This document shows positions 1 to 64,000 of a DNA stretch of 64,000 bases, piece after piece. The position numbers and the translations under genes were made by a program. This stretch comes from Archangium lipolyticum (GTDB lineage Bacteria > Myxococcota > Myxococcia > Myxococcales > Myxococcaceae). The notes beneath the pieces were generated by a model, which was given only the letters and a program-made list of their open reading frames with translations, ran no database searches and was not told the DNA's origin. The stretch spans positions 1 to 64,000 of the forward strand of contig NZ_JANKBZ010000012.1 in the NCBI RefSeq assembly GCF_024623785.1, given 5' to 3'. Position 1 is the first letter of the stretch, and each line of letters opens with the position of its first letter.

Positions 1-1
1 C

Positions 2-1372
2 TCGCCCGCCGTGCCCCAGGCCCGCCCGCCCGTGTCCGGGGCCGCGCCGGCCGCCGCCCCCGCGCGGCCGTCGATGCCCGGCACCGCCGCTCAGCCCCCG
101 GCGCGCCCGTCCGTGCCCGGCACGCCTCCGGCGAACGCCAGCGGCTCCAGTGTCCGCCCGGCCGCGCCTCCGCCCCCGCCCGCGACGCCCGGAGCGCCCG
201 CGTCGGGAGTCCGTCCGCCTCCCCCTCCGCCCGCCGAGACGGTGCCCTTCGGCGTCCGTCAGGCAACACCTTCAGGGGTGCCCCCACGCCCGCCCGGGAC
301 TCCCTCGGGGACGCGCCCCACCGCCAGTGGGCTGCCCAACGTGGCGCCCGCGCGCCCTTCCGCCGCTGGCCCCGTCCCGGTGCCGCCCGCTCCGCCCGCG
401 CCCGCCGCGGCCACGACGCCTCGCCCGCCCACGCTGTCTCCGGGCGCCATGCCTCCCACGAGTGGCGCTCCGGCCTCGGGGACGCGTCCTGTCGTCCGGC
501 CCACCACGTCCCTCCCGGCCGTGGCGCCCGCGGGCACCGTACCCGTGCGTCCTCCCTCCGCGGCCAGGGTGGCCCCACCACCGCCGCCCGCGGCCGCGCT
601 CCAGCCTCCTCCCCCTCCCATCCCCTCCATCGCCCCCGTGGCCCCGGCCATCGCGCCGCTCGTGCCCTCGGTGGCGCCGGTGGTTCCCCCCGTCGCGCCC
701 GCGGTGGCCACGGCGCCACGCGCCTCCGGTGCGACGCCCGCCGCCCCGCCTCCAGCCCCCGGCGCGCCTCCTCCCCCTCCGGCCGCCGCCAAGGGCGTGG
801 AGCTCGACGCCTCCCAGATGGCCGCGCTCACGGAGCGCTGCGCCCGACTGGACCAGATGGACTACTTCGAGGTCCTCATGGTGGAGCGGACGGCCACCCC
901 CGCGGACATCAAGAAGGCCTTCTACCGGGAGAGCCGCGGGTACCACCCGGACCGCTACTTCCACCTGCAGAACAAGGAGCTCAAGGAGCGGGTCAACGAG
1001 CTCTACAAGCGCGTCACCGAGGCCTACTACGTGCTGCGGGACGACGCGAAGCGCCGGCAGTACACGGCGGACATCTCGGGCCCGGAGCGCGCCCAGAAGC
1101 TGCGCTTCACCGAGTCCTCCGAGGCCGAGACGCGCGCCGCCTCCAAGCGTCAGGTGGAGGAGCAGATCGGCGTGCACCCCAAGGGGCGCCAGTTCTACCA
1201 GACGGGCGCGGCGGACGCGGACGCGGGCCGCTGGGCCTCGGCCGAGCGCAACCTGAAGATGGCGCTCACCTATGAGCCAGCCAACACCCGCTACAAGGAG
1301 AAGCTGGCCGAGGTGCAGAAGGTTCTGCAAGAAGAGGCTCGCAAGCAGGGAGATGCCTTCAAGATCCGCTGA
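2..1372 (+). CDS. DnaJ-domain protein with long Pro/Ala-rich N-terminus (5' end outside window)
   Basis: The reading frame is open to the left edge, so the true start lies upstream; the GTG at 11 is only the first start-like codon. The first ~260 visible residues are a low-complexity Pro/Ala/Arg-rich stretch, probably disordered. A J-domain follows at visible residues ~283-355, with the HPD tripeptide near 312-314 (YHPDRYF), the signature for stimulating Hsp70 ATPase. The last ~90 residues are helical and look TPR-like. It lacks the Gly/Phe and zinc-finger regions of true DnaJ, so it is a specialised J-protein. Myxobacteria carry many such Pro-rich J-proteins, often linked to regulation or motility; which process this one serves cannot be read from the sequence. 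It is followed after 27 bp by the CvpA-like gene. Confidence 0.85.
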   Translation, partial: SPAVPQARPPVSGAAPAAAPARPSMPGTAAQPPARPSVPGTPPANASGSSVRPAAPPPPPATPGAPASGVRPPPPPPAETVPFGVRQATPSGVPPRPPGTPSGTRPTASGLPNVAPARPSAAGPVPVPPAPPAPAAATTPRPPTLSPGAMPPTSGAPASGTRPVVRPTTSLPAVAPAGTVPVRPPSAARVAPPPPPAAALQPPPPPIPSIAPVAPAIAPLVPSVAPVVPPVAPAVATAPRASGATPAAPPPAPGAPPPPPAAAKGVELDASQMAALTERCARLDQMDYFEVLMVERTATPADIKKAFYRESRGYHPDRYFHLQNKELKERVNELYKRVTEAYYVLRDDAKRRQYTADISGPERAQKLRFTESSEAETRAASKRQVEEQIGVHPKGRQFYQTGAADADAGRWASAERNLKMALTYEPANTRYKEKLAEVQKVLQEEARKQGDAFKIR

Positions 1373-1399
1373 CGGACACCCGGCGAGCGGGGGGAGCCC

Positions 1400-2152
1400 A
1401 TGACCATTGATCTGATCATCCTGGGGCTGGTGCTCTTCTTCGCCGTGGTGGGCGCCCTCACGGGGGGCGCCAGGCAGATCGCCAACATGGTGGCGCTCGT
1501 GGTGGCGTGGTTCGTCTCGCGCAAGCTGGGCCCGTTCGTGGGGCCGAAGCTCGCGGAGGCGCTCGGCGACGTGCCGCTGCTCTTCGGCATCATCGTCGGC
1601 TCGCTGCTCATCTTCATCGGGGTGCTGGTGGCGGTCCGCTACGCGCTCACGTCCCTGCTCCAGCGGCTCTTCGGCGCCAGGAACCCGGAGAACCGGGGCG
1701 TGGATGGCGCCATCGGCTTCGTGCTCGGCGGAGCGAAGGTGGCGGCCATCTCCTACGTCGTGCTCAGCGCGCTCGTCTTCGCCGAGCGGAACGTGGTGGT
1801 GGCGGGCAAGCGCCTGGGCGTGTCCCCCAAGGACTCGCTGAGCTTCGGGCTGGCGCGGCGCTACAACGTCTTCGAGATGACGCAGTTCGCCGCGGTGAAG
1901 GACCTGGTCGCGGTGAGCCAGGTGGCGACGAACCCGGAGAAGGCCCGGCGCATGTCGGACGATCCGGCCTTCAAGTCGCTCAAACAGGACCCGCGCTTCC
2001 AGCGGGCCCTGTCGGACAAGCGCCTGCGCGAGGCGATGGAGCGAGGCGACACGCAGGCGGTGCTGCGCAGCAACCTCGTCCTCCAGCTCCTGCAGGATCC
2101 ACAGTTCGTGGCCCGGCTCGGGGCCGCGGCGCGGGCCTCCGAGCGCGAGTAG
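1400..2152 (+). CDS. CvpA family membrane protein
   Basis: This 250-residue protein has four hydrophobic segments in its first ~130 residues (about 3-25, 28-47, 58-82, 98-125), starting with the MTIDLIILGLVLFFAVVGAL type helix typical of CvpA (colicin V production) proteins. The second half is hydrophilic and ends with alternating Arg/Asp-rich helices that look like a cytoplasmic tail. CvpA proteins are inner-membrane proteins linked to envelope homeostasis and bile or stress tolerance; their biochemical role is unknown. The upstream sequence GCGGGGGGAGCCC supplies a Shine-Dalgarno core before the ATG. It probably shares a transcript with the J-protein and converges on the ClpX-like gene only 12 bp away. 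Confidence 0.8.
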   Translation: MTIDLIILGLVLFFAVVGALTGGARQIANMVALVVAWFVSRKLGPFVGPKLAEALGDVPLLFGIIVGSLLIFIGVLVAVRYALTSLLQRLFGARNPENRGVDGAIGFVLGGAKVAAISYVVLSALVFAERNVVVAGKRLGVSPKDSLSFGLARRYNVFEMTQFAAVKDLVAVSQVATNPEKARRMSDDPAFKSLKQDPRFQRALSDKRLREAMERGDTQAVLRSNLVLQLLQDPQFVARLGAAARASERE

Positions 2153-2164
2153 CCTCCCCTGGCC

Positions 2165-3238
2165 TCAGACTCCCAGGCTGGCGCCCGCCTCCAGGCCCGA
2201 CAGGCGGGCCCGGACGAAGCCATCGTCCACGGTGATGTCGCGGCGGCGGTGCTCCGGGGCCTCGAACATCACGTCCGCCATGACGTGCTCGAGGATGGAG
2301 CGCAGGCCGCGAGCCCCCAGGCCCTTGTCCACGGAGAAGCGCACCACCTCACGCAGGGCGCCCTCGGTGATCTCCAGCTCGATGCCGTCCAGCCCCAGCA
2401 ACTCCCGGAACTCCCGGACGATGGAGTCCGGGGGCTCGGTGAGCACGCGCAGCAGCTCCGGCTCGCCGAGCAGGTCCAACTGCACCACCACCGGCAGACG
2501 TCCGAGGAACTCGGCGAGCATGCCGAAGTCCACCAGCTGCTTGGTGGTGATGCGCCGGCGCACCTTCGAGGTCTCCTGGGCGCCGAAGCCCAGGGGCCGC
2601 GAGTCGACGTTGCCGCCGTACTCGTGCAGGTCCGAGAAGGTGCCCGCGCAGATGAAGAGGATGTCCCGGGTGTCGATGGGCACGAAGTCACCGCGATTCC
2701 ACGCCTGCGTGACATTCATGGGGACGAAGACCTCGCGGCCCTCGAGCAGCTTGAGGAGCGCTTGCTGAACTCCCTCGCCGCCGATGTCCCGGCTGCCCGC
2801 CCCGTTGCGCGCCCCCTGGGAGCGCCGGGCGATCTTGTCCACCTCGTCGATGAAGATGATGCCCCGCTGGGTGTCCTCGACGGAGTGGTTGGCCTTGAAC
2901 AGCAGGTCGGCCACCATCACCTCCACGTCCTTCCCGTAGTAACCGGCCTCCGTGTACTCGGTGGCGTCCACGGTGGTGAACGGGACGGAGAGGATCTCCG
3001 CCAGGTTGCGGGCGATGTGCGTCTTCCCGCTTCCCGTGGGCCCGATGAGCAGGATGTTGGACTTCTTGAGCAGCGAGGTTCGTCGCATCCGGCGCGCCTG
3101 GACGCGCTTGAGATGGTTGTGGGCGGCGATGGCCACGGCCCGCTTGGCCGCGTCCTGCCCGATGACGAACCTGTCGAGCCGCTCGTAGATCTCCCTCGGG
3201 GTCATCAACGGTGAGTCCCTGCGTGCGGATGACTCCAT
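2165..3238 (-). CDS. ClpX-like AAA+ unfoldase without zinc-binding domain
   Basis: From the ATG at 3238 the protein has 357 residues. That ATG follows a strong AGGGGAGGG ribosome site; the longer open frame to 3436 has none. It reads as the AAA+ core of ClpX: Walker A GPTGSGKT at 66-73, Walker B with IIFIDEVDK at ~127-135, pore loop GYYG at 99-102, and an LGF tripeptide at 216-218 where ClpX carries its IGF loop for docking ClpP. The N-terminal four-Cys zinc domain of ClpX is absent, and the opening TPREIYERLDRFVIGQ resembles HslU as well as ClpX. No clpP or hslV lies nearby. It is most likely a second ClpX paralogue whose adaptor and substrate choice differ from the housekeeping copy. Confidence 0.85.
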   Translation of the reverse strand: MESSARRDSPLMTPREIYERLDRFVIGQDAAKRAVAIAAHNHLKRVQARRMRRTSLLKKSNILLIGPTGSGKTHIARNLAEILSVPFTTVDATEYTEAGYYGKDVEVMVADLLFKANHSVEDTQRGIIFIDEVDKIARRSQGARNGAGSRDIGGEGVQQALLKLLEGREVFVPMNVTQAWNRGDFVPIDTRDILFICAGTFSDLHEYGGNVDSRPLGFGAQETSKVRRRITTKQLVDFGMLAEFLGRLPVVVQLDLLGEPELLRVLTEPPDSIVREFRELLGLDGIELEITEGALREVVRFSVDKGLGARGLRSILEHVMADVMFEAPEHRRRDITVDDGFVRARLSGLEAGASLGV

Positions 3239-3464
3239 GTACCCTCCCCTTGGTTCCATACGGGCTCTCGGACCTCCTTGGGGGAAGGGTAGGAATCCGA
3301 TGGAGGACAGCCCACCCATGGTGGAGGGAAGGGGGGAGCGGCGGGGTCCGTCCGCCTGCCTGCCCCTCAACCAGGAGTTGAATGGCGGGGGGATTCCCGA
3401 TACTTCCCGCGTCAATCGTTGTTGCAGCAAGTCCACCCCCTAGCCCGGGAGAGCAGGAACGCCG

Positions 3465-5480
<2,016 letters not shown>

Positions 5481-5509
5481 GCCAGACGTCGCTCGAATCG
5501 CTGAACCCC

Positions 5510-5554
5510 GAGAGCCCCGCGCACCTCCAGGTGCCGCGGGGCTCTCTCTTTCTC
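5510..5554 (+). terminator. Rho-independent terminator after speA
   Basis: A 12-bp GC-rich stem GAGAGCCCCGCG pairs with CGCGGGGCTCTC, extended through a one-base bulge by CACCT/AGGTG (5510-5546). It is followed by TCTTTCTC. It lies 30 bp after the speA stop. Confidence 0.85.
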
Positions 5555-5672
5555 ATCATCCGGGTGACCTCGGTGACCCTCACCTCCGAGCAGATGAGCG
5601 CCCCCGTGGGCTCGAGCTCCACCTCCGAGTCCACTCCGTGCGAAGAGAGCTTCCTGGCATATAAGCCTCCGC

Positions 5673-6683
5673 ATGAAGATCGAAGACATTCAGCCAGAGT
5701 GGCTCACGGAACTTCTTCGGGCCGGGGGCTCCCTGCCTTCGGGAGCCGTGGCCGCGGTGCAGGTGAACCGCTCATCTCGTCATTTCTCCACGGTGGCGCA
5801 GTTGCAGGTCCAGTACACCGCCGACGCGCCTTCCACCGCGCCCACGGCCCTGTTCCTGAAGAGCAGCAACCGTCTCTCGGAGCTGGTGTTCCACGCCGAA
5901 GTGCAGCCCACGCTGCGAGACGCCCCCGCGCTTCGCTGCCTGGGCAGCCGGGTGGATCAGGAGGAGACCTGGCTGCTCTTCGACGACATGAGCGGGACGC
6001 ATCTATCAATCCCCGAGCACCTGCCACCTACCCGGGCCGTCTATGAGCAGATGGTGGACTGCCTGGCGGGGCTGCATGTCCAGCGCTGGGAGGACGCTCG
6101 GATGCGCGAGCGGTTCGCCACCCGGAATGGGGATCCGTCCTACGGCTTCCTCTTCAAGCAGACGCTGGGGGCCTTTGGTGCGTTCGTGGACGCTCTGGCG
6201 GATCGCCTCTCCGACGAACGCCGCGCGCTCTACGAGCGGGTGCTCGCGGTCTGGCCTCGCATGTGCCTGGAGCGAATCCAGCAAGGACGCGGCGTGACCA
6301 TGCTCCACGGCGACGCCCATCCGTGGAACTTCATGCTCCCCCGGCCAGGTCAGGCGGGGAGGCTCTTCCTGGCCGACTGGGCGGACTGGCGCTTCGACTC
6401 AGGCACCCAGGATCTGGCCTTCCTCGTCTCGCTGCCCTGCTTCCCGGAGCAGCGCGCGCGGATGGAGCAGGAGCTGGTGCGGCGCTACTGCCAGCGTCTG
6501 AATGAAGGCGGCGTGCGTTACAGCTGGGAGGAGTGCTGGCTCGATTACCGCAAGTCGGTGATTGGCAACCTGCTCTTTCCGGTGTTCTGGTGGTCGCTCG
6601 GCAGCCCCAGCAGCATCTGGTGGCCCAACCTGGAGCGGGCGGTGCTCGCGTTCCAGGAGCTGGGCTGTGAGGAACTGCTCTGA
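5673..6683 (+). CDS. phosphotransferase of the aminoglycoside phosphotransferase / kinase fold
   Basis: This 336-residue protein carries the Brenner motif HGDAHPWNF near residue 211, which supplies the catalytic Asp and metal-binding Asn of APH/choline-kinase enzymes. LADWADWRFDSGTQDLAF near 235 corresponds to the metal-binding IDWE segment. The N-terminal lobe has a plausible nucleotide-binding Lys in ALFLKSSN. The substrate is unknown: such proteins phosphorylate small alcohols, sugars, lipids or drugs, and the family name does not imply resistance. A TATAAG hexamer lies only 7 bp before the ATG and no Shine-Dalgarno is present, suggesting a leaderless or very short leader mRNA. It stands alone between the speA terminator and the VWA gene. 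Confidence 0.75.
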   Translation: MKIEDIQPEWLTELLRAGGSLPSGAVAAVQVNRSSRHFSTVAQLQVQYTADAPSTAPTALFLKSSNRLSELVFHAEVQPTLRDAPALRCLGSRVDQEETWLLFDDMSGTHLSIPEHLPPTRAVYEQMVDCLAGLHVQRWEDARMRERFATRNGDPSYGFLFKQTLGAFGAFVDALADRLSDERRALYERVLAVWPRMCLERIQQGRGVTMLHGDAHPWNFMLPRPGQAGRLFLADWADWRFDSGTQDLAFLVSLPCFPEQRARMEQELVRRYCQRLNEGGVRYSWEECWLDYRKSVIGNLLFPVFWWSLGSPSSIWWPNLERAVLAFQELGCEELL

Positions 6684-6776
6684 ACGAAGGGAAATGACCA
6701 CTGCCCCGTGCTCCCCTGTCAGGGATGGAGGGGACGTGCCGTGAGAAGCACGTCCACACATCCAGGAGCACACGAC

Positions 6777-8567
6777 ATGCACAGAGATTCCAGTAGATGG
6801 GGCACCTTCCCGGGGTGGTCTCCAGTCCAACGACTCGGATTGACCGTGGGACTGGTGGCGGCCGGAGCTTCGGCTCTGCTGCCCCAGGAGAGCCGCGCGC
6901 AGCAGGCCCCGCCGCCCAACATCATGTTCCTGCTGGACAACCATGAGTCCATGCAGGAGTACCCCCAGTACCTGCCCGAGGCCTTCACGCCGGGTTATTA
7001 CCCCACGCCCATCAATCCCGGTCCCGGAGACCTCGGAGGGAACGGCCTGGCCGGGCATGCCATCAACACGGGTTGCTCGGACCCGGCCCTGGTCGACGCG
7101 ATGAGCTGGTTCAACAAGAACAGCCCCGATCCGCGGCTCAATGGGTCCATTCCCTACGACAGCGATCCGAACTTCGGGACGACGCCTCAGTTCTTCGACC
7201 CGAACCTCTTCCTTGCTTCGCGCGGCTGGCGTCTCGCTCAGGATTCGCAGGAGCAACCCGCCTCGCTCAGATCCTACTTCAACGCCACGTACGGCTTCTC
7301 GGACGCGTTCGCGGCCTGCTGGAACCAACTGGGTTGGAAGACGGAGTACTACGATTCACCCCTGATCAAGGAGTGCCAGAAGTGCCTGGTCACCCAGGGC
7401 TGGTGGCGGGGCCCGATCGTGACGGACATCTGGGCCGAGGGTCCGCATCAGCGGCTCGACCAGTACCCGCTGCCTCCCGAGGCCTATCGCAAGTGGGTGG
7501 TCAGCGGCCGCGTCCTCAACGTGCGTCCGCCCCGATTCGTGGTGGCGCGCAAGGTCCTCAAGGATGTCATCGCCACCGCGAGCCACGTCCGCATGGGCGT
7601 GGCCACCTTCGGCATGGGCCACGACTGGTTCGACCCGCCAGCGCTCCTCGAGCCGATGCGCCCGTCCTGCGACCAATCCCTTCCCACCGTCAACGAGACG
7701 GCGCTCGATCGGCCCAGGCTGATGCGCGCCGTCAATCAGACACAGTTCCGCAACACCGAGCGCTCCACCGGAGAGGCCCTGTTCGGCCTGGGCGGCTACT
7801 TCTCTTCACGAGCGGATATGCGGTGGGATCAGTGGTTCCACCAATGGCAACCCTTCAATCCCGGATGGGGTTGGCCGGGCTGCTGCAACGGCGGTACCTA
7901 CGATGACCCGTATACGGGCAGGGAGGGTCGCTTCTGGGGCGCGATGCCGATCGAGTGGATCAAGAGCTCTTCCTATGAGCCGAATACAGGGGCGTACCTG
8001 CCAGGCCAACCCTTGGAGAACCTCGAGACCAGCAGGTCCGTCTGCACCGAGTCCCAGGTCAACTCGGTCATCGTCGTGACGGCGGGATCGCCCATGCAGG
8101 GGGACAACACGGTGCCCATCACCCGGATGATGGAGCTGCTCACAGCCGAGGGCGCGCAGCACCCGGACGGAACCCCGCTCGTGTTCAACCCGTCCGATCC
8201 CGAGAACAACCCGGACGTGGGAGGCATCAACTACTGCCATCTGTTCGAGAGGTACCCGGGCGTCTTCGCCACCAGGGCGGACTGTGACTACACCGAGTAC
8301 AACTGGCCGCACGGCCTGGGGGTGGGCAACAAGAACTTCATGGATGACGTGGCGTTCTTCCTGTCTCACATGGATCTGCGTGGGGACCTGAGCGGCAGGC
8401 AGTCGGTGCGCACGTACGTCGTCGGCTACGGCGCCGACTATCCCATGCTCAAGAGCATGGCGTTGGCGGGCGAGGGCATGTTCTTCCGCGCGAACACGGA
8501 CACCCAGTTGCGCGAAGCCCTCCTGCGGATGATTGGCTCACCCGCTCCCGCCAACTCCACTCCGTAA
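6777..8567 (+). CDS. exported VWA-domain protein resembling the N-terminal part of PilY1
   Basis: The ATG at 6777 follows AGGAG with good spacing and opens a 596-residue protein with a signal peptide (basic N-region, hydrophobic core ~20-37, cleavage near SRAQQA). The mature part starts with NIMFLLDNHESMQ, a beta-strand followed by a degenerate MIDAS (D-x-x-x-S) as in PilY1-type von Willebrand A domains. A long Cys-containing insertion follows, then VARKVLKDVIA and RMGVATFGM strands and a C-terminal TYVVGYGAD...ADTDTQL type end. PilY1 proteins are type IV pilus adhesins of over 1000 residues with a C-terminal beta-propeller; that half is absent here. It could be a free pilus or minor-pilin partner or a secreted adhesin. 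No pil genes adjoin it. Confidence 0.65.
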   Translation: MHRDSSRWGTFPGWSPVQRLGLTVGLVAAGASALLPQESRAQQAPPPNIMFLLDNHESMQEYPQYLPEAFTPGYYPTPINPGPGDLGGNGLAGHAINTGCSDPALVDAMSWFNKNSPDPRLNGSIPYDSDPNFGTTPQFFDPNLFLASRGWRLAQDSQEQPASLRSYFNATYGFSDAFAACWNQLGWKTEYYDSPLIKECQKCLVTQGWWRGPIVTDIWAEGPHQRLDQYPLPPEAYRKWVVSGRVLNVRPPRFVVARKVLKDVIATASHVRMGVATFGMGHDWFDPPALLEPMRPSCDQSLPTVNETALDRPRLMRAVNQTQFRNTERSTGEALFGLGGYFSSRADMRWDQWFHQWQPFNPGWGWPGCCNGGTYDDPYTGREGRFWGAMPIEWIKSSSYEPNTGAYLPGQPLENLETSRSVCTESQVNSVIVVTAGSPMQGDNTVPITRMMELLTAEGAQHPDGTPLVFNPSDPENNPDVGGINYCHLFERYPGVFATRADCDYTEYNWPHGLGVGNKNFMDDVAFFLSHMDLRGDLSGRQSVRTYVVGYGADYPMLKSMALAGEGMFFRANTDTQLREALLRMIGSPAPANSTP

Positions 8568-8618
8568 CGGAGCACTCGCGGGCCAGGGGCGTGGAGTCAC
8601 CGCTCCTCTGGCATCTCC

Positions 8619-9347
8619 TCAGCGGTCACGCAGCCAGACCCGCAGAGGACCGATGGGCTCGAAGCCCAGGGTGCACCACTCGGCCAGCTCGTCGCCGTGC
8701 TCGTAGCCCACGACCGGCACACCTGGACATGCCGCCACGACCTGGCCGAGCAGTTCCATGCGCAACGACCCGGGCGCGCCCTCCGCGAGGAACGTGTTCG
8801 ACAGGCTCACGACGCCCGCGGCCAGGTACGCGATGGCCCCAGCCACGATGGAGCCCTCGAGATACGCGGCGAGGAACCTGACGCTCGCATCCTCGAGCAG
8901 GCCGGGACGGAACACGGCGAGCACGGGAGCCGCCCCGGTATTTCCCTGCGGGCGACTCCAGGCTGTTTCCCACGCGGTCAACCCGGCCACGTCACGTACC
9001 CGGGCCCAGCGCCCCCCGCTGGAGCAGGCGGGTGCCGGCACTGTCGGGGCGTAGTGGATCCACTGCGCGGAGAACAACTGCGTGAATCCCCGCGAAGCGA
9101 GGTCGAGCGTCGCGAAGCTGTCCTTGACCCCCCAGTGTCCCGGTAGGACGAGTGTGGAGATCTCATCCACCTGCCGGGACACTTCATCCGGCAGGAGCGT
9201 GACGACATTGGGGTAGAACGGCGGCACCTCGGCACGGTTCAGCCACAGCGCGCCCGCGAACTCGCCCGGGCGGCCATGGGCACGGCACACCGCGTCGCAC
9301 CATGCCGCGTTGTTGGAAGCCGCGGCGACCACCAGGTCCCGAGTCAT
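8619..9347 (-). CDS. probable GNAT-like acetyltransferase of unknown substrate
   Basis: The protein has 242 residues from the ATG at 9347. The frame continues upstream to 9548, but that would overlap the divergent gene's leader, so the shorter start is preferred. The C-terminal half reads like a GNAT fold: a beta-strand SIVAGAIAYLAAGVVSLSNTFL, a helix start SLRMELLGQVVAACPG in the position of the acetyl-CoA loop, and a final GFEPIGPLRVWLR strand. The canonical R/Q-x-x-G-x-G/A loop is not clear. The N-terminal ~100 residues could be a degenerate first GNAT repeat. Substrate and pathway are unknown. It converges on the VWA gene. Confidence 0.5.
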   Translation of the reverse strand: MTRDLVVAAASNNAAWCDAVCRAHGRPGEFAGALWLNRAEVPPFYPNVVTLLPDEVSRQVDEISTLVLPGHWGVKDSFATLDLASRGFTQLFSAQWIHYAPTVPAPACSSGGRWARVRDVAGLTAWETAWSRPQGNTGAAPVLAVFRPGLLEDASVRFLAAYLEGSIVAGAIAYLAAGVVSLSNTFLAEGAPGSLRMELLGQVVAACPGVPVVGYEHGDELAEWCTLGFEPIGPLRVWLRDR

Positions 9348-9530
9348 GACACGAGTGTAACCTACGCCGTGACTCGTGGGTGGCCCCTCCCGGGATGATG
9401 GCGAGCCTGGGAGCACGAGGTCGAGGAACATCTCCGCGCACTGGGATCCGCGGTGGACCCGGACTTCCGCCAGGCCCTGCTCGCCCCCTGAACTCGTCAT
9501 TGCTAGAGTGACTTGAGGGGGGAGGACACA

Positions 9531-10844
9531 ATGAGCGCAAGTCACCAACTCGAAGTCTCCGCGATCGACGAGAGCGGCAGCACGCTCTCACTGAGTTCCG
9601 CCAAGCTGAAGTCGGCGACAGCGATGGGCCTTCGCAAGGGCAGTGGAAGCGCCTTTGTCATCCCGCTGAGTGGCCTGAGCCCAGGGAAACACGAGTTGTG
9701 CCTCTCGTTCGCGGACCGCCCAGAGTTCGTTTTCCCTCTGTCCTTGGTCAAGGAGTCAACCGGATTGACTCCCAGGTTCGAGGGTGCTCCTCCTGTCTGT
9801 TGCCCGCGGATTGAGAAGAGTATTGACACCTCCGGGGGTGCGACAAAGCATGTATTCAATCTCACCTTCAGGCTGGCCAAATCCCATTCCGAGGTGCTCC
9901 TCGTCGCGGGCTGGGACTTCAGCGGGGGAGCGAACAACATCGCTTACTGTGAGAGCTATCGCGACGACCTCTACACTGGAACGACGTACAGGACTGGGGC
10001 GAAGGCGAACATCACGAAGAGGATCGGCGATGCCACGGTCGTGACCACCTTCGATTTCAAAACGGGCAACCGCTCAAGGGCAATGAAAGGCTCGTCCGGC
10101 TGGTTCGAAATGGATCGCGTCCTCCAAGGAACGGTCAAGACCCACCTCGGAAACTACAAGACCCCGGCGAATGTACAGAAGCGCTACCTCGACAATTCAA
10201 TATCAATCAAACACGTTTATGATTATATCATTGAACTTGGGTCCAAGGCCCCCGGGGCCCTGAAGGAGTTCCACATCTTCTCGCATGCATGGGCCGGGGG
10301 ACCCATTCTCGTCGAGACGTACGAGGCCCCTTTGTACGACGATGGGGGTGCACGAGCTGCTCAACGGGATCCGAACGACAAGGATCCTCGGCTCAAGGAC
10401 TTCGATCCAATCAACATGCCGCGCCTGAAGGAATTCAAGGCCGCGTTCGCATCCGATGCCATTGCCAAGGTCTGGGGATGCATGGCGACGACCATCTATC
10501 GCAATCTCATCCGAGCCATCGCCCTGGCAAAAAGCGACACGGAGAAGATCTCTTTTGACTGGGTCTCGGGAAAGGAAACGCTCCCTGCTGGCGATGCGAA
10601 GAAGTACCTCCAACAGACCATCATGAGGAGCACCTACATGGCCCGGCTTTCCGCCGCTGTTGGTGGCGGCTTGAAAGTCTATGGAGCGCCTCCTGGAATG
10701 GGAGCAGATCTACGCTCGGTCCCTGCGGGCGGAAAGACCCACAATTACATGTACGTAAACAACTTCACCTACAAGCGTGAGTTCGACTTTCTGCGAAAGG
10801 CGCTTGGGACGGTGCCCGATGATACTGGTTACATCCTCTTCTGA
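9531..10844 (+). CDS. hypothetical protein with possible clan-CD (SH.../GC...) peptidase-like core
   Basis: This 437-residue protein starts at an ATG preceded by a strong GGGGGGAGGA site. There is no signal peptide. Residues ~1-80 look like an all-beta domain, and the central region is beta-rich. Residues ~240-330 contain EFHIFSHAWAGGPILVET and, ~75 residues later, AKVWGCMATT. The arrangement hydrophobic strand-SH(A/G) and hydrophobic strand-GC resembles the His/Cys dyad of DUF4347, CHAT and caspase-like clan-CD proteins; this is inference from spacing and strand context. The gene is noticeably richer in A/T than its neighbours, especially 10190-10240, suggesting acquisition. It overlaps the start of a lipoprotein gene, so the two could be an effector and its protector or chaperone. 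No function is assigned. Confidence 0.6.
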   Translation: MSASHQLEVSAIDESGSTLSLSSAKLKSATAMGLRKGSGSAFVIPLSGLSPGKHELCLSFADRPEFVFPLSLVKESTGLTPRFEGAPPVCCPRIEKSIDTSGGATKHVFNLTFRLAKSHSEVLLVAGWDFSGGANNIAYCESYRDDLYTGTTYRTGAKANITKRIGDATVVTTFDFKTGNRSRAMKGSSGWFEMDRVLQGTVKTHLGNYKTPANVQKRYLDNSISIKHVYDYIIELGSKAPGALKEFHIFSHAWAGGPILVETYEAPLYDDGGARAAQRDPNDKDPRLKDFDPINMPRLKEFKAAFASDAIAKVWGCMATTIYRNLIRAIALAKSDTEKISFDWVSGKETLPAGDAKKYLQQTIMRSTYMARLSAAVGGGLKVYGAPPGMGADLRSVPAGGKTHNYMYVNNFTYKREFDFLRKALGTVPDDTGYILF

Positions 10845-11493
10845 GTTGGGCTGTGGAAGGCCTGGAGCACAGATTCGCGTTGGGCTCGTTGCCATCCTGC
10901 TCGCGGTATCCGCATGTTGGGAGCCCGCCTCCAACCCTCCGCCCACAGAATCAGGTGGGCCTCGGGCTGGCAACACGGCAGCAGGAGGACAGAAATTGGC
11001 TCCTCGAGAGGCACATCCCTCGCAGGAGACCGCCCTACCCAGCAGCCCGGACGCACGATCCTCCCAGCAGTCCGGGACAGCCACTGACCCAGCAAGGCTC
11101 CTCAAAACGGAAGCCACCCGTCTGGCGTCTGTCGAGCTGGTCTCGTGCCCGAGTGGCAAGGTGCAGGCAACGATGCCTCCGGCCATGCTGCGACAACTCC
11201 GGCAGGCCCTTTCCCGGGCCGAACTCGCGCAGGATGCGGCCTTGACGCCACCTCCCTGGGAGGCACTCCTCGCCTTGCGTTTCGAGGATGGTCGCACCGT
11301 ATTCGGACAGCTGGTCCGCTCGGACATCCTGCGTCTGCGCTGGGAGCCGCAGTGCACTGGAACGAGGGCTCCAGAGCTACGGCTGGGCGAAGAAGCGATC
11401 TTCCTCTCTGGCTGGATCCAGGAGCACCTCGGACCAACCCAGGAGAAGGCGTACCAAGCGCCTAAAGGACTTCCGCCTCTGCCAGGCCGCTGA
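10819..11493 (+). CDS. small lipoprotein paired with the preceding gene
   Basis: The 224-residue frame opens at ATG 10819, 26 bp inside the end of the preceding gene, so translation is probably coupled. The Shine-Dalgarno is weak and a slightly later start cannot be excluded. A lipoprotein signal is visible: hydrophobic GLVAILLAVSAC with the lipobox cysteine near residue 35. A Pro/Ser-rich tether (~35-90) follows, then a compact C-terminal domain of about 110 residues with VELVSCPSGKVQATM and ALRFEDGRTVFGQLV strands and a second Cys in RWEPQCTG. The tethered architecture suits a periplasmic inhibitor or immunity protein of the upstream product, but nothing proves this. No known family is recognised. 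Confidence 0.6.
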   Translation: MILVTSSSELGCGRPGAQIRVGLVAILLAVSACWEPASNPPPTESGGPRAGNTAAGGQKLAPREAHPSQETALPSSPDARSSQQSGTATDPARLLKTEATRLASVELVSCPSGKVQATMPPAMLRQLRQALSRAELAQDAALTPPPWEALLALRFEDGRTVFGQLVRSDILRLRWEPQCTGTRAPELRLGEEAIFLSGWIQEHLGPTQEKAYQAPKGLPPLPGR

Positions 11494-11530
11494 TGGATGC
11501 CCTGGGTGACGCCAACAGCGCGCGTGGGCG

Positions 11531-11549
11531 GGGTCCGCTCATCGGACCC
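11531..11549. terminator. short hairpin between convergent genes
   Basis: GGGTCCG and CGGACCC pair around a 5-base loop between the lipoprotein stop and the hemerythrin stop. No T-run follows on either side, so termination is only plausible. Confidence 0.3.
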
Positions 11550-11562
11550 ACCCGGGGGCGCT

Positions 11563-12039
11563 CTAGTGCGCGCCTTCCTGAATCTCGGACGAAAGGGTCG
11601 GAAGACCGCCTGGCTGGGTCAGCTCATTCATTCCCCGCACCAGGTCTTCGCCCAACCGCTCGATGCGCCCGGCGGAGAGGAGCCTCCGCACCAGGGGAAA
11701 GAGCATGGAGCGCTCCTCGGCCACGTGCGCTTCGACGGAGGTGCGGAGTTTGACCAGTGCGGGCTCGAACTGCATGTCGCTGACGTCGAGGTGGATCAAC
11801 TGCGAGATCAACGCCTTGGCCTCGGCATGGTCATCAAAGGAGTGAATGACCAGATCCTCCGTCTCGGCCAGCTTCACCTCCGGGTAGAAGTACCGTTCCT
11901 CCAACTGCGTATGCAGGGTGAGCAGCCAGGCGAGGCGGTGGAACAACTGGGTCCGCTCCTCCCCTTTCGCCACCGCCACCTGCTGGAAAAGCAGCTCGGC
12001 TTCCTCGTGCTGCCGCGTCAAGAGCTCGATCGGGTCCAT
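11563..12039 (-). CDS. hemerythrin HHE-domain protein
   Basis: The 158-residue protein opens MDPIELLTRQHEEAELLF. The conserved ligands of a four-helix hemerythrin bundle are visible in order: the RQH histidine, HTQLEERYFYPE, the DDHAEAK histidine and HVAEERSMLFP. These bind a di-iron centre used for O2, NO or redox sensing or iron storage. It has no fused domain and is the single-domain, likely cytoplasmic type. An in-frame ATG at 12057 could add six residues. The neighbours do not indicate a specific pathway. Confidence 0.88.
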   Translation of the reverse strand: MDPIELLTRQHEEAELLFQQVAVAKGEERTQLFHRLAWLLTLHTQLEERYFYPEVKLAETEDLVIHSFDDHAEAKALISQLIHLDVSDMQFEPALVKLRTSVEAHVAEERSMLFPLVRRLLSAGRIERLGEDLVRGMNELTQPGGLPTLSSEIQEGAH

Positions 12040-12128
12040 ACCCGGGAGGCTCCGCATCGGAGCGGAGGCGGGCAAGCCGCTCATCCCTGAATGCCAGGCG
12101 GCCAGCCAGCCATGGCCACAGCGCGCCG

Positions 12129-13466
12129 TCAGCCGTGTTTCAGGTCCACCGGGGCCAGCGGAGTGCCCGCGGCCGAGAGCCGCTCCTCCAGCCGGTTGCG
12201 GATGTAGTCCACGTGCAGGCGCAGATCGTAGAACTCGTCCATGTAGCTCAGCGGCACCTTCACCCCGCCGATCTCATGATCGAGCTGCTCGAGGAGCTGT
12301 AGATCCTTGCGCACCTGCTCGGGGTCCGGCACGCCGCGCAGCCGCTCATCGATGACCCGCAGCCGCGCGTACCAGCGGTAGATGCGCGAACGGATGCTCC
12401 AGCGGTACACCGGCGGGGTGAGCCGCAGCAGCGGCAACAGCACCATGAAGAGGGGGATGAGCAGGACGACGAACCGGTTGATGAGCGCCGCGAGCCAGAA
12501 GGGCAGCACGCGCCGCAAGAAGTCCGGGCCGTGCGTCAGGTAGTACCGGGCCTGCTCGTTGACGGGCAGCTCGGTGAGCGTGTCATTGGGGAACGTCCCG
12601 GGCTCGCTGAGCAGATCCCCTCCTCGATGACTCTGGACCGCGGCCTCGGTCAGCAACGCGACCACGGCGGGATGCACGTCCTTGCGCGCCACCAGCACCG
12701 CCGCGGGCGCCACCAGCCGCACGTCCCGCTCCGGCAGGTTGCGCGCCAGATCCAACGAGCCGGGGTGCAACGTGACGGGAGACAGGTAGCGGAAACGGCG
12801 GGCATAGGACTGGGCCTGCTCGAAGCTCATCAGCCGCACCCCGGGCGTGGCCAGCAGCTCCGAGAGGAAGTGCGCGGTGGGCCCCACGACGAAGAGGGCC
12901 GCGTCGACCGAGCCCTCGCGCAGCGCCACCACGGCCTTGTCCCCTCCCATGTCGACGAGCGTGGTGCCGGACTTCTCCCCCAGTGCTCCGCCCGCCTTCA
13001 GCAGCTCCAGGGCCAACGGCCGCACGCCACTGCCCTCCGCTCCGACCGCGATGCGCTTGCCGGTCAATTGGTCGAGCCGCCCCAGTCCGGGCTCACCCCG
13101 GTAGAACACCCACACCGGCTCCAGATACAGGCTCGCCAGCGCGACCAGTCCCCGCCGCCGCTCCTTGTCGGCGGGCGCGGTGCCTCCCTGGACGATGGCG
13201 ACGTCGACACCGGAGTCTGGATCACTCAGCAGCGAGTAGTTCTCGAGCGAGCCGGCTGTCTCCCGGACGACGAGCTCGATGCCCGCGGCCGCGAAGTGCT
13301 CGGCATACTGCAGGGCCACCGCGTGGTACATGCCGCTGGCGGAGCCGGTGGCGATGACGACCTTCTTCGGCGGGGCGGGCTCGACGAACTGCCACGTCAC
13401 GGCCACCACCACCGCGAGCACCACGGCCACCAGCCCGGCCACGCGCACCATGTCCAGACGCGACAT
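12129..13466 (-). CDS. membrane-anchored TAXI-family (TRAP) solute-binding protein
   Basis: From ATG 13466 the protein has 445 residues. An N-terminal anchor (~8-30) leads into KKVVIATGSASGMYHAVALQ, the start of TAXI-type TRAP binding proteins, and the two-lobed domain runs to ~residue 300 (GKRIAVGAEGSGVRPLALELL is typical). Unlike ordinary TAXI proteins it has a second hydrophobic hairpin (~318-350) and a ~90-residue charged cytoplasmic tail rich in Arg, Glu and Leu. No TRAP permease gene is adjacent, so it may act as a ligand sensor or a component of an unlinked transporter. The open frame extends to 13616 only because it runs through a 94-bp repeat, and that extension is not believed. Confidence 0.75.
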   Translation of the reverse strand: MSRLDMVRVAGLVAVVLAVVVAVTWQFVEPAPPKKVVIATGSASGMYHAVALQYAEHFAAAGIELVVRETAGSLENYSLLSDPDSGVDVAIVQGGTAPADKERRRGLVALASLYLEPVWVFYRGEPGLGRLDQLTGKRIAVGAEGSGVRPLALELLKAGGALGEKSGTTLVDMGGDKAVVALREGSVDAALFVVGPTAHFLSELLATPGVRLMSFEQAQSYARRFRYLSPVTLHPGSLDLARNLPERDVRLVAPAAVLVARKDVHPAVVALLTEAAVQSHRGGDLLSEPGTFPNDTLTELPVNEQARYYLTHGPDFLRRVLPFWLAALINRFVVLLIPLFMVLLPLLRLTPPVYRWSIRSRIYRWYARLRVIDERLRGVPDPEQVRKDLQLLEQLDHEIGGVKVPLSYMDEFYDLRLHVDYIRNRLEERLSAAGTPLAPVDLKHG

Positions 13467-13490
13467 CAGCGTCCGAGGACCCACACTCCG

Positions 13491-13584
13491 TTCTGCCTGC
13501 ACAGACCCTCCTTCAGCTCCGCCCATTCTAGCGCGCGGTCCCACACGCCCCCGCGCCTGGTTGCCCGACTGCATGGGAGGCAAC
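13491..13584. repeat. 94-bp dispersed repeat, copy A
   Basis: This copy matches 16216-16309 over 94 bp without gaps and with about 10-12 mismatches, in the same orientation. Both copies lie upstream of a minus-strand gene (here 25 bp before the TAXI start) and both contain GTTGCC...GGGCAAC, an inverted repeat that could fold, and a conserved CTAGAATG block when read on the minus strand. Confidence 0.8.
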
Positions 13585-13723
13585 GCCTCCAGTGGATCGG
13601 GTGACGTCCCCGTCACACGGCGAGGGTTCAGGCGACAACGCGGAGTGAGAATCCCGGCTCCGCTCTTCGTTTCTCACCCCTTGGTACAATCGCCGCCGCA
13701 AGCATCCCAAGGAAGCGCGACAC

Positions 13724-15085
13724 ATGGCTCGCAACACGAAGTGGGGGCTGTTGGCGATTGGCCTGACCCTGGCCGGCTGCGGTGGGAGTGGAAACACCGG
13801 AACGAACGGCGGAGGCAACACGGGCGGGAACAACCCCGGCGGGAACGACCCTGGAACGAACGGCGGAGGAAATCCCAGCGGCAACATCGGAGCCTCCCCT
13901 TCCATCGCCTGGATCGACGGTTACCCAGCCTTCGACGATACCTTCGATGCGTTCGATGCCACGCGCTGGCGCCGCTCGGACAACTGGGCCAGCAGCGAGG
14001 ATTTCAACGCGGGCTGGCGCGAGGATCACGTGCGCTTCTCTGGCGGGAAGCTGGAGCTGCGGCTCGACGACCAGCCGTGCGCGTCGAATGGTGGGTGCTC
14101 GGGCCGGCCCTATGCCTCGGGCGAGTTCGCCTCCACCCGCTTCCATGGTTACGGGCGCTACGAGGTGCGGATGAAGCCCGCGCACGCCTCGGGCACGTTG
14201 ACGGCGTTCGCCATCACCACGGGCCCGTTCGAATGGACGCGCTGGGATGAGATCGACATCGCGTTCGTCGGGCTCAACACCCGCCGCTTCCAGGCGAGCT
14301 ACATCACCGACGGGCAGCGGCGTGACACGGGCATCGACCTGCCCTTCGACGCCGCGGACGACTTCCACACCTACGGCATCGAATGGACGCGCGAGGCCCT
14401 CCATTGGTACGTCGACGGCAAGCGCGTCCACACCGAGACGGGGGCTCGCGGGCCCCTGCCCTCGCAGCCCGGAAGGATCCTCGTGAACTTCTGGCCCGGC
14501 GTCGGTCCCTCGACCGAGTCCTGGATGGGCCGCTTCACCTACCCGGGGACGCCGCTGGCCTCCGTCTATGACGAGCTCCGTTACGGCCCGGCCGCGCCGA
14601 CCGAGTTGCTGGAGGACTTCGAGACCTCCGGGCTCTGGAAGCAGGAGGACCCGGGTGCGCAGATGAGCACCTGGCACCAGGAGGGCCATCAGGGACAGGC
14701 GCTCGTGATGAGCTACTGGGTCAAGGACTCATCGCACCCGAACGTCGCGCGCACCTTCGACACACCCCGGGACTGGCGCGGAGCGCGCCATCTGAACTTC
14801 TGGTTCCGAGGCACCAACACCCAGGACTCCTTCCGCCTGGAGCTGCGCGACAACGGCGCCAGTGCCGGAACGGCGGAGCGCTTCGAGTACCGCTTCCAGG
14901 ATGACTTCGTCGGGTGGAAGTGGGTGAGCGTGCCCCTGGGCGCCTTCACCCGGCGGACGGACTGGCAGCCCGCGGGCGCGCCCAATGACGGGCTCACCCT
15001 GTCGGCCGTGCACGGCCTCTCCTTCGAGCCCCTGAGTGGCAATGGCCACACCATCCTGCTCGACGACATCGAGTTGGAGCGCTGA
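13724..15085 (+). CDS. GH16-family lipoprotein lacking the acid/base glutamate
   Basis: This 453-residue lipoprotein has the lipobox LTLAGC (Cys ~19), followed by a Gly/Asn-rich tether (~20-50). Residues ~60-290 match GH16 beta-glucanases: FDDTFDAFD, YASGEFAS, GRYEVRMKPA, then WDEIDIAFVG at 174-183 and FHTYGIEWT. In active lichenases the motif is DEIDIEF: the first Glu is the nucleophile and the second the acid/base. Here the nucleophile E176 and D178 remain, but the acid/base position is Ala180. The enzyme may be inactive, bind glucan only, or use another residue. Residues ~295-453 form a carbohydrate-binding-like beta domain (RHLNFWFRG, LLDDIEL). A TACAAT hexamer (13685) and AAGGAAG precede the ATG. 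It converges on the patatin gene. Confidence 0.85.
   Translation: MARNTKWGLLAIGLTLAGCGGSGNTGTNGGGNTGGNNPGGNDPGTNGGGNPSGNIGASPSIAWIDGYPAFDDTFDAFDATRWRRSDNWASSEDFNAGWREDHVRFSGGKLELRLDDQPCASNGGCSGRPYASGEFASTRFHGYGRYEVRMKPAHASGTLTAFAITTGPFEWTRWDEIDIAFVGLNTRRFQASYITDGQRRDTGIDLPFDAADDFHTYGIEWTREALHWYVDGKRVHTETGARGPLPSQPGRILVNFWPGVGPSTESWMGRFTYPGTPLASVYDELRYGPAAPTELLEDFETSGLWKQEDPGAQMSTWHQEGHQGQALVMSYWVKDSSHPNVARTFDTPRDWRGARHLNFWFRGTNTQDSFRLELRDNGASAGTAERFEYRFQDDFVGWKWVSVPLGAFTRRTDWQPAGAPNDGLTLSAVHGLSFEPLSGNGHTILLDDIELER
14231..14262. repeat. 32-bp exact repeat, copy 1 (inside GH16 active-site codons)
   Basis: These 32 bases encode E170 to A180 of the GH16 protein, including the catalytic motif. 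They recur without a single mismatch at 19868-19899. Confidence 0.9.
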
Positions 15086-15088
15086 GCG

Positions 15089-16086
15089 CTACGCGGAGGT
15101 CGCCACGCGAGCCGTCTTCGCGTCGAGGAACGCGAGGGTGGCGGCCCGCCCGTTGCTGACGAGCAGATCGATCTGCTGCGGCGTCAGGTCGAAGTCCGTC
15201 GTCGGGATGTTGGCGTTGTCGATGAAGACGGTGCGCTCGAGTGCCTTCTTGTCGAGGTGCAGCCGGGTGGACTCGCTCAGCATGAAGCTGAAGAGCCCCT
15301 TCACCATCCCCTCGATGTTGGAGATCTCGACCGGCAGGGGCGTCCAGTCGTGGCGCTCGGATTGGATTTGAGCGGCGGTGCCGAGGGAGAACCCGAGCGT
15401 CCGCATGTCGAGAGCGTTCGCCATGGCCGTCAGGATGGGACGTGAAGGCAGACCGATCACCGGCCGTTCGACGACGCCATCGAACAGGTCGATGGGGTAG
15501 TTCCACGACACACCGCCGTCGACGTAGATGTTGCCGCCGTGGTTCACCGCTTCGAAGAAGAACGGATGCTCATCGACATCCGGACGGCCAGGCTCACCGG
15601 GACATCGGGCGTTGACTCGGCGGAGAAGACCTCGGGCATCTGGCGGGACAGGTTGGTACTGACCGTGTAGAGCTCACGGAACACCCCGGGCTTCTGCGCG
15701 GCGAGCGTCCGGAGCTGGCCGAAGGTCATGTCCGGCTGGGCCTGGCCCGTGGCGCGCTCCGTCAGCATCGAGATCTGCTGGCGCAGCCACTTCTCGAACG
15801 CATCCCCCTTGTAGATGCCGTAGTGCGACAGCAGCCGCACGGCATCCCCGATGACCCACCCTCCGCCATCCATGAACGAGGAGAACGAGGTGTTGCGGAG
15901 GACGTGGTCCAGATCCTGGCTGGTGGCGCCCATCGCCAGCAGGGCTGCGGTGATCGACCCCGCCGAGGTGCCAGCGACGTAGTTGACGTGGCTCATCAGC
16001 CCGCGCTGCTCGAGCACGTCGATGGCGCCCACATAGGCGATTCCCTTCACCCCTCCCCCCTGAAACACGAGATGACGGATCATCAT
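15089..16086 (-). pseudogene. patatin-like phospholipase, interrupted by a one-base frameshift
   Basis: The gene starts at ATG 16086 behind AAAGAGGAAC. The first part has the patatin oxyanion loop GGGVKG (10-15) and nucleophile elbow GTSAG (Ser41). It runs in frame to about 15567, then shifts into six foreign residues and a stop. The continuation in another frame (15089-~15570) supplies HGGNIYVDGG, the DGG motif with the catalytic Asp, and a normal C-terminus. Restoring one C near 15565-15570 would give the expected SIPFFFEAVNHGG. It is therefore either a recent pseudogene or a sequencing error in an intact lipid acyl hydrolase. Patatins act on membrane phospholipids and are sometimes toxins. 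A 94-bp repeat lies 130 bp upstream. Confidence 0.8.
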
Positions 16087-16215
16087 GACCGTTCCTCTTT
16101 CGTCGTCCGGGGCACGAGGGGAACCAGTTCCTCCTCGTTGCCCGGGTCCACGCATTCTACGAAAGCGGAGCGGACGCGCTGTGACCGCCCTCACATCCCT
16201 CCCCCAGGCCGCTCG

Positions 16216-16309
16216 TTCTGCCTGCACAGACCCGCCTTCAGGTCCGGCCATTCTAGCGTGCGGTCCCACACCCTCCCCCGCTCGGTTGCCCGATTGCATT
16301 GGAGGCAAC
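16216..16309. repeat. 94-bp dispersed repeat, copy B
   Basis: Gap-free partner of 13491-13584, with about 88% identity by eye. It lies between the divergent patatin (start 16086) and toxin (start 16379) genes. The small GTTGCC...GGGCAAC inverted repeat is kept exactly while surrounding bases differ. Confidence 0.8.
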
Positions 16310-16378
16310 TTCTTCTCGCCGTCGCGGACTGCGATGGCAGCATGGACAGCGCGCTCACCGCCGCTGGGGAGATGGGGC

Positions 16379-18532
16379 ATGTCCAGCTTTGTGCATCACA
16401 CGGAAGGCTCGAGGCGACACACGGCTCCGACGATTCGTGGACCAGGGTGTCACTTCGGCTCGCTCCTCCTGGTCATTGGGGCACTGGTGCAGCTGGGAGG
16501 ATGCTCCACGAGCCATCCACGCGGGAGTCTGCTGGGCGGCGTTGGCATGCACTCGCGTTCCTCCGCGTTCCGCTCCAGTGCCGGGACGCAGCAGTCGACA
16601 TCTTCTTCTGCGCTGGTGGACGTCGCGGGAGGAAGCGGCGGCTTCCCCGAGCAGATCGACCCGACCTCCAGCCAGGAGCTGCTCGGTCCCTTCCTGGAGT
16701 GCGCCTCGCCCGCGGAGCTCATCGAGCTCCAGCGCGGAGTAGACATGGTCCGGCTGGTGGAGGGGCTGGATGACTGGTCCGCTGTGCGGCTCGGCGCCCT
16801 GGGGCCTGTGCATGCGGGCGCCGACGCCCTCAACCGCAAGCGCGCCGCCTTCATTGTCACCGCCACCCGGGAGTATGGAGTCGCCCGGGCCGAGCTGTTC
16901 GCCCTCTTCATCGTCCACTCCGCCTTCGGCGACGACCTGCACCAGGTGCTTCTCCTTCTGGCCCGGGACAAGCAACTGGGGGAGACGTTGGGGCGAATGG
17001 ACGCCGTGCGCGAGGCGCTGCGGCAGCGGGGATTGAATCTCTCGGACTACCAGGACCGCCCCGAGCGCCTCGGTGACATGGCACGGGGCCTGGCCAGCGC
17101 CGCCAACGAGGCCCTGTCCACCAGCGAGCTGCGCCAGGGAGCCCTGGTGATGAAGTACTCCGCGCAGCGCGGGCAACTGCCTCCGCCCTATCAGGAGTTG
17201 CTCGACGAGGTGGAGCGGGCGGAGATGGAGGCGGCCTTCTCGCCGGGCAACGTGTTGCTGGGTGGCTTCGACAGGCTGACGTTCGGCGTACCGGTGGGCT
17301 TCTACAACCTGGTGGCTGGCACGTGCCAGGGGGTGTACTCGCTGTCGCGGGGCCGGTACGAGCAGGCCACGCGCGAGCTGTCGGCCGCTGTGGTGTTGGT
17401 GTCCTTGTACGCAGGAGGCAAGGGCCTTCGCTACGTCGCCGAAACCAGGGGCACCTTGGGGACCCGGTGGATACGGGTGGGGCAACTCCAGGTGCCGGAG
17501 CTGGGATTCCCAGGACTGGCACAGGTGGCGGAGCGGCTGCTGAACCGGCTGGGAGGAGAGGGTGTCCGCGAGCTGGCCAGGTACATGCAAGCCAACCGTG
17601 AAGCGGCCTTGTTGGTGTACGAGGGGGGCGAGACGGGTGCCTTGGCCCTCTACGAGGCCCGGGGCGATGTGGCGCGGGCCCAGGCATGGTTGTCGGAAGC
17701 GAAGCCCGGGCGCGCGGGTCCCACTTCGACGAGGGCCGGTACTGGGAAGGGCCTCGGCGGCGCGGCATCCCTGGTGGACGAATCGGCGGGCCTCACCCGG
17801 GAGGTGGTGGAAGCCAGGTTCTCGCAGGTGGAGCTCGACTCCGAGGGTCCGCGCCTGTCCGGGAACGTGGCTGTCCTGGAGAAGCAGCGCCCCTCCCTTG
17901 ATTCACCCCCACCGGGAGCACGAGGACACCCACTCTGGAGAGAGTACGTCGCCTATTGGGAAAACCGCTTCGCGGAGCTCCATGAACGCAAGGCAGTCAA
18001 GCCGCCCCTCGCATGGGGGGGCTACGAGCAGATGCGCGTGCTGTTCACCCGAGGGCTCGCATTCGAACGAGCCATGGTGGACCTGCTGCGCGCAGATGCG
18101 GCCCTCCCGCGCGCGCAACGTCGCCTCCTCAAGAACTTCAACCAGCCCCTCATCGAAACGTACGTGGGGGTCGCGAAGCCGACGACTCCTGTCATCCGAT
18201 TCGCGGACGTGCTCGTCATCGAGAAGCAACCACCCGCGGGTCAGCCACCCCGCGTGGAGACCTTCAGCTTCAAGAGTCGCGATCTCAAGCTTCTCGAGGG
18301 CAGAGCCTTGGAAAGGCAGATGAGGGTGGATGCGAACGACGCTTTGCAGTACTACGGCGGGACGCTGGACATTCGCCGGCCCTCCCTCGGTCTTCGCGGC
18401 ACGCAGGTGCAGGTCCAAAGGGTTTACCTCATCTATGAGGGTGGCTTGCTCACCCCGGACCCACGATTGTTGAAGAAGGCAGTGAACGCGGTTGAAGGAA
18501 ACCTCCAGGGGGTAGAGGTGCTGTTCGAATGA
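16379..18532 (+). CDS. lipoprotein with C-terminal nuclease-fold toxin candidate (Tox-REase-5-like)
   Basis: This 717-residue protein starts from ATG 16379 (GGGGAGATGGGGC before it); longer open frames run through the 94-bp repeat and are unlikely. Lipobox LGGC places the lipidated Cys at residue 42, followed by a Ser-rich tether. Residues ~70-420 are a helical region with a hydrophobic patch (~300-345). The last ~180 residues look like a separate toxin tip: RFADVLVIEK with D610 and, after a loop, ETFSFKSRDL with K632. The spacing resembles a restriction-endonuclease fold with a modified D..(E/S)xK core. The next gene starts inside its stop codon and looks like an Imm52-type protein, which in polymorphic toxin systems accompanies Tox-REase-5. 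The family names are from memory; the toxin role is inference. Confidence 0.6.
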   Translation: MSSFVHHTEGSRRHTAPTIRGPGCHFGSLLLVIGALVQLGGCSTSHPRGSLLGGVGMHSRSSAFRSSAGTQQSTSSSALVDVAGGSGGFPEQIDPTSSQELLGPFLECASPAELIELQRGVDMVRLVEGLDDWSAVRLGALGPVHAGADALNRKRAAFIVTATREYGVARAELFALFIVHSAFGDDLHQVLLLLARDKQLGETLGRMDAVREALRQRGLNLSDYQDRPERLGDMARGLASAANEALSTSELRQGALVMKYSAQRGQLPPPYQELLDEVERAEMEAAFSPGNVLLGGFDRLTFGVPVGFYNLVAGTCQGVYSLSRGRYEQATRELSAAVVLVSLYAGGKGLRYVAETRGTLGTRWIRVGQLQVPELGFPGLAQVAERLLNRLGGEGVRELARYMQANREAALLVYEGGETGALALYEARGDVARAQAWLSEAKPGRAGPTSTRAGTGKGLGGAASLVDESAGLTREVVEARFSQVELDSEGPRLSGNVAVLEKQRPSLDSPPPGARGHPLWREYVAYWENRFAELHERKAVKPPLAWGGYEQMRVLFTRGLAFERAMVDLLRADAALPRAQRRLLKNFNQPLIETYVGVAKPTTPVIRFADVLVIEKQPPAGQPPRVETFSFKSRDLKLLEGRALERQMRVDANDALQYYGGTLDIRRPSLGLRGTQVQVQRVYLIYEGGLLTPDPRLLKKAVNAVEGNLQGVEVLFE

Positions 18533-19869
18533 AGGTGCTGAAGTTCCGGGACTTGAACGTGGAAGACCGTCTCAGGCTCTTTTTTGAGGGCTCGCTCGAC
18601 CGTCAGCCAGCGCTCGAGCGCGAGTTGGAATCCTTCCTCCAGACACTCGAGAAGCACTCGGACCAATGGACGCCGGACATCGTCGAGGGCAAGCGGCGAC
18701 GTAAGTACTCCCGCGCGGCTGTTTGGAAGACCCTGGAGGAGGAGCGCGACGCGTACGGTTCAATCATAGAGTTCCGTCGCACCGCACTACCTGCCCTGTT
18801 GCTGACGCTCGCGCTCCGGTCGTCGCGAGAGCCTCCAACCCTGGACATCAGCCTCGACGTGCAACCCCTCTCCTTCTTCGCGGAGGCGGAGCGCTGCAAC
18901 CAATTGGTGGACATGGTCCGTGACTGGGCCTCCCACTACCCGGTCACTCATGCCTCGGCCCACAGCATGGCTGATGACCAGTTGTCAGGTGCTCCCAATT
19001 TCGGCCGCGACGACGAGACCACGCGGCGAGATGGATTCGACAAGGTCTACGAGGTGTTCTGGCTCAATGTCTTTGGCCCAAGATTGGTGGAGACCGTCGG
19101 CCGCGAACGAATGCTTTCCACACCGGCCCACCGGGTGGATGCGCTCCCCAACGGCTCCATCCTCCTGGTGACATGGCCCACTGCCACGGATTTCGCCTCC
19201 GAGGAAGCACGCAAGGCGCAGGCCCGGGCGCTCGTCCATCTCCGGCCGGACCTGGACTTCGGCACCGTATTGGGGACCCTTCGTGAACGCAGCGCCCTGC
19301 TTGCTCCCGTGGCGCCCCATTTCCACCCGGACGTGGCTCCGATCCTCGCGCGCGCGGTGGAGGGCTTCGCCATCAGTGAGCGCCAACGAAAGATCGCCGA
19401 GCTCAACGCCTGGCAACCGCCCGAGCCGGAGGAGTGGCGCCCCGCCGACGCCGCGCTGCCCACCGACGTGGAGAACCCAGCTCGCATCCTCGAGCACTAT
19501 GGGTACCTCGCTGAACGCCTCGTGGCGCTCCTGCACTCCAACGTGCCCTCGATCTTCAAGGCGACCCCCGAGTCGCTCACGGACATCGACATCTACTTCT
19601 GGTCCGAGGACTTCCCGAAAACCCGTCTGCGAGAAGTCATCGACGAGCATGCGGTGCCGGCCGTGGGCGCGTACCTGGGCGAAGCGCTGGTGCGGAACCT
19701 GGGAGGGCGGTGGATACCGCGCCAGAAGCTCGAAGAGGCACAGGTCCTCGTCGGCAACCGCATCTGGTTCCCTTTCGTCCGGGCTCACCGCTACATGCGC
19801 TCCCGCCAGTCGCTACTGGACTACTCTCTCACGCAGCTCTACCGCGTGGCCGAGCGCCATCGCTCCTGA
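18529..19869 (+). CDS. candidate immunity protein (Imm52-like) paired with upstream toxin
   Basis: This 446-residue protein has its ATG overlapping the toxin stop by four bases (ATGA), implying tight coupling. There is no signal or membrane segment, so it is cytoplasmic. The central block FDKVYEVFWLNVFGPRLVE, followed by GRERMLSTPAHRVDALPNG, reads like myxobacterial Imm52-type proteins. The C-terminal ~90 residues (AYLGEALVRNLGGRWIPR, SLLDYSLTQLYRVAER) look like a second compact module often attached to immunity or SUKH-like proteins. A cytoplasmic protector fits a nuclease toxin. Its stop codon borrows two bases from the 32-bp repeat. Family assignment is tentative. Confidence 0.6.
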   Translation: MKVLKFRDLNVEDRLRLFFEGSLDRQPALERELESFLQTLEKHSDQWTPDIVEGKRRRKYSRAAVWKTLEEERDAYGSIIEFRRTALPALLLTLALRSSREPPTLDISLDVQPLSFFAEAERCNQLVDMVRDWASHYPVTHASAHSMADDQLSGAPNFGRDDETTRRDGFDKVYEVFWLNVFGPRLVETVGRERMLSTPAHRVDALPNGSILLVTWPTATDFASEEARKAQARALVHLRPDLDFGTVLGTLRERSALLAPVAPHFHPDVAPILARAVEGFAISERQRKIAELNAWQPPEPEEWRPADAALPTDVENPARILEHYGYLAERLVALLHSNVPSIFKATPESLTDIDIYFWSEDFPKTRLREVIDEHAVPAVGAYLGEALVRNLGGRWIPRQKLEEAQVLVGNRIWFPFVRAHRYMRSRQSLLDYSLTQLYRVAERHRS

Positions 19870-19899
19870 ATGGACGCGCTGGGATGAGATCGACATCGC
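19868..19899. repeat. 32-bp exact repeat, copy 2 (fills the intergenic gap)
   Basis: Identical over 32 bases to GH16 codons at 14231-14262. It spans exactly from the last two bases of one stop codon to the base before the convergent gene's stop. Confidence 0.9.
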
Positions 19900-22230
19900 T
19901 CAGCGCCGGCGCCAGCTCATGATCCGGGCGAGGAACACCGTCCCGAAGACGAGCACCGTGAAGGCCGCGGTGTAGCCCAGGAAGACGAGCCACCCCGTGG
20001 TGGCGCCGGGGATGCCCACCGAGGGGCTCATGTCCTGGAACTGCGCGCCGGAGAAGAAGCCGCACGCCAGGCTCACCGGCAGGAAGACGAACACCAGGAT
20101 GCCGACCATCCGGTCGAACTGATCCCTCTTGTACTGGTCCAGCTCCGAGGCCTGATCCCTCATGGCCTCCACCGTCTCCTGCAACCCGTGCAGCGAGTGC
20201 CAGGCGAGGTAGCGCGCATTGATGTCCGGATCCTCGCTCACGCGCGTATGCCACAACGAGTTGGTGAACAGCATCACGTCGGAGCGGACGCTGCGCGCGG
20301 GCCTCAGGTTCTGCCAGCGCGAGGTGCGGTAGCGCTGCTCCACCTCGGCCATGCGCCGGCTGGTCTCGAAGGCCGAGTACCGCTGGCCGATCGTCAACAG
20401 GAACAGGAGGAAGTCCCGATCGCACGCCAGCGGGCCGCGCTCCTCCTCCTCCAGGAGGAACTCGAGCCGCGCACCGCCCGTCGATGTCAGCCAGTGCTCC
20501 GTCTCCCCGGAGGCATCCCGGAGTACCCGACGGCTCAGGGCCGCGGCCTCGGAGGGCAGCTTCTCCAGGGTGGTCTCCGTCCCGGAGGCGAGCGCGTGGA
20601 AGAGCCCCTGCATGGAGCGCGAGTCATCCAGCATCGACGAGCGTCCCCGGGAGATCCGGTAGGCGCCGTAGACGAGCCACCGCTCCGGGCCCAGCGGCGC
20701 GAGCCAGGGAGGCAGCCATCGCAGGGGCTCGAGCTCCCACAGCTCCCGGCTCTCCACGAGCGCCGACTGCTCCTGCACGAGCGCGTACAGCGAGGTCTCC
20801 TCCTTCCGGGGCCGCTCCACCCAGACGACGACGAGCCGGTTCGGATAGACGGAGACGCGGACGGTGTGGCCCTCGGTGGGCTTCTCGTAGTGCAGCACGT
20901 CCGCTTCTTGCGTGGCACCCAGGAACGAGTTGACCACCGCGGGGTGGAAGGCCCCGCCCTGGTTGGAGAGATCGCAACGGCGGAAGCCCCGGGACACGAG
21001 CTCCGCGTCCGGCGCCGGGCCGCGCCACAGGAAGGGCCGGGCGAAGACGGTGTGCGCCCGGAGGACATGGACGTTGCGGCCCACGTTGAACCGGCTCCAG
21101 AGCGCCTCCCACAGCTCACGGCGGGACAGCCGGGTGCCCGAGTACGGAGCCGCCACCATCGTCGAGCGGCCCACGGGGCTGGCATAGCCATCCGAGTACC
21201 ACGGGTCCGAGTAGTCGTTGGGCTGGCGCTCGAAGCGCCGCTTCCCCGTGGCCCGGGGCGTCCCATCCGGCAGCCGCGGCCCCTCGAGCTCGTCGAACCA
21301 ACCCGCGAGGTCCGCGAGCGTCCCCGCGCGCTCGGGGGTGATGGAGAAGGAGTGCCACGCCCTGGCCTGCTCCTGCCGGGCGATGTGGATGGCCATGAAG
21401 TCGAAGCCCTGGCCGTAGTGGGTGTTCTCCGAGTCGCTGCGCGCGAGCAGCCGGAGGACGGTGACGTCCTGGAAGGAGGACAGGAAGAGCGCGTCCACCC
21501 GGCGCACGGACGCGTCCTTCCCCTCGCCGATCGGGATGTCGAGCTGCACACGCTGGGCGCGCGATAGCTCGGCGCGGTACAGGAGCGCATCCGCCTTGAG
21601 GCGCCGGGAGATGACCGGAGGGATGAGCGTCTCGGACAGCTTCGCCAGTTCCGCGGGGAGGCGCACCGTCCGCAGCACGGAGGCCATCAGCTCCAGCACC
21701 TCGCGAGCGGGGCGGCCGTCCTGCTGCGAGGGCCAGAGCTTCAGGGCCGCGTAGAACACCGTGCCCAGGGCCCGCTCGTAGTCGCCCACCGTCTCGGTGT
21801 GGCCCTGCTCCCACTCGGCCAGGTACGCGCCGAGCGCGTCGGCGCCCTCGGGCCAGTCCTGGTGGAGGAGCCGGTACACGGCGAGCAGGGAGGCACACAC
21901 GACGTCGAGCGTCGGCTCGTGGACGCGCAGGGTGAGGGGCGCGAGCGAGCCCTCCGGCTGGCCCTGGCGCAGCTCCGCGGAGAGGGCGTCGAGCTCGGCG
22001 GCGGAGTGGAGGACGGCCTCGGTCGTGGAGCGCACCGAGCGCCGGGTCCACTGAGGCAGCTTCCACGCCAGCATGCGCGGGTGGGGCGGCAGGGCCTCGG
22101 CTCGCGAGCCCACGCTGATGAACAGCTCGCGCGGACCGGGCTCGTCTCCGGGCCTGGGCTTGGTGGGGGTCCACGCCACCTGCCCCTCCCCCACCAACGC
22201 CTCCACCACCTGTCGCAACTTGGAATCCAT
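19900..22230 (-). CDS. large orphan protein with CorA-like two-helix membrane tail
   Basis: This 776-residue protein starts from ATG 22230 (AAGGTG six bases upstream; a GTG at 22239 is possible). The first ~180 residues are helical, with HEPTLDVVCASLLAVYRLL, vaguely like the Asp-rich phosphoesterase-like core seen in some conflict-system proteins. The middle is long, soluble and unrecognised (many Trp, Arg and Leu). The last ~100 residues resemble the CorA channel end: a long helix (LQETVEAMRDQASELDQYKR), a first membrane helix MVGILVFVFLPVSLACGFF, a short periplasmic loop and a second helix ending in Arg. The GMN selectivity tripeptide of CorA is missing, so Mg2+ transport is doubtful. Its operon partner is the gene 39 bp upstream. 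Confidence 0.6.
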   Translation of the reverse strand: MDSKLRQVVEALVGEGQVAWTPTKPRPGDEPGPRELFISVGSRAEALPPHPRMLAWKLPQWTRRSVRSTTEAVLHSAAELDALSAELRQGQPEGSLAPLTLRVHEPTLDVVCASLLAVYRLLHQDWPEGADALGAYLAEWEQGHTETVGDYERALGTVFYAALKLWPSQQDGRPAREVLELMASVLRTVRLPAELAKLSETLIPPVISRRLKADALLYRAELSRAQRVQLDIPIGEGKDASVRRVDALFLSSFQDVTVLRLLARSDSENTHYGQGFDFMAIHIARQEQARAWHSFSITPERAGTLADLAGWFDELEGPRLPDGTPRATGKRRFERQPNDYSDPWYSDGYASPVGRSTMVAAPYSGTRLSRRELWEALWSRFNVGRNVHVLRAHTVFARPFLWRGPAPDAELVSRGFRRCDLSNQGGAFHPAVVNSFLGATQEADVLHYEKPTEGHTVRVSVYPNRLVVVWVERPRKEETSLYALVQEQSALVESRELWELEPLRWLPPWLAPLGPERWLVYGAYRISRGRSSMLDDSRSMQGLFHALASGTETTLEKLPSEAAALSRRVLRDASGETEHWLTSTGGARLEFLLEEEERGPLACDRDFLLFLLTIGQRYSAFETSRRMAEVEQRYRTSRWQNLRPARSVRSDVMLFTNSLWHTRVSEDPDINARYLAWHSLHGLQETVEAMRDQASELDQYKRDQFDRMVGILVFVFLPVSLACGFFSGAQFQDMSPSVGIPGATTGWLVFLGYTAAFTVLVFGTVFLARIMSWRRR

Positions 22231-22278
22231 GGGGGGCACCTTATAGGCGCAACCCCCGCCGGAATCCCGCCCCCGCGA

Positions 22279-22815
22279 CTACCCCCGCCCGTTGGAGTGC
22301 GCCGGAGTGAAGCGCACCACCGCGCGCTCTCCCGGTTCGAAGAAGGCCTCCTCCGAGGCCTGCTGCCGCAGCCGCTCCAACGTGCGCCGCTGCTGCTCCG
22401 TCCGCGCGATGAGCGCCGCGAAGTCGATGCGGGCCAGGCGCTCGTCCTTGCGCGCCAGCCGCCGTAGCGTCCGCCACATCGACAGCCGCCCCTCGGTCCC
22501 CAGGCACAGCCCTTCCAGCTCCACCAGCCGGCTCAGCGGCGAGTAGCCCGTGAGCCGTCCGTTGAGCTTCAGCCGTCCCAGCTTCTCGCCCACCCAGGCG
22601 AGGCCCTGCTTCAGCGTTTCACGCTCGATCCCCAGCGCCGACATCACGCTCAGGAGCGTGCCGCGATCCTCCCGCAGCTCTCCGATGAAGACATCCAGGT
22701 ACTCGCCCACGGAGTTGCCCGGGTTCTCCGCCCGCGCGCGGCGTGCCAGCTCCAGGCCCATGACCGAGCCCGCCAGATGGTCGTTCAGGTAGATCTTCAA
22801 CAGCGCCACGTTCAC
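22279..22815 (-). CDS. conserved-looking soluble hypothetical protein
   Basis: GAGGAGG sits eight bases before a GTG at 22815, giving 178 residues that begin with NVALLKIYLNDHLAG. The ATG at 22860 would add 15 Gly/Glu-rich residues but has no ribosome site. The sequence is almost entirely amphipathic helices, including EYLDVFIGELREDRGTLLSV and WVGEKLGRLKLNGRL. It ends with a charged tail, and no motif is recognised. The first half resembles bacterioferritin-like helical bundles in hydrophobic pattern, but no iron ligands line up. It precedes the CorA-tailed gene on the same strand. Confidence 0.6.
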   Translation of the reverse strand: MNVALLKIYLNDHLAGSVMGLELARRARAENPGNSVGEYLDVFIGELREDRGTLLSVMSALGIERETLKQGLAWVGEKLGRLKLNGRLTGYSPLSRLVELEGLCLGTEGRLSMWRTLRRLARKDERLARIDFAALIARTEQQRRTLERLRQQASEEAFFEPGERAVVRFTPAHSNGRG

Positions 22816-22931
22816 GCCGCCCTCCTCGTGCTCGCCCCCACCCTCAGGCAGGGTCGACATGCCCGGGCCACGACGCAGGAGGCCGTGCCCGGGTGTCTGG
22901 AGACCAGGCGGCGGAACGGGCGTTCCCCCGT

Positions 22932-23372
22932 CTATCGGGGCTCGTCCGGGTAGCGGAACGTCACCGGCAGCTTCACGTCCGGGTGGAGGCTGCGGGTGAC
23001 GGGGCAGCCATGCGCCACCTCCTCCAGCCGGGCCCGGTGCGCGGCCGACAGACCCGCGGGCATGTCGATCTCCAGCACCAGCTCGCCGATGCGGCGCGGC
23101 GGAGGCGTCATCCGCTTCTCCACGCGGGCCTTCGCCTCGCCAAAGGGAATCCCCTCACGCGAGGCCGCCAGCGCCATGGTGGTCAGGGCGCAGGAGGCGA
23201 GCGCCGCGCCCACCAGGTCCGTGGGGGAGAAGGACATGCCGGTGCCACCATTGTCCTTGGGGGCCTCGGTGGCGATCTTCGTGCCGGACGGGCCGTGCTC
23301 GAGCCGGCAGGTGAAGCCGGGCGCGCTCACGACGTTCATCACGACGCCGGTGGGGGGAGTGGGCTGGCTCAT
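22932..23372 (-). CDS. OsmC-family peroxiredoxin-like protein
   Basis: This 146-residue protein contains the two redox cysteines of the OsmC/Ohr fold: ALASCALTTMAL (about Cys61) and VAHGCPVTRSL (about Cys124). The glycine-rich FSPTDLVGAALASC segment is diagnostic. These proteins reduce organic or fatty-acid hydroperoxides with lipoyl or thiol donors; this short form is the YhfA/OsmC-like type. GAGGAGACACGACC precedes the ATG. It is the last gene of the four-gene run headed by an Rrf2 regulator, which fits a redox theme. Confidence 0.88.
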   Translation of the reverse strand: MSQPTPPTGVVMNVVSAPGFTCRLEHGPSGTKIATEAPKDNGGTGMSFSPTDLVGAALASCALTTMALAASREGIPFGEAKARVEKRMTPPPRRIGELVLEIDMPAGLSAAHRARLEEVAHGCPVTRSLHPDVKLPVTFRYPDEPR

Positions 23373-23397
23373 GGTCGTGTCTCCTCGGGACGCGGCT

Positions 23398-24609
23398 TCA
23401 GCGGACGTAGGCGGTGTGCTCGTCCGGGTTGGGCTTCTCCTCGTCGGGGCTCCAGTCGATCGTCTTCATGAGCGACTTGCGGCGCTTCTGCACGTCCTTG
23501 TCGAGGAAGGTCACCGCCTCCTGCATGACATCCATCAGCCGGCGCGGCTTGCGCTTCATCTTCGTGTCGCTCAGCAGCGCGTGGGTGAGCCACGGGAAGA
23601 CGGCGGTGACGTCGGTGTGCACGTACATGGAGCCGGCCTCCACGGCCTCCATGGACACCTTGCCCCAGGTGTGGCCCTCACCGGCCGGGCAGCTGGAGAG
23701 CGCGCCGTTGTCCACCGGGTCCACGCAGAACTGCACGTCGATGTCGAAGCCGTCGGTGGGCACGCCGAGGATCTGATCCAGCAGCGGCTCGCCCTGCAGC
23801 GTGTAGTTCTTGGGCACGCCACCGCCGAGGATCCAGATGGCCATCTTGTTGGAGAAGTGGTGGCGGCAGTAGTGCTGGATCGCCGACATCCAGTAGACGT
23901 CGTCGTTGATGTCGATCTCGAACTTGAACTCGGGCCCGAGCAGCCGCTTGAGCTTGACGGCGTTGAGGAAGATGGAGCCGTCCTGCACCGCGCCCACGAA
24001 GATGGGCACGCCGTGCTTGTAGCAGGTGGACAGCAGCGAGGGCTGCTTCACGCCGAGCTGCTTCTCGATGGCCTGGATGTTCTTGCCCAGCAGGTAGTGG
24101 AACTCGGGCGTGGTCATCTTCCGCTGGAACTCGGGGCGGCGCAGGAGCGCGGAGAAGAGCCGGTCGGTGTCGAGCAGCGCCTCCTCCCAGAAGCCCAGGT
24201 CGTAGATGCGGATGATGCGGGCCAGGCGGTACTGGAGGTCGCCCGCGTTGGGGTTCACCTCGCGGATGGCGTGGCCGATGATGCGGTGGGCGTCGTGGTA
24301 GAGGTTGGCGCCCGTGGTGGTGAGCGCGGAGATGACGCCCTTCTCGATGAGGGGGATGATGCAGCTCTGGTGCAGACCGGCCGGAGTCATGGCGCCCGAG
24401 AGCGTGAGGAAGATGGAGGCATCCACCTCCATGGAGCGGCGCATCAGCTCGAACGCGGTGCGCTCCTGACGTCCCACGTAGGCGGAGAAGGCGTGCTCCA
24501 GCAGCTCGGTGGGCGACTCCTTGCCGGTGATGGGACGCGGATCCGCCTTGCGCGCTCCCGAGTAGTGGGCGCGCAGGTTCTTCTTGCTGTTCGAGGGGGT
24601 CTTGGCCAT
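23398..24609 (-). CDS. deoxyhypusine synthase-like enzyme (probable homospermidine synthase type)
   Basis: This 403-residue protein is longer than eukaryotic DHS. It shows the NAD- and spermidine-binding features of the family: LTLSGAMTPAGL, ALTTTGANLYHDAH, PIFVGAVQDGSI, and HTWGKVSM, whose Lys matches the catalytic lysine that forms the covalent aminobutyl intermediate. Bacteria lack eIF5A, so bacterial members are thought to transfer the aminobutyl group to small amines, giving homospermidine. speA at 3.5 kb supplies the polyamine route. It is third in the operon between a small protein and OsmC; Fe-S regulation of polyamine synthesis would be unusual. Confidence 0.85.
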   Translation of the reverse strand: MAKTPSNSKKNLRAHYSGARKADPRPITGKESPTELLEHAFSAYVGRQERTAFELMRRSMEVDASIFLTLSGAMTPAGLHQSCIIPLIEKGVISALTTTGANLYHDAHRIIGHAIREVNPNAGDLQYRLARIIRIYDLGFWEEALLDTDRLFSALLRRPEFQRKMTTPEFHYLLGKNIQAIEKQLGVKQPSLLSTCYKHGVPIFVGAVQDGSIFLNAVKLKRLLGPEFKFEIDINDDVYWMSAIQHYCRHHFSNKMAIWILGGGVPKNYTLQGEPLLDQILGVPTDGFDIDVQFCVDPVDNGALSSCPAGEGHTWGKVSMEAVEAGSMYVHTDVTAVFPWLTHALLSDTKMKRKPRRLMDVMQEAVTFLDKDVQKRRKSLMKTIDWSPDEEKPNPDEHTAYVR

Positions 24610-24653
24610 GGCGGGCGATCTACCACCGCCCGCCCGCCGAGGGGAGCCCGGGT

Positions 24654-24935
24654 TTACTTGCGCTTCTTCCCCTTGCCGTTCCTGTCGTCCTCGTCACGCT
24701 CGGGCGAGGCGGGCTCGGGAGCGCCCAGCACGCGCTGGCGCACCTGCTCGGGCGGCAGGTGTCCGGTGTCCGCGACGACGCACGAGACGTACGCCAGGTC
24801 CGCCAGCGCCCGCATCGCCCGGGCGCGCACCGCCTCGTCCTCGGAGGACAGCAGCTCCGAGGCGGCGGAGATGTAGCTGCTCGCCAGCGAATCGAAGAGG
24901 TAGACGCGGTTCTCGATGGTGTCGTCCTTCGCCAT
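24654..24935 (-). CDS. small charged hypothetical protein in the Rrf2 operon
   Basis: This 93-residue protein has GGAGGGCAGTGCC before the ATG. The sequence is helical (YLFDSLASSYISAASELL, AVRARAMRALADLAYVSCVV) with a single Cys, then an acidic/basic tail ending GKGKKRK. There is no recognisable domain; the second helix pair resembles half of a HEAT repeat. Its position, 18 bp after the Rrf2 gene and 44 bp before the DHS-like gene, suggests an accessory role for one of them. Confidence 0.7.
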   Translation of the reverse strand: MAKDDTIENRVYLFDSLASSYISAASELLSSEDEAVRARAMRALADLAYVSCVVADTGHLPPEQVRQRVLGAPEPASPERDEDDRNGKGKKRK

Positions 24936-24953
24936 GGCACTGCCCTCCTGCGC

Positions 24954-25436
24954 TCAGCGCGATTCCACGGGTGGACGCGCGGGGGCCTGGGGCGCCGGCT
25001 CGGGCACGCGCAGGTCGCTCATCGCCAGCCGGTCCAGGGTGGTGTGGCGGTAGACCTCGAGCATCCGCTGCTGGCCCAGCTTCCACACCCCGTACATGGT
25101 GCAGCTGCCGGTGGCCTTGCACGAGTCGTGGCTGCTGCCGTCCTGGCAGACGTTGACCACCACGGGGCCCTCCACGGCCTCGATGACGTCCAGGAAGGAG
25201 ATCTCGCGCGCGGGCCGGGCGAGCGCATACCCTCCGTGTGCCCCTCGCGTGGAGCGAACCATGTTGCGCTCCACGAGCGTCTTGAGGATCTTCGCCAGGA
25301 AGTCCTCTGGTACATCCATCCGGCGGGCGATCTCCCGGAAGGGGACCGTGCGCTCCATCGGCTGCGAGGCCAGGAAGATCATGGCCCGCATGCCGTATTC
25401 GATCTTCCGGGAAATCTGGAATGGGTGCTGCTGCAT
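24954..25436 (-). CDS. Rrf2-family transcriptional regulator with probable Fe-S cluster
   Basis: This 160-residue protein has a winged-helix N-terminus (FQISRKIEYGMRAMIFLA, FREIARRMDVPEDFLAKILKTL, then the wing RSTRGAHGGYALARP) typical of Rrf2/IscR/NsrR. Three cysteines at 97, 106 and 112 are in position to bind a 2Fe-2S or 4Fe-4S cluster, so it should sense iron-sulfur status, NO or redox state. The C-terminus is a Pro/Ala-rich tail. A sigma-70 promoter with a dyad over its -10 box lies just upstream (25466-25501), consistent with autoregulation of the operon rrf2 - small protein - DHS-like - osmC. Confidence 0.9.
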   Translation of the reverse strand: MQQHPFQISRKIEYGMRAMIFLASQPMERTVPFREIARRMDVPEDFLAKILKTLVERNMVRSTRGAHGGYALARPAREISFLDVIEAVEGPVVVNVCQDGSSHDSCKATGSCTMYGVWKLGQQRMLEVYRHTTLDRLAMSDLRVPEPAPQAPARPPVESR

Positions 25437-25465
25437 TGCGGTCGCCGTCGATGAGTCCCAGGTTT

Positions 25466-25501
25466 ATCCCACATCCTATGGGTCGTAAGCGGACCTTTCA
25501 A
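25466..25501 (-). promoter_or_regulatory. sigma-70 promoter and possible operator for the Rrf2 operon
   Basis: On the minus strand TTGAAA (25496-25501) and TAGGAT (25473-25478) are 17 bp apart. The dyad ATCCCA/TGGGTC (25466-25484) covers the -10 box, a natural place for autorepression by the Rrf2 protein. Confidence 0.65.
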
Positions 25502-25523
25502 CCCGAGCCTCCTGGAGTCAGCC

Positions 25524-26360
25524 GTGATCGATCTGCATTCCCACACCACCGCGAGTGATGGCCAACACTCGCCCGCCGAGCTGCTGGCCCTGGCGGCGAG
25601 CGCAGGGGTGACGGCCCTGGCGGTGACCGACCACGACACGGTGGCGGGGCTGGCGGAGGCGGAGGAGGCGGCGAGGGCGCACGGGGTGGAGCTGGTGCCG
25701 GGCATCGAGCTGTCGGCGTTCGTGCTGAAGCGGGAGGTGCACATCCTGGGACACTTCCTGCGACCGGACTTCCCGGAGCTGGCCAGCTACGCGGCGCGGC
25801 TGCGCAAGGAGCGCGAGCAGCGGATGGAGCGGATGGTGGAGCAGATGCGGCGGCTGGGCTTTCCGGTGCGGATGGAGGACGTCCGGGCGGTGTCGGGGAA
25901 CGCGCAGCTGGGCAGGCCGCACCTGGCGCGGGTGCTGGTGGACCGGGGCTGGTGCCTGGACATGAAGGAGGCCTTCGACAGGTTCCTGGGCTCGGGCAGG
26001 GCGGCGTGGGTGGAGCGGTTCAAGCTCGAGGGCGAAGACGCCATCAAGCTCATCCACCGCGCGGGGGGCACGGCGACGGTGGCGCATCCGGGCAGCTCCA
26101 AGCTGGAGCGCCACGAAATCCGCATGCTGGCGAAGGCGGGACTGGACGGACTGGAGGCGCTGCACTCGGACCACAACCCGAGCGTGCAGGAGAAGTACCT
26201 GAAGTTCGCCAGGGAGTTCGACCTGGTGCCCACCGGGGGCAGCGACTTCCATGGTGAGCAGGTGACGCCAGGGAAACGCCCGGGTGACTCGACCACCCCG
26301 CCGGAGAACTTCGCGAAGCTGCGCGCACGGGCCGCGAGCCAGAACGCACGGCCAGTTTGA
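25524..26360 (+). CDS. PHP-domain phosphoesterase (RNase AM / YciV type)
   Basis: The GTG start at 25524 follows CCTGGAG. The 278-residue protein has the metal ligands of PHP phosphoesterases: DLHSHTTASDG at the N-terminus, TDHDT near 38, GIELSAF near 60, HILGHF, and a late SDFHG (residue ~242). Length and motif order match YciV/TrpH, the 3',5'-nucleoside bisphosphate phosphatase that also trims 5' ends of RNA (RNase AM). It is divergent from the Rrf2 operon and shares its short promoter region. Confidence 0.87.
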   Translation: MIDLHSHTTASDGQHSPAELLALAASAGVTALAVTDHDTVAGLAEAEEAARAHGVELVPGIELSAFVLKREVHILGHFLRPDFPELASYAARLRKEREQRMERMVEQMRRLGFPVRMEDVRAVSGNAQLGRPHLARVLVDRGWCLDMKEAFDRFLGSGRAAWVERFKLEGEDAIKLIHRAGGTATVAHPGSSKLERHEIRMLAKAGLDGLEALHSDHNPSVQEKYLKFAREFDLVPTGGSDFHGEQVTPGKRPGDSTTPPENFAKLRARAASQNARPV

Positions 26361-26409
26361 GCGGACGATTCCGGGTGTGAGGAGTTCTTACCACTTGGAA
26401 AGTGTACGC

Positions 26410-26439
26410 TTGACGGAAGAAAAGGCCCTCGTCCAGGAT
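26410..26439 (+). promoter_or_regulatory. promoter of the cytochrome P450 gene
   Basis: TTGACG (26410-26415) and CAGGAT (26434-26439) are separated by 18 bp. The -10 box ends 10 bp before the ATG and no Shine-Dalgarno is present, so the transcript is probably leaderless. Confidence 0.5.
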
Positions 26440-26449
26440 TCCGGTTTAC

Positions 26450-27811
26450 ATGGAAACCGCGACGAACCTGCTCTTCCGCCTGCCCCAGAAGGAGACACAC
26501 CGGGACGGGATTCCCATCCTCCCCGGCGCGCTGCCCCTGGTGGGCCATACGCTGTTCAACATCGGCGACACCCTCACGTTCCTGCGCAACGCGGCGAAGA
26601 AGGCCGGCCCGCTGTTCTGGACACGAGGCATCGGCGACAGGCTGACGCTGGTCTGCATGGGCGAGCCCGGCTTCGAGCTGCTCAAGAACCGGGTGACCAG
26701 CAGCGAGTTCATCCGCGAGCAGTCGCCGGACTTCGTCGGTGACTCGCTCCTGTCACGCGATGGCGTGCCCCACCGCAACCTGCGCTCGGCCATGAGCGGG
26801 CCCTTCACGCCCCGGGGCCTGACGTCCAGTGGGGCCGCGGCCATCTCCGCCGAGGTCGTCGAGGCCTGCGTGGCCGCTCTGCCCACCCAGGGTGCCTTCT
26901 CCCTGCTGTCCCATACCCAGAGGCTCGCGCTCGACGTCATCTTCCGCGTCATGGGCATCGACCGGAGCGAGCTGGGGGCCTGGAACGAGAACTACCGCGA
27001 GTTCATCCTCGGGGCCCTGCCCTTCAAGATGGACCTGCCCTTCTCGCCGGCGAGGCGCGCCAGGAAGGGACGGATCTGGCTCGATTCCCGCTTCACCCGG
27101 CTGATCACCGCGGCGCGGGGCAGGCCGGACATGCCGGGCACGCTCTCGGCGCTGCTGGCGGCGCGTGATGAGGAAGGCAAGGCGCTCGGGGATGAGGATC
27201 TCGTCCAGAACCTGCGCCTGCTGGCGCTGGCGGGTCACGAGACGTCCGCGTCGGTGATGGCGTGGCTGGGCATCGTGCTCGCCCAGCGGCCCGACCTCTG
27301 GGAGAAGCTCCGGGAGGAGTCGGTGGCGGCGCCGGGCCTGCCCCGCTCGCCCGAGGATCTCAAGCGCCATCCCTTCGCGGAGGCGCTCTTCCGTGAGGTG
27401 CTGCGGCTGTATCCGCCCGTGTCGTTGACGGCGCGTCAGGCCACCGAGGATCTGGAGCTGTACGGCAAGCGGGTGCCCAAGGGCACGATGATCACCATCC
27501 CCATTGGCACCTACGGCTACGACCCGGCGATCTACCCCGAGCCGGAGCGGTTCGATCCCTCGCGCTGGCTGGGCAGGAGGTCGCCGCCGTCGACCATCGA
27601 CATCGCGACGTTCGGAGGCGGCCCGCACTTCTGCCTGGGCTACCACCTGGCCTGGATGGAGGTGGTGCAGTTCGCCACGGCGTTCGCTCGCGAGATGGCG
27701 CGCCGGGGACTGAGGCCCCAGCTCGCTCCGGGAACGGCGCCTCCCAAGCTGCGCTACCTCCCCTTCGGTCAGCCGCCGAAGAAGACGCACATCGAGATGG
27801 TCCGGGCCTGA
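26450..27811 (+). CDS. cytochrome P450
   Basis: This 453-residue P450 has all hallmark motifs: the I-helix oxygen-binding AGHETSASV (~260), the ExxR pair in EVLRLYPP, the PERF block YPEPERFDPSRW, and the heme loop FGGGPHFCLG with the axial thiolate Cys395. There is no membrane anchor, so it is soluble like other bacterial P450s. The substrate is unknown; the HFCLGYHLAWMEV pattern is common in CYP families acting on fatty acids, steroids or polyketides. No ferredoxin or ferredoxin reductase lies beside it, so electrons come from unlinked partners. It is monocistronic, ending at a bidirectional hairpin. Confidence 0.95.
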   Translation: METATNLLFRLPQKETHRDGIPILPGALPLVGHTLFNIGDTLTFLRNAAKKAGPLFWTRGIGDRLTLVCMGEPGFELLKNRVTSSEFIREQSPDFVGDSLLSRDGVPHRNLRSAMSGPFTPRGLTSSGAAAISAEVVEACVAALPTQGAFSLLSHTQRLALDVIFRVMGIDRSELGAWNENYREFILGALPFKMDLPFSPARRARKGRIWLDSRFTRLITAARGRPDMPGTLSALLAARDEEGKALGDEDLVQNLRLLALAGHETSASVMAWLGIVLAQRPDLWEKLREESVAAPGLPRSPEDLKRHPFAEALFREVLRLYPPVSLTARQATEDLELYGKRVPKGTMITIPIGTYGYDPAIYPEPERFDPSRWLGRRSPPSTIDIATFGGGPHFCLGYHLAWMEVVQFATAFAREMARRGLRPQLAPGTAPPKLRYLPFGQPPKKTHIEMVRA

Positions 27812-27832
27812 CGGCCGTCGACCCTCACCCCG

Positions 27833-27853
27833 GCCCTCTCCCAAAGGGAGAGG
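27833..27853. terminator. palindromic hairpin repeat between convergent genes
   Basis: A perfect 9-bp stem, CCCTCTCCC / GGGAGAGGG with loop AAA, is flanked by CCCTCACCCCGG. The same element appears twice at 61713-61782. It is placed to end both the P450 and chemoreceptor transcripts. Confidence 0.6.
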
Positions 27854-27857
27854 GTGG

Positions 27858-29438
27858 TCAGCGGTCGCGCGCGACCTTGAACCTGGCGGTCAGCACCGTG
27901 AGGCTGTCCGCCACGTTCTGGAGATCCTGCGCGATGCGCGTGGTGCGGCCCGTGGCGTCCACGCCCTGCTTCACCAGCTCCGCCACGTTGCGCGCCCCCT
28001 GCACCGCCTGCTCGCTGGACTGACGCTGCTGCCGCGTCGCGATGGTGATCTGCCGCGCCGCCTCGCTCGTGCCGCGCGCCAGCTCGACGATTCGCTGGAA
28101 CACCGCCGAGGCCTGCTCCGCCACCTCCACACCCCGGTCGCTCGTGGCCATGCCCACGCGCGCCTTGGTGGCCGCCTCGTTCCCCGAGTCCTGCACCTTC
28201 TCCACGATGCGCGCGATGTCCCGCGCCGAGGCCGACACGTTCTCCGCCAGCTTGCGCATCTCCGCCGCCACCAGCGAGAAGCCCCGCCCCACCTCGCCCG
28301 CCTTCGTTCCCTCCAGCGCCGCGTTCAGCGCCAGCAGGTCCGAGCGCTCCGCCACCTGATTGATGACCTGGGCGATCTTCGACACCTGTTGCAGATCCTG
28401 GTTCAGGCCCACGATGGCGTCCGCCACGCCCTTTGACTCCATGCGGATGTCGTTGATGCCCGCCACCACCTGCGCCACCACCGCCATCGCCTCGGCCACC
28501 GCCTCGTGCGTGCGTCGCGCGCTCGACTCCACCACCTCGGTGGAGCTGGAGATCTGTTCCGCCGTGCGGCTCAGCTCCTCGAAAGTCGCGGCGATCTGCT
28601 GCGCGTACGCCGCCTGCTGGCTGATGACGTGCTCCTGATCCGCCGACGCGCCCGTCAGCCCCCGCGAGGCACTGGAGAGCTGCTCGAGCCGCGCCAGCAG
28701 CTCCGTCACCGTGCCGCGCAGCGTACCCAGCATCTCGTTGAAGGAGTGCGCCATCAGCCGCACCTCGCCCGCCGAGGCCACGTCCACCTCGCTGAGCGAC
28801 ACGTCTCCCTGCGCCACCTCGTGTGCCGCCTGCGTCATGCGCGTCACCGGCTCGGCGATGGCCCGCCCGATGAAGAACGCGATGAACAGGCCCACCACCG
28901 AGGCTCCCAGGGACATGAAGAGGCTCGGCCAGCGCGTGGCGCCCGCCTCCGCCCTCATGCTGGCGGTGTCCATGCCCACCACGTAGGTGCGGCCTCCGGG
29001 CAGCGTGCAGTACGCCACCGGCTCACCCCGCAGCTTCATCGACTCGCAGCCCTGGCCCGCATTCAGTGCGCTCTTCAGCCCAGGCGGCATGGTGCCGCGC
29101 TCGGCCAACACCGTGCCATCGCTCGCCAGCAGCGCCTGGAAGGACACGGAGCCCGACTGCTCCACCCGGTCGAAGATGGGCTTGAGCAGCCTCACCTCCC
29201 GCGCATCCGTGCTCTGGGCAGCGGAAAGCACCGTCGACACGGGCGCCCCCTGCTCCAGCAGGAGCGCAATCCCCTCCGAGGCGAGCAGTCCCACGGCACT
29301 CGCCCGCGCCTCGAGTTTCCCCAGCCCGACTTCCTCCTGCTTCATCGGGAAGTAGACGCTGCTGAACAGGGCCAGGGCGAGGCTGGGAACCAGCACCGCG
29401 AACGCCACCTGCCAGCGCAAACTGAGCCGACCCCACAT
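27858..29438 (-). CDS. methyl-accepting chemotaxis protein
   Basis: This 526-residue protein has a first membrane helix at ~9-28 (VAFAVLVPSLALALFSSVYF), a periplasmic sensor domain (~30-170) with a Cys pair GCESM and YCTLPGG, and a second helix at ~172-196 (LFMSLGASVVGLFIAFFIG). A HAMP domain (~197-250, AEPVTRMTQAAHEVAQGD) follows, then a long signalling coiled coil with hairpin tip SDLLALNAALEGTKAGEVGRG (one residue short of the usual A-R-A-G-E). It would couple an extracytoplasmic signal to a CheA/CheW array, in myxobacteria often for gliding or development. No che genes adjoin. It lacks the C-terminal CheR-docking pentapeptide. Confidence 0.93.
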   Translation of the reverse strand: MWGRLSLRWQVAFAVLVPSLALALFSSVYFPMKQEEVGLGKLEARASAVGLLASEGIALLLEQGAPVSTVLSAAQSTDAREVRLLKPIFDRVEQSGSVSFQALLASDGTVLAERGTMPPGLKSALNAGQGCESMKLRGEPVAYCTLPGGRTYVVGMDTASMRAEAGATRWPSLFMSLGASVVGLFIAFFIGRAIAEPVTRMTQAAHEVAQGDVSLSEVDVASAGEVRLMAHSFNEMLGTLRGTVTELLARLEQLSSASRGLTGASADQEHVISQQAAYAQQIAATFEELSRTAEQISSSTEVVESSARRTHEAVAEAMAVVAQVVAGINDIRMESKGVADAIVGLNQDLQQVSKIAQVINQVAERSDLLALNAALEGTKAGEVGRGFSLVAAEMRKLAENVSASARDIARIVEKVQDSGNEAATKARVGMATSDRGVEVAEQASAVFQRIVELARGTSEAARQITIATRQQRQSSEQAVQGARNVAELVKQGVDATGRTTRIAQDLQNVADSLTVLTARFKVARDR

Positions 29439-29636
29439 GCCCGGGCTCTCTCCTGTATCCGATCGGGAAGGCGCACCCGGTTGTCGCGGACGCGTCAGGA
29501 TGCGACCCTAGGCGCCCGGTGCGCGGAGCGTCAAACCCCCGTCCTCCGGCCGCTCTCGGAGCGGCAGGCGGGGAGGCAGGCTCCTCCACCGGCTTTCCGC
29601 TGTCATGTCCAGGGGTTGGATCTCCGGGCTTCCCCA

Positions 29637-29665
29637 TTGACACGGCCCCCTTGTGTCCCTAGGGT
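29637..29665 (+). promoter_or_regulatory. sigma-70 promoter of nuoAB
   Basis: Consensus TTGACA (29637-29642), a 17-bp spacer and TAGGGT (29660-29665). The nuoA ATG is only 10 bp further on, with no Shine-Dalgarno. Confidence 0.75.
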
Positions 29666-29675
29666 CCGCCGCGAA

Positions 29676-30053
29676 ATGGATCCCACGACCAACCCCCTCG
29701 CCTCCTACCTGCCGCTGGCCATCGTGCTGCTGCTGGCGGGCGTGCTGGCGCTCGTCATCGTGCAGCTGGCCGCCATGCTAGGCCCCAGGCGTCCGAGCGC
29801 CATCAAGTCCACGGCCTTCGAGGCCGGTTCCGAGAGCAGCGGTCCCGCGCGCCAGCGCTTCGCGGTGAAGTTCTACGTGGTGGCCCTCCTCTTCATCGTG
29901 TTCGACGTCGAGGCGGTGTTCCTGTACCCCTGGGCGGTGAACTTCCAGGCACTCGGCTGGTTCGGCTACGTGGAGATGCTGGTTTTCGCGGCGACCCTCG
30001 TGGTGGGCCTTATCTATATCTGGAAGAAGGGTGCTCTCGAGTGGGAGCACTGA
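29676..30053 (+). CDS. nuoA: NADH-quinone oxidoreductase subunit A
   Basis: This 125-residue protein has three membrane helices (~10-33, 62-82, 92-113) and the conserved segment FAVKFYVVALLFIVFDVEAVF, including the acidic residues of the first cytoplasmic loop and second helix that link the quinone site to proton pumping. It is a membrane subunit of complex I. It begins the block at what looks like a leaderless start and is followed 9 bp later by nuoB. Confidence 0.96.
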   Translation: MDPTTNPLASYLPLAIVLLLAGVLALVIVQLAAMLGPRRPSAIKSTAFEAGSESSGPARQRFAVKFYVVALLFIVFDVEAVFLYPWAVNFQALGWFGYVEMLVFAATLVVGLIYIWKKGALEWEH

Positions 30054-30062
30054 GAAACGACC

Positions 30063-30620
<558 letters not shown>

Positions 30621-30648
30621 GCAGCCGCGCACCGCTGGTGCCGGCCCC

Positions 30649-30692
30649 GGGCCCCGCGAACCTCCTCGGAGGTGGCGGGGCCCTCGCCTTTT
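30649..30692 (+). terminator. Rho-independent terminator after nuoB
   Basis: GGGCCCCGC pairs with GCGGGGCCC around an inner ACCTCC/GGAGGT stem, followed by TCGCCTTTTC. It is the strongest hairpin seen in the window and lies inside the complex I locus. Confidence 0.88.
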
Positions 30693-30727
30693 CACCGGAT
30701 GTGCACCCACCCGAGCGACGTGCGAGG

Positions 30728-32047
30728 ATGCGCGCACACCCCCAACACGGCCGAGGCCGAGTGGACGAGTCCAGGCAGAGGCGCGCTTCGCTCCCAGAGT
30801 TCCTGCGGGAACCGGTGGGCAAGGCCATCGAGGCCGAACGGCGGCACAACGCCGTGCGTCTGGCGCTGGTGCGCCTGCTGGGTGTGTCCGCCATCCTGGT
30901 CATCTCCATCTATCAGGCGCGGGTGCAGGGCCTGGCGGACTGGGAGGTGTATCTCGCTCCCATGGCGGCCTACTGGCTGTGCACCGTGGCCACGCTGGTG
31001 GGCGTGCTGCGCTCGGCACACGTGGCGAGCTGGGCCGGGCTGTCCCTGGCGGTGGTGGATGCGCCGGCCATCTACTGGCTGCAGCACCTGGCCATCCCCG
31101 TCTCCCCTTCTCCCGGAGGCGTGGCCGGCTTCACCCTGGGTATCTACACCGCGCTCATCGTCATCTCGGCCCTGTCGCTGCGCCGCACGGTGACGTTCAC
31201 CGTGACGGGCGTGGCGGCCCTGGCCGAATGGTTCCTGCAGGCCGAGGCCTCCATCGGCGTGGGCGCGCGCCTGGTGGGGGCAGTGGTGCTGATGATGACG
31301 GCGGGCGCCGCCAACTACCTCTTCCACCGCATCCGCATGCTCGTCTCCGAGCTGACACACGAGGAACTCCAACGCGCCCAGCTCGGCCGCTACTTCTCCC
31401 CTGCGGTGGCCGAGCGCCTGCAGGACCTGGCCTCGCCGGTGTCCACCCCCGAGCTGCGCGAGGTGACGATCCTCTTCGCGGACCTGCGGGACTTCACCGC
31501 GTTCAGCGAGCGGCTCTCCCCCGAATCCGTGGTGGCCGTCCTCAACGAGTACTACGGCCGCATGGTGGAGGTGGTGTTCCGCCACGGCGGCACGCTCGAC
31601 AAGTTCATCGGAGACGCACTCATGGTGTACTTCGGCGCGCCCCTGCCCGAGCCGGAGCACGCCCGCCGGGCCGTGGAGTGCGCGCTGGAGATGATGCGCG
31701 AGCTGGAGGCGGTGAACGGCGAGCGGCTCGCCCGGGGAGAGCCCGGCCTGCGCATGGGGGTGGGCCTGCACACCGGCCGCGTGGTGCTCGGCAACATCGG
31801 CTCCACCGCCCGCCGCCTCGAGTACACCGCCATCGGCGACACGGTGAACCTGGCCAGCCGCATCGAGCAGCTCACCAAGCGGCTCGGGACGCCCGTGCTC
31901 GTCTCCCGCAGCACCCGGGATCAGGCCGGCGAGGACTTCCAGTGGCAGGAGCTTCCCCCCACCCCCGTGGCTGGCAAGCGCGAGCCCGTCTCCACCTTCA
32001 GCCCGCGGCCCTCCCCCGCTCGCGGAGGCTCCGGGGCGGCGGCCTGA
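30728..32047 (+). CDS. membrane adenylate/guanylate cyclase between nuoB and nuoC
   Basis: The start is uncertain: ATG 30728 or GTG 30761, giving 439 or 428 residues. About six hydrophobic segments (~50-210) form a membrane domain resembling MASE-type sensors. A short linker follows, and then a class III cyclase domain (~235-420). Catalytic residues are intact: metal Asp in ILFADLRDF, Lys/Asp in [10 protein letters not shown], and the transition-state Asn and Arg in [11 protein letters not shown]. The purine-specifying Lys suggests adenylate rather than guanylate. The C-terminal tail is Pro/Arg-rich. It sits where nuoB and nuoC are normally adjacent, with a terminator before it and a promoter for nuoC after it. 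Confidence 0.85.
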
Positions 32048-32113
32048 AATGCCCGTTCCGACCCACCGGGGCTTCTGCCTCGCGTAAGTAGCGGGGATGG
32101 TTGAGGGATTACG

Positions 32114-32143
32114 TTGACGCCCCCCGGGGGTCATCCTTATAAC
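32114..32143 (+). promoter_or_regulatory. sigma-70 promoter of nuoCDGHI
   Basis: TTGACG (32114-32119), an 18-bp spacer and TATAAC (32138-32143). It gives the second complex I block its own transcription start and shows that the TTG at 32114 is a -35 box and not the nuoC start codon. Confidence 0.7.
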
Positions 32144-32176
32144 GCGCCGGATTCCATAGCCAGCATTGGGGCCCCC

Positions 32177-32704
32177 TTGAGCACTTTCGCACTGGACAGG
32201 GTCACCGCCCAGTTCCCAGAGGCGGTGGCGGAGCGCTACCTCGACCGCACTGGCGGCGCCTGGGCCGTCATCCACGCCGAGCACCTGCCGAAGGTCGCCG
32301 CGTTCCTGAAGAACGACCTCGACTTCAAGCTCTTCACGTCGATCGACGCGGTGGACCGTCTCCACCTCGCGGAGAATGATCCGCGCTTCGAGGTCGTCTA
32401 CTTCATCTACTCGCTGTCGCGTCACGAGCACGTGCGCCTGAAGGTGCGCGTGAGCGAGGCCAACCCGGAGCTGCCCTCCATCACGCCCATCTTCAAGGGC
32501 GCCAACTGGTGGGAGCGCTTCGTCTGGGACTTCTACGGCATCCGCTTCACGGGACACCCGGACCTGCGCCGCGTGTTGCTGTACGAGGAGTTCCAGGGCC
32601 ACCCGCTCCGCAAGGACTACGCCCTGCGCGACCGTCAGCCGCTCATCCCCGAGCGGCCCATCAAGGACATCTTCCGCGGCCCCGGCACCAGCGGCGTCTC
32701 CTGA
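32177..32704 (+). CDS. nuoC: NADH-quinone oxidoreductase subunit C
   Basis: This 175-residue protein starts at a TTG (STFALDRVTAQFPEAV) that lies ~30 bp after the predicted transcription start; no ATG is available. The family hallmarks RFEVVYFIYSL, PSITPIFKGANWWERFVWDFYGIRF (shown in part) and HPDLRRVLLYEEF..HPLRKDY are present. NuoC is a peripheral-arm scaffold subunit binding NuoD. It is separate from NuoD here, unlike the NuoCD fusion of enterobacteria. nuoD follows after 36 bp. Confidence 0.93.
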   Translation: MSTFALDRVTAQFPEAVAERYLDRTGGAWAVIHAEHLPKVAAFLKNDLDFKLFTSIDAVDRLHLAENDPRFEVVYFIYSLSRHEHVRLKVRVSEANPELPSITPIFKGANWWERFVWDFYGIRFTGHPDLRRVLLYEEFQGHPLRKDYALRDRQPLIPERPIKDIFRGPGTSGVS

Positions 32705-32740
32705 TCGCCCGCCCTACCGGCAAGCCCCCCAGAGGACATC

Positions 32741-34006
32741 ATGGCGGACACCCACAAGCCCGCGTCACCCCCTGCCCCTGAAGCACCCAACCCGGACATC
32801 GACGCCTACGCCCACGAGGCGGAGCTGGAGGCCCACCTCCAGACCAAGCGGATGTACGTGAACATGGGCCCCTCGCACCCCGCCATGCACGGCACGGTGC
32901 GCATGAAGGTGGAGCTCGAGGGCGAGAACATCGCCGAGTCCGATTGTGAGATCGGCTTCCTCCACCGCGGCTTCCAGAAGAGCTGCGAGAACGTCACCTG
33001 GACCCAGTGCCTGCCGTACACGGACCGGTTGAACTACGTGTCCGCGATGATGAACAACTTCGGCTTCCTCAATGCCGTAGAGAAACTCATCGGCCTGGAG
33101 ATTCCGGAGCGCGCCCAGTACATCCGCGTCATCGGGTCCGAGCTGCACCGCATCCATGATCACCTGACGTGCGTGGGCGCCACGGGCATGGAGCTGGGCG
33201 GCTTCGCCCCGTTCCTCTTCGCCGTCGAGGCGCGCGAGCTCATCATGGACCGCGTCGCCGAGCTGACGGGCGCACGGCTCACCACCAACTTCGGCCGCAT
33301 CGGCGGAATGAACCGCGATCTGCCCGAGGGGTGGATCGAGAAGGTCCACAAGACGCTGGACAAGGTCATGGAGCTGGTCGCGGAGATCGACGGGCTGCTC
33401 ACGCGCAACCGCATCTTCGTGGACCGCACCAAGGACACGGGCGTCATCAGCGCCGAGGACGCCATCGACTACGGCTGGACGGGCCCCTGCCTGCGCGCCT
33501 GCGGCATCAACTACGACATCCGCAAGGCGAAGCCGTACTGGGTGTATGACCGCTTCGACTTCGACATCCCCATCGGTGAGAAGGGCGACAACTTCGATCG
33601 CTACCTGATGCGCATCGAGGAGATGAAGCAGTCGGAGCGGATCCTCCGCCAGGCGCTGAAGACGATCCCCGGTGGCCCCATCATCCTGGACGACTGGCGC
33701 ATCGCGCTGCCGCCCAAGCCCGAGGTGTACGGCACCATCGAGGGCGTCATCTCGCACTTCAAGCTGGTGATGGAGGGCATCCAGGTGCCCGCCGGCGAGG
33801 TCTACGACGCCACCGAGGCCGCCAACGGCGAGCTGGGTTGGTACATGGTGAGCGACGGCGGCGGCCGGCCGTACAAGGTCCACGTGCGCGCCCCGGGCTA
33901 CCCCATCCTGTCCGCCGTGCCCTACATCATCAAGGGCAAGATGCTGGCGGACCTCATTCCCACCTTTGACACGATCAACATGATCGGCGGCGAGGTCGAG
34001 CAGTGA
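32741..34006 (+). CDS. nuoD: NADH-quinone oxidoreductase subunit D
   Basis: This 421-residue protein is the 49-kDa quinone-site subunit. After a ~30-residue Pro/Glu-rich extension it shows MGPSHPAMHGT, with the HPAxHG motif near the quinone headgroup. IGFLHRGFQKSCE, YTDRLNYVSAMMNN and FGRIGGMNRDLPEGW follow, and the usual C-terminal DLIPTFDTINMIGGEVEQ. GGACATC..GAGGACATC provides the ribosome site. Its stop overlaps the nuoG GTG by four bases, so the two are coupled. Confidence 0.97.
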   Translation: MADTHKPASPPAPEAPNPDIDAYAHEAELEAHLQTKRMYVNMGPSHPAMHGTVRMKVELEGENIAESDCEIGFLHRGFQKSCENVTWTQCLPYTDRLNYVSAMMNNFGFLNAVEKLIGLEIPERAQYIRVIGSELHRIHDHLTCVGATGMELGGFAPFLFAVEARELIMDRVAELTGARLTTNFGRIGGMNRDLPEGWIEKVHKTLDKVMELVAEIDGLLTRNRIFVDRTKDTGVISAEDAIDYGWTGPCLRACGINYDIRKAKPYWVYDRFDFDIPIGEKGDNFDRYLMRIEEMKQSERILRQALKTIPGGPIILDDWRIALPPKPEVYGTIEGVISHFKLVMEGIQVPAGEVYDATEAANGELGWYMVSDGGGRPYKVHVRAPGYPILSAVPYIIKGKMLADLIPTFDTINMIGGEVEQ

Positions 34007-35868
34007 GCGACAACGACACCAAGAAGCCCACCGGAGACTCGCAGACGCCCCCCAAGGGCGCGCCCTCCGAGACCCGCGAGGCGCCCGGCTCCACGCCGAA
34101 GCACCCGCCCGCGGGCGCGAAGCTGGACACGCCTCCGGCCGCGCACAGCGCCCCCACGGCGCCTCCGCCGCCCCCGGCTCCCAAGCCGGCCGGCCCTCCC
34201 CCGCCGAAGAACCCGGGGTTCGTCACCTGCACCATCGACGGCAAGGAAGTCGTGGTGAAGCCGGGGACGAACATGATCGAGGCGGCCCGCATGGTCGGCT
34301 CGGACATCCCCTACTTCTGCTACCACCCGCGCCTGTCCATCGCGGCCAACTGCCGCATGTGCATGGTGGAGGCCTCCAACGCCCCCAAGCTGGTGCCCGC
34401 CTGCCAGACGCCGCTCGCCGAGGGTCAGGTCATCAAGACCACCACCCCCAAGGTGAAGGAGCAGCAGCGTGCCGTCATGGAGTTCCTGCTCCTCAACCAC
34501 CCGGTCGACTGCTCCATCTGCGACCAGGCCGGTGAGTGCAAGCTGCAGGACTACTACATGCGCTACGACTACCGCCCGTCGCGTCTCGAGGGCGGCAAGG
34601 CGCTGAAGAACAAGCGCAAGGTCCTGGGGCCCCGCGTGGTGCTGGACCAGGAGCGCTGCATCATCTGCAGCCGCTGCGTGCGCTTCATGAACGAGATTCC
34701 GAAGGAGCCGCAGCTCGGCATCTTCGGCCGTGGCAGCCACGAGGTCATCGACACCTTCCCGGGCAGCGAGCTCAACAGCAACTACTCGCTCAACACCGTG
34801 GACATCTGCCCCGTGGGCGCCCTGCTCAGCCGGGACTTCCGCTTCCGCGCTCGCTCGTGGTTCCTGTCCGCCGCTCCGTCCGTGTGCACCGGCTGCTCGC
34901 GCGGCTGCAACACCTACGCGGACTTCATGGGCCAGGACACCTACCGCTACCGCCCGCGCGAGAACGAGGCCGTCAACAAGAGCTGGATGTGCGACCACGG
35001 CCGCTCGACCTACAAGAACCTCAACACCAGCCGCGTGCTGAGCGCGGTGGTGGGCCGCCAGCAGGGCACCGGCACCGCCCGTCCGGAGGTCGCGCGCAAG
35101 GAGGCCATCAAGGCCGCCGCCAAGGCGCTCGCCGACGTGAAGGGCAAGGTCGCAGTGCTCGCCTCGCCCGTCGCCTCCAACGAGGACCTGCTCGCCTCGC
35201 TCACCTTCGCCAAGGTGTCGCTGGGCGCCAAGGAAGTGTTCGTCGGTGGCCGCCCGCAGGGTGAGGCCGACCACTACCTCCTCACGGCGGACCGCAACCC
35301 CAACCGCAAGGGCCTGGAGCTGATCGCCCAGGGCCTGGGGCTGGCGGTCAAGCCGTTCGACGAGCTGGTGAAGGGCATCGACGCGGGCCGGGTGAGGTCG
35401 CTCTACGCCGTGGGCACCGAGGTGCCGGTGGGCGAGGAGGCCTTCGCGCAGGCCGCGGCGAAGCTGGACGTCTTCGTGGCGCAGGCGATGAACGAGTCGC
35501 CCGTGACCGCGCAGGCCACCGTGCTGCTGCCGGCCGCCGTGCACGTGGAGCACGACGGTACCTTCGTGCAGGTGGACGGCCTCATCCAGCGCTTCCGCAA
35601 GGCCTACCCCTCCAAGGGTGACGCCGCGGCGCACTGGGCGCTGGCGGCGGAGCTCACCCGAGAGATGGGTGGCACCGCGGCCTGGACGTCCTCGCGCGAC
35701 GTGTTCCGCGAGCTGGGCAAGCAGGTCTCCGAGTTCGCCTCCTTCGACTGGGACAAGGCCTCGCCGCCTGACCGGGAGAAGCCGGGCATCAATCCGCTGC
35801 CGACCGCCGCCGACGGCAGGCCTCCTGGGTATCGTGAGTTCGGCGCTCCCAGGGTCCGGGGTCTCTGA
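34003..35868 (+). CDS. nuoG: NADH-quinone oxidoreductase subunit G
   Basis: This 621-residue protein starts with a GTG overlapping nuoD. A 70-residue Pro/Lys-rich extension precedes the ferredoxin domain, with 2Fe-2S ligands C106, C117, C120 and C134. HPVDCSICDQAGEC carries the His/Cys N5 ligands, and CIICSRCVRFMN plus VDICPVGALLS the N4 cluster. CTGCSRGCNTY begins the molybdopterin-like domain, which is short and lacks cofactor residues, as in most NuoG. It relays electrons from NuoF toward NuoI. The N-terminal extension is odd and probably disordered. Confidence 0.95.
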   Translation: MSDNDTKKPTGDSQTPPKGAPSETREAPGSTPKHPPAGAKLDTPPAAHSAPTAPPPPPAPKPAGPPPPKNPGFVTCTIDGKEVVVKPGTNMIEAARMVGSDIPYFCYHPRLSIAANCRMCMVEASNAPKLVPACQTPLAEGQVIKTTTPKVKEQQRAVMEFLLLNHPVDCSICDQAGECKLQDYYMRYDYRPSRLEGGKALKNKRKVLGPRVVLDQERCIICSRCVRFMNEIPKEPQLGIFGRGSHEVIDTFPGSELNSNYSLNTVDICPVGALLSRDFRFRARSWFLSAAPSVCTGCSRGCNTYADFMGQDTYRYRPRENEAVNKSWMCDHGRSTYKNLNTSRVLSAVVGRQQGTGTARPEVARKEAIKAAAKALADVKGKVAVLASPVASNEDLLASLTFAKVSLGAKEVFVGGRPQGEADHYLLTADRNPNRKGLELIAQGLGLAVKPFDELVKGIDAGRVRSLYAVGTEVPVGEEAFAQAAAKLDVFVAQAMNESPVTAQATVLLPAAVHVEHDGTFVQVDGLIQRFRKAYPSKGDAAAHWALAAELTREMGGTAAWTSSRDVFRELGKQVSEFASFDWDKASPPDREKPGINPLPTAADGRPPGYREFGAPRVRGL

Positions 35869-35870
35869 CA

Positions 35871-37367
35871 ATGAAGCGCGTCACTACCATCCTCTTCTGG
35901 TTTGGCGTCATGTTCGGCGCCTTCGCCGTGCACATGCTCCTGGCCTACGTGCTGGGCGGCGTGGTCGAGGGCGTCTTCCCGGGCGCCAGCCGGCTCACCA
36001 ACATGCTCATCCTGATGCTGGCCTTCGTCATGGGCACGGCATCCCTGCTCACGGTGGCCGAGCGCAAGTGGAGCTCGCTGATGCAGAACCGCATCGGCCC
36101 CAACCGCGCGCGCATCAACCTCCCGGGCTTGAAGGACAAGGCGCTGGTCGGCATCCCGCACTTCCTGGCCGACGGCGCGAAGATGCTCTTCAAGGAGGAC
36201 TTCATCCCGGCCACGGCCAACAAGCTCCTCTACAACCTGGGGCCCATGCTGGCCTTCGCGCCCGTGTTCGCCCTGTTCGCGGTGGTGCCCGCCGGCCCCA
36301 CGGTGAAGGTGTTCGACCGCACCGTCGACATGGTGGTGGCCACCCCGGACTTCGGCCTGCTCTACGTGTTCGCCATCGCCTCGCTGGCGGTGTACGGCAC
36401 GTCCCTGGCCGGCTGGTCCTCCAACAACAAGTTCGCCCTGCTCGGTGGCGTCCGCGCCGCCTCGCAGATGATCTCCTATGAGGTGGCGCTCGGCCTGTCG
36501 CTGGTGGGCCTGATGATGGCCTTCTCCACGGTGCAGCTGCCCGTCTTCGTGGGCAACGTCGCCAATGAGCTGGGCTCGGGTGCCGCCGCCAGCGGCCAGG
36601 CCGCCTACCTGTGGCGCTTCACTCCCGAGGGCTCCGCCTTCGACTTCGGCATCCCCGCGTGGGGCTTCCTGCTGCAGCCGCTGGGCTTCTTCCTCTTCTT
36701 CGCCGCCGCCTTCGCGGAGACCAAGCGCGCCCCCTTCGACACGCCCGAGGGTGAGTCGGAGATCATCGGTTACTTCGTCGAGTACTCGGGCATGAAGTTC
36801 GGCATGTTCATGATCTCCGAGTTCGTGGAGATCGTGGTCCTGTCCGGCCTCATCGTCGTCCTCTTCTTCGGCGGCTACCACCTGCCCTTCGGTGGCGAGT
36901 GGCTGTCCAACCTGGCGGTGATGAAGGAGTACGGGTGGCTGTACGGCGCCGTGCTCGGCACCGTGTTCTGGGCGAAGGTGATGTTCTTCGTGTGGCTGCA
37001 GCTGGCCATCCGCTGGACGTTCCTGCGCTTCCGCTACGACCAGATCCAGACCCTGGGCTGGAAGATCCTCCTGCCCGCGGGCCTCATCAACGTGTTCGCC
37101 ACGGGCGCGCTCGTGCTGTGGGATCCCTCCCTGCGGGCCCTGGCCCTCTTCGGCATCCTGCAGATCGGCGTCCTGGTGGCCCTGACGATGTCCTCCGCCA
37201 AGAAGGAAGAGGGCACCGAGGGCCATGGTCACGGCGGACACGGGGCCCACGGACACGGTCACGACGACGCTCATGGCCACGGCCTGCCCGCCCACGCGCA
37301 TGCCGCCCATGCCGCGGACTCCCATCCTGCCGGTGCGCACTCCGGTGCCACCGCGGCCTCGCACTAG
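35871..37367 (+). CDS. nuoH: NADH-quinone oxidoreductase subunit H with His-rich tail
   Basis: This 498-residue protein is much longer than the usual ~330-350. The membrane core has eight or more helices and the conserved quinone-tunnel blocks: VAERKWSSLMQNRIGPNRA, AETKRAPFDTPEGESEI and EYSGMKFGMFM. Extra length comes from an ~80-residue hydrophilic loop (ANELGSGAAASG region) and a C-terminal tail of ~55 residues rich in His, Gly, Ala and Asp (GHGHGGHGAHGHGHDDAHGHG). The tail may bind Ni, Zn or Cu, or be a linker. NuoH connects the quinone site with the proton-pumping arm. Confidence 0.95.
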   Translation: MKRVTTILFWFGVMFGAFAVHMLLAYVLGGVVEGVFPGASRLTNMLILMLAFVMGTASLLTVAERKWSSLMQNRIGPNRARINLPGLKDKALVGIPHFLADGAKMLFKEDFIPATANKLLYNLGPMLAFAPVFALFAVVPAGPTVKVFDRTVDMVVATPDFGLLYVFAIASLAVYGTSLAGWSSNNKFALLGGVRAASQMISYEVALGLSLVGLMMAFSTVQLPVFVGNVANELGSGAAASGQAAYLWRFTPEGSAFDFGIPAWGFLLQPLGFFLFFAAAFAETKRAPFDTPEGESEIIGYFVEYSGMKFGMFMISEFVEIVVLSGLIVVLFFGGYHLPFGGEWLSNLAVMKEYGWLYGAVLGTVFWAKVMFFVWLQLAIRWTFLRFRYDQIQTLGWKILLPAGLINVFATGALVLWDPSLRALALFGILQIGVLVALTMSSAKKEEGTEGHGHGGHGAHGHGHDDAHGHGLPAHAHAAHAADSHPAGAHSGATAASH

Positions 37368-37389
37368 TTCGAGCTGAGAGAAAGACACC

Positions 37390-38148
37390 ATGGCTTACAA
37401 GGCAACCCAGGATCCCCGCACCGACATCCGCGAGCGGTCCTACCTGCCCGAGCTGATCCGCGGTCTGGCCATCACCACCCGGCACTTCCTGCGCAACCTC
37501 TTCGGGACGCGGGAGGTGGGCACCCCGTTCGAGGATCGCAAGAGCACCAGCCTCATCACCACGGTGCAGTACCCCGAGGAGAAGATGCCGTACCCCGACG
37601 GGTACCGCGGTCTCCACCGGCTGGTACCGCGCGATGACGGCAAGCCGCGCTGCGTGGCGTGCTACATGTGCGCCACCATCTGCCCGGCCCAGTGCATCTA
37701 CATCGAGGCCGGTGAGTACGAGGTGGACTCGGCCGACGCGAGCTCGCGCGTCATCGAGAAGTACCCGACCCAGTTCGTCATCGACGAGCTGCGCTGCATC
37801 GTGTGCGGCCTGTGCGTGGACGCGTGCCCCAAGGACGCCATCCGCATGGACACGTACACGCACACTCCGGCGGAGTACAACCGGCAGGCCTTCGTCTACG
37901 ACATCCCCAAGCTGCTCAAGGGCCCGGCCGTCTCCCACCCGTCCGATCCGTGGAACAAGCGCACGAGCTCGGCCCGCCCGGAGCACACGCACAAGGAAGC
38001 CCACACCCGCATCGGCGAGGGCCACGAGGAGCACCACGGCCACGCGCAGCTCCCCGCGGGCCACGGCCACGGCGAGCACGCCGCCCCGGGCGGCCGCACC
38101 GTCGTCTCCAACGACGGCCCGGTGCCCGTGACGAAGTTCCTCAAGTAG
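37390..38148 (+). CDS. nuoI: NADH-quinone oxidoreductase subunit I with His-rich tail
   Basis: This 252-residue protein is longer than the usual ~165-180. It has two 4Fe-4S motifs, [15 protein letters not shown] (~84-98) and [15 protein letters not shown] (~137-151), for clusters N6a and N6b that hand electrons to NuoB. The last ~75 residues are His/Gly/Glu-rich ([20 protein letters not shown]), echoing the NuoH tail next door. It is the last gene of the block. nuoE, F and J-N are not in this window. Confidence 0.96.
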
Positions 38149-38153
38149 CACCC

Positions 38154-38214
38154 CCGGCGGTTCCCGCCGGCTCCGGCCCGCCCTCCCCGCTCCCCGCGGT
38201 GGACGGCGGGCCGG
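38154..38214 (+). terminator. two hairpins after nuoI
   Basis: CCGGCGG/CCGCCGG (38154-38170) is followed by CCGGCCCGCC/GGCGGGCCGG (38173-38214) and then TGTCGTTTC. It probably ends the nuoCDGHI transcript. Confidence 0.6.
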
Positions 38215-38306
38215 TGTCGTTTCGGGCGGGCGTGCGAGGGAGCGTATCCTCCGGGTCGACGCGGCTCTTTCCAGTACCTCGCGAAGTCCCGTAGGGTGGG
38301 CGGTGC

Positions 38307-38666
38307 ATGAAGCGCTACCGCCTCTCCGTGTGCAAGGGCTCGAGCTGCAAGGCCGGCGGATCCGATGCCGTGGCCGCGGCCGCCCGCGACGAGCTGTCCA
38401 CACGGCGCCTGCAGGTGCGCTGCGAGCTGTACCGCGGTGGCTGCTACGGCTTCTGCCACATGGGGCCCAACGTCGTCATCCGCGAGGAGACAGGGCGCAA
38501 ACGCGATCCGCTCTCCCCCGAGGACTACCAGCTCATGGGTTGGGAGGGCGAGGCGTACTACTCGCACATGACGCCGGAGAAGATGCGGCGCGTGGTGGCC
38601 GAGCACATCGAGCAGGACAAGCCCGTCGTCGAGCTCTTCGGCCACCCGGACGAAGCCGACGACTGA
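38307..38666 (+). CDS. thioredoxin-like 2Fe-2S ferredoxin
   Basis: This 119-residue protein has CKGSSC near the N-terminus (Cys9, Cys14) and GGCYGFCHMGPNV later, the four-cysteine pattern of thioredoxin-like 2Fe-2S ferredoxins related to the NuoE C-terminal domain. The tail holds YYSHMTPEKMRRVVAEHI, which resembles the NuoE or hydrogenase HndA end. It could support an unlinked NuoF-type subunit or be an independent electron carrier. It lies after the nuoI hairpins and before a large inverted repeat. Confidence 0.85.
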   Translation: MKRYRLSVCKGSSCKAGGSDAVAAAARDELSTRRLQVRCELYRGGCYGFCHMGPNVVIREETGRKRDPLSPEDYQLMGWEGEAYYSHMTPEKMRRVVAEHIEQDKPVVELFGHPDEADD

Positions 38667-38690
38667 GCTCCGCGCGGTTGCCAGCCTCCC

Positions 38691-38747
38691 GGGCGCGCGC
38701 CGGACGAACTGGTCCGATGGTCGGACCAGTTGGCGAAGAGCGCGCCC
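38691..38747. terminator. nested inverted repeat between convergent genes
   Basis: A perfect 11-bp dyad AACTGGTCCGA/TCGGACCAGTT (38707-38731, 3-base centre) lies inside GGGCGCGC/GCGCGCCC arms (38691-38698, 38740-38747). It is probably a bidirectional terminator, though no T-run is present. Confidence 0.5.
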
Positions 38748-38760
38748 GGCGGATCCCCTC

Positions 38761-41349
38761 TCAGTTCCCCTCGAGCGCGAACACGCCGTCCCAGTCTTCT
38801 GGCGGTGCCGCCTGGGTGAACTTGCGGCAGCGCTCGGCGTACAGCCCCGCCACCGTGTCCTGGAACTCCTCCGCGCCCCGAGAGAAGAGCGCCAGCGCCT
38901 CGTCGAAGCGCCGCTGGTGGTACGCGATGAGCGCCTGCTCGTAGAGCGCGAGCTGCGCCTGCACCTGGGGGTTGATCTCCCCCTTGCGGCCCACCAGCTC
39001 GTGGATGCGGAGCGGCTCGGTACGGCCCTTCATGCGGAGCCGGTCCACCTCGCGGAAGACGTAGGCGTCCTGCGCGAGCCGCGCCACCGCGTCCCCCACC
39101 AGCACGAAGGAGCCGTACTCGCGATTGAGGCTCTCCAGGAACATGGACAGCTTCACGGACCCGCCCAGGACGGAGTACCGGGCCTCGAGGTCGCTTCCCA
39201 TGCCGCCCACCAGCACCTCGCCGCTGTCGATGCCGATGCGGCACCTCAGCGAGTGGCCATACGTCTTCTCCCAGTACGCCTGGCGCTCCTTCAGCACCGC
39301 GTTCACCTTCAGCGCCGCCTCGCAGGCGTGGTGCGCGTGGCGATCCGTGCGCACCGGCGCGCCCCAGAAGGCCATCACCGCGTCACCGATGTACTTGTCC
39401 ACCTGGCCGTGCGTGGAGCGCACCACGTCCGTCATCTCCGTCAGGTAGTCGTTGAGCAGCTGGATGATCCGCTCGGGAGGCAGCTGCCCGGACAGGCGCG
39501 AGAAGCCATCCAGGTCGCAGAAGAAGACCGTCACCTCGCGGCGCTCGGGCCGCGTCAGCACCCGCAGGTCGCGCGTGACGAACCGCGCCACCTCGGGGCT
39601 GACGTACCTGCCGAGCACGCCGGTGATGAATTGGCGCAGCTGCCGCTCGGTGCGCGAGGACTGGACGATGGTGAAGGCGAAGGTGAGCGCCATGGCCAGC
39701 AGCGGGGCCGCCATCGCCACCCAGAGCAACCGGGTGACGAACACGTACCAGGCCACCCCGGCGTAGAGCAGCCCCACCGCGCCCATGGCGAACAGGTACA
39801 CCATCACGTCGCCGAAGGAGCGCAGGCCTCGGTTGAAGGTGAGCGCGACGAAGGCTCCGATGAGCGCCAGCCCCAGCGTCAGGAGGAGGTCCAGCTTCGG
39901 CGTGGCGCGGGTGATGCCCTCGGATTGCAGCAGGTTCACCAGCGACTGGGCGAACACCGCTCCCGAGGGCGTGCGCTCGCCGATGGGCGTGTGCTGGAAG
40001 TTCATCCCCTGGCGCGTGGTGTCGGTGAAGACGATGAGCCGCCCCTCGATGTCGTGCACCGCCCGGGGTGGCACGCCCTCACGCACGGCGAAGAGGTTGA
40101 GCAACACGTTCCACGCGGGCAGCGCCCGGGACACCGAGCCGCGCGAGCCCCGCCCCACCTCGGCCGCGTCCCAACGCACCAGGCTGTACCCCGACTCATC
40201 CATGGGGATGGAGAACCGGTCTCCCACGTACAGCCGGCCGTCCGCGTAGCGGAGCTGGCGCGTGTTCGCCAGGCGCATCGCCGCCACCAGCGGCATCGAG
40301 GGCAGAACGTGCCGGGCCCCCTCACGAGAGCGGTAGCTCACCAGGTGCGGCACGGCCCGCACCACCCCGTCCGGATCCGCCGGCAGGGTGATGGAGCCGT
40401 AGAGACTCGCCGTGCCCAGCAGCGGCGCCACGGGGTGCTCCAGCTGACGCACCTCCGGCAGCAGCGCGGCGTCCAGCCCCTCCACCTGGACCTCCGCCAG
40501 GGACACGAAGAGCTCGAGTGGACCCACACGGAACGTGTCGTCCGTGGCCCTCCGCTCCTGAACCTTCGGTGGTTCGCGGAGGCCCTGCGCCAGGACCACC
40601 CGCAGGCCCTCCTGCTCGCTGGCCACGCCCGCCCACACCTCCACCGCGTTGCCCGCCGGGATGAGGAACGCCGGCCGCTGGTCCGCCAGCACCGCCTGCA
40701 CCCGGCCCCGTGCCTCGGCCGCACCGGCGAAGGTGCCGAGCCGCACACGGTACGGCCACAGCTTGCTGCCCGCGGGAATCTCCCGGTCCGGAGACCACGC
40801 GAAGGCCAGCACCGACTTCTCCGGGTTGCGGTCCAACAGCTTGCGGAAGGCGCGATCGTCGTCCAGTCCCTCCAGCCCGGGCGTGCCCTGCGCCAGGCAG
40901 GCGCGCGGGCTGAGCTCCGTGAAGGGGAAGTCGAGCATCACCAGCTCGGCGCCCTCGTCGAGGAGCCGGTTGGATAGACCCCCGAGGATCTCCCGGGGCC
41001 ACGGGTTGGAGGAGATGCCGGGGTGCTGATCCTGGCGGGCCTCGGCGAGCGTCTCGTCATCGAGCGCCACCACCACCACGCGATCCGAGCGCGAGGAGCG
41101 CGCGCCGAGCGAGCGGGCGCGCCAGTCGTAGGTGCCGCTTTCCCAGGACTCCACCCAGGCCGAGGGGCGGGCGAGCAGCGCGATGGGCGTGGCCTCCTCG
41201 GCGAGCCGCGAACGGGGGACCCGGTAGTAGACGAGCACCCCGAGAATGGCGCCGAAGAGCGTGGCCTGCAGCAGTGAGATGCCGAGCCGCTGCAGGAAGC
41301 GGAGACCGGCCGAGTAGATGGGAAGGCTTCGCACGGGAGCGGCCACCAT
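38761..41349 (-). CDS. CHASE2-domain cyclase homologue with altered catalytic residues
   Basis: This 862-residue protein starts from ATG 41349. One N-terminal membrane helix (~25-40) leads into a large extracytoplasmic CHASE2 domain (~45-480; DRVVVVALDDETLAE, LFVSLAEVQ and the typical GRLIVFTDTT end). Three membrane helices follow (~500-590) and then a class III cyclase domain (~630-800). Metal Asp residues are present (VFFCDLDGF, KYIGDAVMAF). The region that normally reads GDxVNLAxRLE is GGSVKLSMFLE, replacing the transition-state Asn with Lys and the Arg with Phe. Catalysis is doubtful, and it may be a receptor that pairs with another subunit. A short TPR-like C-terminus follows. Confidence 0.85.
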   Translation of the reverse strand: MVAAPVRSLPIYSAGLRFLQRLGISLLQATLFGAILGVLVYYRVPRSRLAEEATPIALLARPSAWVESWESGTYDWRARSLGARSSRSDRVVVVALDDETLAEARQDQHPGISSNPWPREILGGLSNRLLDEGAELVMLDFPFTELSPRACLAQGTPGLEGLDDDRAFRKLLDRNPEKSVLAFAWSPDREIPAGSKLWPYRVRLGTFAGAAEARGRVQAVLADQRPAFLIPAGNAVEVWAGVASEQEGLRVVLAQGLREPPKVQERRATDDTFRVGPLELFVSLAEVQVEGLDAALLPEVRQLEHPVAPLLGTASLYGSITLPADPDGVVRAVPHLVSYRSREGARHVLPSMPLVAAMRLANTRQLRYADGRLYVGDRFSIPMDESGYSLVRWDAAEVGRGSRGSVSRALPAWNVLLNLFAVREGVPPRAVHDIEGRLIVFTDTTRQGMNFQHTPIGERTPSGAVFAQSLVNLLQSEGITRATPKLDLLLTLGLALIGAFVALTFNRGLRSFGDVMVYLFAMGAVGLLYAGVAWYVFVTRLLWVAMAAPLLAMALTFAFTIVQSSRTERQLRQFITGVLGRYVSPEVARFVTRDLRVLTRPERREVTVFFCDLDGFSRLSGQLPPERIIQLLNDYLTEMTDVVRSTHGQVDKYIGDAVMAFWGAPVRTDRHAHHACEAALKVNAVLKERQAYWEKTYGHSLRCRIGIDSGEVLVGGMGSDLEARYSVLGGSVKLSMFLESLNREYGSFVLVGDAVARLAQDAYVFREVDRLRMKGRTEPLRIHELVGRKGEINPQVQAQLALYEQALIAYHQRRFDEALALFSRGAEEFQDTVAGLYAERCRKFTQAAPPEDWDGVFALEGN

Positions 41350-41428
41350 AGCGCGATCCGCCCACGCGCCCAGCCCTCCCCTCGCCCTGCTATGCTCGTC
41401 CGCAGGGCCGTCCTTCCGGAATGGTGCA

Positions 41429-42307
41429 ATGAAACGCCTCGTCTTGTCCGCTGCCGCCACTGCTCTCCTGCTCTCCCCCCTTGCCTGCGACCTGGGCAAG
41501 ACGGGCAATCAAATCCTCGCCGAGAACGTGATGGTGGGGACCCTCTTCTCCACGCCGGACGTGAACGTCTCTGCGGCCGCCATGGCCGGGTACGACGCTG
41601 GCACGCTGCCCGACGGCGGCATCCCCGAAGGGGAGCGCATCACCATCCCAGGCCAGACGGCCGCCCTCGTCTTCTTCGGCACGCGCAACGGCGAGCAGGG
41701 CACCCCGCAGCCCCTGGCCAACGCCACCGTCCGGCTCGAGCCCCAGAATGGCAGTCCGCTGACCCTCGACAACAAGGGCGCGGGCACCTACGGCCAGACG
41801 AGTGACGTCCTCGGAGATGGCGGCATCAAGTACCAGTCCGGTGCCACCTACCGCTTCGTCGCCACGCAGGGCGGCAACTCGTACGTGGGCGTGGTGGAGG
41901 AGGCGCCGGCCCTGGAGCGCATCGCGAGGCTCCACCCGCCCGAGGGCTTCATCTCGCACACGGCCAACCAGGGCCTCACGTTGCAGCGGCCGCCGGTGGC
42001 CGGCAACCAGGCGCGTACGCTGGGCTTCGTCACCGTCGTCCCGCTGGGCGACAATGGCGAGAAGGGCCAGCCCACCTACACCAACGTGCCCAAGGAGCCG
42101 CTGGACTTCCTCGAGATCGTCCTGGCGCCCGTGGAGTGGCAGAAGGAATCCATCGTCATCCCGGGCAGCGCCTTCCCCAACCCGGAAAGCAACTACCTCG
42201 TCGTCTTCCAGACGGTGAAGACCGGCGGCCCCGAGTCGGAGAACCTCTTCGTCGGCAGCGCGCTGCTGGTGGGCACCGCCGACCTCGGCATGGTGCACAC
42301 GAAGTAG
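41429..42307 (+). CDS. lipoprotein of unknown function
   Basis: This 292-residue protein starts from ATG 41429. The signal peptide MKRLVLSAAATALLLSPLAC ends at a lipobox cysteine at residue 20. The mature part is beta-rich with three segments resembling Ig-like or carboxypeptidase-regulatory folds (ALVFFGTRNG, ATVRLEPQNG, TYRFVATQGGNSYVGVVEE). It ends with LLVGTADLGMVHTK. No catalytic motif is seen. It is divergent from the CHASE2 gene, with starts 79 bp apart. Confidence 0.75.
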   Translation: MKRLVLSAAATALLLSPLACDLGKTGNQILAENVMVGTLFSTPDVNVSAAAMAGYDAGTLPDGGIPEGERITIPGQTAALVFFGTRNGEQGTPQPLANATVRLEPQNGSPLTLDNKGAGTYGQTSDVLGDGGIKYQSGATYRFVATQGGNSYVGVVEEAPALERIARLHPPEGFISHTANQGLTLQRPPVAGNQARTLGFVTVVPLGDNGEKGQPTYTNVPKEPLDFLEIVLAPVEWQKESIVIPGSAFPNPESNYLVVFQTVKTGGPESENLFVGSALLVGTADLGMVHTK

Positions 42308-42310
42308 CGC

Positions 42311-43549
42311 TCACCCCGCTTCCACCTCGAGCTCGAGCCTGCCCTCGAGCTTGAGGCGCAGCAGGTGCCCCGCGAAGCGCTCGGACTCCTCGCGGGTGAG
42401 GACGTTGCGGAACCCCGGGCCCTCGGCCACCTCCACCTCCAGCACCGGCCCTCGCTGGAGGAGGCGGAAGAAGTCCTCGCCCCCCTCGGGGCGCGGCACG
42501 AAGACGGGCAGGAAGCCCTTCACGGGCAGCACCTCTCCCGGCGCGCGCACCCGGGCCATCAAGGCCGGGGCCTCCGGGCGCACCTCGTCCGGCGCGACGC
42601 CCTCCTCCGCGTACAGCGGCGCCGGTGGCAGCGACACGTCCTCGGTCGAGTCGTCGAAGAGGAAGCCGTGGCGCGAGGCGAGCCGGCCAGCGAAGAGGAA
42701 CAGCAGGAGCACCGGCTCATCGCCCCCCACGCGCTCCAGGTGGAGGATGGCGCGCGTGGCCCCCACCTTGCGCAGCAGCAATCGGAGATGGGGAGGCGCC
42801 GCGGCCAGGTAACGCCGCACCCTGTCCTGTAGGGTGGCGCGAATCTCCTCGAAAGCGGCCTGGTACCGCGCCTCGCTCTCGGCCTCGTCCTTCGCGAGCG
42901 CCTCGCGTGCCCGCGCCAGCTTCTCCTCGGCCTGGCGCAGGAAGTCCCGCATGGGCCCCTGCCCGGAGACGAGCGCCGGCTCCGCGGGGACCGGCCCTTC
43001 CGAAGCCGCCCGCTCCTCGCTCGCCGCGCGCACCGCCCCCACCAGGAAGGAGCCCTGCTGCTCCAGCCGCTCGCGCTCCTCCCGGAAGCGCAGCCGCGCC
43101 GCGCCGTGCGCCAGCCGCAGCTCGAGCCACGCGTCGTAGCCGACCTCCAGCGTCTCCACGCTCCGCACCCGGGCCAGGGCCCCACGCGTCACGGACTCGG
43201 CGGCGGCACCGGGCGAAGCGGGCTCCGGGGGCGCTTCCTTCTTCGTGGCGGTGCCCACCACGGGAGTGTCGCGCGGCGTATCCCGGCGCAAGAGCGCGGG
43301 GACCCGCCAGGGAGGAGCCACGGTGGGAAGCGCTCGCGAGCTCTCACGCCCCACCCGCCTCGATGGACCGGGCGACTCCTCCACGACGGGCACGTCACGC
43401 GGAGTGTCGCGCCGCGCTGGCGAGTCCCTCCGCCCCGGCGCGGCACGTCCCCGGGCCGGTGACTCCGCCTTCCCCTCCGCACCGGAAGGGCCCTTCCGCG
43501 TCGTCCGGCTACCGCCCCTGGCCGGCTTGCGCTCCTTCCTCGATGTCAC
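42311..43549 (-). CDS. hypothetical protein with basic repetitive N-terminus
   Basis: In this 412-residue protein, residues 1-~120 are Arg/Pro/Ser-rich and contain the near-repeat RRDTPRD(V/T)PVV twice, probably disordered. From ~125 an ordered portion starts (ARVRSVETLEVGYDAWLELRL), with a long charged helix around 200-240 (EEKLARAREALAKDEAESEARYQ as its core, listed here only in part). It ends in a beta domain (LLLLFLFAGRLASRHGFLF, FFRLLQRGPVLEVEVAEG). No known family is recognised. It converges on the lipoprotein gene with 3 bp between stops. Confidence 0.65.
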   Translation of the reverse strand: MTSRKERKPARGGSRTTRKGPSGAEGKAESPARGRAAPGRRDSPARRDTPRDVPVVEESPGPSRRVGRESSRALPTVAPPWRVPALLRRDTPRDTPVVGTATKKEAPPEPASPGAAAESVTRGALARVRSVETLEVGYDAWLELRLAHGAARLRFREERERLEQQGSFLVGAVRAASEERAASEGPVPAEPALVSGQGPMRDFLRQAEEKLARAREALAKDEAESEARYQAAFEEIRATLQDRVRRYLAAAPPHLRLLLRKVGATRAILHLERVGGDEPVLLLFLFAGRLASRHGFLFDDSTEDVSLPPAPLYAEEGVAPDEVRPEAPALMARVRAPGEVLPVKGFLPVFVPRPEGGEDFFRLLQRGPVLEVEVAEGPGFRNVLTREESERFAGHLLRLKLEGRLELEVEAG

Positions 43550-43668
43550 GCCACGCGCTCCTGCATGTCCGGGAGTCTACCGCCCCGAAAATCGAAGGGG
43601 CGACCCGGAGTGACCGGATCGCCCCCACGAGGGCCGCCCGGGGAACCCGGACGGAGGGAATCAGACGC

Positions 43669-43938
43669 TCAGGCGCCGCGAGCCACGGGCTCGGGACGCT
43701 GCTGGCCGTTGGACTGGGCGTCCTGGCCATTCTGGAGCCGGCTGCGCAGGTCATCGCGCAGCTGGGCACCGGGCTTGGGCGCCATCAGCAGGCCCAGGCC
43801 CGCGCCCACCAACAGGCCCACGGAGAACGCCCCGAGCGCGGGCAGCATCCAGTCCGTCGGCCCCTTCTTGGTCTCCAGGCCGATCAGGTCGAGCACGTCG
43901 TCCTTGTCCATCTTCTTCAGGTCGTTGATGCTGAACAT
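43669..43938 (-). CDS. YtxH-like small membrane protein
   Basis: This 89-residue protein opens MFSINDLKKMDKDDVLDLIGL, and a single membrane helix (ALGAFSVGLLVGAGLGLLMAP, ~33-53) is followed by KPGAQLRDDLRSRLQ. That GxxxGxxxxP-x-x-G-x-x-L/T-R pattern is the YtxH signature, found in general-stress membrane proteins. The tail is Gln/Asn-rich. It is the last of the small-membrane-protein cluster. Confidence 0.75.
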   Translation of the reverse strand: MFSINDLKKMDKDDVLDLIGLETKKGPTDWMLPALGAFSVGLLVGAGLGLLMAPKPGAQLRDDLRSRLQNGQDAQSNGQQRPEPVARGA

Positions 43939-43978
43939 CGCGGGCGCTCCATGTGAGACGGTTGGAAGGAAGAGTCAA

Positions 43979-44419
43979 TCACACCTGGGGCCCGCGCGGG
44001 CCACTGGTTCCACCCGTGGAGCCACCCTCGGAGCCCGTCATGCCGGACATGCCTCGGGCCCCCACCTCGACACCGCGCATCGCCGCCTCGGCCATGCCGA
44101 GGAGCTCGTCCTTGACGAGGGGCAGCGCCGCCAGGCGCATGCCCAGGCGGATGACGCGCCCGGTGGTGCGGGTGAAGAGCCCGCCGCCGAGCACGTAGCC
44201 CACGCCGAAGGCCGCGGCCAGCATCAGGTACGGGTTGCGATCCACGCGGCCCTTGAGGTCCATCGTGTCGCGCAGGTCCGTCACCGCGCCGCGGGCATCG
44301 TCCCACAGTTGTTGCGCGTCCGAGCCGATCCGGTCCACCCGCTGGCCGAAGCCGCCCTGATCCTGATCGCCCTGCGCCTGGCCGGTGCCATTGCCCGGAT
44401 TGCTCTGGAAGGTCGCCAT
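43979..44419 (-). CDS. small membrane-associated hypothetical protein
   Basis: This 146-residue protein has a Gln/Gly-rich start, a helix with DDARGAVTDLRDTMDL, then NPYLMLAAAFGVGYVLGGGLFTR, a Gly-zipper membrane helix of the DUF883/YtxH kind, a second hydrophobic stretch and a Gly/Ser-rich tail. It is fourth in the minus-strand cluster of small envelope proteins, spaced 37 bp from its upstream neighbour. Confidence 0.65.
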   Translation of the reverse strand: MATFQSNPGNGTGQAQGDQDQGGFGQRVDRIGSDAQQLWDDARGAVTDLRDTMDLKGRVDRNPYLMLAAAFGVGYVLGGGLFTRTTGRVIRLGMRLAALPLVKDELLGMAEAAMRGVEVGARGMSGMTGSEGGSTGGTSGPRGPQV

Positions 44420-44456
44420 ATCAGTACTCCGAATCTTCGAGGAAACGGTGACGCGC

Positions 44457-44657
44457 TCAGCGGCGCGACGCGATGCGCCCGACGATGAACCCCACGGCCA
44501 CGGCGCCCAGCAGACAGGTGCCCGGGTTGGCGCGGATGAAGCTCACCACGCGGGTGTTGAGATCCTCCAGGTTGCGCCGCGCCTCCTCCAACTGCGGCAC
44601 CATGTTCTCCTGGAACTGACGGGCCTTGTCCTGCAGGTGCTGCGGATTGACGTCCAT
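44457..44657 (-). CDS. DUF883-like (ElaB type) small tail-anchored protein
   Basis: ATG 44657 is chosen because AGAGGA lies eight bases before it, giving 66 residues; the ATG nine bases earlier is too close to the site. A charged amphipathic helix (LQDKARQFQENMVPQLEEAR) leads to a C-terminal anchor PGTCLLGAVAVGFIVGRIASRR. This is the layout of ElaB/YqjD proteins, inner-membrane anchors that bind ribosomes in stationary phase. Confidence 0.65.
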   Translation of the reverse strand: MDVNPQHLQDKARQFQENMVPQLEEARRNLEDLNTRVVSFIRANPGTCLLGAVAVGFIVGRIASRR

Positions 44658-44706
44658 GGAAGTCATCCTCTTTCGGGGTTGAAGGGTGGAACGAAGGTGT
44701 GGCGTC

Positions 44707-44928
44707 TCAGCGCCTTTGGCTATTGCCGATGAGGAATCCGATGAAGAAAGCCGCCCCCACGCAGGCCAGGGGCCGTTGGCGCACCCACTCGCGCCAGTCC
44801 GCGCGCCGCGCCACCTCCTCGCGCAGCTCGCTGACGGAGAGGGCGAGCTCGGCGCGGGTGCGTGCGATCTCCGCGCGGATCTGCTCGGGCGTCTGGGGAG
44901 AAACCCTCACCTTGCCGTCAGCGGCCAT
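44707..44928 (-). CDS. DUF3618-type small membrane protein
   Basis: This 73-residue protein contains QTPEQIRAEIARTRAELALS, the TPEQIRxEIExTRxEL signature of DUF3618, then a C-terminal helix RPLACVGAAFFIGFLIGNS. Its ATG lies inside the end of the holin-X gene (11-bp overlap) behind CAGGAG, so translation is coupled. DUF3618 is commonly found beside holin-X and YtxH-like genes in soil bacteria. Confidence 0.8.
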   Translation of the reverse strand: MAADGKVRVSPQTPEQIRAEIARTRAELALSVSELREEVARRADWREWVRQRPLACVGAAFFIGFLIGNSQRR

Positions 44929-45385
44929 GGGAGGACTCCTGGGGAAGCGCCGCGGACTGGGGCTGAGGCGCTGGCACCTGGGCGAGCACCGCCACGCTGC
45001 GGTTGAGCTCCTCGGTGGTGTTGTCCATGAGCCGGAAGGACTTGAGCCGTGTGGCGGCCCGGGCGATCCCCAACCCACCTCCCACGAGGTTGGCCACCCC
45101 CACCAGCGCGAGCGCCCCGGTCCAGCCGAGCCACCGCGCCAACAAGGCGGACAGCGCCCCGCAGACGAAGAAGTAGCCCACCAACACGAAGGGCACGAAG
45201 GCGGCGATGCGCGCCACGTCCGAGCCCATGAGGCGCGCGTCGTCCATCAGCTCCACGCGCGCCAGTGTCAGGTGCTGCGTCACCAGTTTGCTGAAAACAT
45301 CCGTCAGCCGTCCGACGAGCACGGCAAGTCCGCGCTCCGTCTGTTCGGTGCCCAAGCCCATCTGCTCCCCGGCCGTCGCTCTCAT
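44918..45385 (-). CDS. phage-holin-family / holin-X-like membrane protein
   Basis: In this 155-residue protein an N-terminal amphipathic helix (LVGRLTDVFSKLVTQHLTLARVEL) is followed by two membrane helices (AAFVPFVLVGYFFVCGALSALLA and ALALVGVANLVGGGLG) and a charged tail. This matches the Actinobacterial holin-X / DUF1469 group, which despite the name is chromosomal and linked to envelope stress. It is first gene of the cluster 45385-43669, with a 26-bp inverted repeat just upstream. Confidence 0.75.
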   Translation of the reverse strand: MRATAGEQMGLGTEQTERGLAVLVGRLTDVFSKLVTQHLTLARVELMDDARLMGSDVARIAAFVPFVLVGYFFVCGALSALLARWLGWTGALALVGVANLVGGGLGIARAATRLKSFRLMDNTTEELNRSVAVLAQVPAPQPQSAALPQESSHGR

Positions 45386-45414
45386 TCGGAGGCCCCAACG
45401 TAGGTCCCCCCCGT

Positions 45415-45440
45415 TCTCCGCGACAACCCCGTCGCGGAGA
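45415..45440. promoter_or_regulatory. 26-bp inverted repeat upstream of the small-membrane-protein cluster
   Basis: TCTCCGCGAC and GTCGCGGAGA are perfect 10-bp arms around AACCCC, 30 bp upstream of the holin-X start. It is either a regulator site or a leader hairpin. Confidence 0.45.
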
Positions 45441-45493
45441 CATCTGTCCAGCGTTCGTCAGCTTCGGCCTTCCGACGCGCCAGCGGGCCCAGC

Positions 45494-46258
45494 CTAGCCG
45501 ATGAGCTCGACGGGTGCCGAGCGGGGCATGTGGCCTTCCAGCGGGGCCTCGAAGCGCAGCACCAGCGGCAGGTGATCCGAGGCCACCGCGGAGAGCGGGG
45601 TGCGGTGGGCCTGGAGCTCCAACGGCCTCACCCCCGCGTCCACGTAGATGCGGTCCAGCCGCAGCATCGGGAAGCGGGAGTGATAGGTGCGCACCGGTCT
45701 GCCCAGCTCCAGGGCCGCGTCGTGGATGGCCTGACGCACCAGTCCAGGCACCGCGCCAGGGCCCCAATAGTTGAAATCTCCACAGACCACCACGGGATCA
45801 TTCCGAACGGCATCCCGGAGGATGTCGGCGGACAGCAGCAGCGCCTCCTGGCGGCGGCGCTCGCGGATGCTCAGCCCCAGATGGAGGCAGAAGACGTGGA
45901 GCTGCCGGCCATTGCCCAGATCCAGGTCGCAGCGCAGAGCGCCCCGGGACTCACGGCGGCCCACGCTCAGGTCGTAGTTCTTCGACTTGAGGATGGGCAG
46001 CCGGGAGAGGATGGCGTTGCCGTAGCGCCGGCCATTGCGGACCACGTTGGGACCGAAGGCCATGTGCAGCCCGAGGAGATCCGCCAGGTGCTCGGGCTGG
46101 TCCTCGCGCGCGGTCACCCCCCGGTAGTCCCCCACCTCCTGGAGGGCGATGATGTCCGCGTTGATCTCACGCAGCACCTCGCCCACGCGGTGGAGGTCGA
46201 AGCGACCATCCGTCCCAACGCCACTGTGGATGTTGTAGGAGACGAGCGTCAGCTCCAC
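45494..46258 (-). CDS. endonuclease/exonuclease/phosphatase (EEP) family protein
   Basis: This 254-residue protein uses a GTG start at 46258, chosen because the fold begins immediately (ELTLVSYNIHSGVG). The EEP catalytic motifs follow in order: ADIIALQEVGD with the metal Glu, HLGLSIRERRRQE with the His region, VVVCGDFNYWGPG with the Asp/Asn pair, and ASDHLPLVLRF with the final Asp-His. Members cleave phosphodiesters of DNA, inositol phosphates or phospholipids; the cardiolipin/ClsA-linked YbhP-type is the closest in size. The substrate is unknown. Confidence 0.85.
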   Translation of the reverse strand: MELTLVSYNIHSGVGTDGRFDLHRVGEVLREINADIIALQEVGDYRGVTAREDQPEHLADLLGLHMAFGPNVVRNGRRYGNAILSRLPILKSKNYDLSVGRRESRGALRCDLDLGNGRQLHVFCLHLGLSIRERRRQEALLLSADILRDAVRNDPVVVCGDFNYWGPGAVPGLVRQAIHDAALELGRPVRTYHSRFPMLRLDRIYVDAGVRPLELQAHRTPLSAVASDHLPLVLRFEAPLEGHMPRSAPVELIG

Positions 46259-46280
46259 GGCCCTGGCTATCCCTTCTTGG

Positions 46281-46742
46281 TTATCCCTGAACGAGGCGGA
46301 TGCGTTGCGCGGCCAGACGGGCCGCTTCCATGGGAAGGGACAAGAGCCGGCCCGTGGCCTTGGTGGCGTCCTGGATGCCGGACTGGAGGGCGCGGAACTG
46401 ACGCAGCGCCTCATCGAGCACGTCCCGGAGCGCCTGGCGCGACACCAGCGGCTCCGCGGCCGCTGGCAACGCGCCGATGGGCTGGCCCCGGTTGGTGGCG
46501 GTGGGCACCACCGGCGCGTTGGGAGACAGCCCCGCCAGCGCCTCGAGCTGCGCGTTCATGGCCCGCACCTGGAACATCTCCTCCGTCTCCGCGTGGTTCC
46601 GGCCATAGTGGATGCCCTCCTTGTCGAAGCGGCGATCCACGGCGCGGCGCTCGGAGATCTGCTTGCCCCGGCGTCGCAGGCCCCGGCTCGGAGTCGTGGT
46701 CTTCGGTGCGTTGAAGTGTTCGAAACGGAAGGAACGCGGCAT
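46281..46742 (-). CDS. hypothetical basic protein
   Basis: This 153-residue protein has an Arg/Lys-rich first third (RRRGKQISERRAVDRRFDKEG), and the rest is helical with EALRQFRALQSGIQDATKAT and a final amphipathic helix. There is no signal peptide, membrane segment or known motif. It is directly upstream of the EEP gene (22 bp) on the same strand, probably co-transcribed. Confidence 0.55.
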   Translation of the reverse strand: MPRSFRFEHFNAPKTTTPSRGLRRRGKQISERRAVDRRFDKEGIHYGRNHAETEEMFQVRAMNAQLEALAGLSPNAPVVPTATNRGQPIGALPAAAEPLVSRQALRDVLDEALRQFRALQSGIQDATKATGRLLSLPMEAARLAAQRIRLVQG

Positions 46743-46937
46743 CCGACTATCTCCCCCTCAGAAAACGGATGCGCGGAAGCTAGGAAGCCATACGGGCAGA
46801 GTGAACGCTGGGGCTCACGGGGGCCTGCCCGTCCGCCCGCTCCCCGTGTGGCGAGGCATGCGCCCCTTCCGTCTCCGGGGGTCGGCGCTGACAGCCATCC
46901 GGCGGACATTCGGGGGGGTTGTCGCCATCGGCATTCG

Positions 46938-46966
46938 TTGACGCCCCCCCTCCCCGCACGCATATC
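46938..46966 (+). promoter_or_regulatory. promoter of the M23 peptidase gene
   Basis: TTGACG (46938-46943), a 17-bp spacer and CATATC (46961-46966). The GTG start follows 8 bp later with no ribosome site, implying a leaderless transcript. Confidence 0.55.
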
Positions 46967-46974
46967 TCGCCCCC

Positions 46975-47880
46975 GTGCATATCCCCACGCTCCGGAGGCT
47001 TCCCTTCCTCCTGCTGTTCCTCGGCCTGTCCGCCCTCGCGTCCGAGGAGCGGCCCCTCCTCTCCCTTCAGCCCGGAACGGCCCGGCCAGGAGACCCGGTG
47101 CTCGTCACCGTGCGCGGCCTCCACGAGGCCCCCACCGGCACCCTGGGAGAGCGCCCACTGCGCTTCTATCCGGTGCGCGGCGGCTTCCAGGCCGTCACGG
47201 GCCTTCCGGTGGAGCAGACGCCGGGACAGGTGGCGGTGAAGGTGACGGTGCCGGCCGCTGGGAGCGCCGCGCCCGTGGAGCTCTCGGGCACGCTGGACGT
47301 GGTGGCGCCGGGCTGGCCCTCGCGCACGCTGAAGGTGGCCAACAAGTTCGTGAAGCCGCCACCGGAGGTGCAGACGCGCATGGAGCAGGACAAGGCCGCC
47401 TTCGCCGCCGCCTTCGCCCAGGGCTTCGTCCCGCCCTCCTTCGGGGAGAACTTCGCCTGGCCGCGCCAGGGCCGCGTCACCGCGCCCTACGGCGACCTGC
47501 GCACCTTCAACGGCAAGAAGCAGACCCAGCACTTCGGCACCGATGTCGACGGGGCCGTGGGCACGCCCATCTACGCGGCCAACGCGGGCACGGTGGTGAT
47601 GCGGCGGGACAACTACGCCTCGGGCAACACGGTGCTCGTGTACCACGGGGCCGGCCTCTACACGGCCTACTTCCACCTCTCCGCCTTCGACGTGAAGGAG
47701 GGCCAGCGCGTGGAGCGTGGCCAGCTCCTGGGCAAGGTGGGCAACACCGGCCGCGTCACCGGCCCCCACCTCCACTGGGGCGTGAAGGTGGATGACCTCT
47801 GGGTGGATGGCGAGACGCTGCTGAAGCTCGACTTCGGCAACGCCCCGGCCCCGGCCGTCACCCAGCGCGACAAGGAGTAG
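46975..47880 (+). CDS. exported M23 (LytM) metallopeptidase
   Basis: This 301-residue protein has a signal peptide (RRLPFLLLFLGLSALAS) and an Ig-like beta domain (~25-110). It ends with a LytM domain (~165-290) holding the zinc ligands: QHFGTDVDG (HxxxD) and the HLH of GPHLHWGVKVDD. M23 enzymes cut peptidoglycan cross-bridges, for cell-wall remodelling, division or lysis of prey. The full zinc triad is present, so activity is expected. It starts at a GTG close behind its promoter and converges on the BKACE gene. Confidence 0.9.
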   Translation: MHIPTLRRLPFLLLFLGLSALASEERPLLSLQPGTARPGDPVLVTVRGLHEAPTGTLGERPLRFYPVRGGFQAVTGLPVEQTPGQVAVKVTVPAAGSAAPVELSGTLDVVAPGWPSRTLKVANKFVKPPPEVQTRMEQDKAAFAAAFAQGFVPPSFGENFAWPRQGRVTAPYGDLRTFNGKKQTQHFGTDVDGAVGTPIYAANAGTVVMRRDNYASGNTVLVYHGAGLYTAYFHLSAFDVKEGQRVERGQLLGKVGNTGRVTGPHLHWGVKVDDLWVDGETLLKLDFGNAPAPAVTQRDKE

Positions 47881-47883
47881 GCC

Positions 47884-48777
47884 TCACCACGCCTTGCCGA
47901 TGCCGAGCGCCACCCGGGCCTCGTCCGGGCTCATCGGCTCGCGGCCGATGTCGCGCGCGAGCCGCACCGCCTTCTCCACCAGGGGCCCGTTGCCCCTGGC
48001 CATCTCCTTGCCGGCCGGGTCCAGGTAGAAGTTGTCCTCCAGGCCCACGCGGATGTTGCCGCCGAGCACCAGCGCCGCGGCCACCAGCTTCCACTGCACC
48101 CGGGAGATGCCGATGACCTCCCAGGTGTCCTCGGGGCCGATCTGCCGCGCCATGGCCAGCAGGTTCTCCGCCGTGGGCGCCACGCCGCCCAGCACCCCGA
48201 GGATGAAGCTGTACTGCTGCGGGCCCTTGAGCGCGCCCATCTGTAGCAGCGGCTGCGCGTTGTGCACGTGGCCCAGGTCGAAGCACTCCAGCTCCGGCTT
48301 CACCCCGCCCTCGCGCATGGCCTCGGTGGCCAGCAGGATGTCCGAGAAGGGGTTGGGGAACACGAAGTCGAAGACGAAGCCCTTCCGCTTCTCCGAATAC
48401 TTCGCGTAGTTCATCGACCCCATGTTGAGCGCGGCCATCTCCGGCTTCGTCTTCCACACGTAGGCCAGGCGCTCCTTCTTCTCCTCCTCGGACTCCACCC
48501 CCATGTTGAAGCCACCGGTGGAGAAGTTGACGATGATGGGCGAGCGCTTGCGCACCTCTTCCTTGATCTGCCCGTAGATGTCCGCGCTCCACGTCTGATC
48601 GCCCGAGTCGGGCTCGCGGCCGTGGATGTGCACCACCGCGGCGCCGGCCTCGTAGGCGCGGCGGGCCTCCTCGGCGATCTCCACCGGGGAGTACGGCAGG
48701 TACGGGCACTGATCCCTCTTGGCCAGCACACCCGTCAGCGCGCAGGTGACGACGACCTTGTCCTTCGACAGCGGCAT
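47884..48777 (-). CDS. BKACE-family beta-keto acid cleavage enzyme
   Basis: This 297-residue protein opens KVVVTCALTGVLAKRDQCPYLPYSP, and ATG 48777 follows GGAGGAGGTG. The zinc-binding AAVVHIHGREPDSG and the acetyl-CoA/keto acid motifs PIIVNFSTGG, AALNMGSMNY and ECFDLGHVHN identify a 3-keto-5-aminohexanoate cleavage enzyme relative. BKACEs condense a beta-keto acid with acetyl-CoA, giving acetoacetate and a new CoA ester. The specific substrate cannot be told. It is last gene of a TetR - enoyl-CoA hydratase - BKACE run, suggesting catabolism of an acid or amino acid. Confidence 0.9.
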   Translation of the reverse strand: MPLSKDKVVVTCALTGVLAKRDQCPYLPYSPVEIAEEARRAYEAGAAVVHIHGREPDSGDQTWSADIYGQIKEEVRKRSPIIVNFSTGGFNMGVESEEEKKERLAYVWKTKPEMAALNMGSMNYAKYSEKRKGFVFDFVFPNPFSDILLATEAMREGGVKPELECFDLGHVHNAQPLLQMGALKGPQQYSFILGVLGGVAPTAENLLAMARQIGPEDTWEVIGISRVQWKLVAAALVLGGNIRVGLEDNFYLDPAGKEMARGNGPLVEKAVRLARDIGREPMSPDEARVALGIGKAW

Positions 48778-48805
48778 GGGGCACCTCCTCCGGGACTTCG
48801 GGAAC

Positions 48806-49594
48806 TCAGCGGTCGTTCCACTTCGGTGGACGCTTCTCGATGAACGCGGTGACACCCTCGGCGGCGTCCTCGGCCAGCACGTTGAGCGACAGCTGGGAGG
48901 ACAGGTACTCGAACGCGGCCGGCAGCGGCAGGTCCTCCGCCGTGAAAAAGGCCCGGCGTCCGAGAGCCAACACCGCCTGGCTCTTGCCCGCGAGCTTCCC
49001 CGCGAGCGCGCCCACCACCGCGTCCAGCTCCGCCGCGGGCACCACGCGGTTGAGCAGCCCCAGCGCGAGCGCCTCGCGAGCCGGCATCCGCTCGCCCGTC
49101 AGCACCATCTCCAGCGCCCGCTTGCGGCCCACGTGCCGCTGCAGCAGCGCCATCATCATCATGGGGAAGAGCCCCACGTCGATCTCCGGCGTGCCCAGCT
49201 CGGCGTGCTCGGCGGCCACGGCCAGGTCACACGCGAGCACCAGCCCCAACCCGCCCGCGAGCGCATGCCCGTTGACGCGCGCCACGGTGGGCTTGCGGAT
49301 GTCCTGGAGCCGCAGGAGCAGCTGGCCATAGACGCGGCGCCCCTCGTGGGTGGCGAGGAAGCCCCCCTCCCCTCCCAACTGCCCGAGGTCTCCTCCCGCG
49401 CAGAACACCTTCTCACCCGCGCCGGTGAGCACCACCACGCGGGCAGCGGGGTCGGCCTCGGCGCGCTCCAACCCGGCCAGCAGCCCCCGCAGCACCTCCG
49501 GCGAGAGCGCGTTGCGCGCCTTCGGCCGGTCGATGGTCAGGAGCGCTTGCCCGCCTTCGGCCTGGTACCGGACGACGACTTCTCCTGCTTCCAT
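48806..49594 (-). CDS. enoyl-CoA hydratase/isomerase family protein
   Basis: This 262-residue protein has ATG 49594 behind GGAGGTG; the frame extends further upstream but over the regulator gene. Crotonase motifs are present: IDRPKARNALSP, the oxyanion loop GAGEKVFCAGGDLGQL, and NGHALAGGLGLVLACDL with the second oxyanion glycine. PEIDVGLFP carries one Glu at the catalytic position of hydratases. It ends typically with EGVTAFIEKRPPKW. It fits a beta-oxidation or methylglutaconyl-CoA hydratase role with the downstream BKACE. Confidence 0.9.
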   Translation of the reverse strand: MEAGEVVVRYQAEGGQALLTIDRPKARNALSPEVLRGLLAGLERAEADPAARVVVLTGAGEKVFCAGGDLGQLGGEGGFLATHEGRRVYGQLLLRLQDIRKPTVARVNGHALAGGLGLVLACDLAVAAEHAELGTPEIDVGLFPMMMMALLQRHVGRKRALEMVLTGERMPAREALALGLLNRVVPAAELDAVVGALAGKLAGKSQAVLALGRRAFFTAEDLPLPAAFEYLSSQLSLNVLAEDAAEGVTAFIEKRPPKWNDR

Positions 49595-50250
49595 GACACC
49601 TCCGCGGAAGTGGCGGCGCCGGGAAGCACGCCGCGAAGGAAGGACTCGGCGATCTGCATCTTCGCGCGCTCCAGCGCCTCGGGACTGCGATCCTCCATCA
49701 GCCCCGACACGAAGGCGGTGAGACCCATCTCGATGGCGCCCACGAGCAGCGAGGCGCAGAGCATCGGGTCGAGATCCGCGCGCAGCTCTCCGGTGGCCTG
49801 GGCGGCGCGGAACATGTCCGCCGCCATGCGGATGGTGTCGAGGAAGGCCTGCTGCCGGCTGACGATCTGCGTCCCCGCGGGGCTGCGGGCGACCTCGAGG
49901 ATGAGCACCTTCACCGCGCGGGGATCCACCCGGTAGGCCTCGAAGGCCACGTCCGCGATGCCGCGCACCTTCTGCTCGAGCGTGGAGCCCTCGCTCTCGA
50001 CCACCGTGCGCAGGCGCGAGATGAAACCACTCCACCCCGTCTCGACGACGGTCTCGAGCAGCTCGTCCTTGTTCTTGAAGTAGTGGTAGACGAGCCCGTA
50101 GGCCACGCCCGCCTCGCGCGCCACGTCCGCGATGCGGCAGCCGTGGTACCCCTTGCGCGCGAACACGTCGATCGCCGCCCGTAGGATGGTGCGGCGGCGC
50201 TCCCCCTCCCGGTTCCCTGCCTCCTCCGTCTTGCTCTGCCGCTGGCTCAC
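49537..50250 (-). CDS. TetR-family transcriptional regulator
   Basis: This 237-residue protein uses GTG 50250, preceded by GGGGAGAG nine bases away; the TTG at 50283 lies inside the palindrome upstream and is rejected. The N-terminal helix-turn-helix is ILRAAIDVFARKGYHGCRIADVAREAGVAYGLVYHYFKNKDELL. In this entry it is written only as its key pieces: FARKGYHGCRIADVA and AGVAYGLVYHYF. The ligand domain has MLCASLLVGAIEMGL. It overlaps the enoyl-CoA hydratase by 58 bp, so they form one unit, and it probably represses its own operon through 50268-50291. Confidence 0.9.
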   Translation of the reverse strand: MSQRQSKTEEAGNREGERRRTILRAAIDVFARKGYHGCRIADVAREAGVAYGLVYHYFKNKDELLETVVETGWSGFISRLRTVVESEGSTLEQKVRGIADVAFEAYRVDPRAVKVLILEVARSPAGTQIVSRQQAFLDTIRMAADMFRAAQATGELRADLDPMLCASLLVGAIEMGLTAFVSGLMEDRSPEALERAKMQIAESFLRGVLPGAATSAEVSWKQEKSSSGTRPKAGKRS

Positions 50251-50267
50251 GCGGTGTCTCTCCCCGG

Positions 50268-50291
50268 CCGGTTGATTCGCCAATCAGCCGG
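50268..50291. promoter_or_regulatory. 24-bp palindrome, probable TetR operator
   Basis: Arms CCGGTTGATT and AATCAGCCGG match at nine of ten positions around CGCC. The site begins 18 bp upstream of the TetR gene's GTG, a usual place for autorepression. Confidence 0.6.
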
Positions 50292-50344
50292 AGAGGACGC
50301 TACGGACGGAGGGGGCCGGGGTCAATGCCCTTGAAAGCGCATTC

Positions 50345-51901
50345 CTACTGCTTGAAGACACCTTCCACCGTGGGCGCCTGGACCACGGCCTTGTATCCCT
50401 CCACCGGCGAGGCGGTGAAGACGCAGGGCGCGGACACCGAGTAGGTGACCTGGTCCACCGGGTAGGTGGGCGTGCTGGTGCTGGTGGGGTCGCGCGCGTC
50501 GGAGACGGCGTACTGCATGAGCGTGTAGGCCGGATAGGTGAAGGCCTTGCCACTGGTCAGCTTGGTGACTTTCACGGGCCCGACGGCGCCCGCCTCACAC
50601 CCGTCACCGTCGTCGTTCCGGGCCAGGCTGTTGAACCAGGGGTCGGCGACCAGGAAGGACGCGGGGAAGGAGAAGAACTTCACGGGGATGTCCTGGACGT
50701 ACCGGACCGGGTTGGAGCCGGGGAAGGGGCCCGGAACCAGCTGGCGCACCACGCCCTTGGGATTGCGGGCCGACACGTCGCGGTCCAGCGCGTGCGGCCA
50801 GCCCGTCCAGAGGATGCGCTCCTGGACCCAGATGAGGGTGATGGCATCGTACTTGCCGTTCTTCCCGTCCCAGACGCCGTTGCCGTTGGCGTCGACGAAG
50901 CGCTCCTTGGCGTCCCACGTGCCGTTGTCGTTGTTGTCGACGAAGGGCTCGGTGAGGTCGACGAAGGGCTCGGCCTCGTCCCGCACGCCGTTGTTGTTGA
51001 GGTCGTCGAAGGCCTCCTCGCCCGAGGTGACGGCGATCATGCTGACCAGGTTGTCGCGGGGGTTGTTCACCTTGTTCGGGCGGATGGGATCCGGCCGGCG
51101 CGGCTCCTGGAGGGTGGGCTCCCGGTTGTAGTTGGCGATGGGATCCTCCGTCCACGCGAACGGGTGCATCCACAGCGGCGCGAGATACTCGCCGGTATGG
51201 GTGAGGTCGTTCACCGGAGTCCAGGTGAAGGTGCCCGGGTCAACGTCGTCGGGCAGCGGCAGCGAGGTCTTGTAGAGGACCTTGGCGTTGCCCACCACGT
51301 CCGTCACGCTGCTGGCGCTGGGGCCGATGGTGCCGGCCTCGGTGAGGAAGGACACCTGCGCCCCGGCGATGCCGTCGCCGTTGCGATCCGCCACGTGGGC
51401 GATGCAGTCCACCTTCACGCCGGCGATGAGATGACGCGTCTCGTCATAGGCGCCGATCGCGTGCACACCACCCGAGCCGTTGCCCGAGACGGAGCCGCAC
51501 TGGAAGGTGAACTGGCGGGAGGTGGAGGTGGAGCCCGCGAAGGTGACCGCGGGGCTGAGGGCCGTCTTGTCATCCACCCGGGCGACGACGACCACGGAGG
51601 AGACACGGCCGCCCTTGGCGACCACCTGCGTGGAGGCAATGCCGTTGCTCACGTCGGTGGTGGCCTCGGGAGGATTGAGCTCGACACCCGAGACGGGAGC
51701 CTGCACCTCGAAGGCGATCCGCACGCCTGCCTGGGGCTGACCGCGCGAATCGATCGCCCGGAAGCGCAGCGTGGTGATTTCCCCGAGCCGCGGCTGCAGT
51801 GGAGACTGGTCCACGAACTCCAGCGTGGCGGGGGTCGGGGATTGGCACGCCGCGAGCAACCCGCTCGCGATCGCCACATACACGGCGAGACCCAGACGCA
51901 T
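50345..51901 (-). CDS. Ig-like lipoprotein with EF-hand-like calcium repeats
   Basis: This 518-residue protein starts from ATG 51901 (AAGGAGTCATCTCAG before it). Lipobox LLAAC puts the lipidated Cys at residue 19. Residues ~25-220 hold invasin/BIG-type beta sandwiches (LEFVDQSPLQPRLGEITTLRF and similar). Residues ~300-350 contain three DxNxNGxxD loops (DLNNNGVRDEAE, DNNDNGTWDAKE, DANGNGVWDGKN), like the calcium loops of dockerins or thrombospondin type 3 repeats. The C-terminus is beta-rich with a late Cys. It is an outer-membrane or surface protein, perhaps adhesive, calcium-stabilised by analogy. Confidence 0.8.
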   Translation of the reverse strand: MRLGLAVYVAIASGLLAACQSPTPATLEFVDQSPLQPRLGEITTLRFRAIDSRGQPQAGVRIAFEVQAPVSGVELNPPEATTDVSNGIASTQVVAKGGRVSSVVVVARVDDKTALSPAVTFAGSTSTSRQFTFQCGSVSGNGSGGVHAIGAYDETRHLIAGVKVDCIAHVADRNGDGIAGAQVSFLTEAGTIGPSASSVTDVVGNAKVLYKTSLPLPDDVDPGTFTWTPVNDLTHTGEYLAPLWMHPFAWTEDPIANYNREPTLQEPRRPDPIRPNKVNNPRDNLVSMIAVTSGEEAFDDLNNNGVRDEAEPFVDLTEPFVDNNDNGTWDAKERFVDANGNGVWDGKNGKYDAITLIWVQERILWTGWPHALDRDVSARNPKGVVRQLVPGPFPGSNPVRYVQDIPVKFFSFPASFLVADPWFNSLARNDDGDGCEAGAVGPVKVTKLTSGKAFTYPAYTLMQYAVSDARDPTSTSTPTYPVDQVTYSVSAPCVFTASPVEGYKAVVQAPTVEGVFKQ

Positions 51902-52031
51902 CTGAGATGACTCCTTGAAGAGGAAGAGTGCCGCGCGCCATTGACGCACAGCCAACACTTCCCATCTTCCCGGTCTCAGATGCGTCCCGTCAAGGACGGC
52001 AGCCGATCAGCCAGCTGGGGTCAAGCCTGAT

Positions 52032-52382
52032 TCAGGCCGCGGAGCCGTTGAACATGGCACGAGCCACGCCCAACAGGCGATCCACGTCCCGGGCCGTCAG
52101 GCCCCTCGCGCGGGCGAAGTCCGACAACGGCCGCAGCAAGTCCTCCGTCTGCGCCGGTGTCTCCTCCGTTCCGGCGAAGAGCTCGCCGAGGCTCACGCCC
52201 AGGGCGTTGGCCAGGGCGGCAAGGGTTTCCACATGTGCAACACGCTCGCCCCGCTCGATCATCGACAGGAAGGAGACGCTGATCTGCGCACGCTCCGCGA
52301 GCTCCTCCTGTGTCCAACGCTCAGGGCGTTGGGTGCGAAGTTCACGGATGCGCTGTCCAATACGTTTGCCGAGTTCCGACAC
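52032..52382 (-). CDS. XRE-family helix-turn-helix regulator
   Basis: In this 116-residue protein a Cro/C1 type HTH covers ~5-65: IGQRIRELRTQR, WTQEELAERAQISVSFLSMIERGER, HVETLAALANALGVSLGELF (shown as pieces). The C-terminal ~45 residues are helical, with no ligand domain. Its targets are unknown; no palindrome is evident in the first bases upstream. It stands alone. Confidence 0.88.
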   Translation of the reverse strand: MSELGKRIGQRIRELRTQRPERWTQEELAERAQISVSFLSMIERGERVAHVETLAALANALGVSLGELFAGTEETPAQTEDLLRPLSDFARARGLTARDVDRLLGVARAMFNGSAA

Positions 52383-52832
52383 GAAAGACCTCGTCCTCCT
52401 CAGGGGGGGGTACAGTCAGGGAGTGAAAGAACCACGCACACGCGCCGGGGATTCCTCCTCCCCGGTTCCAAACGTTCCCACTCGGGTGATGGTGAGACTG
52501 GCACCCAAGTCGGGAAACGATTGCCCCCTTGCGAGCCTGGCTACCCCCCCGATACGCCAACAGTCGCACGCGGGGCCATACGGCACCGCGAACCACTGCT
52601 GACCGAGGGGAGACTCGTTGCGTGCTTGTGGTTGCACGATGGCCTCGTATCTTATCCCAAGTCCAAAGCCGAGCGACACTTGTGTCCCCGCTGTGAGGAA
52701 CTGTGCCCGCTGGGCGCGCGAGAGAGCGGGCCCTACCAGGGCAGCCAGGCTCCAGAGCAAGCGCTCCGAGCCCACGCCCATAGGTTGTCGTAGCGGGCGA
52801 AGAATGGATCCCCGAGGAACGGAGACCTGGGC
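52383..52832. other. 450-bp region with no confident gene
   Basis: Coding statistics drop here and several short frames overlap. The most protein-like is a plus-strand stretch ending at 52793 whose translation contains HLCPRCEELCPLGAR, but it has no good start. A minus-strand frame (52416-52781) looks like chance. No repeat or terminator was recognised. Confidence 0.5.
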
Positions 52833-54287
52833 TCAGCGGCGGGCCGGGCGCTGAAACTCGATGGAGACCTCGTTGCCGTCCTGGCGCGCCTGGAACGACA
52901 CCTGCTCCTTGAGCTTGATGGCCACGCGCACCGTGCGGGAGGGCCCCGTGTCCGCGTTCACCGAGGCCACCGCCGTGTCGAAGAAGGAGGTATCCAACGA
53001 CCGGGTGTTGTTGGACTCGGAGATGCCGGTGTCCTCCAGCTCCAGCACCACCTGCTTGTTGCCCTCGGTGACGGTGTAGCGGACGGGCTCGTTGGTGCGC
53101 ACGAAGACGCGCGAGCTGGTGGCCTCCTGCTTGAAGCCCACCAGCGTCATCGTCTTGCGGCGCGAGGAGACACCGGGGCCATCACCCTGCACGGGAGCCC
53201 GGCGCGGCGTCTCGGCCTGGGCGAGGCGGGACTGGCGAGCCTCCTCCCGCTCGAGCTTGCGCTCCTCGGCGGCGGCGCGGGCCTCCTCCTGCTGACGTGC
53301 GCGCGCCTCGGCGGCGAGACGCTTCTTCTCCTCCGCGGCCGCATCCCTTCGCGCCTTCTCCTCGGCGGCGAGACGCTTCTTCTCCTCGGCCGACGCGGCG
53401 GCCGCGACCTGGGCCTCGGCCTGCTGGCGCTTCTTCTCCTCGGCGGCGGCACGGGCCTCGTCCTCGCGGCGCTGCTTCTCGGCGGCGGCGGCGGCCTCCT
53501 TCGCCGCGCGCTCCTGCTGGAGGCGCTGCTGCTCGGCCTGCTGGGCGGCGACGCGCGCGGACTCCTCTTGCGCCTTGCGGTCGGCCTCCGCGCGAGCCTG
53601 GGCCTGACGCTGGGCCTCGGCCGCGGCCTGAGCGTCGGCAGCGGCCTGGGCCGCCGCGCGCTCCTGCTGCTTCTGGTCCGCCTGCGCCGCCGCGGTGGAC
53701 TCCGCCGCCGCGCGCTCCTGCTGCTTCTGGTCCGCCTGCGCCGCCACGGTGGACTCCGCCGCCGCGCGCTCCTGCTGCTTCTGGTCCGTCTGCGCCGCCA
53801 CGGCCGCCTGCTCCGCGGTCCCGCCAGGCGTCGTCGCCGCGCCCGTCCCGGCCGCGCCCGCCGGAGTGCCGGGTCTGGCCGCCACGGCCGCACCCCCACC
53901 GCCCACCACGTTCACCACCAGCGAGTTGCCGGTGGTCTGGATGTCCGTCTCCACCTCGCGCTCGTAGCCGATGAGCACGCGGGCGATGGCCGATTCATCC
54001 GAGCCGTAGCTGGCCGTGCGGACACCGGTGATGGTGCCATTGCCGACGGGGAGGTCCTCCTTGACGCCGGAGAAGACGGCCTCGGAGATGTCGATGACGA
54101 GGCGCGGCGGGTCCGTCATGGTGAAGGTGGTGAAGTTGGGTTTCTTCGTCCCAACGATCTCCACCGTCCCACCCCTCACGCTCACGCTCGTGATGGTGTT
54201 GAGATTGCCCTGGGCCTGCCCCTCCTGCGCCAGCGCCAGGACCGGAACCAGCACGCAGGCAAGCAACGCAACGATACTGGCCTTCAT
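52833..54287 (-). CDS. AMIN-domain envelope protein with coiled-coil centre
   Basis: This 484-residue protein starts from ATG 54287, with signal peptide MKASIVALLACVLVPVLALA. An AMIN domain follows (~25-135: ITSVSVRGGTVEIVG, PRLVIDISEAVFSG, VRTASYG). Residues ~150-390 are Gln/Ala/Glu/Arg-rich coiled coil with a threefold 18-residue repeat based on QKQQERAAAEST. A second AMIN-like unit ends the protein (~395-484: RVFVRTNEPVRYTV, RTVRVAIKLKEQVSF). AMIN domains bind peptidoglycan or position proteins such as PilQ and AmiC. The long coil could span the periplasm. No enzymatic domain is attached. Confidence 0.85.
   Translation of the reverse strand: MKASIVALLACVLVPVLALAQEGQAQGNLNTITSVSVRGGTVEIVGTKKPNFTTFTMTDPPRLVIDISEAVFSGVKEDLPVGNGTITGVRTASYGSDESAIARVLIGYEREVETDIQTTGNSLVVNVVGGGGAAVAARPGTPAGAAGTGAATTPGGTAEQAAVAAQTDQKQQERAAAESTVAAQADQKQQERAAAESTAAAQADQKQQERAAAQAAADAQAAAEAQRQAQARAEADRKAQEESARVAAQQAEQQRLQQERAAKEAAAAAEKQRREDEARAAAEEKKRQQAEAQVAAAASAEEKKRLAAEEKARRDAAAEEKKRLAAEARARQQEEARAAAEERKLEREEARQSRLAQAETPRRAPVQGDGPGVSSRRKTMTLVGFKQEATSSRVFVRTNEPVRYTVTEGNKQVVLELEDTGISESNNTRSLDTSFFDTAVASVNADTGPSRTVRVAIKLKEQVSFQARQDGNEVSIEFQRPARR
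53647..53801. repeat. 54-bp tandem repeats inside the AMIN-protein gene
   Basis: Three near-identical 54-bp units encode the 18-residue period with QKQQERAAAEST, at 53647, 53701 and 53755. The in-frame period allows copy number to change without breaking the gene. Confidence 0.85.
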
Positions 54288-54406
54288 CGGCGACTTCCCT
54301 CTGGACGGACGCATTGCGTCTCGAAGCTAGCACGGGGCCCGAAGGCTCCAACTTTCCAGCGCTCCTATAACGAGCACGATGCCGCCCAGGCAACGCGAGT
54401 GACTGC

Positions 54407-55684
54407 TCACCTCAACCGGGGCAGCGCGGGCGTGCGGTTGCGGTGGGTGCGCGCGTACTCGATGAGGTTCTTGATGTCGTAGCAGATCTGCCGGATGTCG
54501 TGCCCCATCGTCAGCTCGATGTGGCTGTTGCCCTTCACCGGCCGCCACAACAGGTACTCGCTCTGGGCCGAGTGGTACACGCTCCGGGTGGACTCCACGG
54601 ACGCCAGCGGATCCATGTCACCGAAGATGATGGCCATGGGGATGTGGATCTTCGAGAAGCCCCGCTTGAAGTCGAACCCGGTGCGGTAGCAGACCATCTC
54701 CCCGCGGCGGATCCACCTGGCGAACTGCTCCACCACCTTGCGCGGCTCGCGCTCCCCACCCTCGCGCAGCAGCCAGCGCACGTCCTGGGCGCTGACACGC
54801 GCGGGGTTGCTCAGCCGGTTGATGCGGGTGGCGAGCCGGTTGAAGAGCGGATGGTCCTCGGCACGGGCGAGCTGCTTCTCGGCGAACTTCAGCCAGTCAT
54901 CCACCGGGATGTAGTGGAACTGGCGTTGCCGAGGCCCCTCCTTGGGCTCCAGCCACCGGGCCAATCCCTCGTTGAGGACGGAGGCGCCCTTGGCGAGCAG
55001 GATCCGCCCCGTGTGCCCCACCTTCTCCTCCAGGTTGAGGCCCGCGATCGCCAGGTCGATGGCCGATCCCATCGCCGGAGTCCACAGCGCCAGCATCCGC
55101 AGCAGCATGATGCCCCGGCCCAGGTCCGCCGGAGCGCCGATGGTGATGAGGCCCTCGAAGTCATCGTGGATGCCGGCGTAGCCGTAGCCGAGCATCCCGC
55201 CCATGGAGTGGCCACAGTAGAAGATCCGCTCGCGCCGGGTGATGCGCTTCACCCCCGACACCGCGGCCGGCAGGTCGTAGAGGAAGTAGCTGTCGATGTC
55301 CCAGCCGTAGTCCAGGTCCGGCGGCAGGGGCCGGCGGAAGCGCGCGCAGCGCTCCTTCTGGAACTCGATGGAGCTCTTGCCGTGTCCGCGCAGCTCCAGG
55401 ATGTGGATGTCCACCCCGAAGAAGAGCAGGTTCTTGACGAACTGGCCGCTGGTCCAGGCATGCCGGTTCTGGGAGAAGCCATTCACCAGCAGCAGGGGCT
55501 CGCCGAACAGGGGCTGCGCGAAGGGCTGCTTCACCGGCCGGTAGCGCGTGATGACCAGCGACCAGCCATCGGCCGTCTCCACCACGTACTTCGTCTTCTG
55601 GTAGAGCGAGCGGAAGTCGAGCTCATCGATCGTCGGTGTATGGGGCCCCGTCGGGGTCGCCGCTCTCCAGTCCGGCAAACGCAT
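54407..55684 (-). CDS. alpha/beta-fold hydrolase
   Basis: In this 425-residue protein the nucleophile elbow is CGHSMGGMLGYG (about Ser164). An oxyanion region LLVNGFSQNRHAW follows strand 3, and the acid and base are in FGDMDPLAS and GNSHIELTMGH. The ~120-residue insertion between the elbow and the acid is a large cap domain (RGIMLLRMLALWTPAMG), giving a membrane-lipase or PHA-depolymerase-like look. There is no signal peptide. The substrate is unknown. It ends nine bases after the folC stop on the same strand. Confidence 0.82.
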   Translation of the reverse strand: MRLPDWRAATPTGPHTPTIDELDFRSLYQKTKYVVETADGWSLVITRYRPVKQPFAQPLFGEPLLLVNGFSQNRHAWTSGQFVKNLLFFGVDIHILELRGHGKSSIEFQKERCARFRRPLPPDLDYGWDIDSYFLYDLPAAVSGVKRITRRERIFYCGHSMGGMLGYGYAGIHDDFEGLITIGAPADLGRGIMLLRMLALWTPAMGSAIDLAIAGLNLEEKVGHTGRILLAKGASVLNEGLARWLEPKEGPRQRQFHYIPVDDWLKFAEKQLARAEDHPLFNRLATRINRLSNPARVSAQDVRWLLREGGEREPRKVVEQFARWIRRGEMVCYRTGFDFKRGFSKIHIPMAIIFGDMDPLASVESTRSVYHSAQSEYLLWRPVKGNSHIELTMGHDIRQICYDIKNLIEYARTHRNRTPALPRLR

Positions 55685-55693
55685 ACCTTGAAT

Positions 55694-56998
55694 CTACGGA
55701 CTGTGATGCAATGCGCCAAGGTTTCCACCGAGCCTGGCACGTATGGAACCCACCAGGAACAGTGAACCGGTGCACAGGATGACGTCACCGGGAGCCGCTC
55801 GCCCGCGAGCTCCGGCCATTGCATCGTCCAGCGACGGATACGCGTACACGTCCGCACAGAGGGCACGTGCCTCGTCGAGGTAGCGCTCCGGAGGCAACGA
55901 GCGAGGGGTGTCGAGCGGAGTGAGGTGTACCGAGGTACAGCTTGGCAGGAGCGCCCGCAGCATCGGTCCTCGGTCCTTGTCGGCCACCACGCCGAAGACG
56001 CAGTGGACGCGGCGTCCCGCGTAGAGGGAACGCAAGCCAGCGAGCAGCACCTCGACGCCGGCGGGGTTGTGGGCGCCGTCCAGCAACACCGGGGGCTGGC
56101 CACCAAGCTCTTCCAGGCGCCCCGGCCAGCGAGCCCCGGCGAGTCCCGTCCGCAGGGCCTCCGGGGAGACGGGCACCCCTCGCGTGGAGAGCAGCTCCAG
56201 GGCGGCGAGCGCCACCGCCGCGTTCTGCCGCTGGTGCTCCCCGCGCAGCCCCAAGGTGAGGCCCTCCAGGGAGAGGCCCGGTCCCGCATAGGACAGGCCG
56301 CCCTCCGGGCGGGCGACCATGGAGAAGTCGCGGCCTTCGAGGAGCAAAGGCGCCCCCACCTCCCCTGCCCTGCGCTCGATGGCGGCGAGGGCCTCGGGCT
56401 CCTGACGGCTCACCACCACGGGCACGCCCGGCTTGAGGATGCCGGCCTTCTCCCCGGCGATGGCTCCCAGCGTGTTGCCCAGGTACTCCATGTGGTCGAA
56501 CGACACCGGGGTGATGGCGGTGACGAGCGGCTGGCATGCGCTGGTGGCATCCAGTCGCCCGCCCAGGCCCACTTCCACCACGGCCACGTCCACGGCCTCC
56601 TGGGCGAAGTGCCAGAAGGCCACCACGGTGCCGAACTCGAAGTACGTGAGCGAGGTGGCCGCGGCCGGATGCCGCTCGAGCACCTCCAGGATGCGGCGGC
56701 CGAACACCTCGTCCGCGATCTCCACCCCGTCCACGCGGATGCGCTCGTTGACGCGCACCAGGTGGGGCGAGGTGTAGAGCCCCACCCGGTGGCCCGCGGC
56801 GTGGAGGGCCGCGGACGAGAACGCGCAGGTGCTGCCCTTGCCGTTGGTGCCAGCGACGTGGAGCGCGGGATGGCGGCGCTCGGGATGGCCGAGCGCCTCC
56901 AGCGTCTCCTGGACGCGCTCGAGGCCGAGCTTGATGCTGGAGGGGCTGAGCCGGGAGAAGAACTCCAGGGCCTCCGCCGGCGTCCGGGGCAGCGTCAT
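55694..56998 (-). CDS. folC: bifunctional folylpolyglutamate synthase / dihydrofolate synthase
   Basis: This 434-residue protein starts from ATG 56998. P-loop VAGTNGKGSTCAFSS (~48-62), YTSPHLVRVNERI, VVEVGLGGRLDAT, and GEKAGILKPGVP with its catalytic lysine are diagnostic of FolC, which adds glutamate to dihydropteroate and tetrahydrofolates. C-terminal LLDGAHNPAGVEVLLAGL is the second diagnostic block. Upstream accD is 11 bp away; folC-accD adjacency is common in bacteria. Confidence 0.95.
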   Translation of the reverse strand: MTLPRTPAEALEFFSRLSPSSIKLGLERVQETLEALGHPERRHPALHVAGTNGKGSTCAFSSAALHAAGHRVGLYTSPHLVRVNERIRVDGVEIADEVFGRRILEVLERHPAAATSLTYFEFGTVVAFWHFAQEAVDVAVVEVGLGGRLDATSACQPLVTAITPVSFDHMEYLGNTLGAIAGEKAGILKPGVPVVVSRQEPEALAAIERRAGEVGAPLLLEGRDFSMVARPEGGLSYAGPGLSLEGLTLGLRGEHQRQNAAVALAALELLSTRGVPVSPEALRTGLAGARWPGRLEELGGQPPVLLDGAHNPAGVEVLLAGLRSLYAGRRVHCVFGVVADKDRGPMLRALLPSCTSVHLTPLDTPRSLPPERYLDEARALCADVYAYPSLDDAMAGARGRAAPGDVILCTGSLFLVGSIRARLGGNLGALHHSP

Positions 56999-57009
56999 GG
57001 CGCGAGGTG

Positions 57010-57855
57010 CTACCCGAGCAGGCCGAGCACCTGTCCCAGCGCCGCGCGCAGCTCCTTGCGCGGGACGATGGCGTCGATCATTCCGTGCTCGACGAGGAAC
57101 TCGGAGCGCTGGAAGCCCTCGGGGAGCTTCTGGCGGATGGTCTGCTCGATGACGCGCGGGCCAGCGAAACCGATGAGGGCCTTGGGCTCGGCGAGGATGA
57201 AGTCGCCCAGCCAGGCGAAGGAGGCCGCCACGCCGCCAGTGGTGGGGTGCAGCAGCACCGAGACGTAGGGCTTGCCCACGTTGCGGAAGCGGGCGATGGC
57301 CGCGCTCGTCTTGGCCATCTGCATGAGGGAGAAGATGCCCTCCTGCATGCGAGCGCCGCCCGAGGCCGAGAAGACGATGGCCGGGCACTTGAGATCGTAG
57401 GCGCGCTCGAAGACGCGGGTGACCTTCTCACCCACCACCGAGCCCATGGAGCCGCCCATGAACTCGAAGACGAAGCAGCCGATGGACACCGGCTTGCCCT
57501 CGATGCGGCCCACGCCGGAGACGAAGGCGTCGTTCTCGCCGAGCGACTTGCGCGTGGAGCGGAGCCGGTCCTTGTACTTCTTCGTGTCCGTGAAGGTGAG
57601 CGGGTCCTGCGGCTCCAGCTCCTTGTCGAACTCCTCGAAGCTGTCGGGATCCAACAGGGAGGCCAGGCGGGCACGCGCCGGCCAGGGCAGGTGGTGATCG
57701 CAGTGCGGGCAGACGTTGAGGTTCTTCTCCAACTCCTGCCGGTAGATGATCTCGTCGCAGTTCTCGCACTTGGCCCAGAGCCCCTGCATGCGGCTGGGGG
57801 CTTCGACGGGCTCGGGGGCGGTGGCGATACGGGGCTTCTTGGAGAACCAGGCCAT
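57010..57855 (-). CDS. accD: acetyl-CoA carboxylase carboxyltransferase subunit beta
   Basis: In this 281-residue protein the N-terminal zinc ribbon has CENCDEIIYRQEL and CPHCDHHLP (four cysteines), as in bacterial AccD. The crotonase-fold core shows FSASGGARMQEGIFSLMQMAK (given in part) and the acyl-CoA oxyanion glycines, plus VLLHPTTGGVAASFAWLGD. It transfers carboxyl from carboxybiotin to acetyl-CoA with AccA, the first step of fatty acid synthesis. It is upstream of folC. Confidence 0.96.
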   Translation of the reverse strand: MAWFSKKPRIATAPEPVEAPSRMQGLWAKCENCDEIIYRQELEKNLNVCPHCDHHLPWPARARLASLLDPDSFEEFDKELEPQDPLTFTDTKKYKDRLRSTRKSLGENDAFVSGVGRIEGKPVSIGCFVFEFMGGSMGSVVGEKVTRVFERAYDLKCPAIVFSASGGARMQEGIFSLMQMAKTSAAIARFRNVGKPYVSVLLHPTTGGVAASFAWLGDFILAEPKALIGFAGPRVIEQTIRQKLPEGFQRSEFLVEHGMIDAIVPRKELRAALGQVLGLLG

Positions 57856-57926
57856 GGGAGGGGCCGGGTTAATCCCACTTGCCGGGGGCCGTCAACTCCC
57901 ATCCGAGCCCCCTTTCCCGGGGGCGA

Positions 57927-58682
57927 CTAGAACTCGAAGGTGTCGCCCAGCTCCAGCACCTCCACCGGCATCTCCGCCAGCTCCTTCTTCAGGGGCTGAA
58001 TGAAGGCCGGCTTGAGGTGGTAGATGAGCACGGCGCAGCCGTTGCGGTTGAACTTGGCCAGCTCGCTCCCGAGCGTGCGCGGGGTGAGGTGGCCGGACAC
58101 GTCCGCCAGATGCTGCAGCGCGTTGGGGAAGCTCGTCTCCACCAGGAACGCCTTGAGGGTGGGCGTCTGGTTGAGCACCTTCCACAGCTTGTCGGTGGGG
58201 CCGGTGTCGCCGCTCATGCCCAGCGAGGTCCGGCCGCGGGTAATCACGAAGCCGCAGGACTCCACCGGGTGGTGCACGGGGATGGACTGCACCGTGTAGG
58301 GCCCCACCTGGAAGGTGCTACCGGCCCGGAAGGGCTTGATGCGCAGCACCGGCTCCTTGCGCGTGGGGATGCGCGTGAAGTCCGGCCAGAGCGCGTTGTT
58401 GAACATGTTCTCGCGCAGGGCCCGGGCACACTCGCGCGAGGCGTGGATGGTGAGCGGCTTGTCGCGCCGGCCGATGATCAGATCCGCCATCAGCGGCAGA
58501 TCCTTCACGTGATCGAAGTGGCTGTGCCCGACGAGGATGTCGTCCACCTTGCACAGCTGCTCGAGCGTGAGGGAGCTCGTGAGCGCGCCCGCGTCGAGCG
58601 CGAGCACGTCGTCCACGAGGAAGCACGTGGTACGGCACGAGGGCAACTCACCGCCATGGCAGCCGAGGACCTGGAGCTTCAC
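57927..58682 (-). CDS. MBL-fold protein resembling class II cyclic-nucleotide phosphodiesterase
   Basis: In this 251-residue protein the metal-binding HSHFDHVKDLPLM motif (HxHxDHxxxLP), a later VHHPVES, GDTGPTDKLW and HLTPRTLGSEL place it in the metallo-beta-lactamase fold. The HxHxDH..LP pattern and absence of other domains fit class II cNMP phosphodiesterases (PdsA, CpdP types) and RNase Z relatives. The stop lies one base from the CRP-like gene's end of transcript order (58684), so the two are co-transcribed: a regulator that binds a cyclic nucleotide and an enzyme that may hydrolyse one. Confidence 0.75.
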   Translation of the reverse strand: MKLQVLGCHGGELPSCRTTCFLVDDVLALDAGALTSSLTLEQLCKVDDILVGHSHFDHVKDLPLMADLIIGRRDKPLTIHASRECARALRENMFNNALWPDFTRIPTRKEPVLRIKPFRAGSTFQVGPYTVQSIPVHHPVESCGFVITRGRTSLGMSGDTGPTDKLWKVLNQTPTLKAFLVETSFPNALQHLADVSGHLTPRTLGSELAKFNRNGCAVLIYHLKPAFIQPLKKELAEMPVEVLELGDTFEF

Positions 58683-58683
58683 G

Positions 58684-59334
58684 CTAGAGATCTCCGAACT
58701 TCCACTTCATCTCCAGGTATCGGAGGAAGTCGTGGAGGCGGGCCGTATCATGGACGGTGAGCCTGTCACCGGAGCGCTCCACCAGCCCGGCCCGCTCCAA
58801 CCGGTCCAGGATGTTGCGGATGGCCGGCTCGCCCACGCCGATCTGCCGGGGCAGATCCTTCAAGGGTAGTTCGATCTCCACCCCCTCCTCCATGGCCCGC
58901 CCGCGCGTCTGGCACGCCTGGAGGACGAGGTGCACCACCCGGCCCGCGGGATCCGAGTGCAGCAGGTTCTCGATCTGCGCGTCCGCCTCGGACAGGCGCT
59001 CGGCCAGCTTCTTGATCATCCGCACGGCGATCTCCGCGTTGCCGCGGATCATCCCCTCGAACGTCTTGGGGTCGATGACCAGCAGCTTGGCGTCCTCGCT
59101 GACGGTGGCCGTGGCGTTGCGCGGCCTGTTGGAGATGATGGACATCTCCCCGAAGAACTCCCCGGGCCCGAGCACCGCCAGGACCTTCTCCACGTCGCGC
59201 ACACGCTTGGAGATGGCGATCCTCCCGGACTGGATGACGAACATCTCCTTGCCCGGCTCCCCCTCGCGGAAGAGGACCGTGCCCTTCGAGAACTCCTTGC
59301 CGAAACGTTGAAAGAGGGTTTCCTCGGCGCCCAT
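58684..59334 (-). CDS. CRP/FNR-family cyclic-nucleotide-binding regulator
   Basis: This 216-residue protein starts from ATG 59334 (MGAEETLFQRFGKEF); an ATG at 59418 with GAGGGTAGG upstream would add 28 residues and cannot be excluded. The cNMP domain (~10-125) includes VLFREGEPGKEMFVI, and the phosphate-binding cassette is FGEMSIISNRPRNATA with its Arg. The long dimer helix follows and then a winged HTH (QIGVGEPAIRNILDRLERAGLV). It probably binds cAMP or c-di-GMP-type ligands. It is upstream of the PDE-like gene and divergent from purM. Confidence 0.88.
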   Translation of the reverse strand: MGAEETLFQRFGKEFSKGTVLFREGEPGKEMFVIQSGRIAISKRVRDVEKVLAVLGPGEFFGEMSIISNRPRNATATVSEDAKLLVIDPKTFEGMIRGNAEIAVRMIKKLAERLSEADAQIENLLHSDPAGRVVHLVLQACQTRGRAMEEGVEIELPLKDLPRQIGVGEPAIRNILDRLERAGLVERSGDRLTVHDTARLHDFLRYLEMKWKFGDL

Positions 59335-59522
59335 CGTAGGGCGAGTTAAGCCGCCCCCATCGACAGGGTCAAATTCCGTCCGCGCGCCAGTGTCTTCCGC
59401 GCCCCGAGTGTCATCCACGCGCCTACCCTCGGACCGTGAGACGTCCAGGGCGACGCGAATGTGACACCCGGGGTGCTTGCGACCGAGACAAGCAGCGGGG
59501 GAAGCCGCTAGAAGGCGCGGCC

Positions 59523-60560
59523 GTGGGAACGACCTACAAGCAGTCGGGAGTGGACATCGAGGCGGGCGATGCGTTCGTGGAGCGCATCAAGCCCTATGCG
59601 GCGCGGACGGTGAGGCCAGAGGTGGTGGCCGGGGTGGGAGGATTCGGAGGGCTGTTCGCCCTTCCGCCGGGCAAGTACCGGGAGCCGGTGCTGGTGGCGG
59701 GCACGGATGGAGTGGGCACCAAGCTGAAGGTGGCCTTCCAGGCGGGCCGGCACGGGACGGTGGGCATCGATCTGGTGGCCATGTCGGTGAACGACATCCT
59801 CACGTGCGGGGCGGAGCCGCTCTTCTTCCTGGACTACTTCGCCACGGGGCGGCTGGAGGTGGAGGACGCGGCCGAGGTGGTGAAGGGCATCGCGCAGGGC
59901 TGTGAGCAGGCGGGGTGCACGCTGCTGGGCGGGGAGACGGCGGAGATGCCGGGCTTCTACGCGCGGGGCGAGTACGACCTGGCCGGCTTCTGCGTGGGCG
60001 TGGTGGAGCGCTCGGAGATCATCGACGGCAAGAGCGTGGCGCCCGGGGACGCGCTCATCGGACTGAGCTCGTCCGGCCTGCACTCCAACGGCTACTCGCT
60101 GGCGCGCAAGGTGCTGCTGGAGGACGCGAAGCTGAAGCTGGACGCGGTGCCCGAGGGGTTGGACCGCCCGCTGGCCGACGCGCTGCTGGAGCCCACGCGC
60201 ATCTACGTGAAGGACGCGCTGGCGCTGATGAAGGCGGTGAAGGTGAAGGGCTTCGCGCACATCACCGGCAGTGGGATTCCGGGCAACCTGCCCAGGTGCC
60301 TGCCGGACGGGACGCGGGCGGTGCTGGACGAGAAGACGTGGAAGCGTCCGGCCATCTTCGAGCTCATCCAGAAGCTGGGGAACGTCGAGCGCAAGGAGAT
60401 GTACGACACCTTCAACATGGGCCTGGGGCTCATCGCGGTGGTGGCGAAGGAGGACGTGCCGGCGGCGCTGGCGACGTTGAAGGCGCGCGGGGTGGAGGCG
60501 GCGGAGGTGGGCCGGGTGGAGGCGGGCCAGGGAGAGGCGACGGCGGTCATCGAGCCATGA
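59523..60560 (+). CDS. purM: phosphoribosylformylglycinamidine cyclo-ligase
   Basis: This 345-residue protein uses GTG 59523, since [16 protein letters not shown] is the standard PurM start. Family motifs are present: [54 protein letters not shown] and [12 protein letters not shown]. It performs step five of purine synthesis (AIR formation). It overlaps purN by four bases and is first gene of purM-purN-DUF523. Confidence 0.96.
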
Positions 60561-61219
60561 GCGGCCGGACGAAGCTGGGCGTGCTGGTGTCGGGCAGTGG
60601 CAGCAACCTGCAGGCCCTGTTGGACGCATGCGCCCGGCCGGACTTCCCGGCCGAGGTGGCGGTGGTGGTGTCCAACGTGCCCACGGCCTTCGCGCTGGAG
60701 CGGGCGCGCAAGGCCGGGGTGCCGGCGGTGGTGGTGGATCACAAGGCCTTCGGCTCGCGGCCGGAGTTCGAGAAGGCGCTGGTGGAGACGCTGGTGTCGG
60801 CGGGCGTGGAGTGGGTGTGCCTGGCGGGCTTCATGCGGCTGCTGGGGGCGGACTTCCTGGGACGCTTCCCGGGGCGGGTGCTGAACATCCACCCGTCGCT
60901 GCTGCCGGCCTTCCCGGGGCTGCATGCACAGCGGCAGGCGCTGGAGCGCGGGGTGAAGGTGGCCGGGTGCACGGTGCACTTCGTGGATCCGGGCATGGAC
61001 ACGGGCCCCATCATCGCGCAGGCGGCGGTGCCGGTGCTGCCGGGGGATGACGAGGCGGCGCTGACGGCGCGCATCCTGAAGGAGGAGCACCGGCTGTACG
61101 CGCTGGTGGTGAAGCTGGTGGCCACGGGGGCGGTGCGGCTGGAGACCGGGCGCGTGGTGACGACGGCGGGACCGGCGGTGGGCGAGCAGAGCCTGCGCAA
61201 CCCGGGGGAACCGGGATGA
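60557..61219 (+). CDS. purN: phosphoribosylglycinamide formyltransferase
   Basis: In this 220-residue protein [16 protein letters not shown] is the N-terminal phosphate loop, and [24 protein letters not shown] and [13 protein letters not shown] hold the catalytic Asn, His and Asp residues. It uses 10-formyl-THF to formylate GAR. The start codon overlaps the purM stop, and the stop overlaps the next start by four bases. Confidence 0.96.
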
Positions 61220-61704
61220 AGGAGCTGTCGCGAGAGGAGCGCCTGGCGGCGCTGCGCGAGGCGCGGGTGGTGCTGGTGAGCGCGTGCCTGCTGGGCGAGG
61301 CGTGCCGGTACGACGGGAAGTCGAAGGGCTCGGACAAGGTGATGCGGGCGCTGGAGGGCAAGGAGGTGGTGCCCGTGTGCCCGGAGACGGGAGCGGGGCT
61401 GGGCATTCCCCGGCCCGCGGTGGAGCTGAAGGGCGGAGCGGGCGCCGAGGTGCTGGCGGGACGGGCGCGGGCGGCGGAGGTGGAGTCGGGAGTGGACCGG
61501 ACGGAGGCCTTCCGCCGAGGCGCGGAGCTGGCACTGGCGGCGGCACGGCGCTTCGGAGCGGAGGTGGCGCTGCTGAAGGAGCGTAGCCCCTCGTGCGGGA
61601 CCCAGGGCACGCACGTGGACGGGGTGGTGGTACGAGGCCAGGGAGTAACAGCCGCCCTGCTCTCCCGGTCCGGACTCACAGTGCTGAGCGACGAGGACTT
61701 GTGA
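61216..61704 (+). CDS. DUF523 protein
   Basis: This 162-residue protein has VLVSACLLGEACRYDG (CLLG..CRYDG signature), VVPVCPETGAGLGIPRP, and LLKERSPSCGTQGTHVDG, the three conserved Cys-containing blocks of DUF523 (YbbK), perhaps an Fe-S or metal site. Function is unknown; it is often fused to or beside DUF1722. It is coupled to purN. Confidence 0.88.
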   Translation: MKELSREERLAALREARVVLVSACLLGEACRYDGKSKGSDKVMRALEGKEVVPVCPETGAGLGIPRPAVELKGGAGAEVLAGRARAAEVESGVDRTEAFRRGAELALAAARRFGAEVALLKERSPSCGTQGTHVDGVVVRGQGVTAALLSRSGLTVLSDEDL

Positions 61705-61712
61705 AAGTCCCC

Positions 61713-61794
61713 CCCTCTCCCTTCGGGAGAGGGTCCAACCAGGTTCCTCACCGTGGATGCCCCCTCTCCCTCTGGGAGAGGGCTGGGGTGAGGG
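61713..61794. repeat. two tandem hairpin repeats (same family as 27833)
   Basis: CCCTCTCCC-TTC-GGGAGAGGG (61713-61733) and CCCTCTCCC-TCT-GGGAGAGGG (61762-61782) are followed by CTGGGGTGAGGG. They follow the DUF523 stop and probably terminate it. Confidence 0.7.
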
Positions 61795-61897
61795 TCTTCC
61801 CCACGTAGAACCTGCCCGCCACCTGCCCAGGCAACGAGCCCACCGGGCTCAGCCGCTTGACGGCGGGCCCGGCATCGCCCAGGAACGAAGCGACGCC

Positions 61898-62659
61898 ATG
61901 GCGATCATCCTGGGACACACCATCGAGGCCCCCGGCCCGTGCAGCTACCTGCCAGATCAGCTCTCCTCGCTGGAGCAGCTGGTGATGCAGAACGTGAGCG
62001 CCGAGGAGTACGAGCGGATGCTCCTCCGCGGGTGGCGCCGGTTCGGGCCGATGTACTTCCGTCCCGCGTGCCAGGCGTGCAACCAGTGCGTCTCGCTGCG
62101 GCTGCCGACGGACACCTTCAAGCCCAACCGGAGCCAGCGCCGGGCGAGGGCCGCGTGTGCCCACTTCCGCGTGGAGGTGGGGCCCCCCCGGGTGGACGAG
62201 GAGCGGCTGGCGCTCTACCGCGCCTGGCACGCGGAGCGCGAGCAGACGCGCGAGTGGGATGCCTCGCCGCTGGGCCCGCGCGACTACTTCCTCCAGTTCG
62301 CCTTCCCCCACCCGGCCGCGCGCGAGGTGGCCTACTACGACGACACCGCCGAGGGTGGGCCGAGGCTGGTGGGCCTGGGCATCTGCGACGAGATGCCCCG
62401 CGCCTGGAGCGCGGTGTACTTCTTCTACGACCCGGCCTATGCGAGGTACTCACCGGGCTCGGCCAACGTGGTGTTCCAGGTGGAGCTGGCGCGGGCGCGG
62501 GGCATCCCGCATGTGTACCTGGGCTATCGCGTCCAGGACTGTGCATCCCTGCGCTACAAGGGGACGTTCCGCCCCCACGAGCTGCTCCAGGGCCGGCCCG
62601 GACCGAGGGAGACTCCGGACTGGCGCCCGGTGGACACCTCCGAGGACTCCCAGCCGTAG
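61898..62659 (+). CDS. bpt: aspartate/glutamate leucyltransferase
   Basis: This 253-residue protein starts from ATG 61898 (AGGA upstream). N-terminal CSYLPDQLSSLEQLVM and CQACNQCVSLRLPTDTF (CxxC pair) are typical of the R-transferase fold, as are EWDASPLGPRDYFL and GYRVQDCASLRYKG. Bpt attaches Leu to N-terminal Asp or Glu, marking proteins for ClpS/ClpAP. GGGLGICDEMPRAWSAVYFFYDP-type strands (pieces) complete the GNAT fold. Confidence 0.92.
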   Translation: MAIILGHTIEAPGPCSYLPDQLSSLEQLVMQNVSAEEYERMLLRGWRRFGPMYFRPACQACNQCVSLRLPTDTFKPNRSQRRARAACAHFRVEVGPPRVDEERLALYRAWHAEREQTREWDASPLGPRDYFLQFAFPHPAAREVAYYDDTAEGGPRLVGLGICDEMPRAWSAVYFFYDPAYARYSPGSANVVFQVELARARGIPHVYLGYRVQDCASLRYKGTFRPHELLQGRPGPRETPDWRPVDTSEDSQP

Positions 62660-62665
62660 AGCGCG

Positions 62666-63832
62666 CTACCGGCCAGCTTCCAGCCGCCAGTTCCAGAGCT
62701 GCTCGTACTGCTTCATCATGACGCGCATGGGCGTCAGCCGGATGGACTGCTCGCGAAGCCAGACCGCCAGCGGGTTCTGCCACTGCCCGACGACGCCGAA
62801 CATCCACGAGCCCCGCTGCAACCAGGAGGTCCGCGACTGACGCCGGGCCTCGTAGCGCCGCAGCCCGCTCGCGATGTCCTCCGTCTCCTCCAACGCAGCG
62901 GCGAGTACGACGGCGTCCTCGATGGCAGAGCACGCCCCCTGCCCCAGGTTGGGCATCATCGGATGGGCGGCGTCCCCCAGCAGCGACACCCTCCCCTCGC
63001 CCCACCGTTCGAGCGACAGGCGGTCATGGAGATCATTGCGGAGCACATCCGCCTCATCCGTGGCCGCGATGAGCTCGGAAATGGGGGCGTGCGCCGTCCG
63101 GAAGGTCTCCAACAGGAAGGCCTTGTCGCCCCCGGGGACGGGCTTCTCCTGGGGCCAGTTGACCGTGGCCCACCAGTAGACGAGGTCCTCTCGCACGTAG
63201 CCCGCGGCGAAGCGGACCCCCGCTCCCTGGGTCTCGCGAAGGATGCCTCGAGGGAGCGCCGGGTGCTCGAAGGAGCGCACCAGGCCGCGCCAGCACGGAT
63301 AGCCGGCGTAGCGCAGGGGCTCGCCCGGGTGGAGCCGCGCACGTACCACCGAGCGCAGGCCGTCCGCCCCCACCAGCACATCCCCACGCGCCTCGCGTCC
63401 ATCCTCGAACCAGGCCCTCACGGTGCGCCCATCGTCCTCGAAGCGCGCCAGCCGTGCCCCCAGGTGCACCCCTTCGTTTCCGAGTGCCTCGTGCAGCGCC
63501 CCGTGCAGGGCCGCGCGGTGGAACAACGTGGGCGGCGCATCCGCGCAGAACCCAAGCTCCGCCGAGCTGCCCCGCACGAGCGGAGTCCCTCGCCACGAGC
63601 ACATCTCGAAGTGCGTCATCTCCGCCCCCCGCTCCGCCACGTGCCGCAGCCCCAGCCCGAACAGCACGCGCATGGCGTTGGGGGAGAGCATCAGCCCCGA
63701 GCCCACCTCGCGCAGTCGCGGCGCCTGCTCGAACACCTCCACCTCCCAGCCGCTCCGCCGCAAGGCGAGTGCCGCCGTCAGCCCGCCAATGCCACCGCCA
63801 ATGACCAGGACCTTCCGCTCCGCTCCGCGCAT
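62666..63832 (-). CDS. FAD-dependent monooxygenase (PHBH-like)
   Basis: In this 388-residue protein the Rossmann motif VIGGGIGGLTAALALRRSG binds FAD, VGADGLRSVVR is the DG fingerprint, and GDAAHPMMPNLGQGACSAIED closes the FAD site. This is the group-A aromatic or 3-hydroxybenzoate/zeaxanthin-type class. The substrate is unknown. A pair of palindromes (63848-63883) lies 15 bp upstream, suggesting tight regulation, possibly by the partial gene beyond them. Confidence 0.9.
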   Translation of the reverse strand: MRGAERKVLVIGGGIGGLTAALALRRSGWEVEVFEQAPRLREVGSGLMLSPNAMRVLFGLGLRHVAERGAEMTHFEMCSWRGTPLVRGSSAELGFCADAPPTLFHRAALHGALHEALGNEGVHLGARLARFEDDGRTVRAWFEDGREARGDVLVGADGLRSVVRARLHPGEPLRYAGYPCWRGLVRSFEHPALPRGILRETQGAGVRFAAGYVREDLVYWWATVNWPQEKPVPGGDKAFLLETFRTAHAPISELIAATDEADVLRNDLHDRLSLERWGEGRVSLLGDAAHPMMPNLGQGACSAIEDAVVLAAALEETEDIASGLRRYEARRQSRTSWLQRGSWMFGVVGQWQNPLAVWLREQSIRLTPMRVMMKQYEQLWNWRLEAGR

Positions 63833-63847
63833 GTGACACCCCCGACA

Positions 63848-63883
63848 TTTCCGAACATGTTCTAATTTGAACGCGTTCGGAAA
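63848..63883. promoter_or_regulatory. twin palindromes, probable operator
   Basis: GAACATGTTC (63853-63862) and GAACGCGTTC (63869-63878) are each perfect 10-bp palindromes separated by TAATTT. The whole 36-bp block is also a near dyad with TTTCCGAAC ends, a pattern of paired dimers on DNA. Confidence 0.7.
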
Positions 63884-63917
63884 TCCAGCGCCCCCTGGAG
63901 CGGAGCTGATGGCGGGC

Positions 63918-64000
63918 TCAAGTCCGGCTCTTGCGTCCGGGGGAGGTGTCGGGCCGGAGACCGCGCAGTTGAAGCTCCAGGCTGGTGCGCAGGGCGGCCC
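63918..64000 (-). CDS. 3' end of a gene, probably a regulator
   Basis: The last 26 codons read AALRTSLELQLRGLRPDTSP and then GRKSRT to a TGA at 63918. It extends past the window. Its place upstream of the operator-controlled monooxygenase fits a regulator gene, but too little is visible to name a family. Confidence 0.45.
   Translation of the reverse strand, partial: AALRTSLELQLRGLRPDTSPGRKSRT

Follow-up and report, generated by a model that had tools for sequence, protein, structure and literature searches.

A near-universal CHASE2 protein of a bacterial family with a class III cyclase domain that is catalytically incomplete in most orthologs

Results

Within the window, the whole 64,000-nucleotide stretch of Archangium lipolyticum DNA that was analyzed, a gene for a protein combining a CHASE2 domain with a class III cyclase domain (hereafter PCYC) lies between the end of a nuo operon and a gene for a putative lipoprotein (Table 1). 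The PCYC reading frame is open from the ATG at 41349 to 38761 on the minus strand. The PF05226 profile matched with 97.3 bits at the genome level and 95.5 bits at the protein level (cut-off 26.3), so that PCYC carries the domain by which CHASE2 receptors are recognized, and PF00211 matched the protein with 74 bits against a cut-off of 21.9.

Table 1 Features of the PCYC locus, in window coordinates
Feature	Position	Strand	Basis or remark
PCYC, CHASE2 and class III cyclase-domain protein, 862 aa	38761..41349	-	ORF and Pfam
N-terminal membrane helix region, aa 10-41	41227..41322	-	Predicted helix H10-41; putative membrane assignment, from hydrophobicity
CHASE2 domain, aa 59-498	39856..41175	-	PF05226
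Helices aa 484-504, 512-540 and 547-579	39613..39900	-	Predicted model; probable membrane-spanning and linker segments ahead of the cyclase domain
Class III cyclase domain, aa 603-778, with D612, K652 and D656	39016..39543	-	PF00211 (Guanylate_cyc)
GGSVKLSMFLE, aa 729-739, with K733 for the catalytic Asn and F737 for the catalytic Arg	39133..39165	-	
C-terminal helical tail, aa 791-862, with PEDWDGV motif	38764..38979	-	Motif common to canonical relatives
nuoA, B, C, D, G, H, I	29676..38148	+	NuoA and NuoB by Pfam; other names by reading
Canonical membrane class III cyclase (DKDTNR) between nuoB and nuoC	30728..32047	+	
Putative lipoprotein, divergent, starting 79 bp from the PCYC start	41429..42307	+	Lipobox by eye

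An AlphaFold2 model of PCYC, built on a 39-row alignment, had a mean pLDDT of 83.6, and its cyclase domain superposed on the solved folds of CyaB (3r5g, TM 0.89) and CyaC (1wc1, TM 0.86), with TM scores normalized by target length. The domain is thus predicted to adopt the class III cyclase fold, and by both profile score and fold PCYC belongs among the class III nucleotide cyclase domain proteins. In the tail, P850, D852, W853, G855 and V856 are invariant across the 39 aligned rows, and the canonical relatives found in this analysis share the C-terminal DWDGV motif with PCYC.

The convergent arrangement of nuoI and PCYC at the end of the nuo operon recurs in 59 of 80 ortholog loci; nuoI is missing beside PCYC in 18 loci that have room for it, and the remaining three have no room. 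The adjacent lipoprotein, for which no Pfam match was found, is divergent to PCYC in 68 of the 80 loci (not found in nine, no room in three). We regard it as a candidate accessory protein of PCYC, by analogy with the CHASE2 cyclases of S. meliloti, in which, according to the accessible part of PMC13001267, cAMP synthesis rises when a plant ribosomal protein is sensed via the outer-membrane protein NsrA. Further upstream, positions 42311-45385 hold a Holin-X-like protein (PF07332), a DUF3618 ORF and two proteins for which Pfam gave no trusted match. In most loci, this block and the lipoprotein accompany PCYC, with the three upstream genes probed found in 55, 64 and 66 of the 80, and the block also adjoins PCYC in several genomes that have no nuo genes nearby.

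The motif region of PCYC reads YSVLGGSVKLSMFLE. When PCYC was aligned with CyaB of P. aeruginosa and CyaC of Spirulina, the six catalytic sites fell on D612, K652, D656, S726, K733 and F737, and the spacing of these residues equals that of D256, K296, D300, D365, N372 and R376, which the accessible part of PMC4174876 gives as the catalytic residues of Rv1625c. Both metal-binding Asp residues of an active cyclase, D612 and D656, are therefore present. At the purine site, K652 is kept and Ser726 stands where Thr or Asp is expected; Ser is also found there in 16 relatives with an otherwise full set of residues. Of the two transition-state residues of active class III cyclases, neither is present: K733 takes the place of the Asn and F737 that of the Arg. 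The alignment and the spacing thus bear out two claims of the sequence-only reading, namely that Lys and Phe replace the catalytic Asn and Arg and that both metal Asps are kept. The Asp of 'GDxVN' in the motif given by that reading (G730 in PCYC) is, however, not a catalytic position, since CyaC has GPSVN and CyaB has GREVN at this point, and the Rv1625c spacing likewise rules the residue out. A sequencing error as the source of K733 and F737 can also be dismissed, because Lys is found at 733 in all 11 members of the window's clade, together with Phe (seven genomes) or Tyr (four) at 737.

Orthologs of PCYC, defined as matches at E <= 1e-90 in genomes of the family, were found in 94 of the 96 family genomes, one per genome except for two split copies. 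They occur even in family genomes of 2.1-2.7 Mb, and there was no internal stop among the matches listed. The cyclase domain was read in 86 of the 94 orthologs, 80 from fetched regions and six from partial or split copies (G063, G007, G029, G013, G023 and G066, where the other piece of the G066 copy, L262, gave no cyclase domain), and eight (G059, G068, G070, G073, G074, G079, G098 and G111) were left out of the reading. The gene in G013 is split across two adjacent frames, possibly by an assembly error.

Only five of the 86 orthologs keep all six catalytic residues, while at least one is missing in 81, and none of the six partial or split copies is complete. The Asp pair is intact but the Asn/Arg pair is broken in 74 of the 86, PCYC itself having this C1-type combination of a kept metal half and a lost Asn/Arg half; Asn and Arg are intact but the first metal Asp is lost in four, and neither pair is strictly intact in three, so that at least one half of the site is strictly intact in 83. 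Among the 80 orthologs from fetched regions, only the Asn is lost, with Arg and the metal residues kept, in 51 (DKDTGR in 32, DKDTAR in 15, DKDTSR in 2, DKDTRR and DKDSAR in 1 each); the other six-site codes are DKDSKF (7), DKDTNR (5), DKDSKY (4), AKDTNR (4), DKDTGW (3) and D-DTAR (2), and six codes, DKDTRR and DKDSAR included, are singletons. Lineages differ in which catalytic residues are missing and in what replaces them, with K, G, A, S, T or R at position 733 and F, Y, W or K at position 737. Sequence-weighted conservation, calculated for 71 orthologs whose Asn/Arg pair is broken, is 97% for D612, 92% for D656 (the rest being Glu), 89% for K652, 70% for the Arg and 0% for the Asn. No catalytic residues of the PCYC orthologs are better kept than the two metal-binding Asps.

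Two further observations concern individual positions and genomes. Arg704 of PCYC (window positions 39238-39240) is invariant in all 71 of these broken-pair orthologs, and of 75 other relatives, 44 have Gly and 30 have Arg at the corresponding position. In the 2.1-2.7 Mb genomes G024, G113 and G114, PCYC (L244-L246) departs from the canonical residues in both halves of its site (DKETAK-like); each of these genomes has three cyclase matches.

The same 75 relatives (L092-L166, a few of them paralogs within the same family) served as controls. Asn and Arg are kept in 74 of them and all six residues in 69; the 75th (L127) has no alignable domain. A further comparison is offered by a second CHASE2-cyclase of the same architecture as PCYC, paralog B (G000:C5:523738-526302 in the window genome), which is present in 88 of the 96 family genomes. 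In the 21 of these 88 genomes in which its residues were read, the metal residues, Asn and Arg are always kept, and all six sites are complete in 20. The 12.6-Mb window genome contains 25 PF00211 matches and two CHASE2 matches. When its cyclase loci were scored with our own profile, 13 of the 25 exceeded 80 bits, and 11 of these 13 keep Asn and Arg, the two exceptions being PCYC and L015; the lower-scoring loci include several incomplete or divergent domains.

L015 (G000:C6:128021-128521) and L293 (G012:C8:117521-118027), whose six sites read EAETHW and EEDASR, respectively, may constitute a second degenerate cyclase family. Tandem cyclase domains within one long frame were seen at L018/L021 (G000:C38:12447-13580) and L017/L023 (G000:C9:206377-207525), an arrangement that we take to resemble soluble adenylyl cyclase. 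At L018/L021, one domain reads DRDLLR, with the metal residues kept and the Asn lost as in PCYC, and the other keeps Asn and Arg, these sites having been read from low-scoring alignments of 52-59 bits; unlike in PCYC, both domains belong to one 1419-aa frame, in which there is no CHASE2 match.

In a quick tree of 111 rows, for which the program warned of long rows and of long branches that meet, the 86 orthologs formed one clade (SH-aLRT 99). The fewest changes needed for the presence of the Asn over the whole tree are six, one of them on L247, a distant relative from another family (G036) in which the Asn is also missing and which, lying outside the orthogroup, was excluded from the ortholog counts. 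For the presence of all six residues, the fewest changes are seven, outgroup rows included. The change count alone is silent on direction; repeated loss of catalytic residues is likely, because nearly all outgroup rows are canonical.

Another important question is whether the gene is still maintained. Over 20 chosen pairs, dN/dS was 0.030-0.326 for the cyclase domain, much like the 0.042-0.254 of the CHASE2 domain, and it was higher in the tail (aa 791-861), reaching 1.2 where dS = 0.02. By this measure, the cyclase domain is under purifying selection and not simply decaying. Its mean identity to the window genome is 56%, versus 75% for paralog B in the same 19 genomes, and this greater divergence shows the constraint to be looser than on a working cyclase, leaving room for slow decay, yet far from absent. 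A decaying gene without function, to which the greater divergence and the split G013 copy could point, is scarcely credible and can be discarded in view of the 94/96 presence (small genomes included), the lack of internal stops among the matches listed, dN/dS values well below 1 and the conserved neighbors.

The canonical cyclase at 30728 is intact, as the sequence-only reading had stated, with six sites reading DKDTNR. It lies in the fetched stretch of 46 of the 56 PCYC loci that include nuoC. Whole-genome searches of the other ten genomes revealed a 65-66% identical copy in G084 and G085, just beyond the fetched stretch, and in G018, elsewhere in the genome; G027 and G100 have only a 48-49% relative, and the whole genomes G004, G012, G025, G108 and G109 gave no match at 1e-60. 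Thus, at least seven of the 56 genomes with PCYC beside nuo have no close copy, and in six of the seven the PCYC sites are degenerate; G004 belongs to the same genus as the window genome and carries the same Lys/Phe signature. The location of a canonical cyclase inside the nuo operon may connect cAMP with complex I.

Discussion

PCYC poses a question: what is the role of a cyclase domain that is unable to cyclise? Pseudo-enzymes are well described for other signaling folds, and we consider it likely that PCYC is a membrane receptor with a pseudo-cyclase domain, which would make no cAMP as a homodimer and would act through a partner. In such a scheme, the CHASE2 domain would sense a signal outside the inner membrane, the signal would pass via the membrane helices to the cyclase domain, and that domain, no longer making cAMP as a homodimer, would probably still bind Mg-nucleotide and act by protein contact. 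PCYC would pair with and tune a canonical cyclase, most plausibly paralog B, or another partner. PCYC probably transmits its signal without producing the messenger by itself, because key catalytic residues are gone and similar losses are seen in most of its orthologs. The suggestion of a pseudo-cyclase receptor, already made from the bare sequence, is strengthened by the 81 of 86 orthologs that lack at least one catalytic residue and by the purifying selection acting on the domain. Retention of the metal residues fits either Mg-nucleotide binding or the contribution of a metal half to a partner.

The last option leads to the second suggestion made from the bare sequence, that PCYC is one half of a heterodimer, which is conceivable, given that most orthologs keep the metal half. 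Here, PCYC would give the metal (C1-like) half of the active site and a canonical cyclase, with paralog B as the best candidate, would give the Lys, Thr, Asn and Arg. We hold this explanation to be less likely than the pseudo-cyclase receptor. It accounts for the metal Asps being kept while the Asn/Arg pair is missing in 74 of the 86 orthologs, and for the four orthologs that lack the first metal Asp keeping Asn and Arg, so that one half or the other survives nearly throughout. Paralog B is also suited to the part by its shared architecture, its canonical sites in 20 of the 21 genomes read and its presence in most of the family, and there is a precedent in mammalian cyclases, where, in the accessible text of PMC4174876, C1 gives the metal Asps and the other domain the transition-state residues.

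Several findings weigh against such a half-site arrangement. A dedicated partner that always co-occurs with PCYC was not found: the 30728 cyclase lacks a close copy in seven of the 56 genomes, and for paralog B, seven of the 94 PCYC genomes gave no match at 1e-90. These include G001, G010 (90% complete), G025 and G117 (85% complete). They also include G024, G113 and G114, the clade in which both pairs are altered; although a joint loss would favor pairing with B, the coincidence of B absence with breakage of both halves is confined to this one clade and therefore proves nothing. The retained halves are also not clean, because the Lys of the later KG motif, which presumably binds phosphate, is lost in the four orthologs that keep only Asn and Arg and even in three of the five complete ones. 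Furthermore, in the window genome PCYC and B are on separate contigs, and in G003 1.8 Mb lie between them. That the two separate CHASE2 proteins, canonical B and metal-half PCYC, form a regulated heterodimeric adenylyl cyclase is, on this record, unlikely.

A different possibility is that PCYC is still an active, non-canonical cyclase, in which Lys733 and Phe737, or the Gly and Ala variants of other orthologs, act slowly or by another geometry. The metal Asps, Lys652 and Ser726 are kept, the domain is under purifying selection, and some mycobacterial cyclases with odd active sites are active. Both transition-state residues were, however, lost together in this genus, and the replacements at 733 and 737 differ between lineages, unlike what a new conserved mechanism would show, so that we judge this explanation to be improbable for PCYC. 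For its orthologs, a distinction is necessary: weak activity is conceivable in the 51 of 80 in which the Asn alone is gone while Arg and the metal residues remain, and some may be true cyclases, because five of the 86 keep all six.

Pairing specifically with the 30728 cyclase, the partner proposed by the sequence-only reading, is very improbable. The two genes lie ~ 7 kb apart, flanking nuoC-nuoI, the 30728 gene is canonical, and 46 of the 56 nuoC-containing loci hold it, with a copy in three more genomes. Nevertheless, G004, G012, G025, G027, G100, G108 and G109 have no match above 49% identity at 1e-60, the 30728 protein has a different membrane part with no CHASE2 match, it is encoded in the nuo operon on the strand opposite to PCYC, and PCYC is not beside nuoI in the 18 loci mentioned above. 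With at least seven of 56 genomes lacking a close copy, the 30728 cyclase is not an obligate partner of PCYC, and paralog B is the better candidate for the partner of a pseudo-cyclase receptor.

Among known systems, the canonical CHASE2 adenylyl cyclases, such as CyaD1, CyaD2 and CyaK of S. meliloti, likewise combine CHASE2 with a class III cyclase domain, a likeness drawn from their description; they make cAMP, whereas PCYC is without the Asn and Arg. Paralog B shares the architecture of PCYC but differs from it in its complete sites. Mammalian C1 matches PCYC in the residues kept and missing; C1 and C2, however, lie on one chain, while PCYC has a single cyclase domain and its C2-like partner is a candidate only.

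Conclusions

In titles and the opening parts of abstracts on CHASE2, myxobacterial, inactive or heterodimeric cyclases, we found no literature description of this gene family. What is new, as judged from the genomes compared, is that the gene is near-universal in the family, yet its catalytic residues are incomplete in most orthologs. A class III cyclase kept family-wide despite missing catalytic residues in several lineages is a natural experiment, and comparison of the five six-site-complete orthologs with the others makes it possible to test directly if cAMP has ever been the output. PCYC also bears on whether bacteria use heterodimeric cyclases encoded by separate genes: if they do so here, PCYC and paralog B would be the equivalent, split over two genes, of the animal C1/C2 enzyme and would belong to the core of an entire bacterial family.
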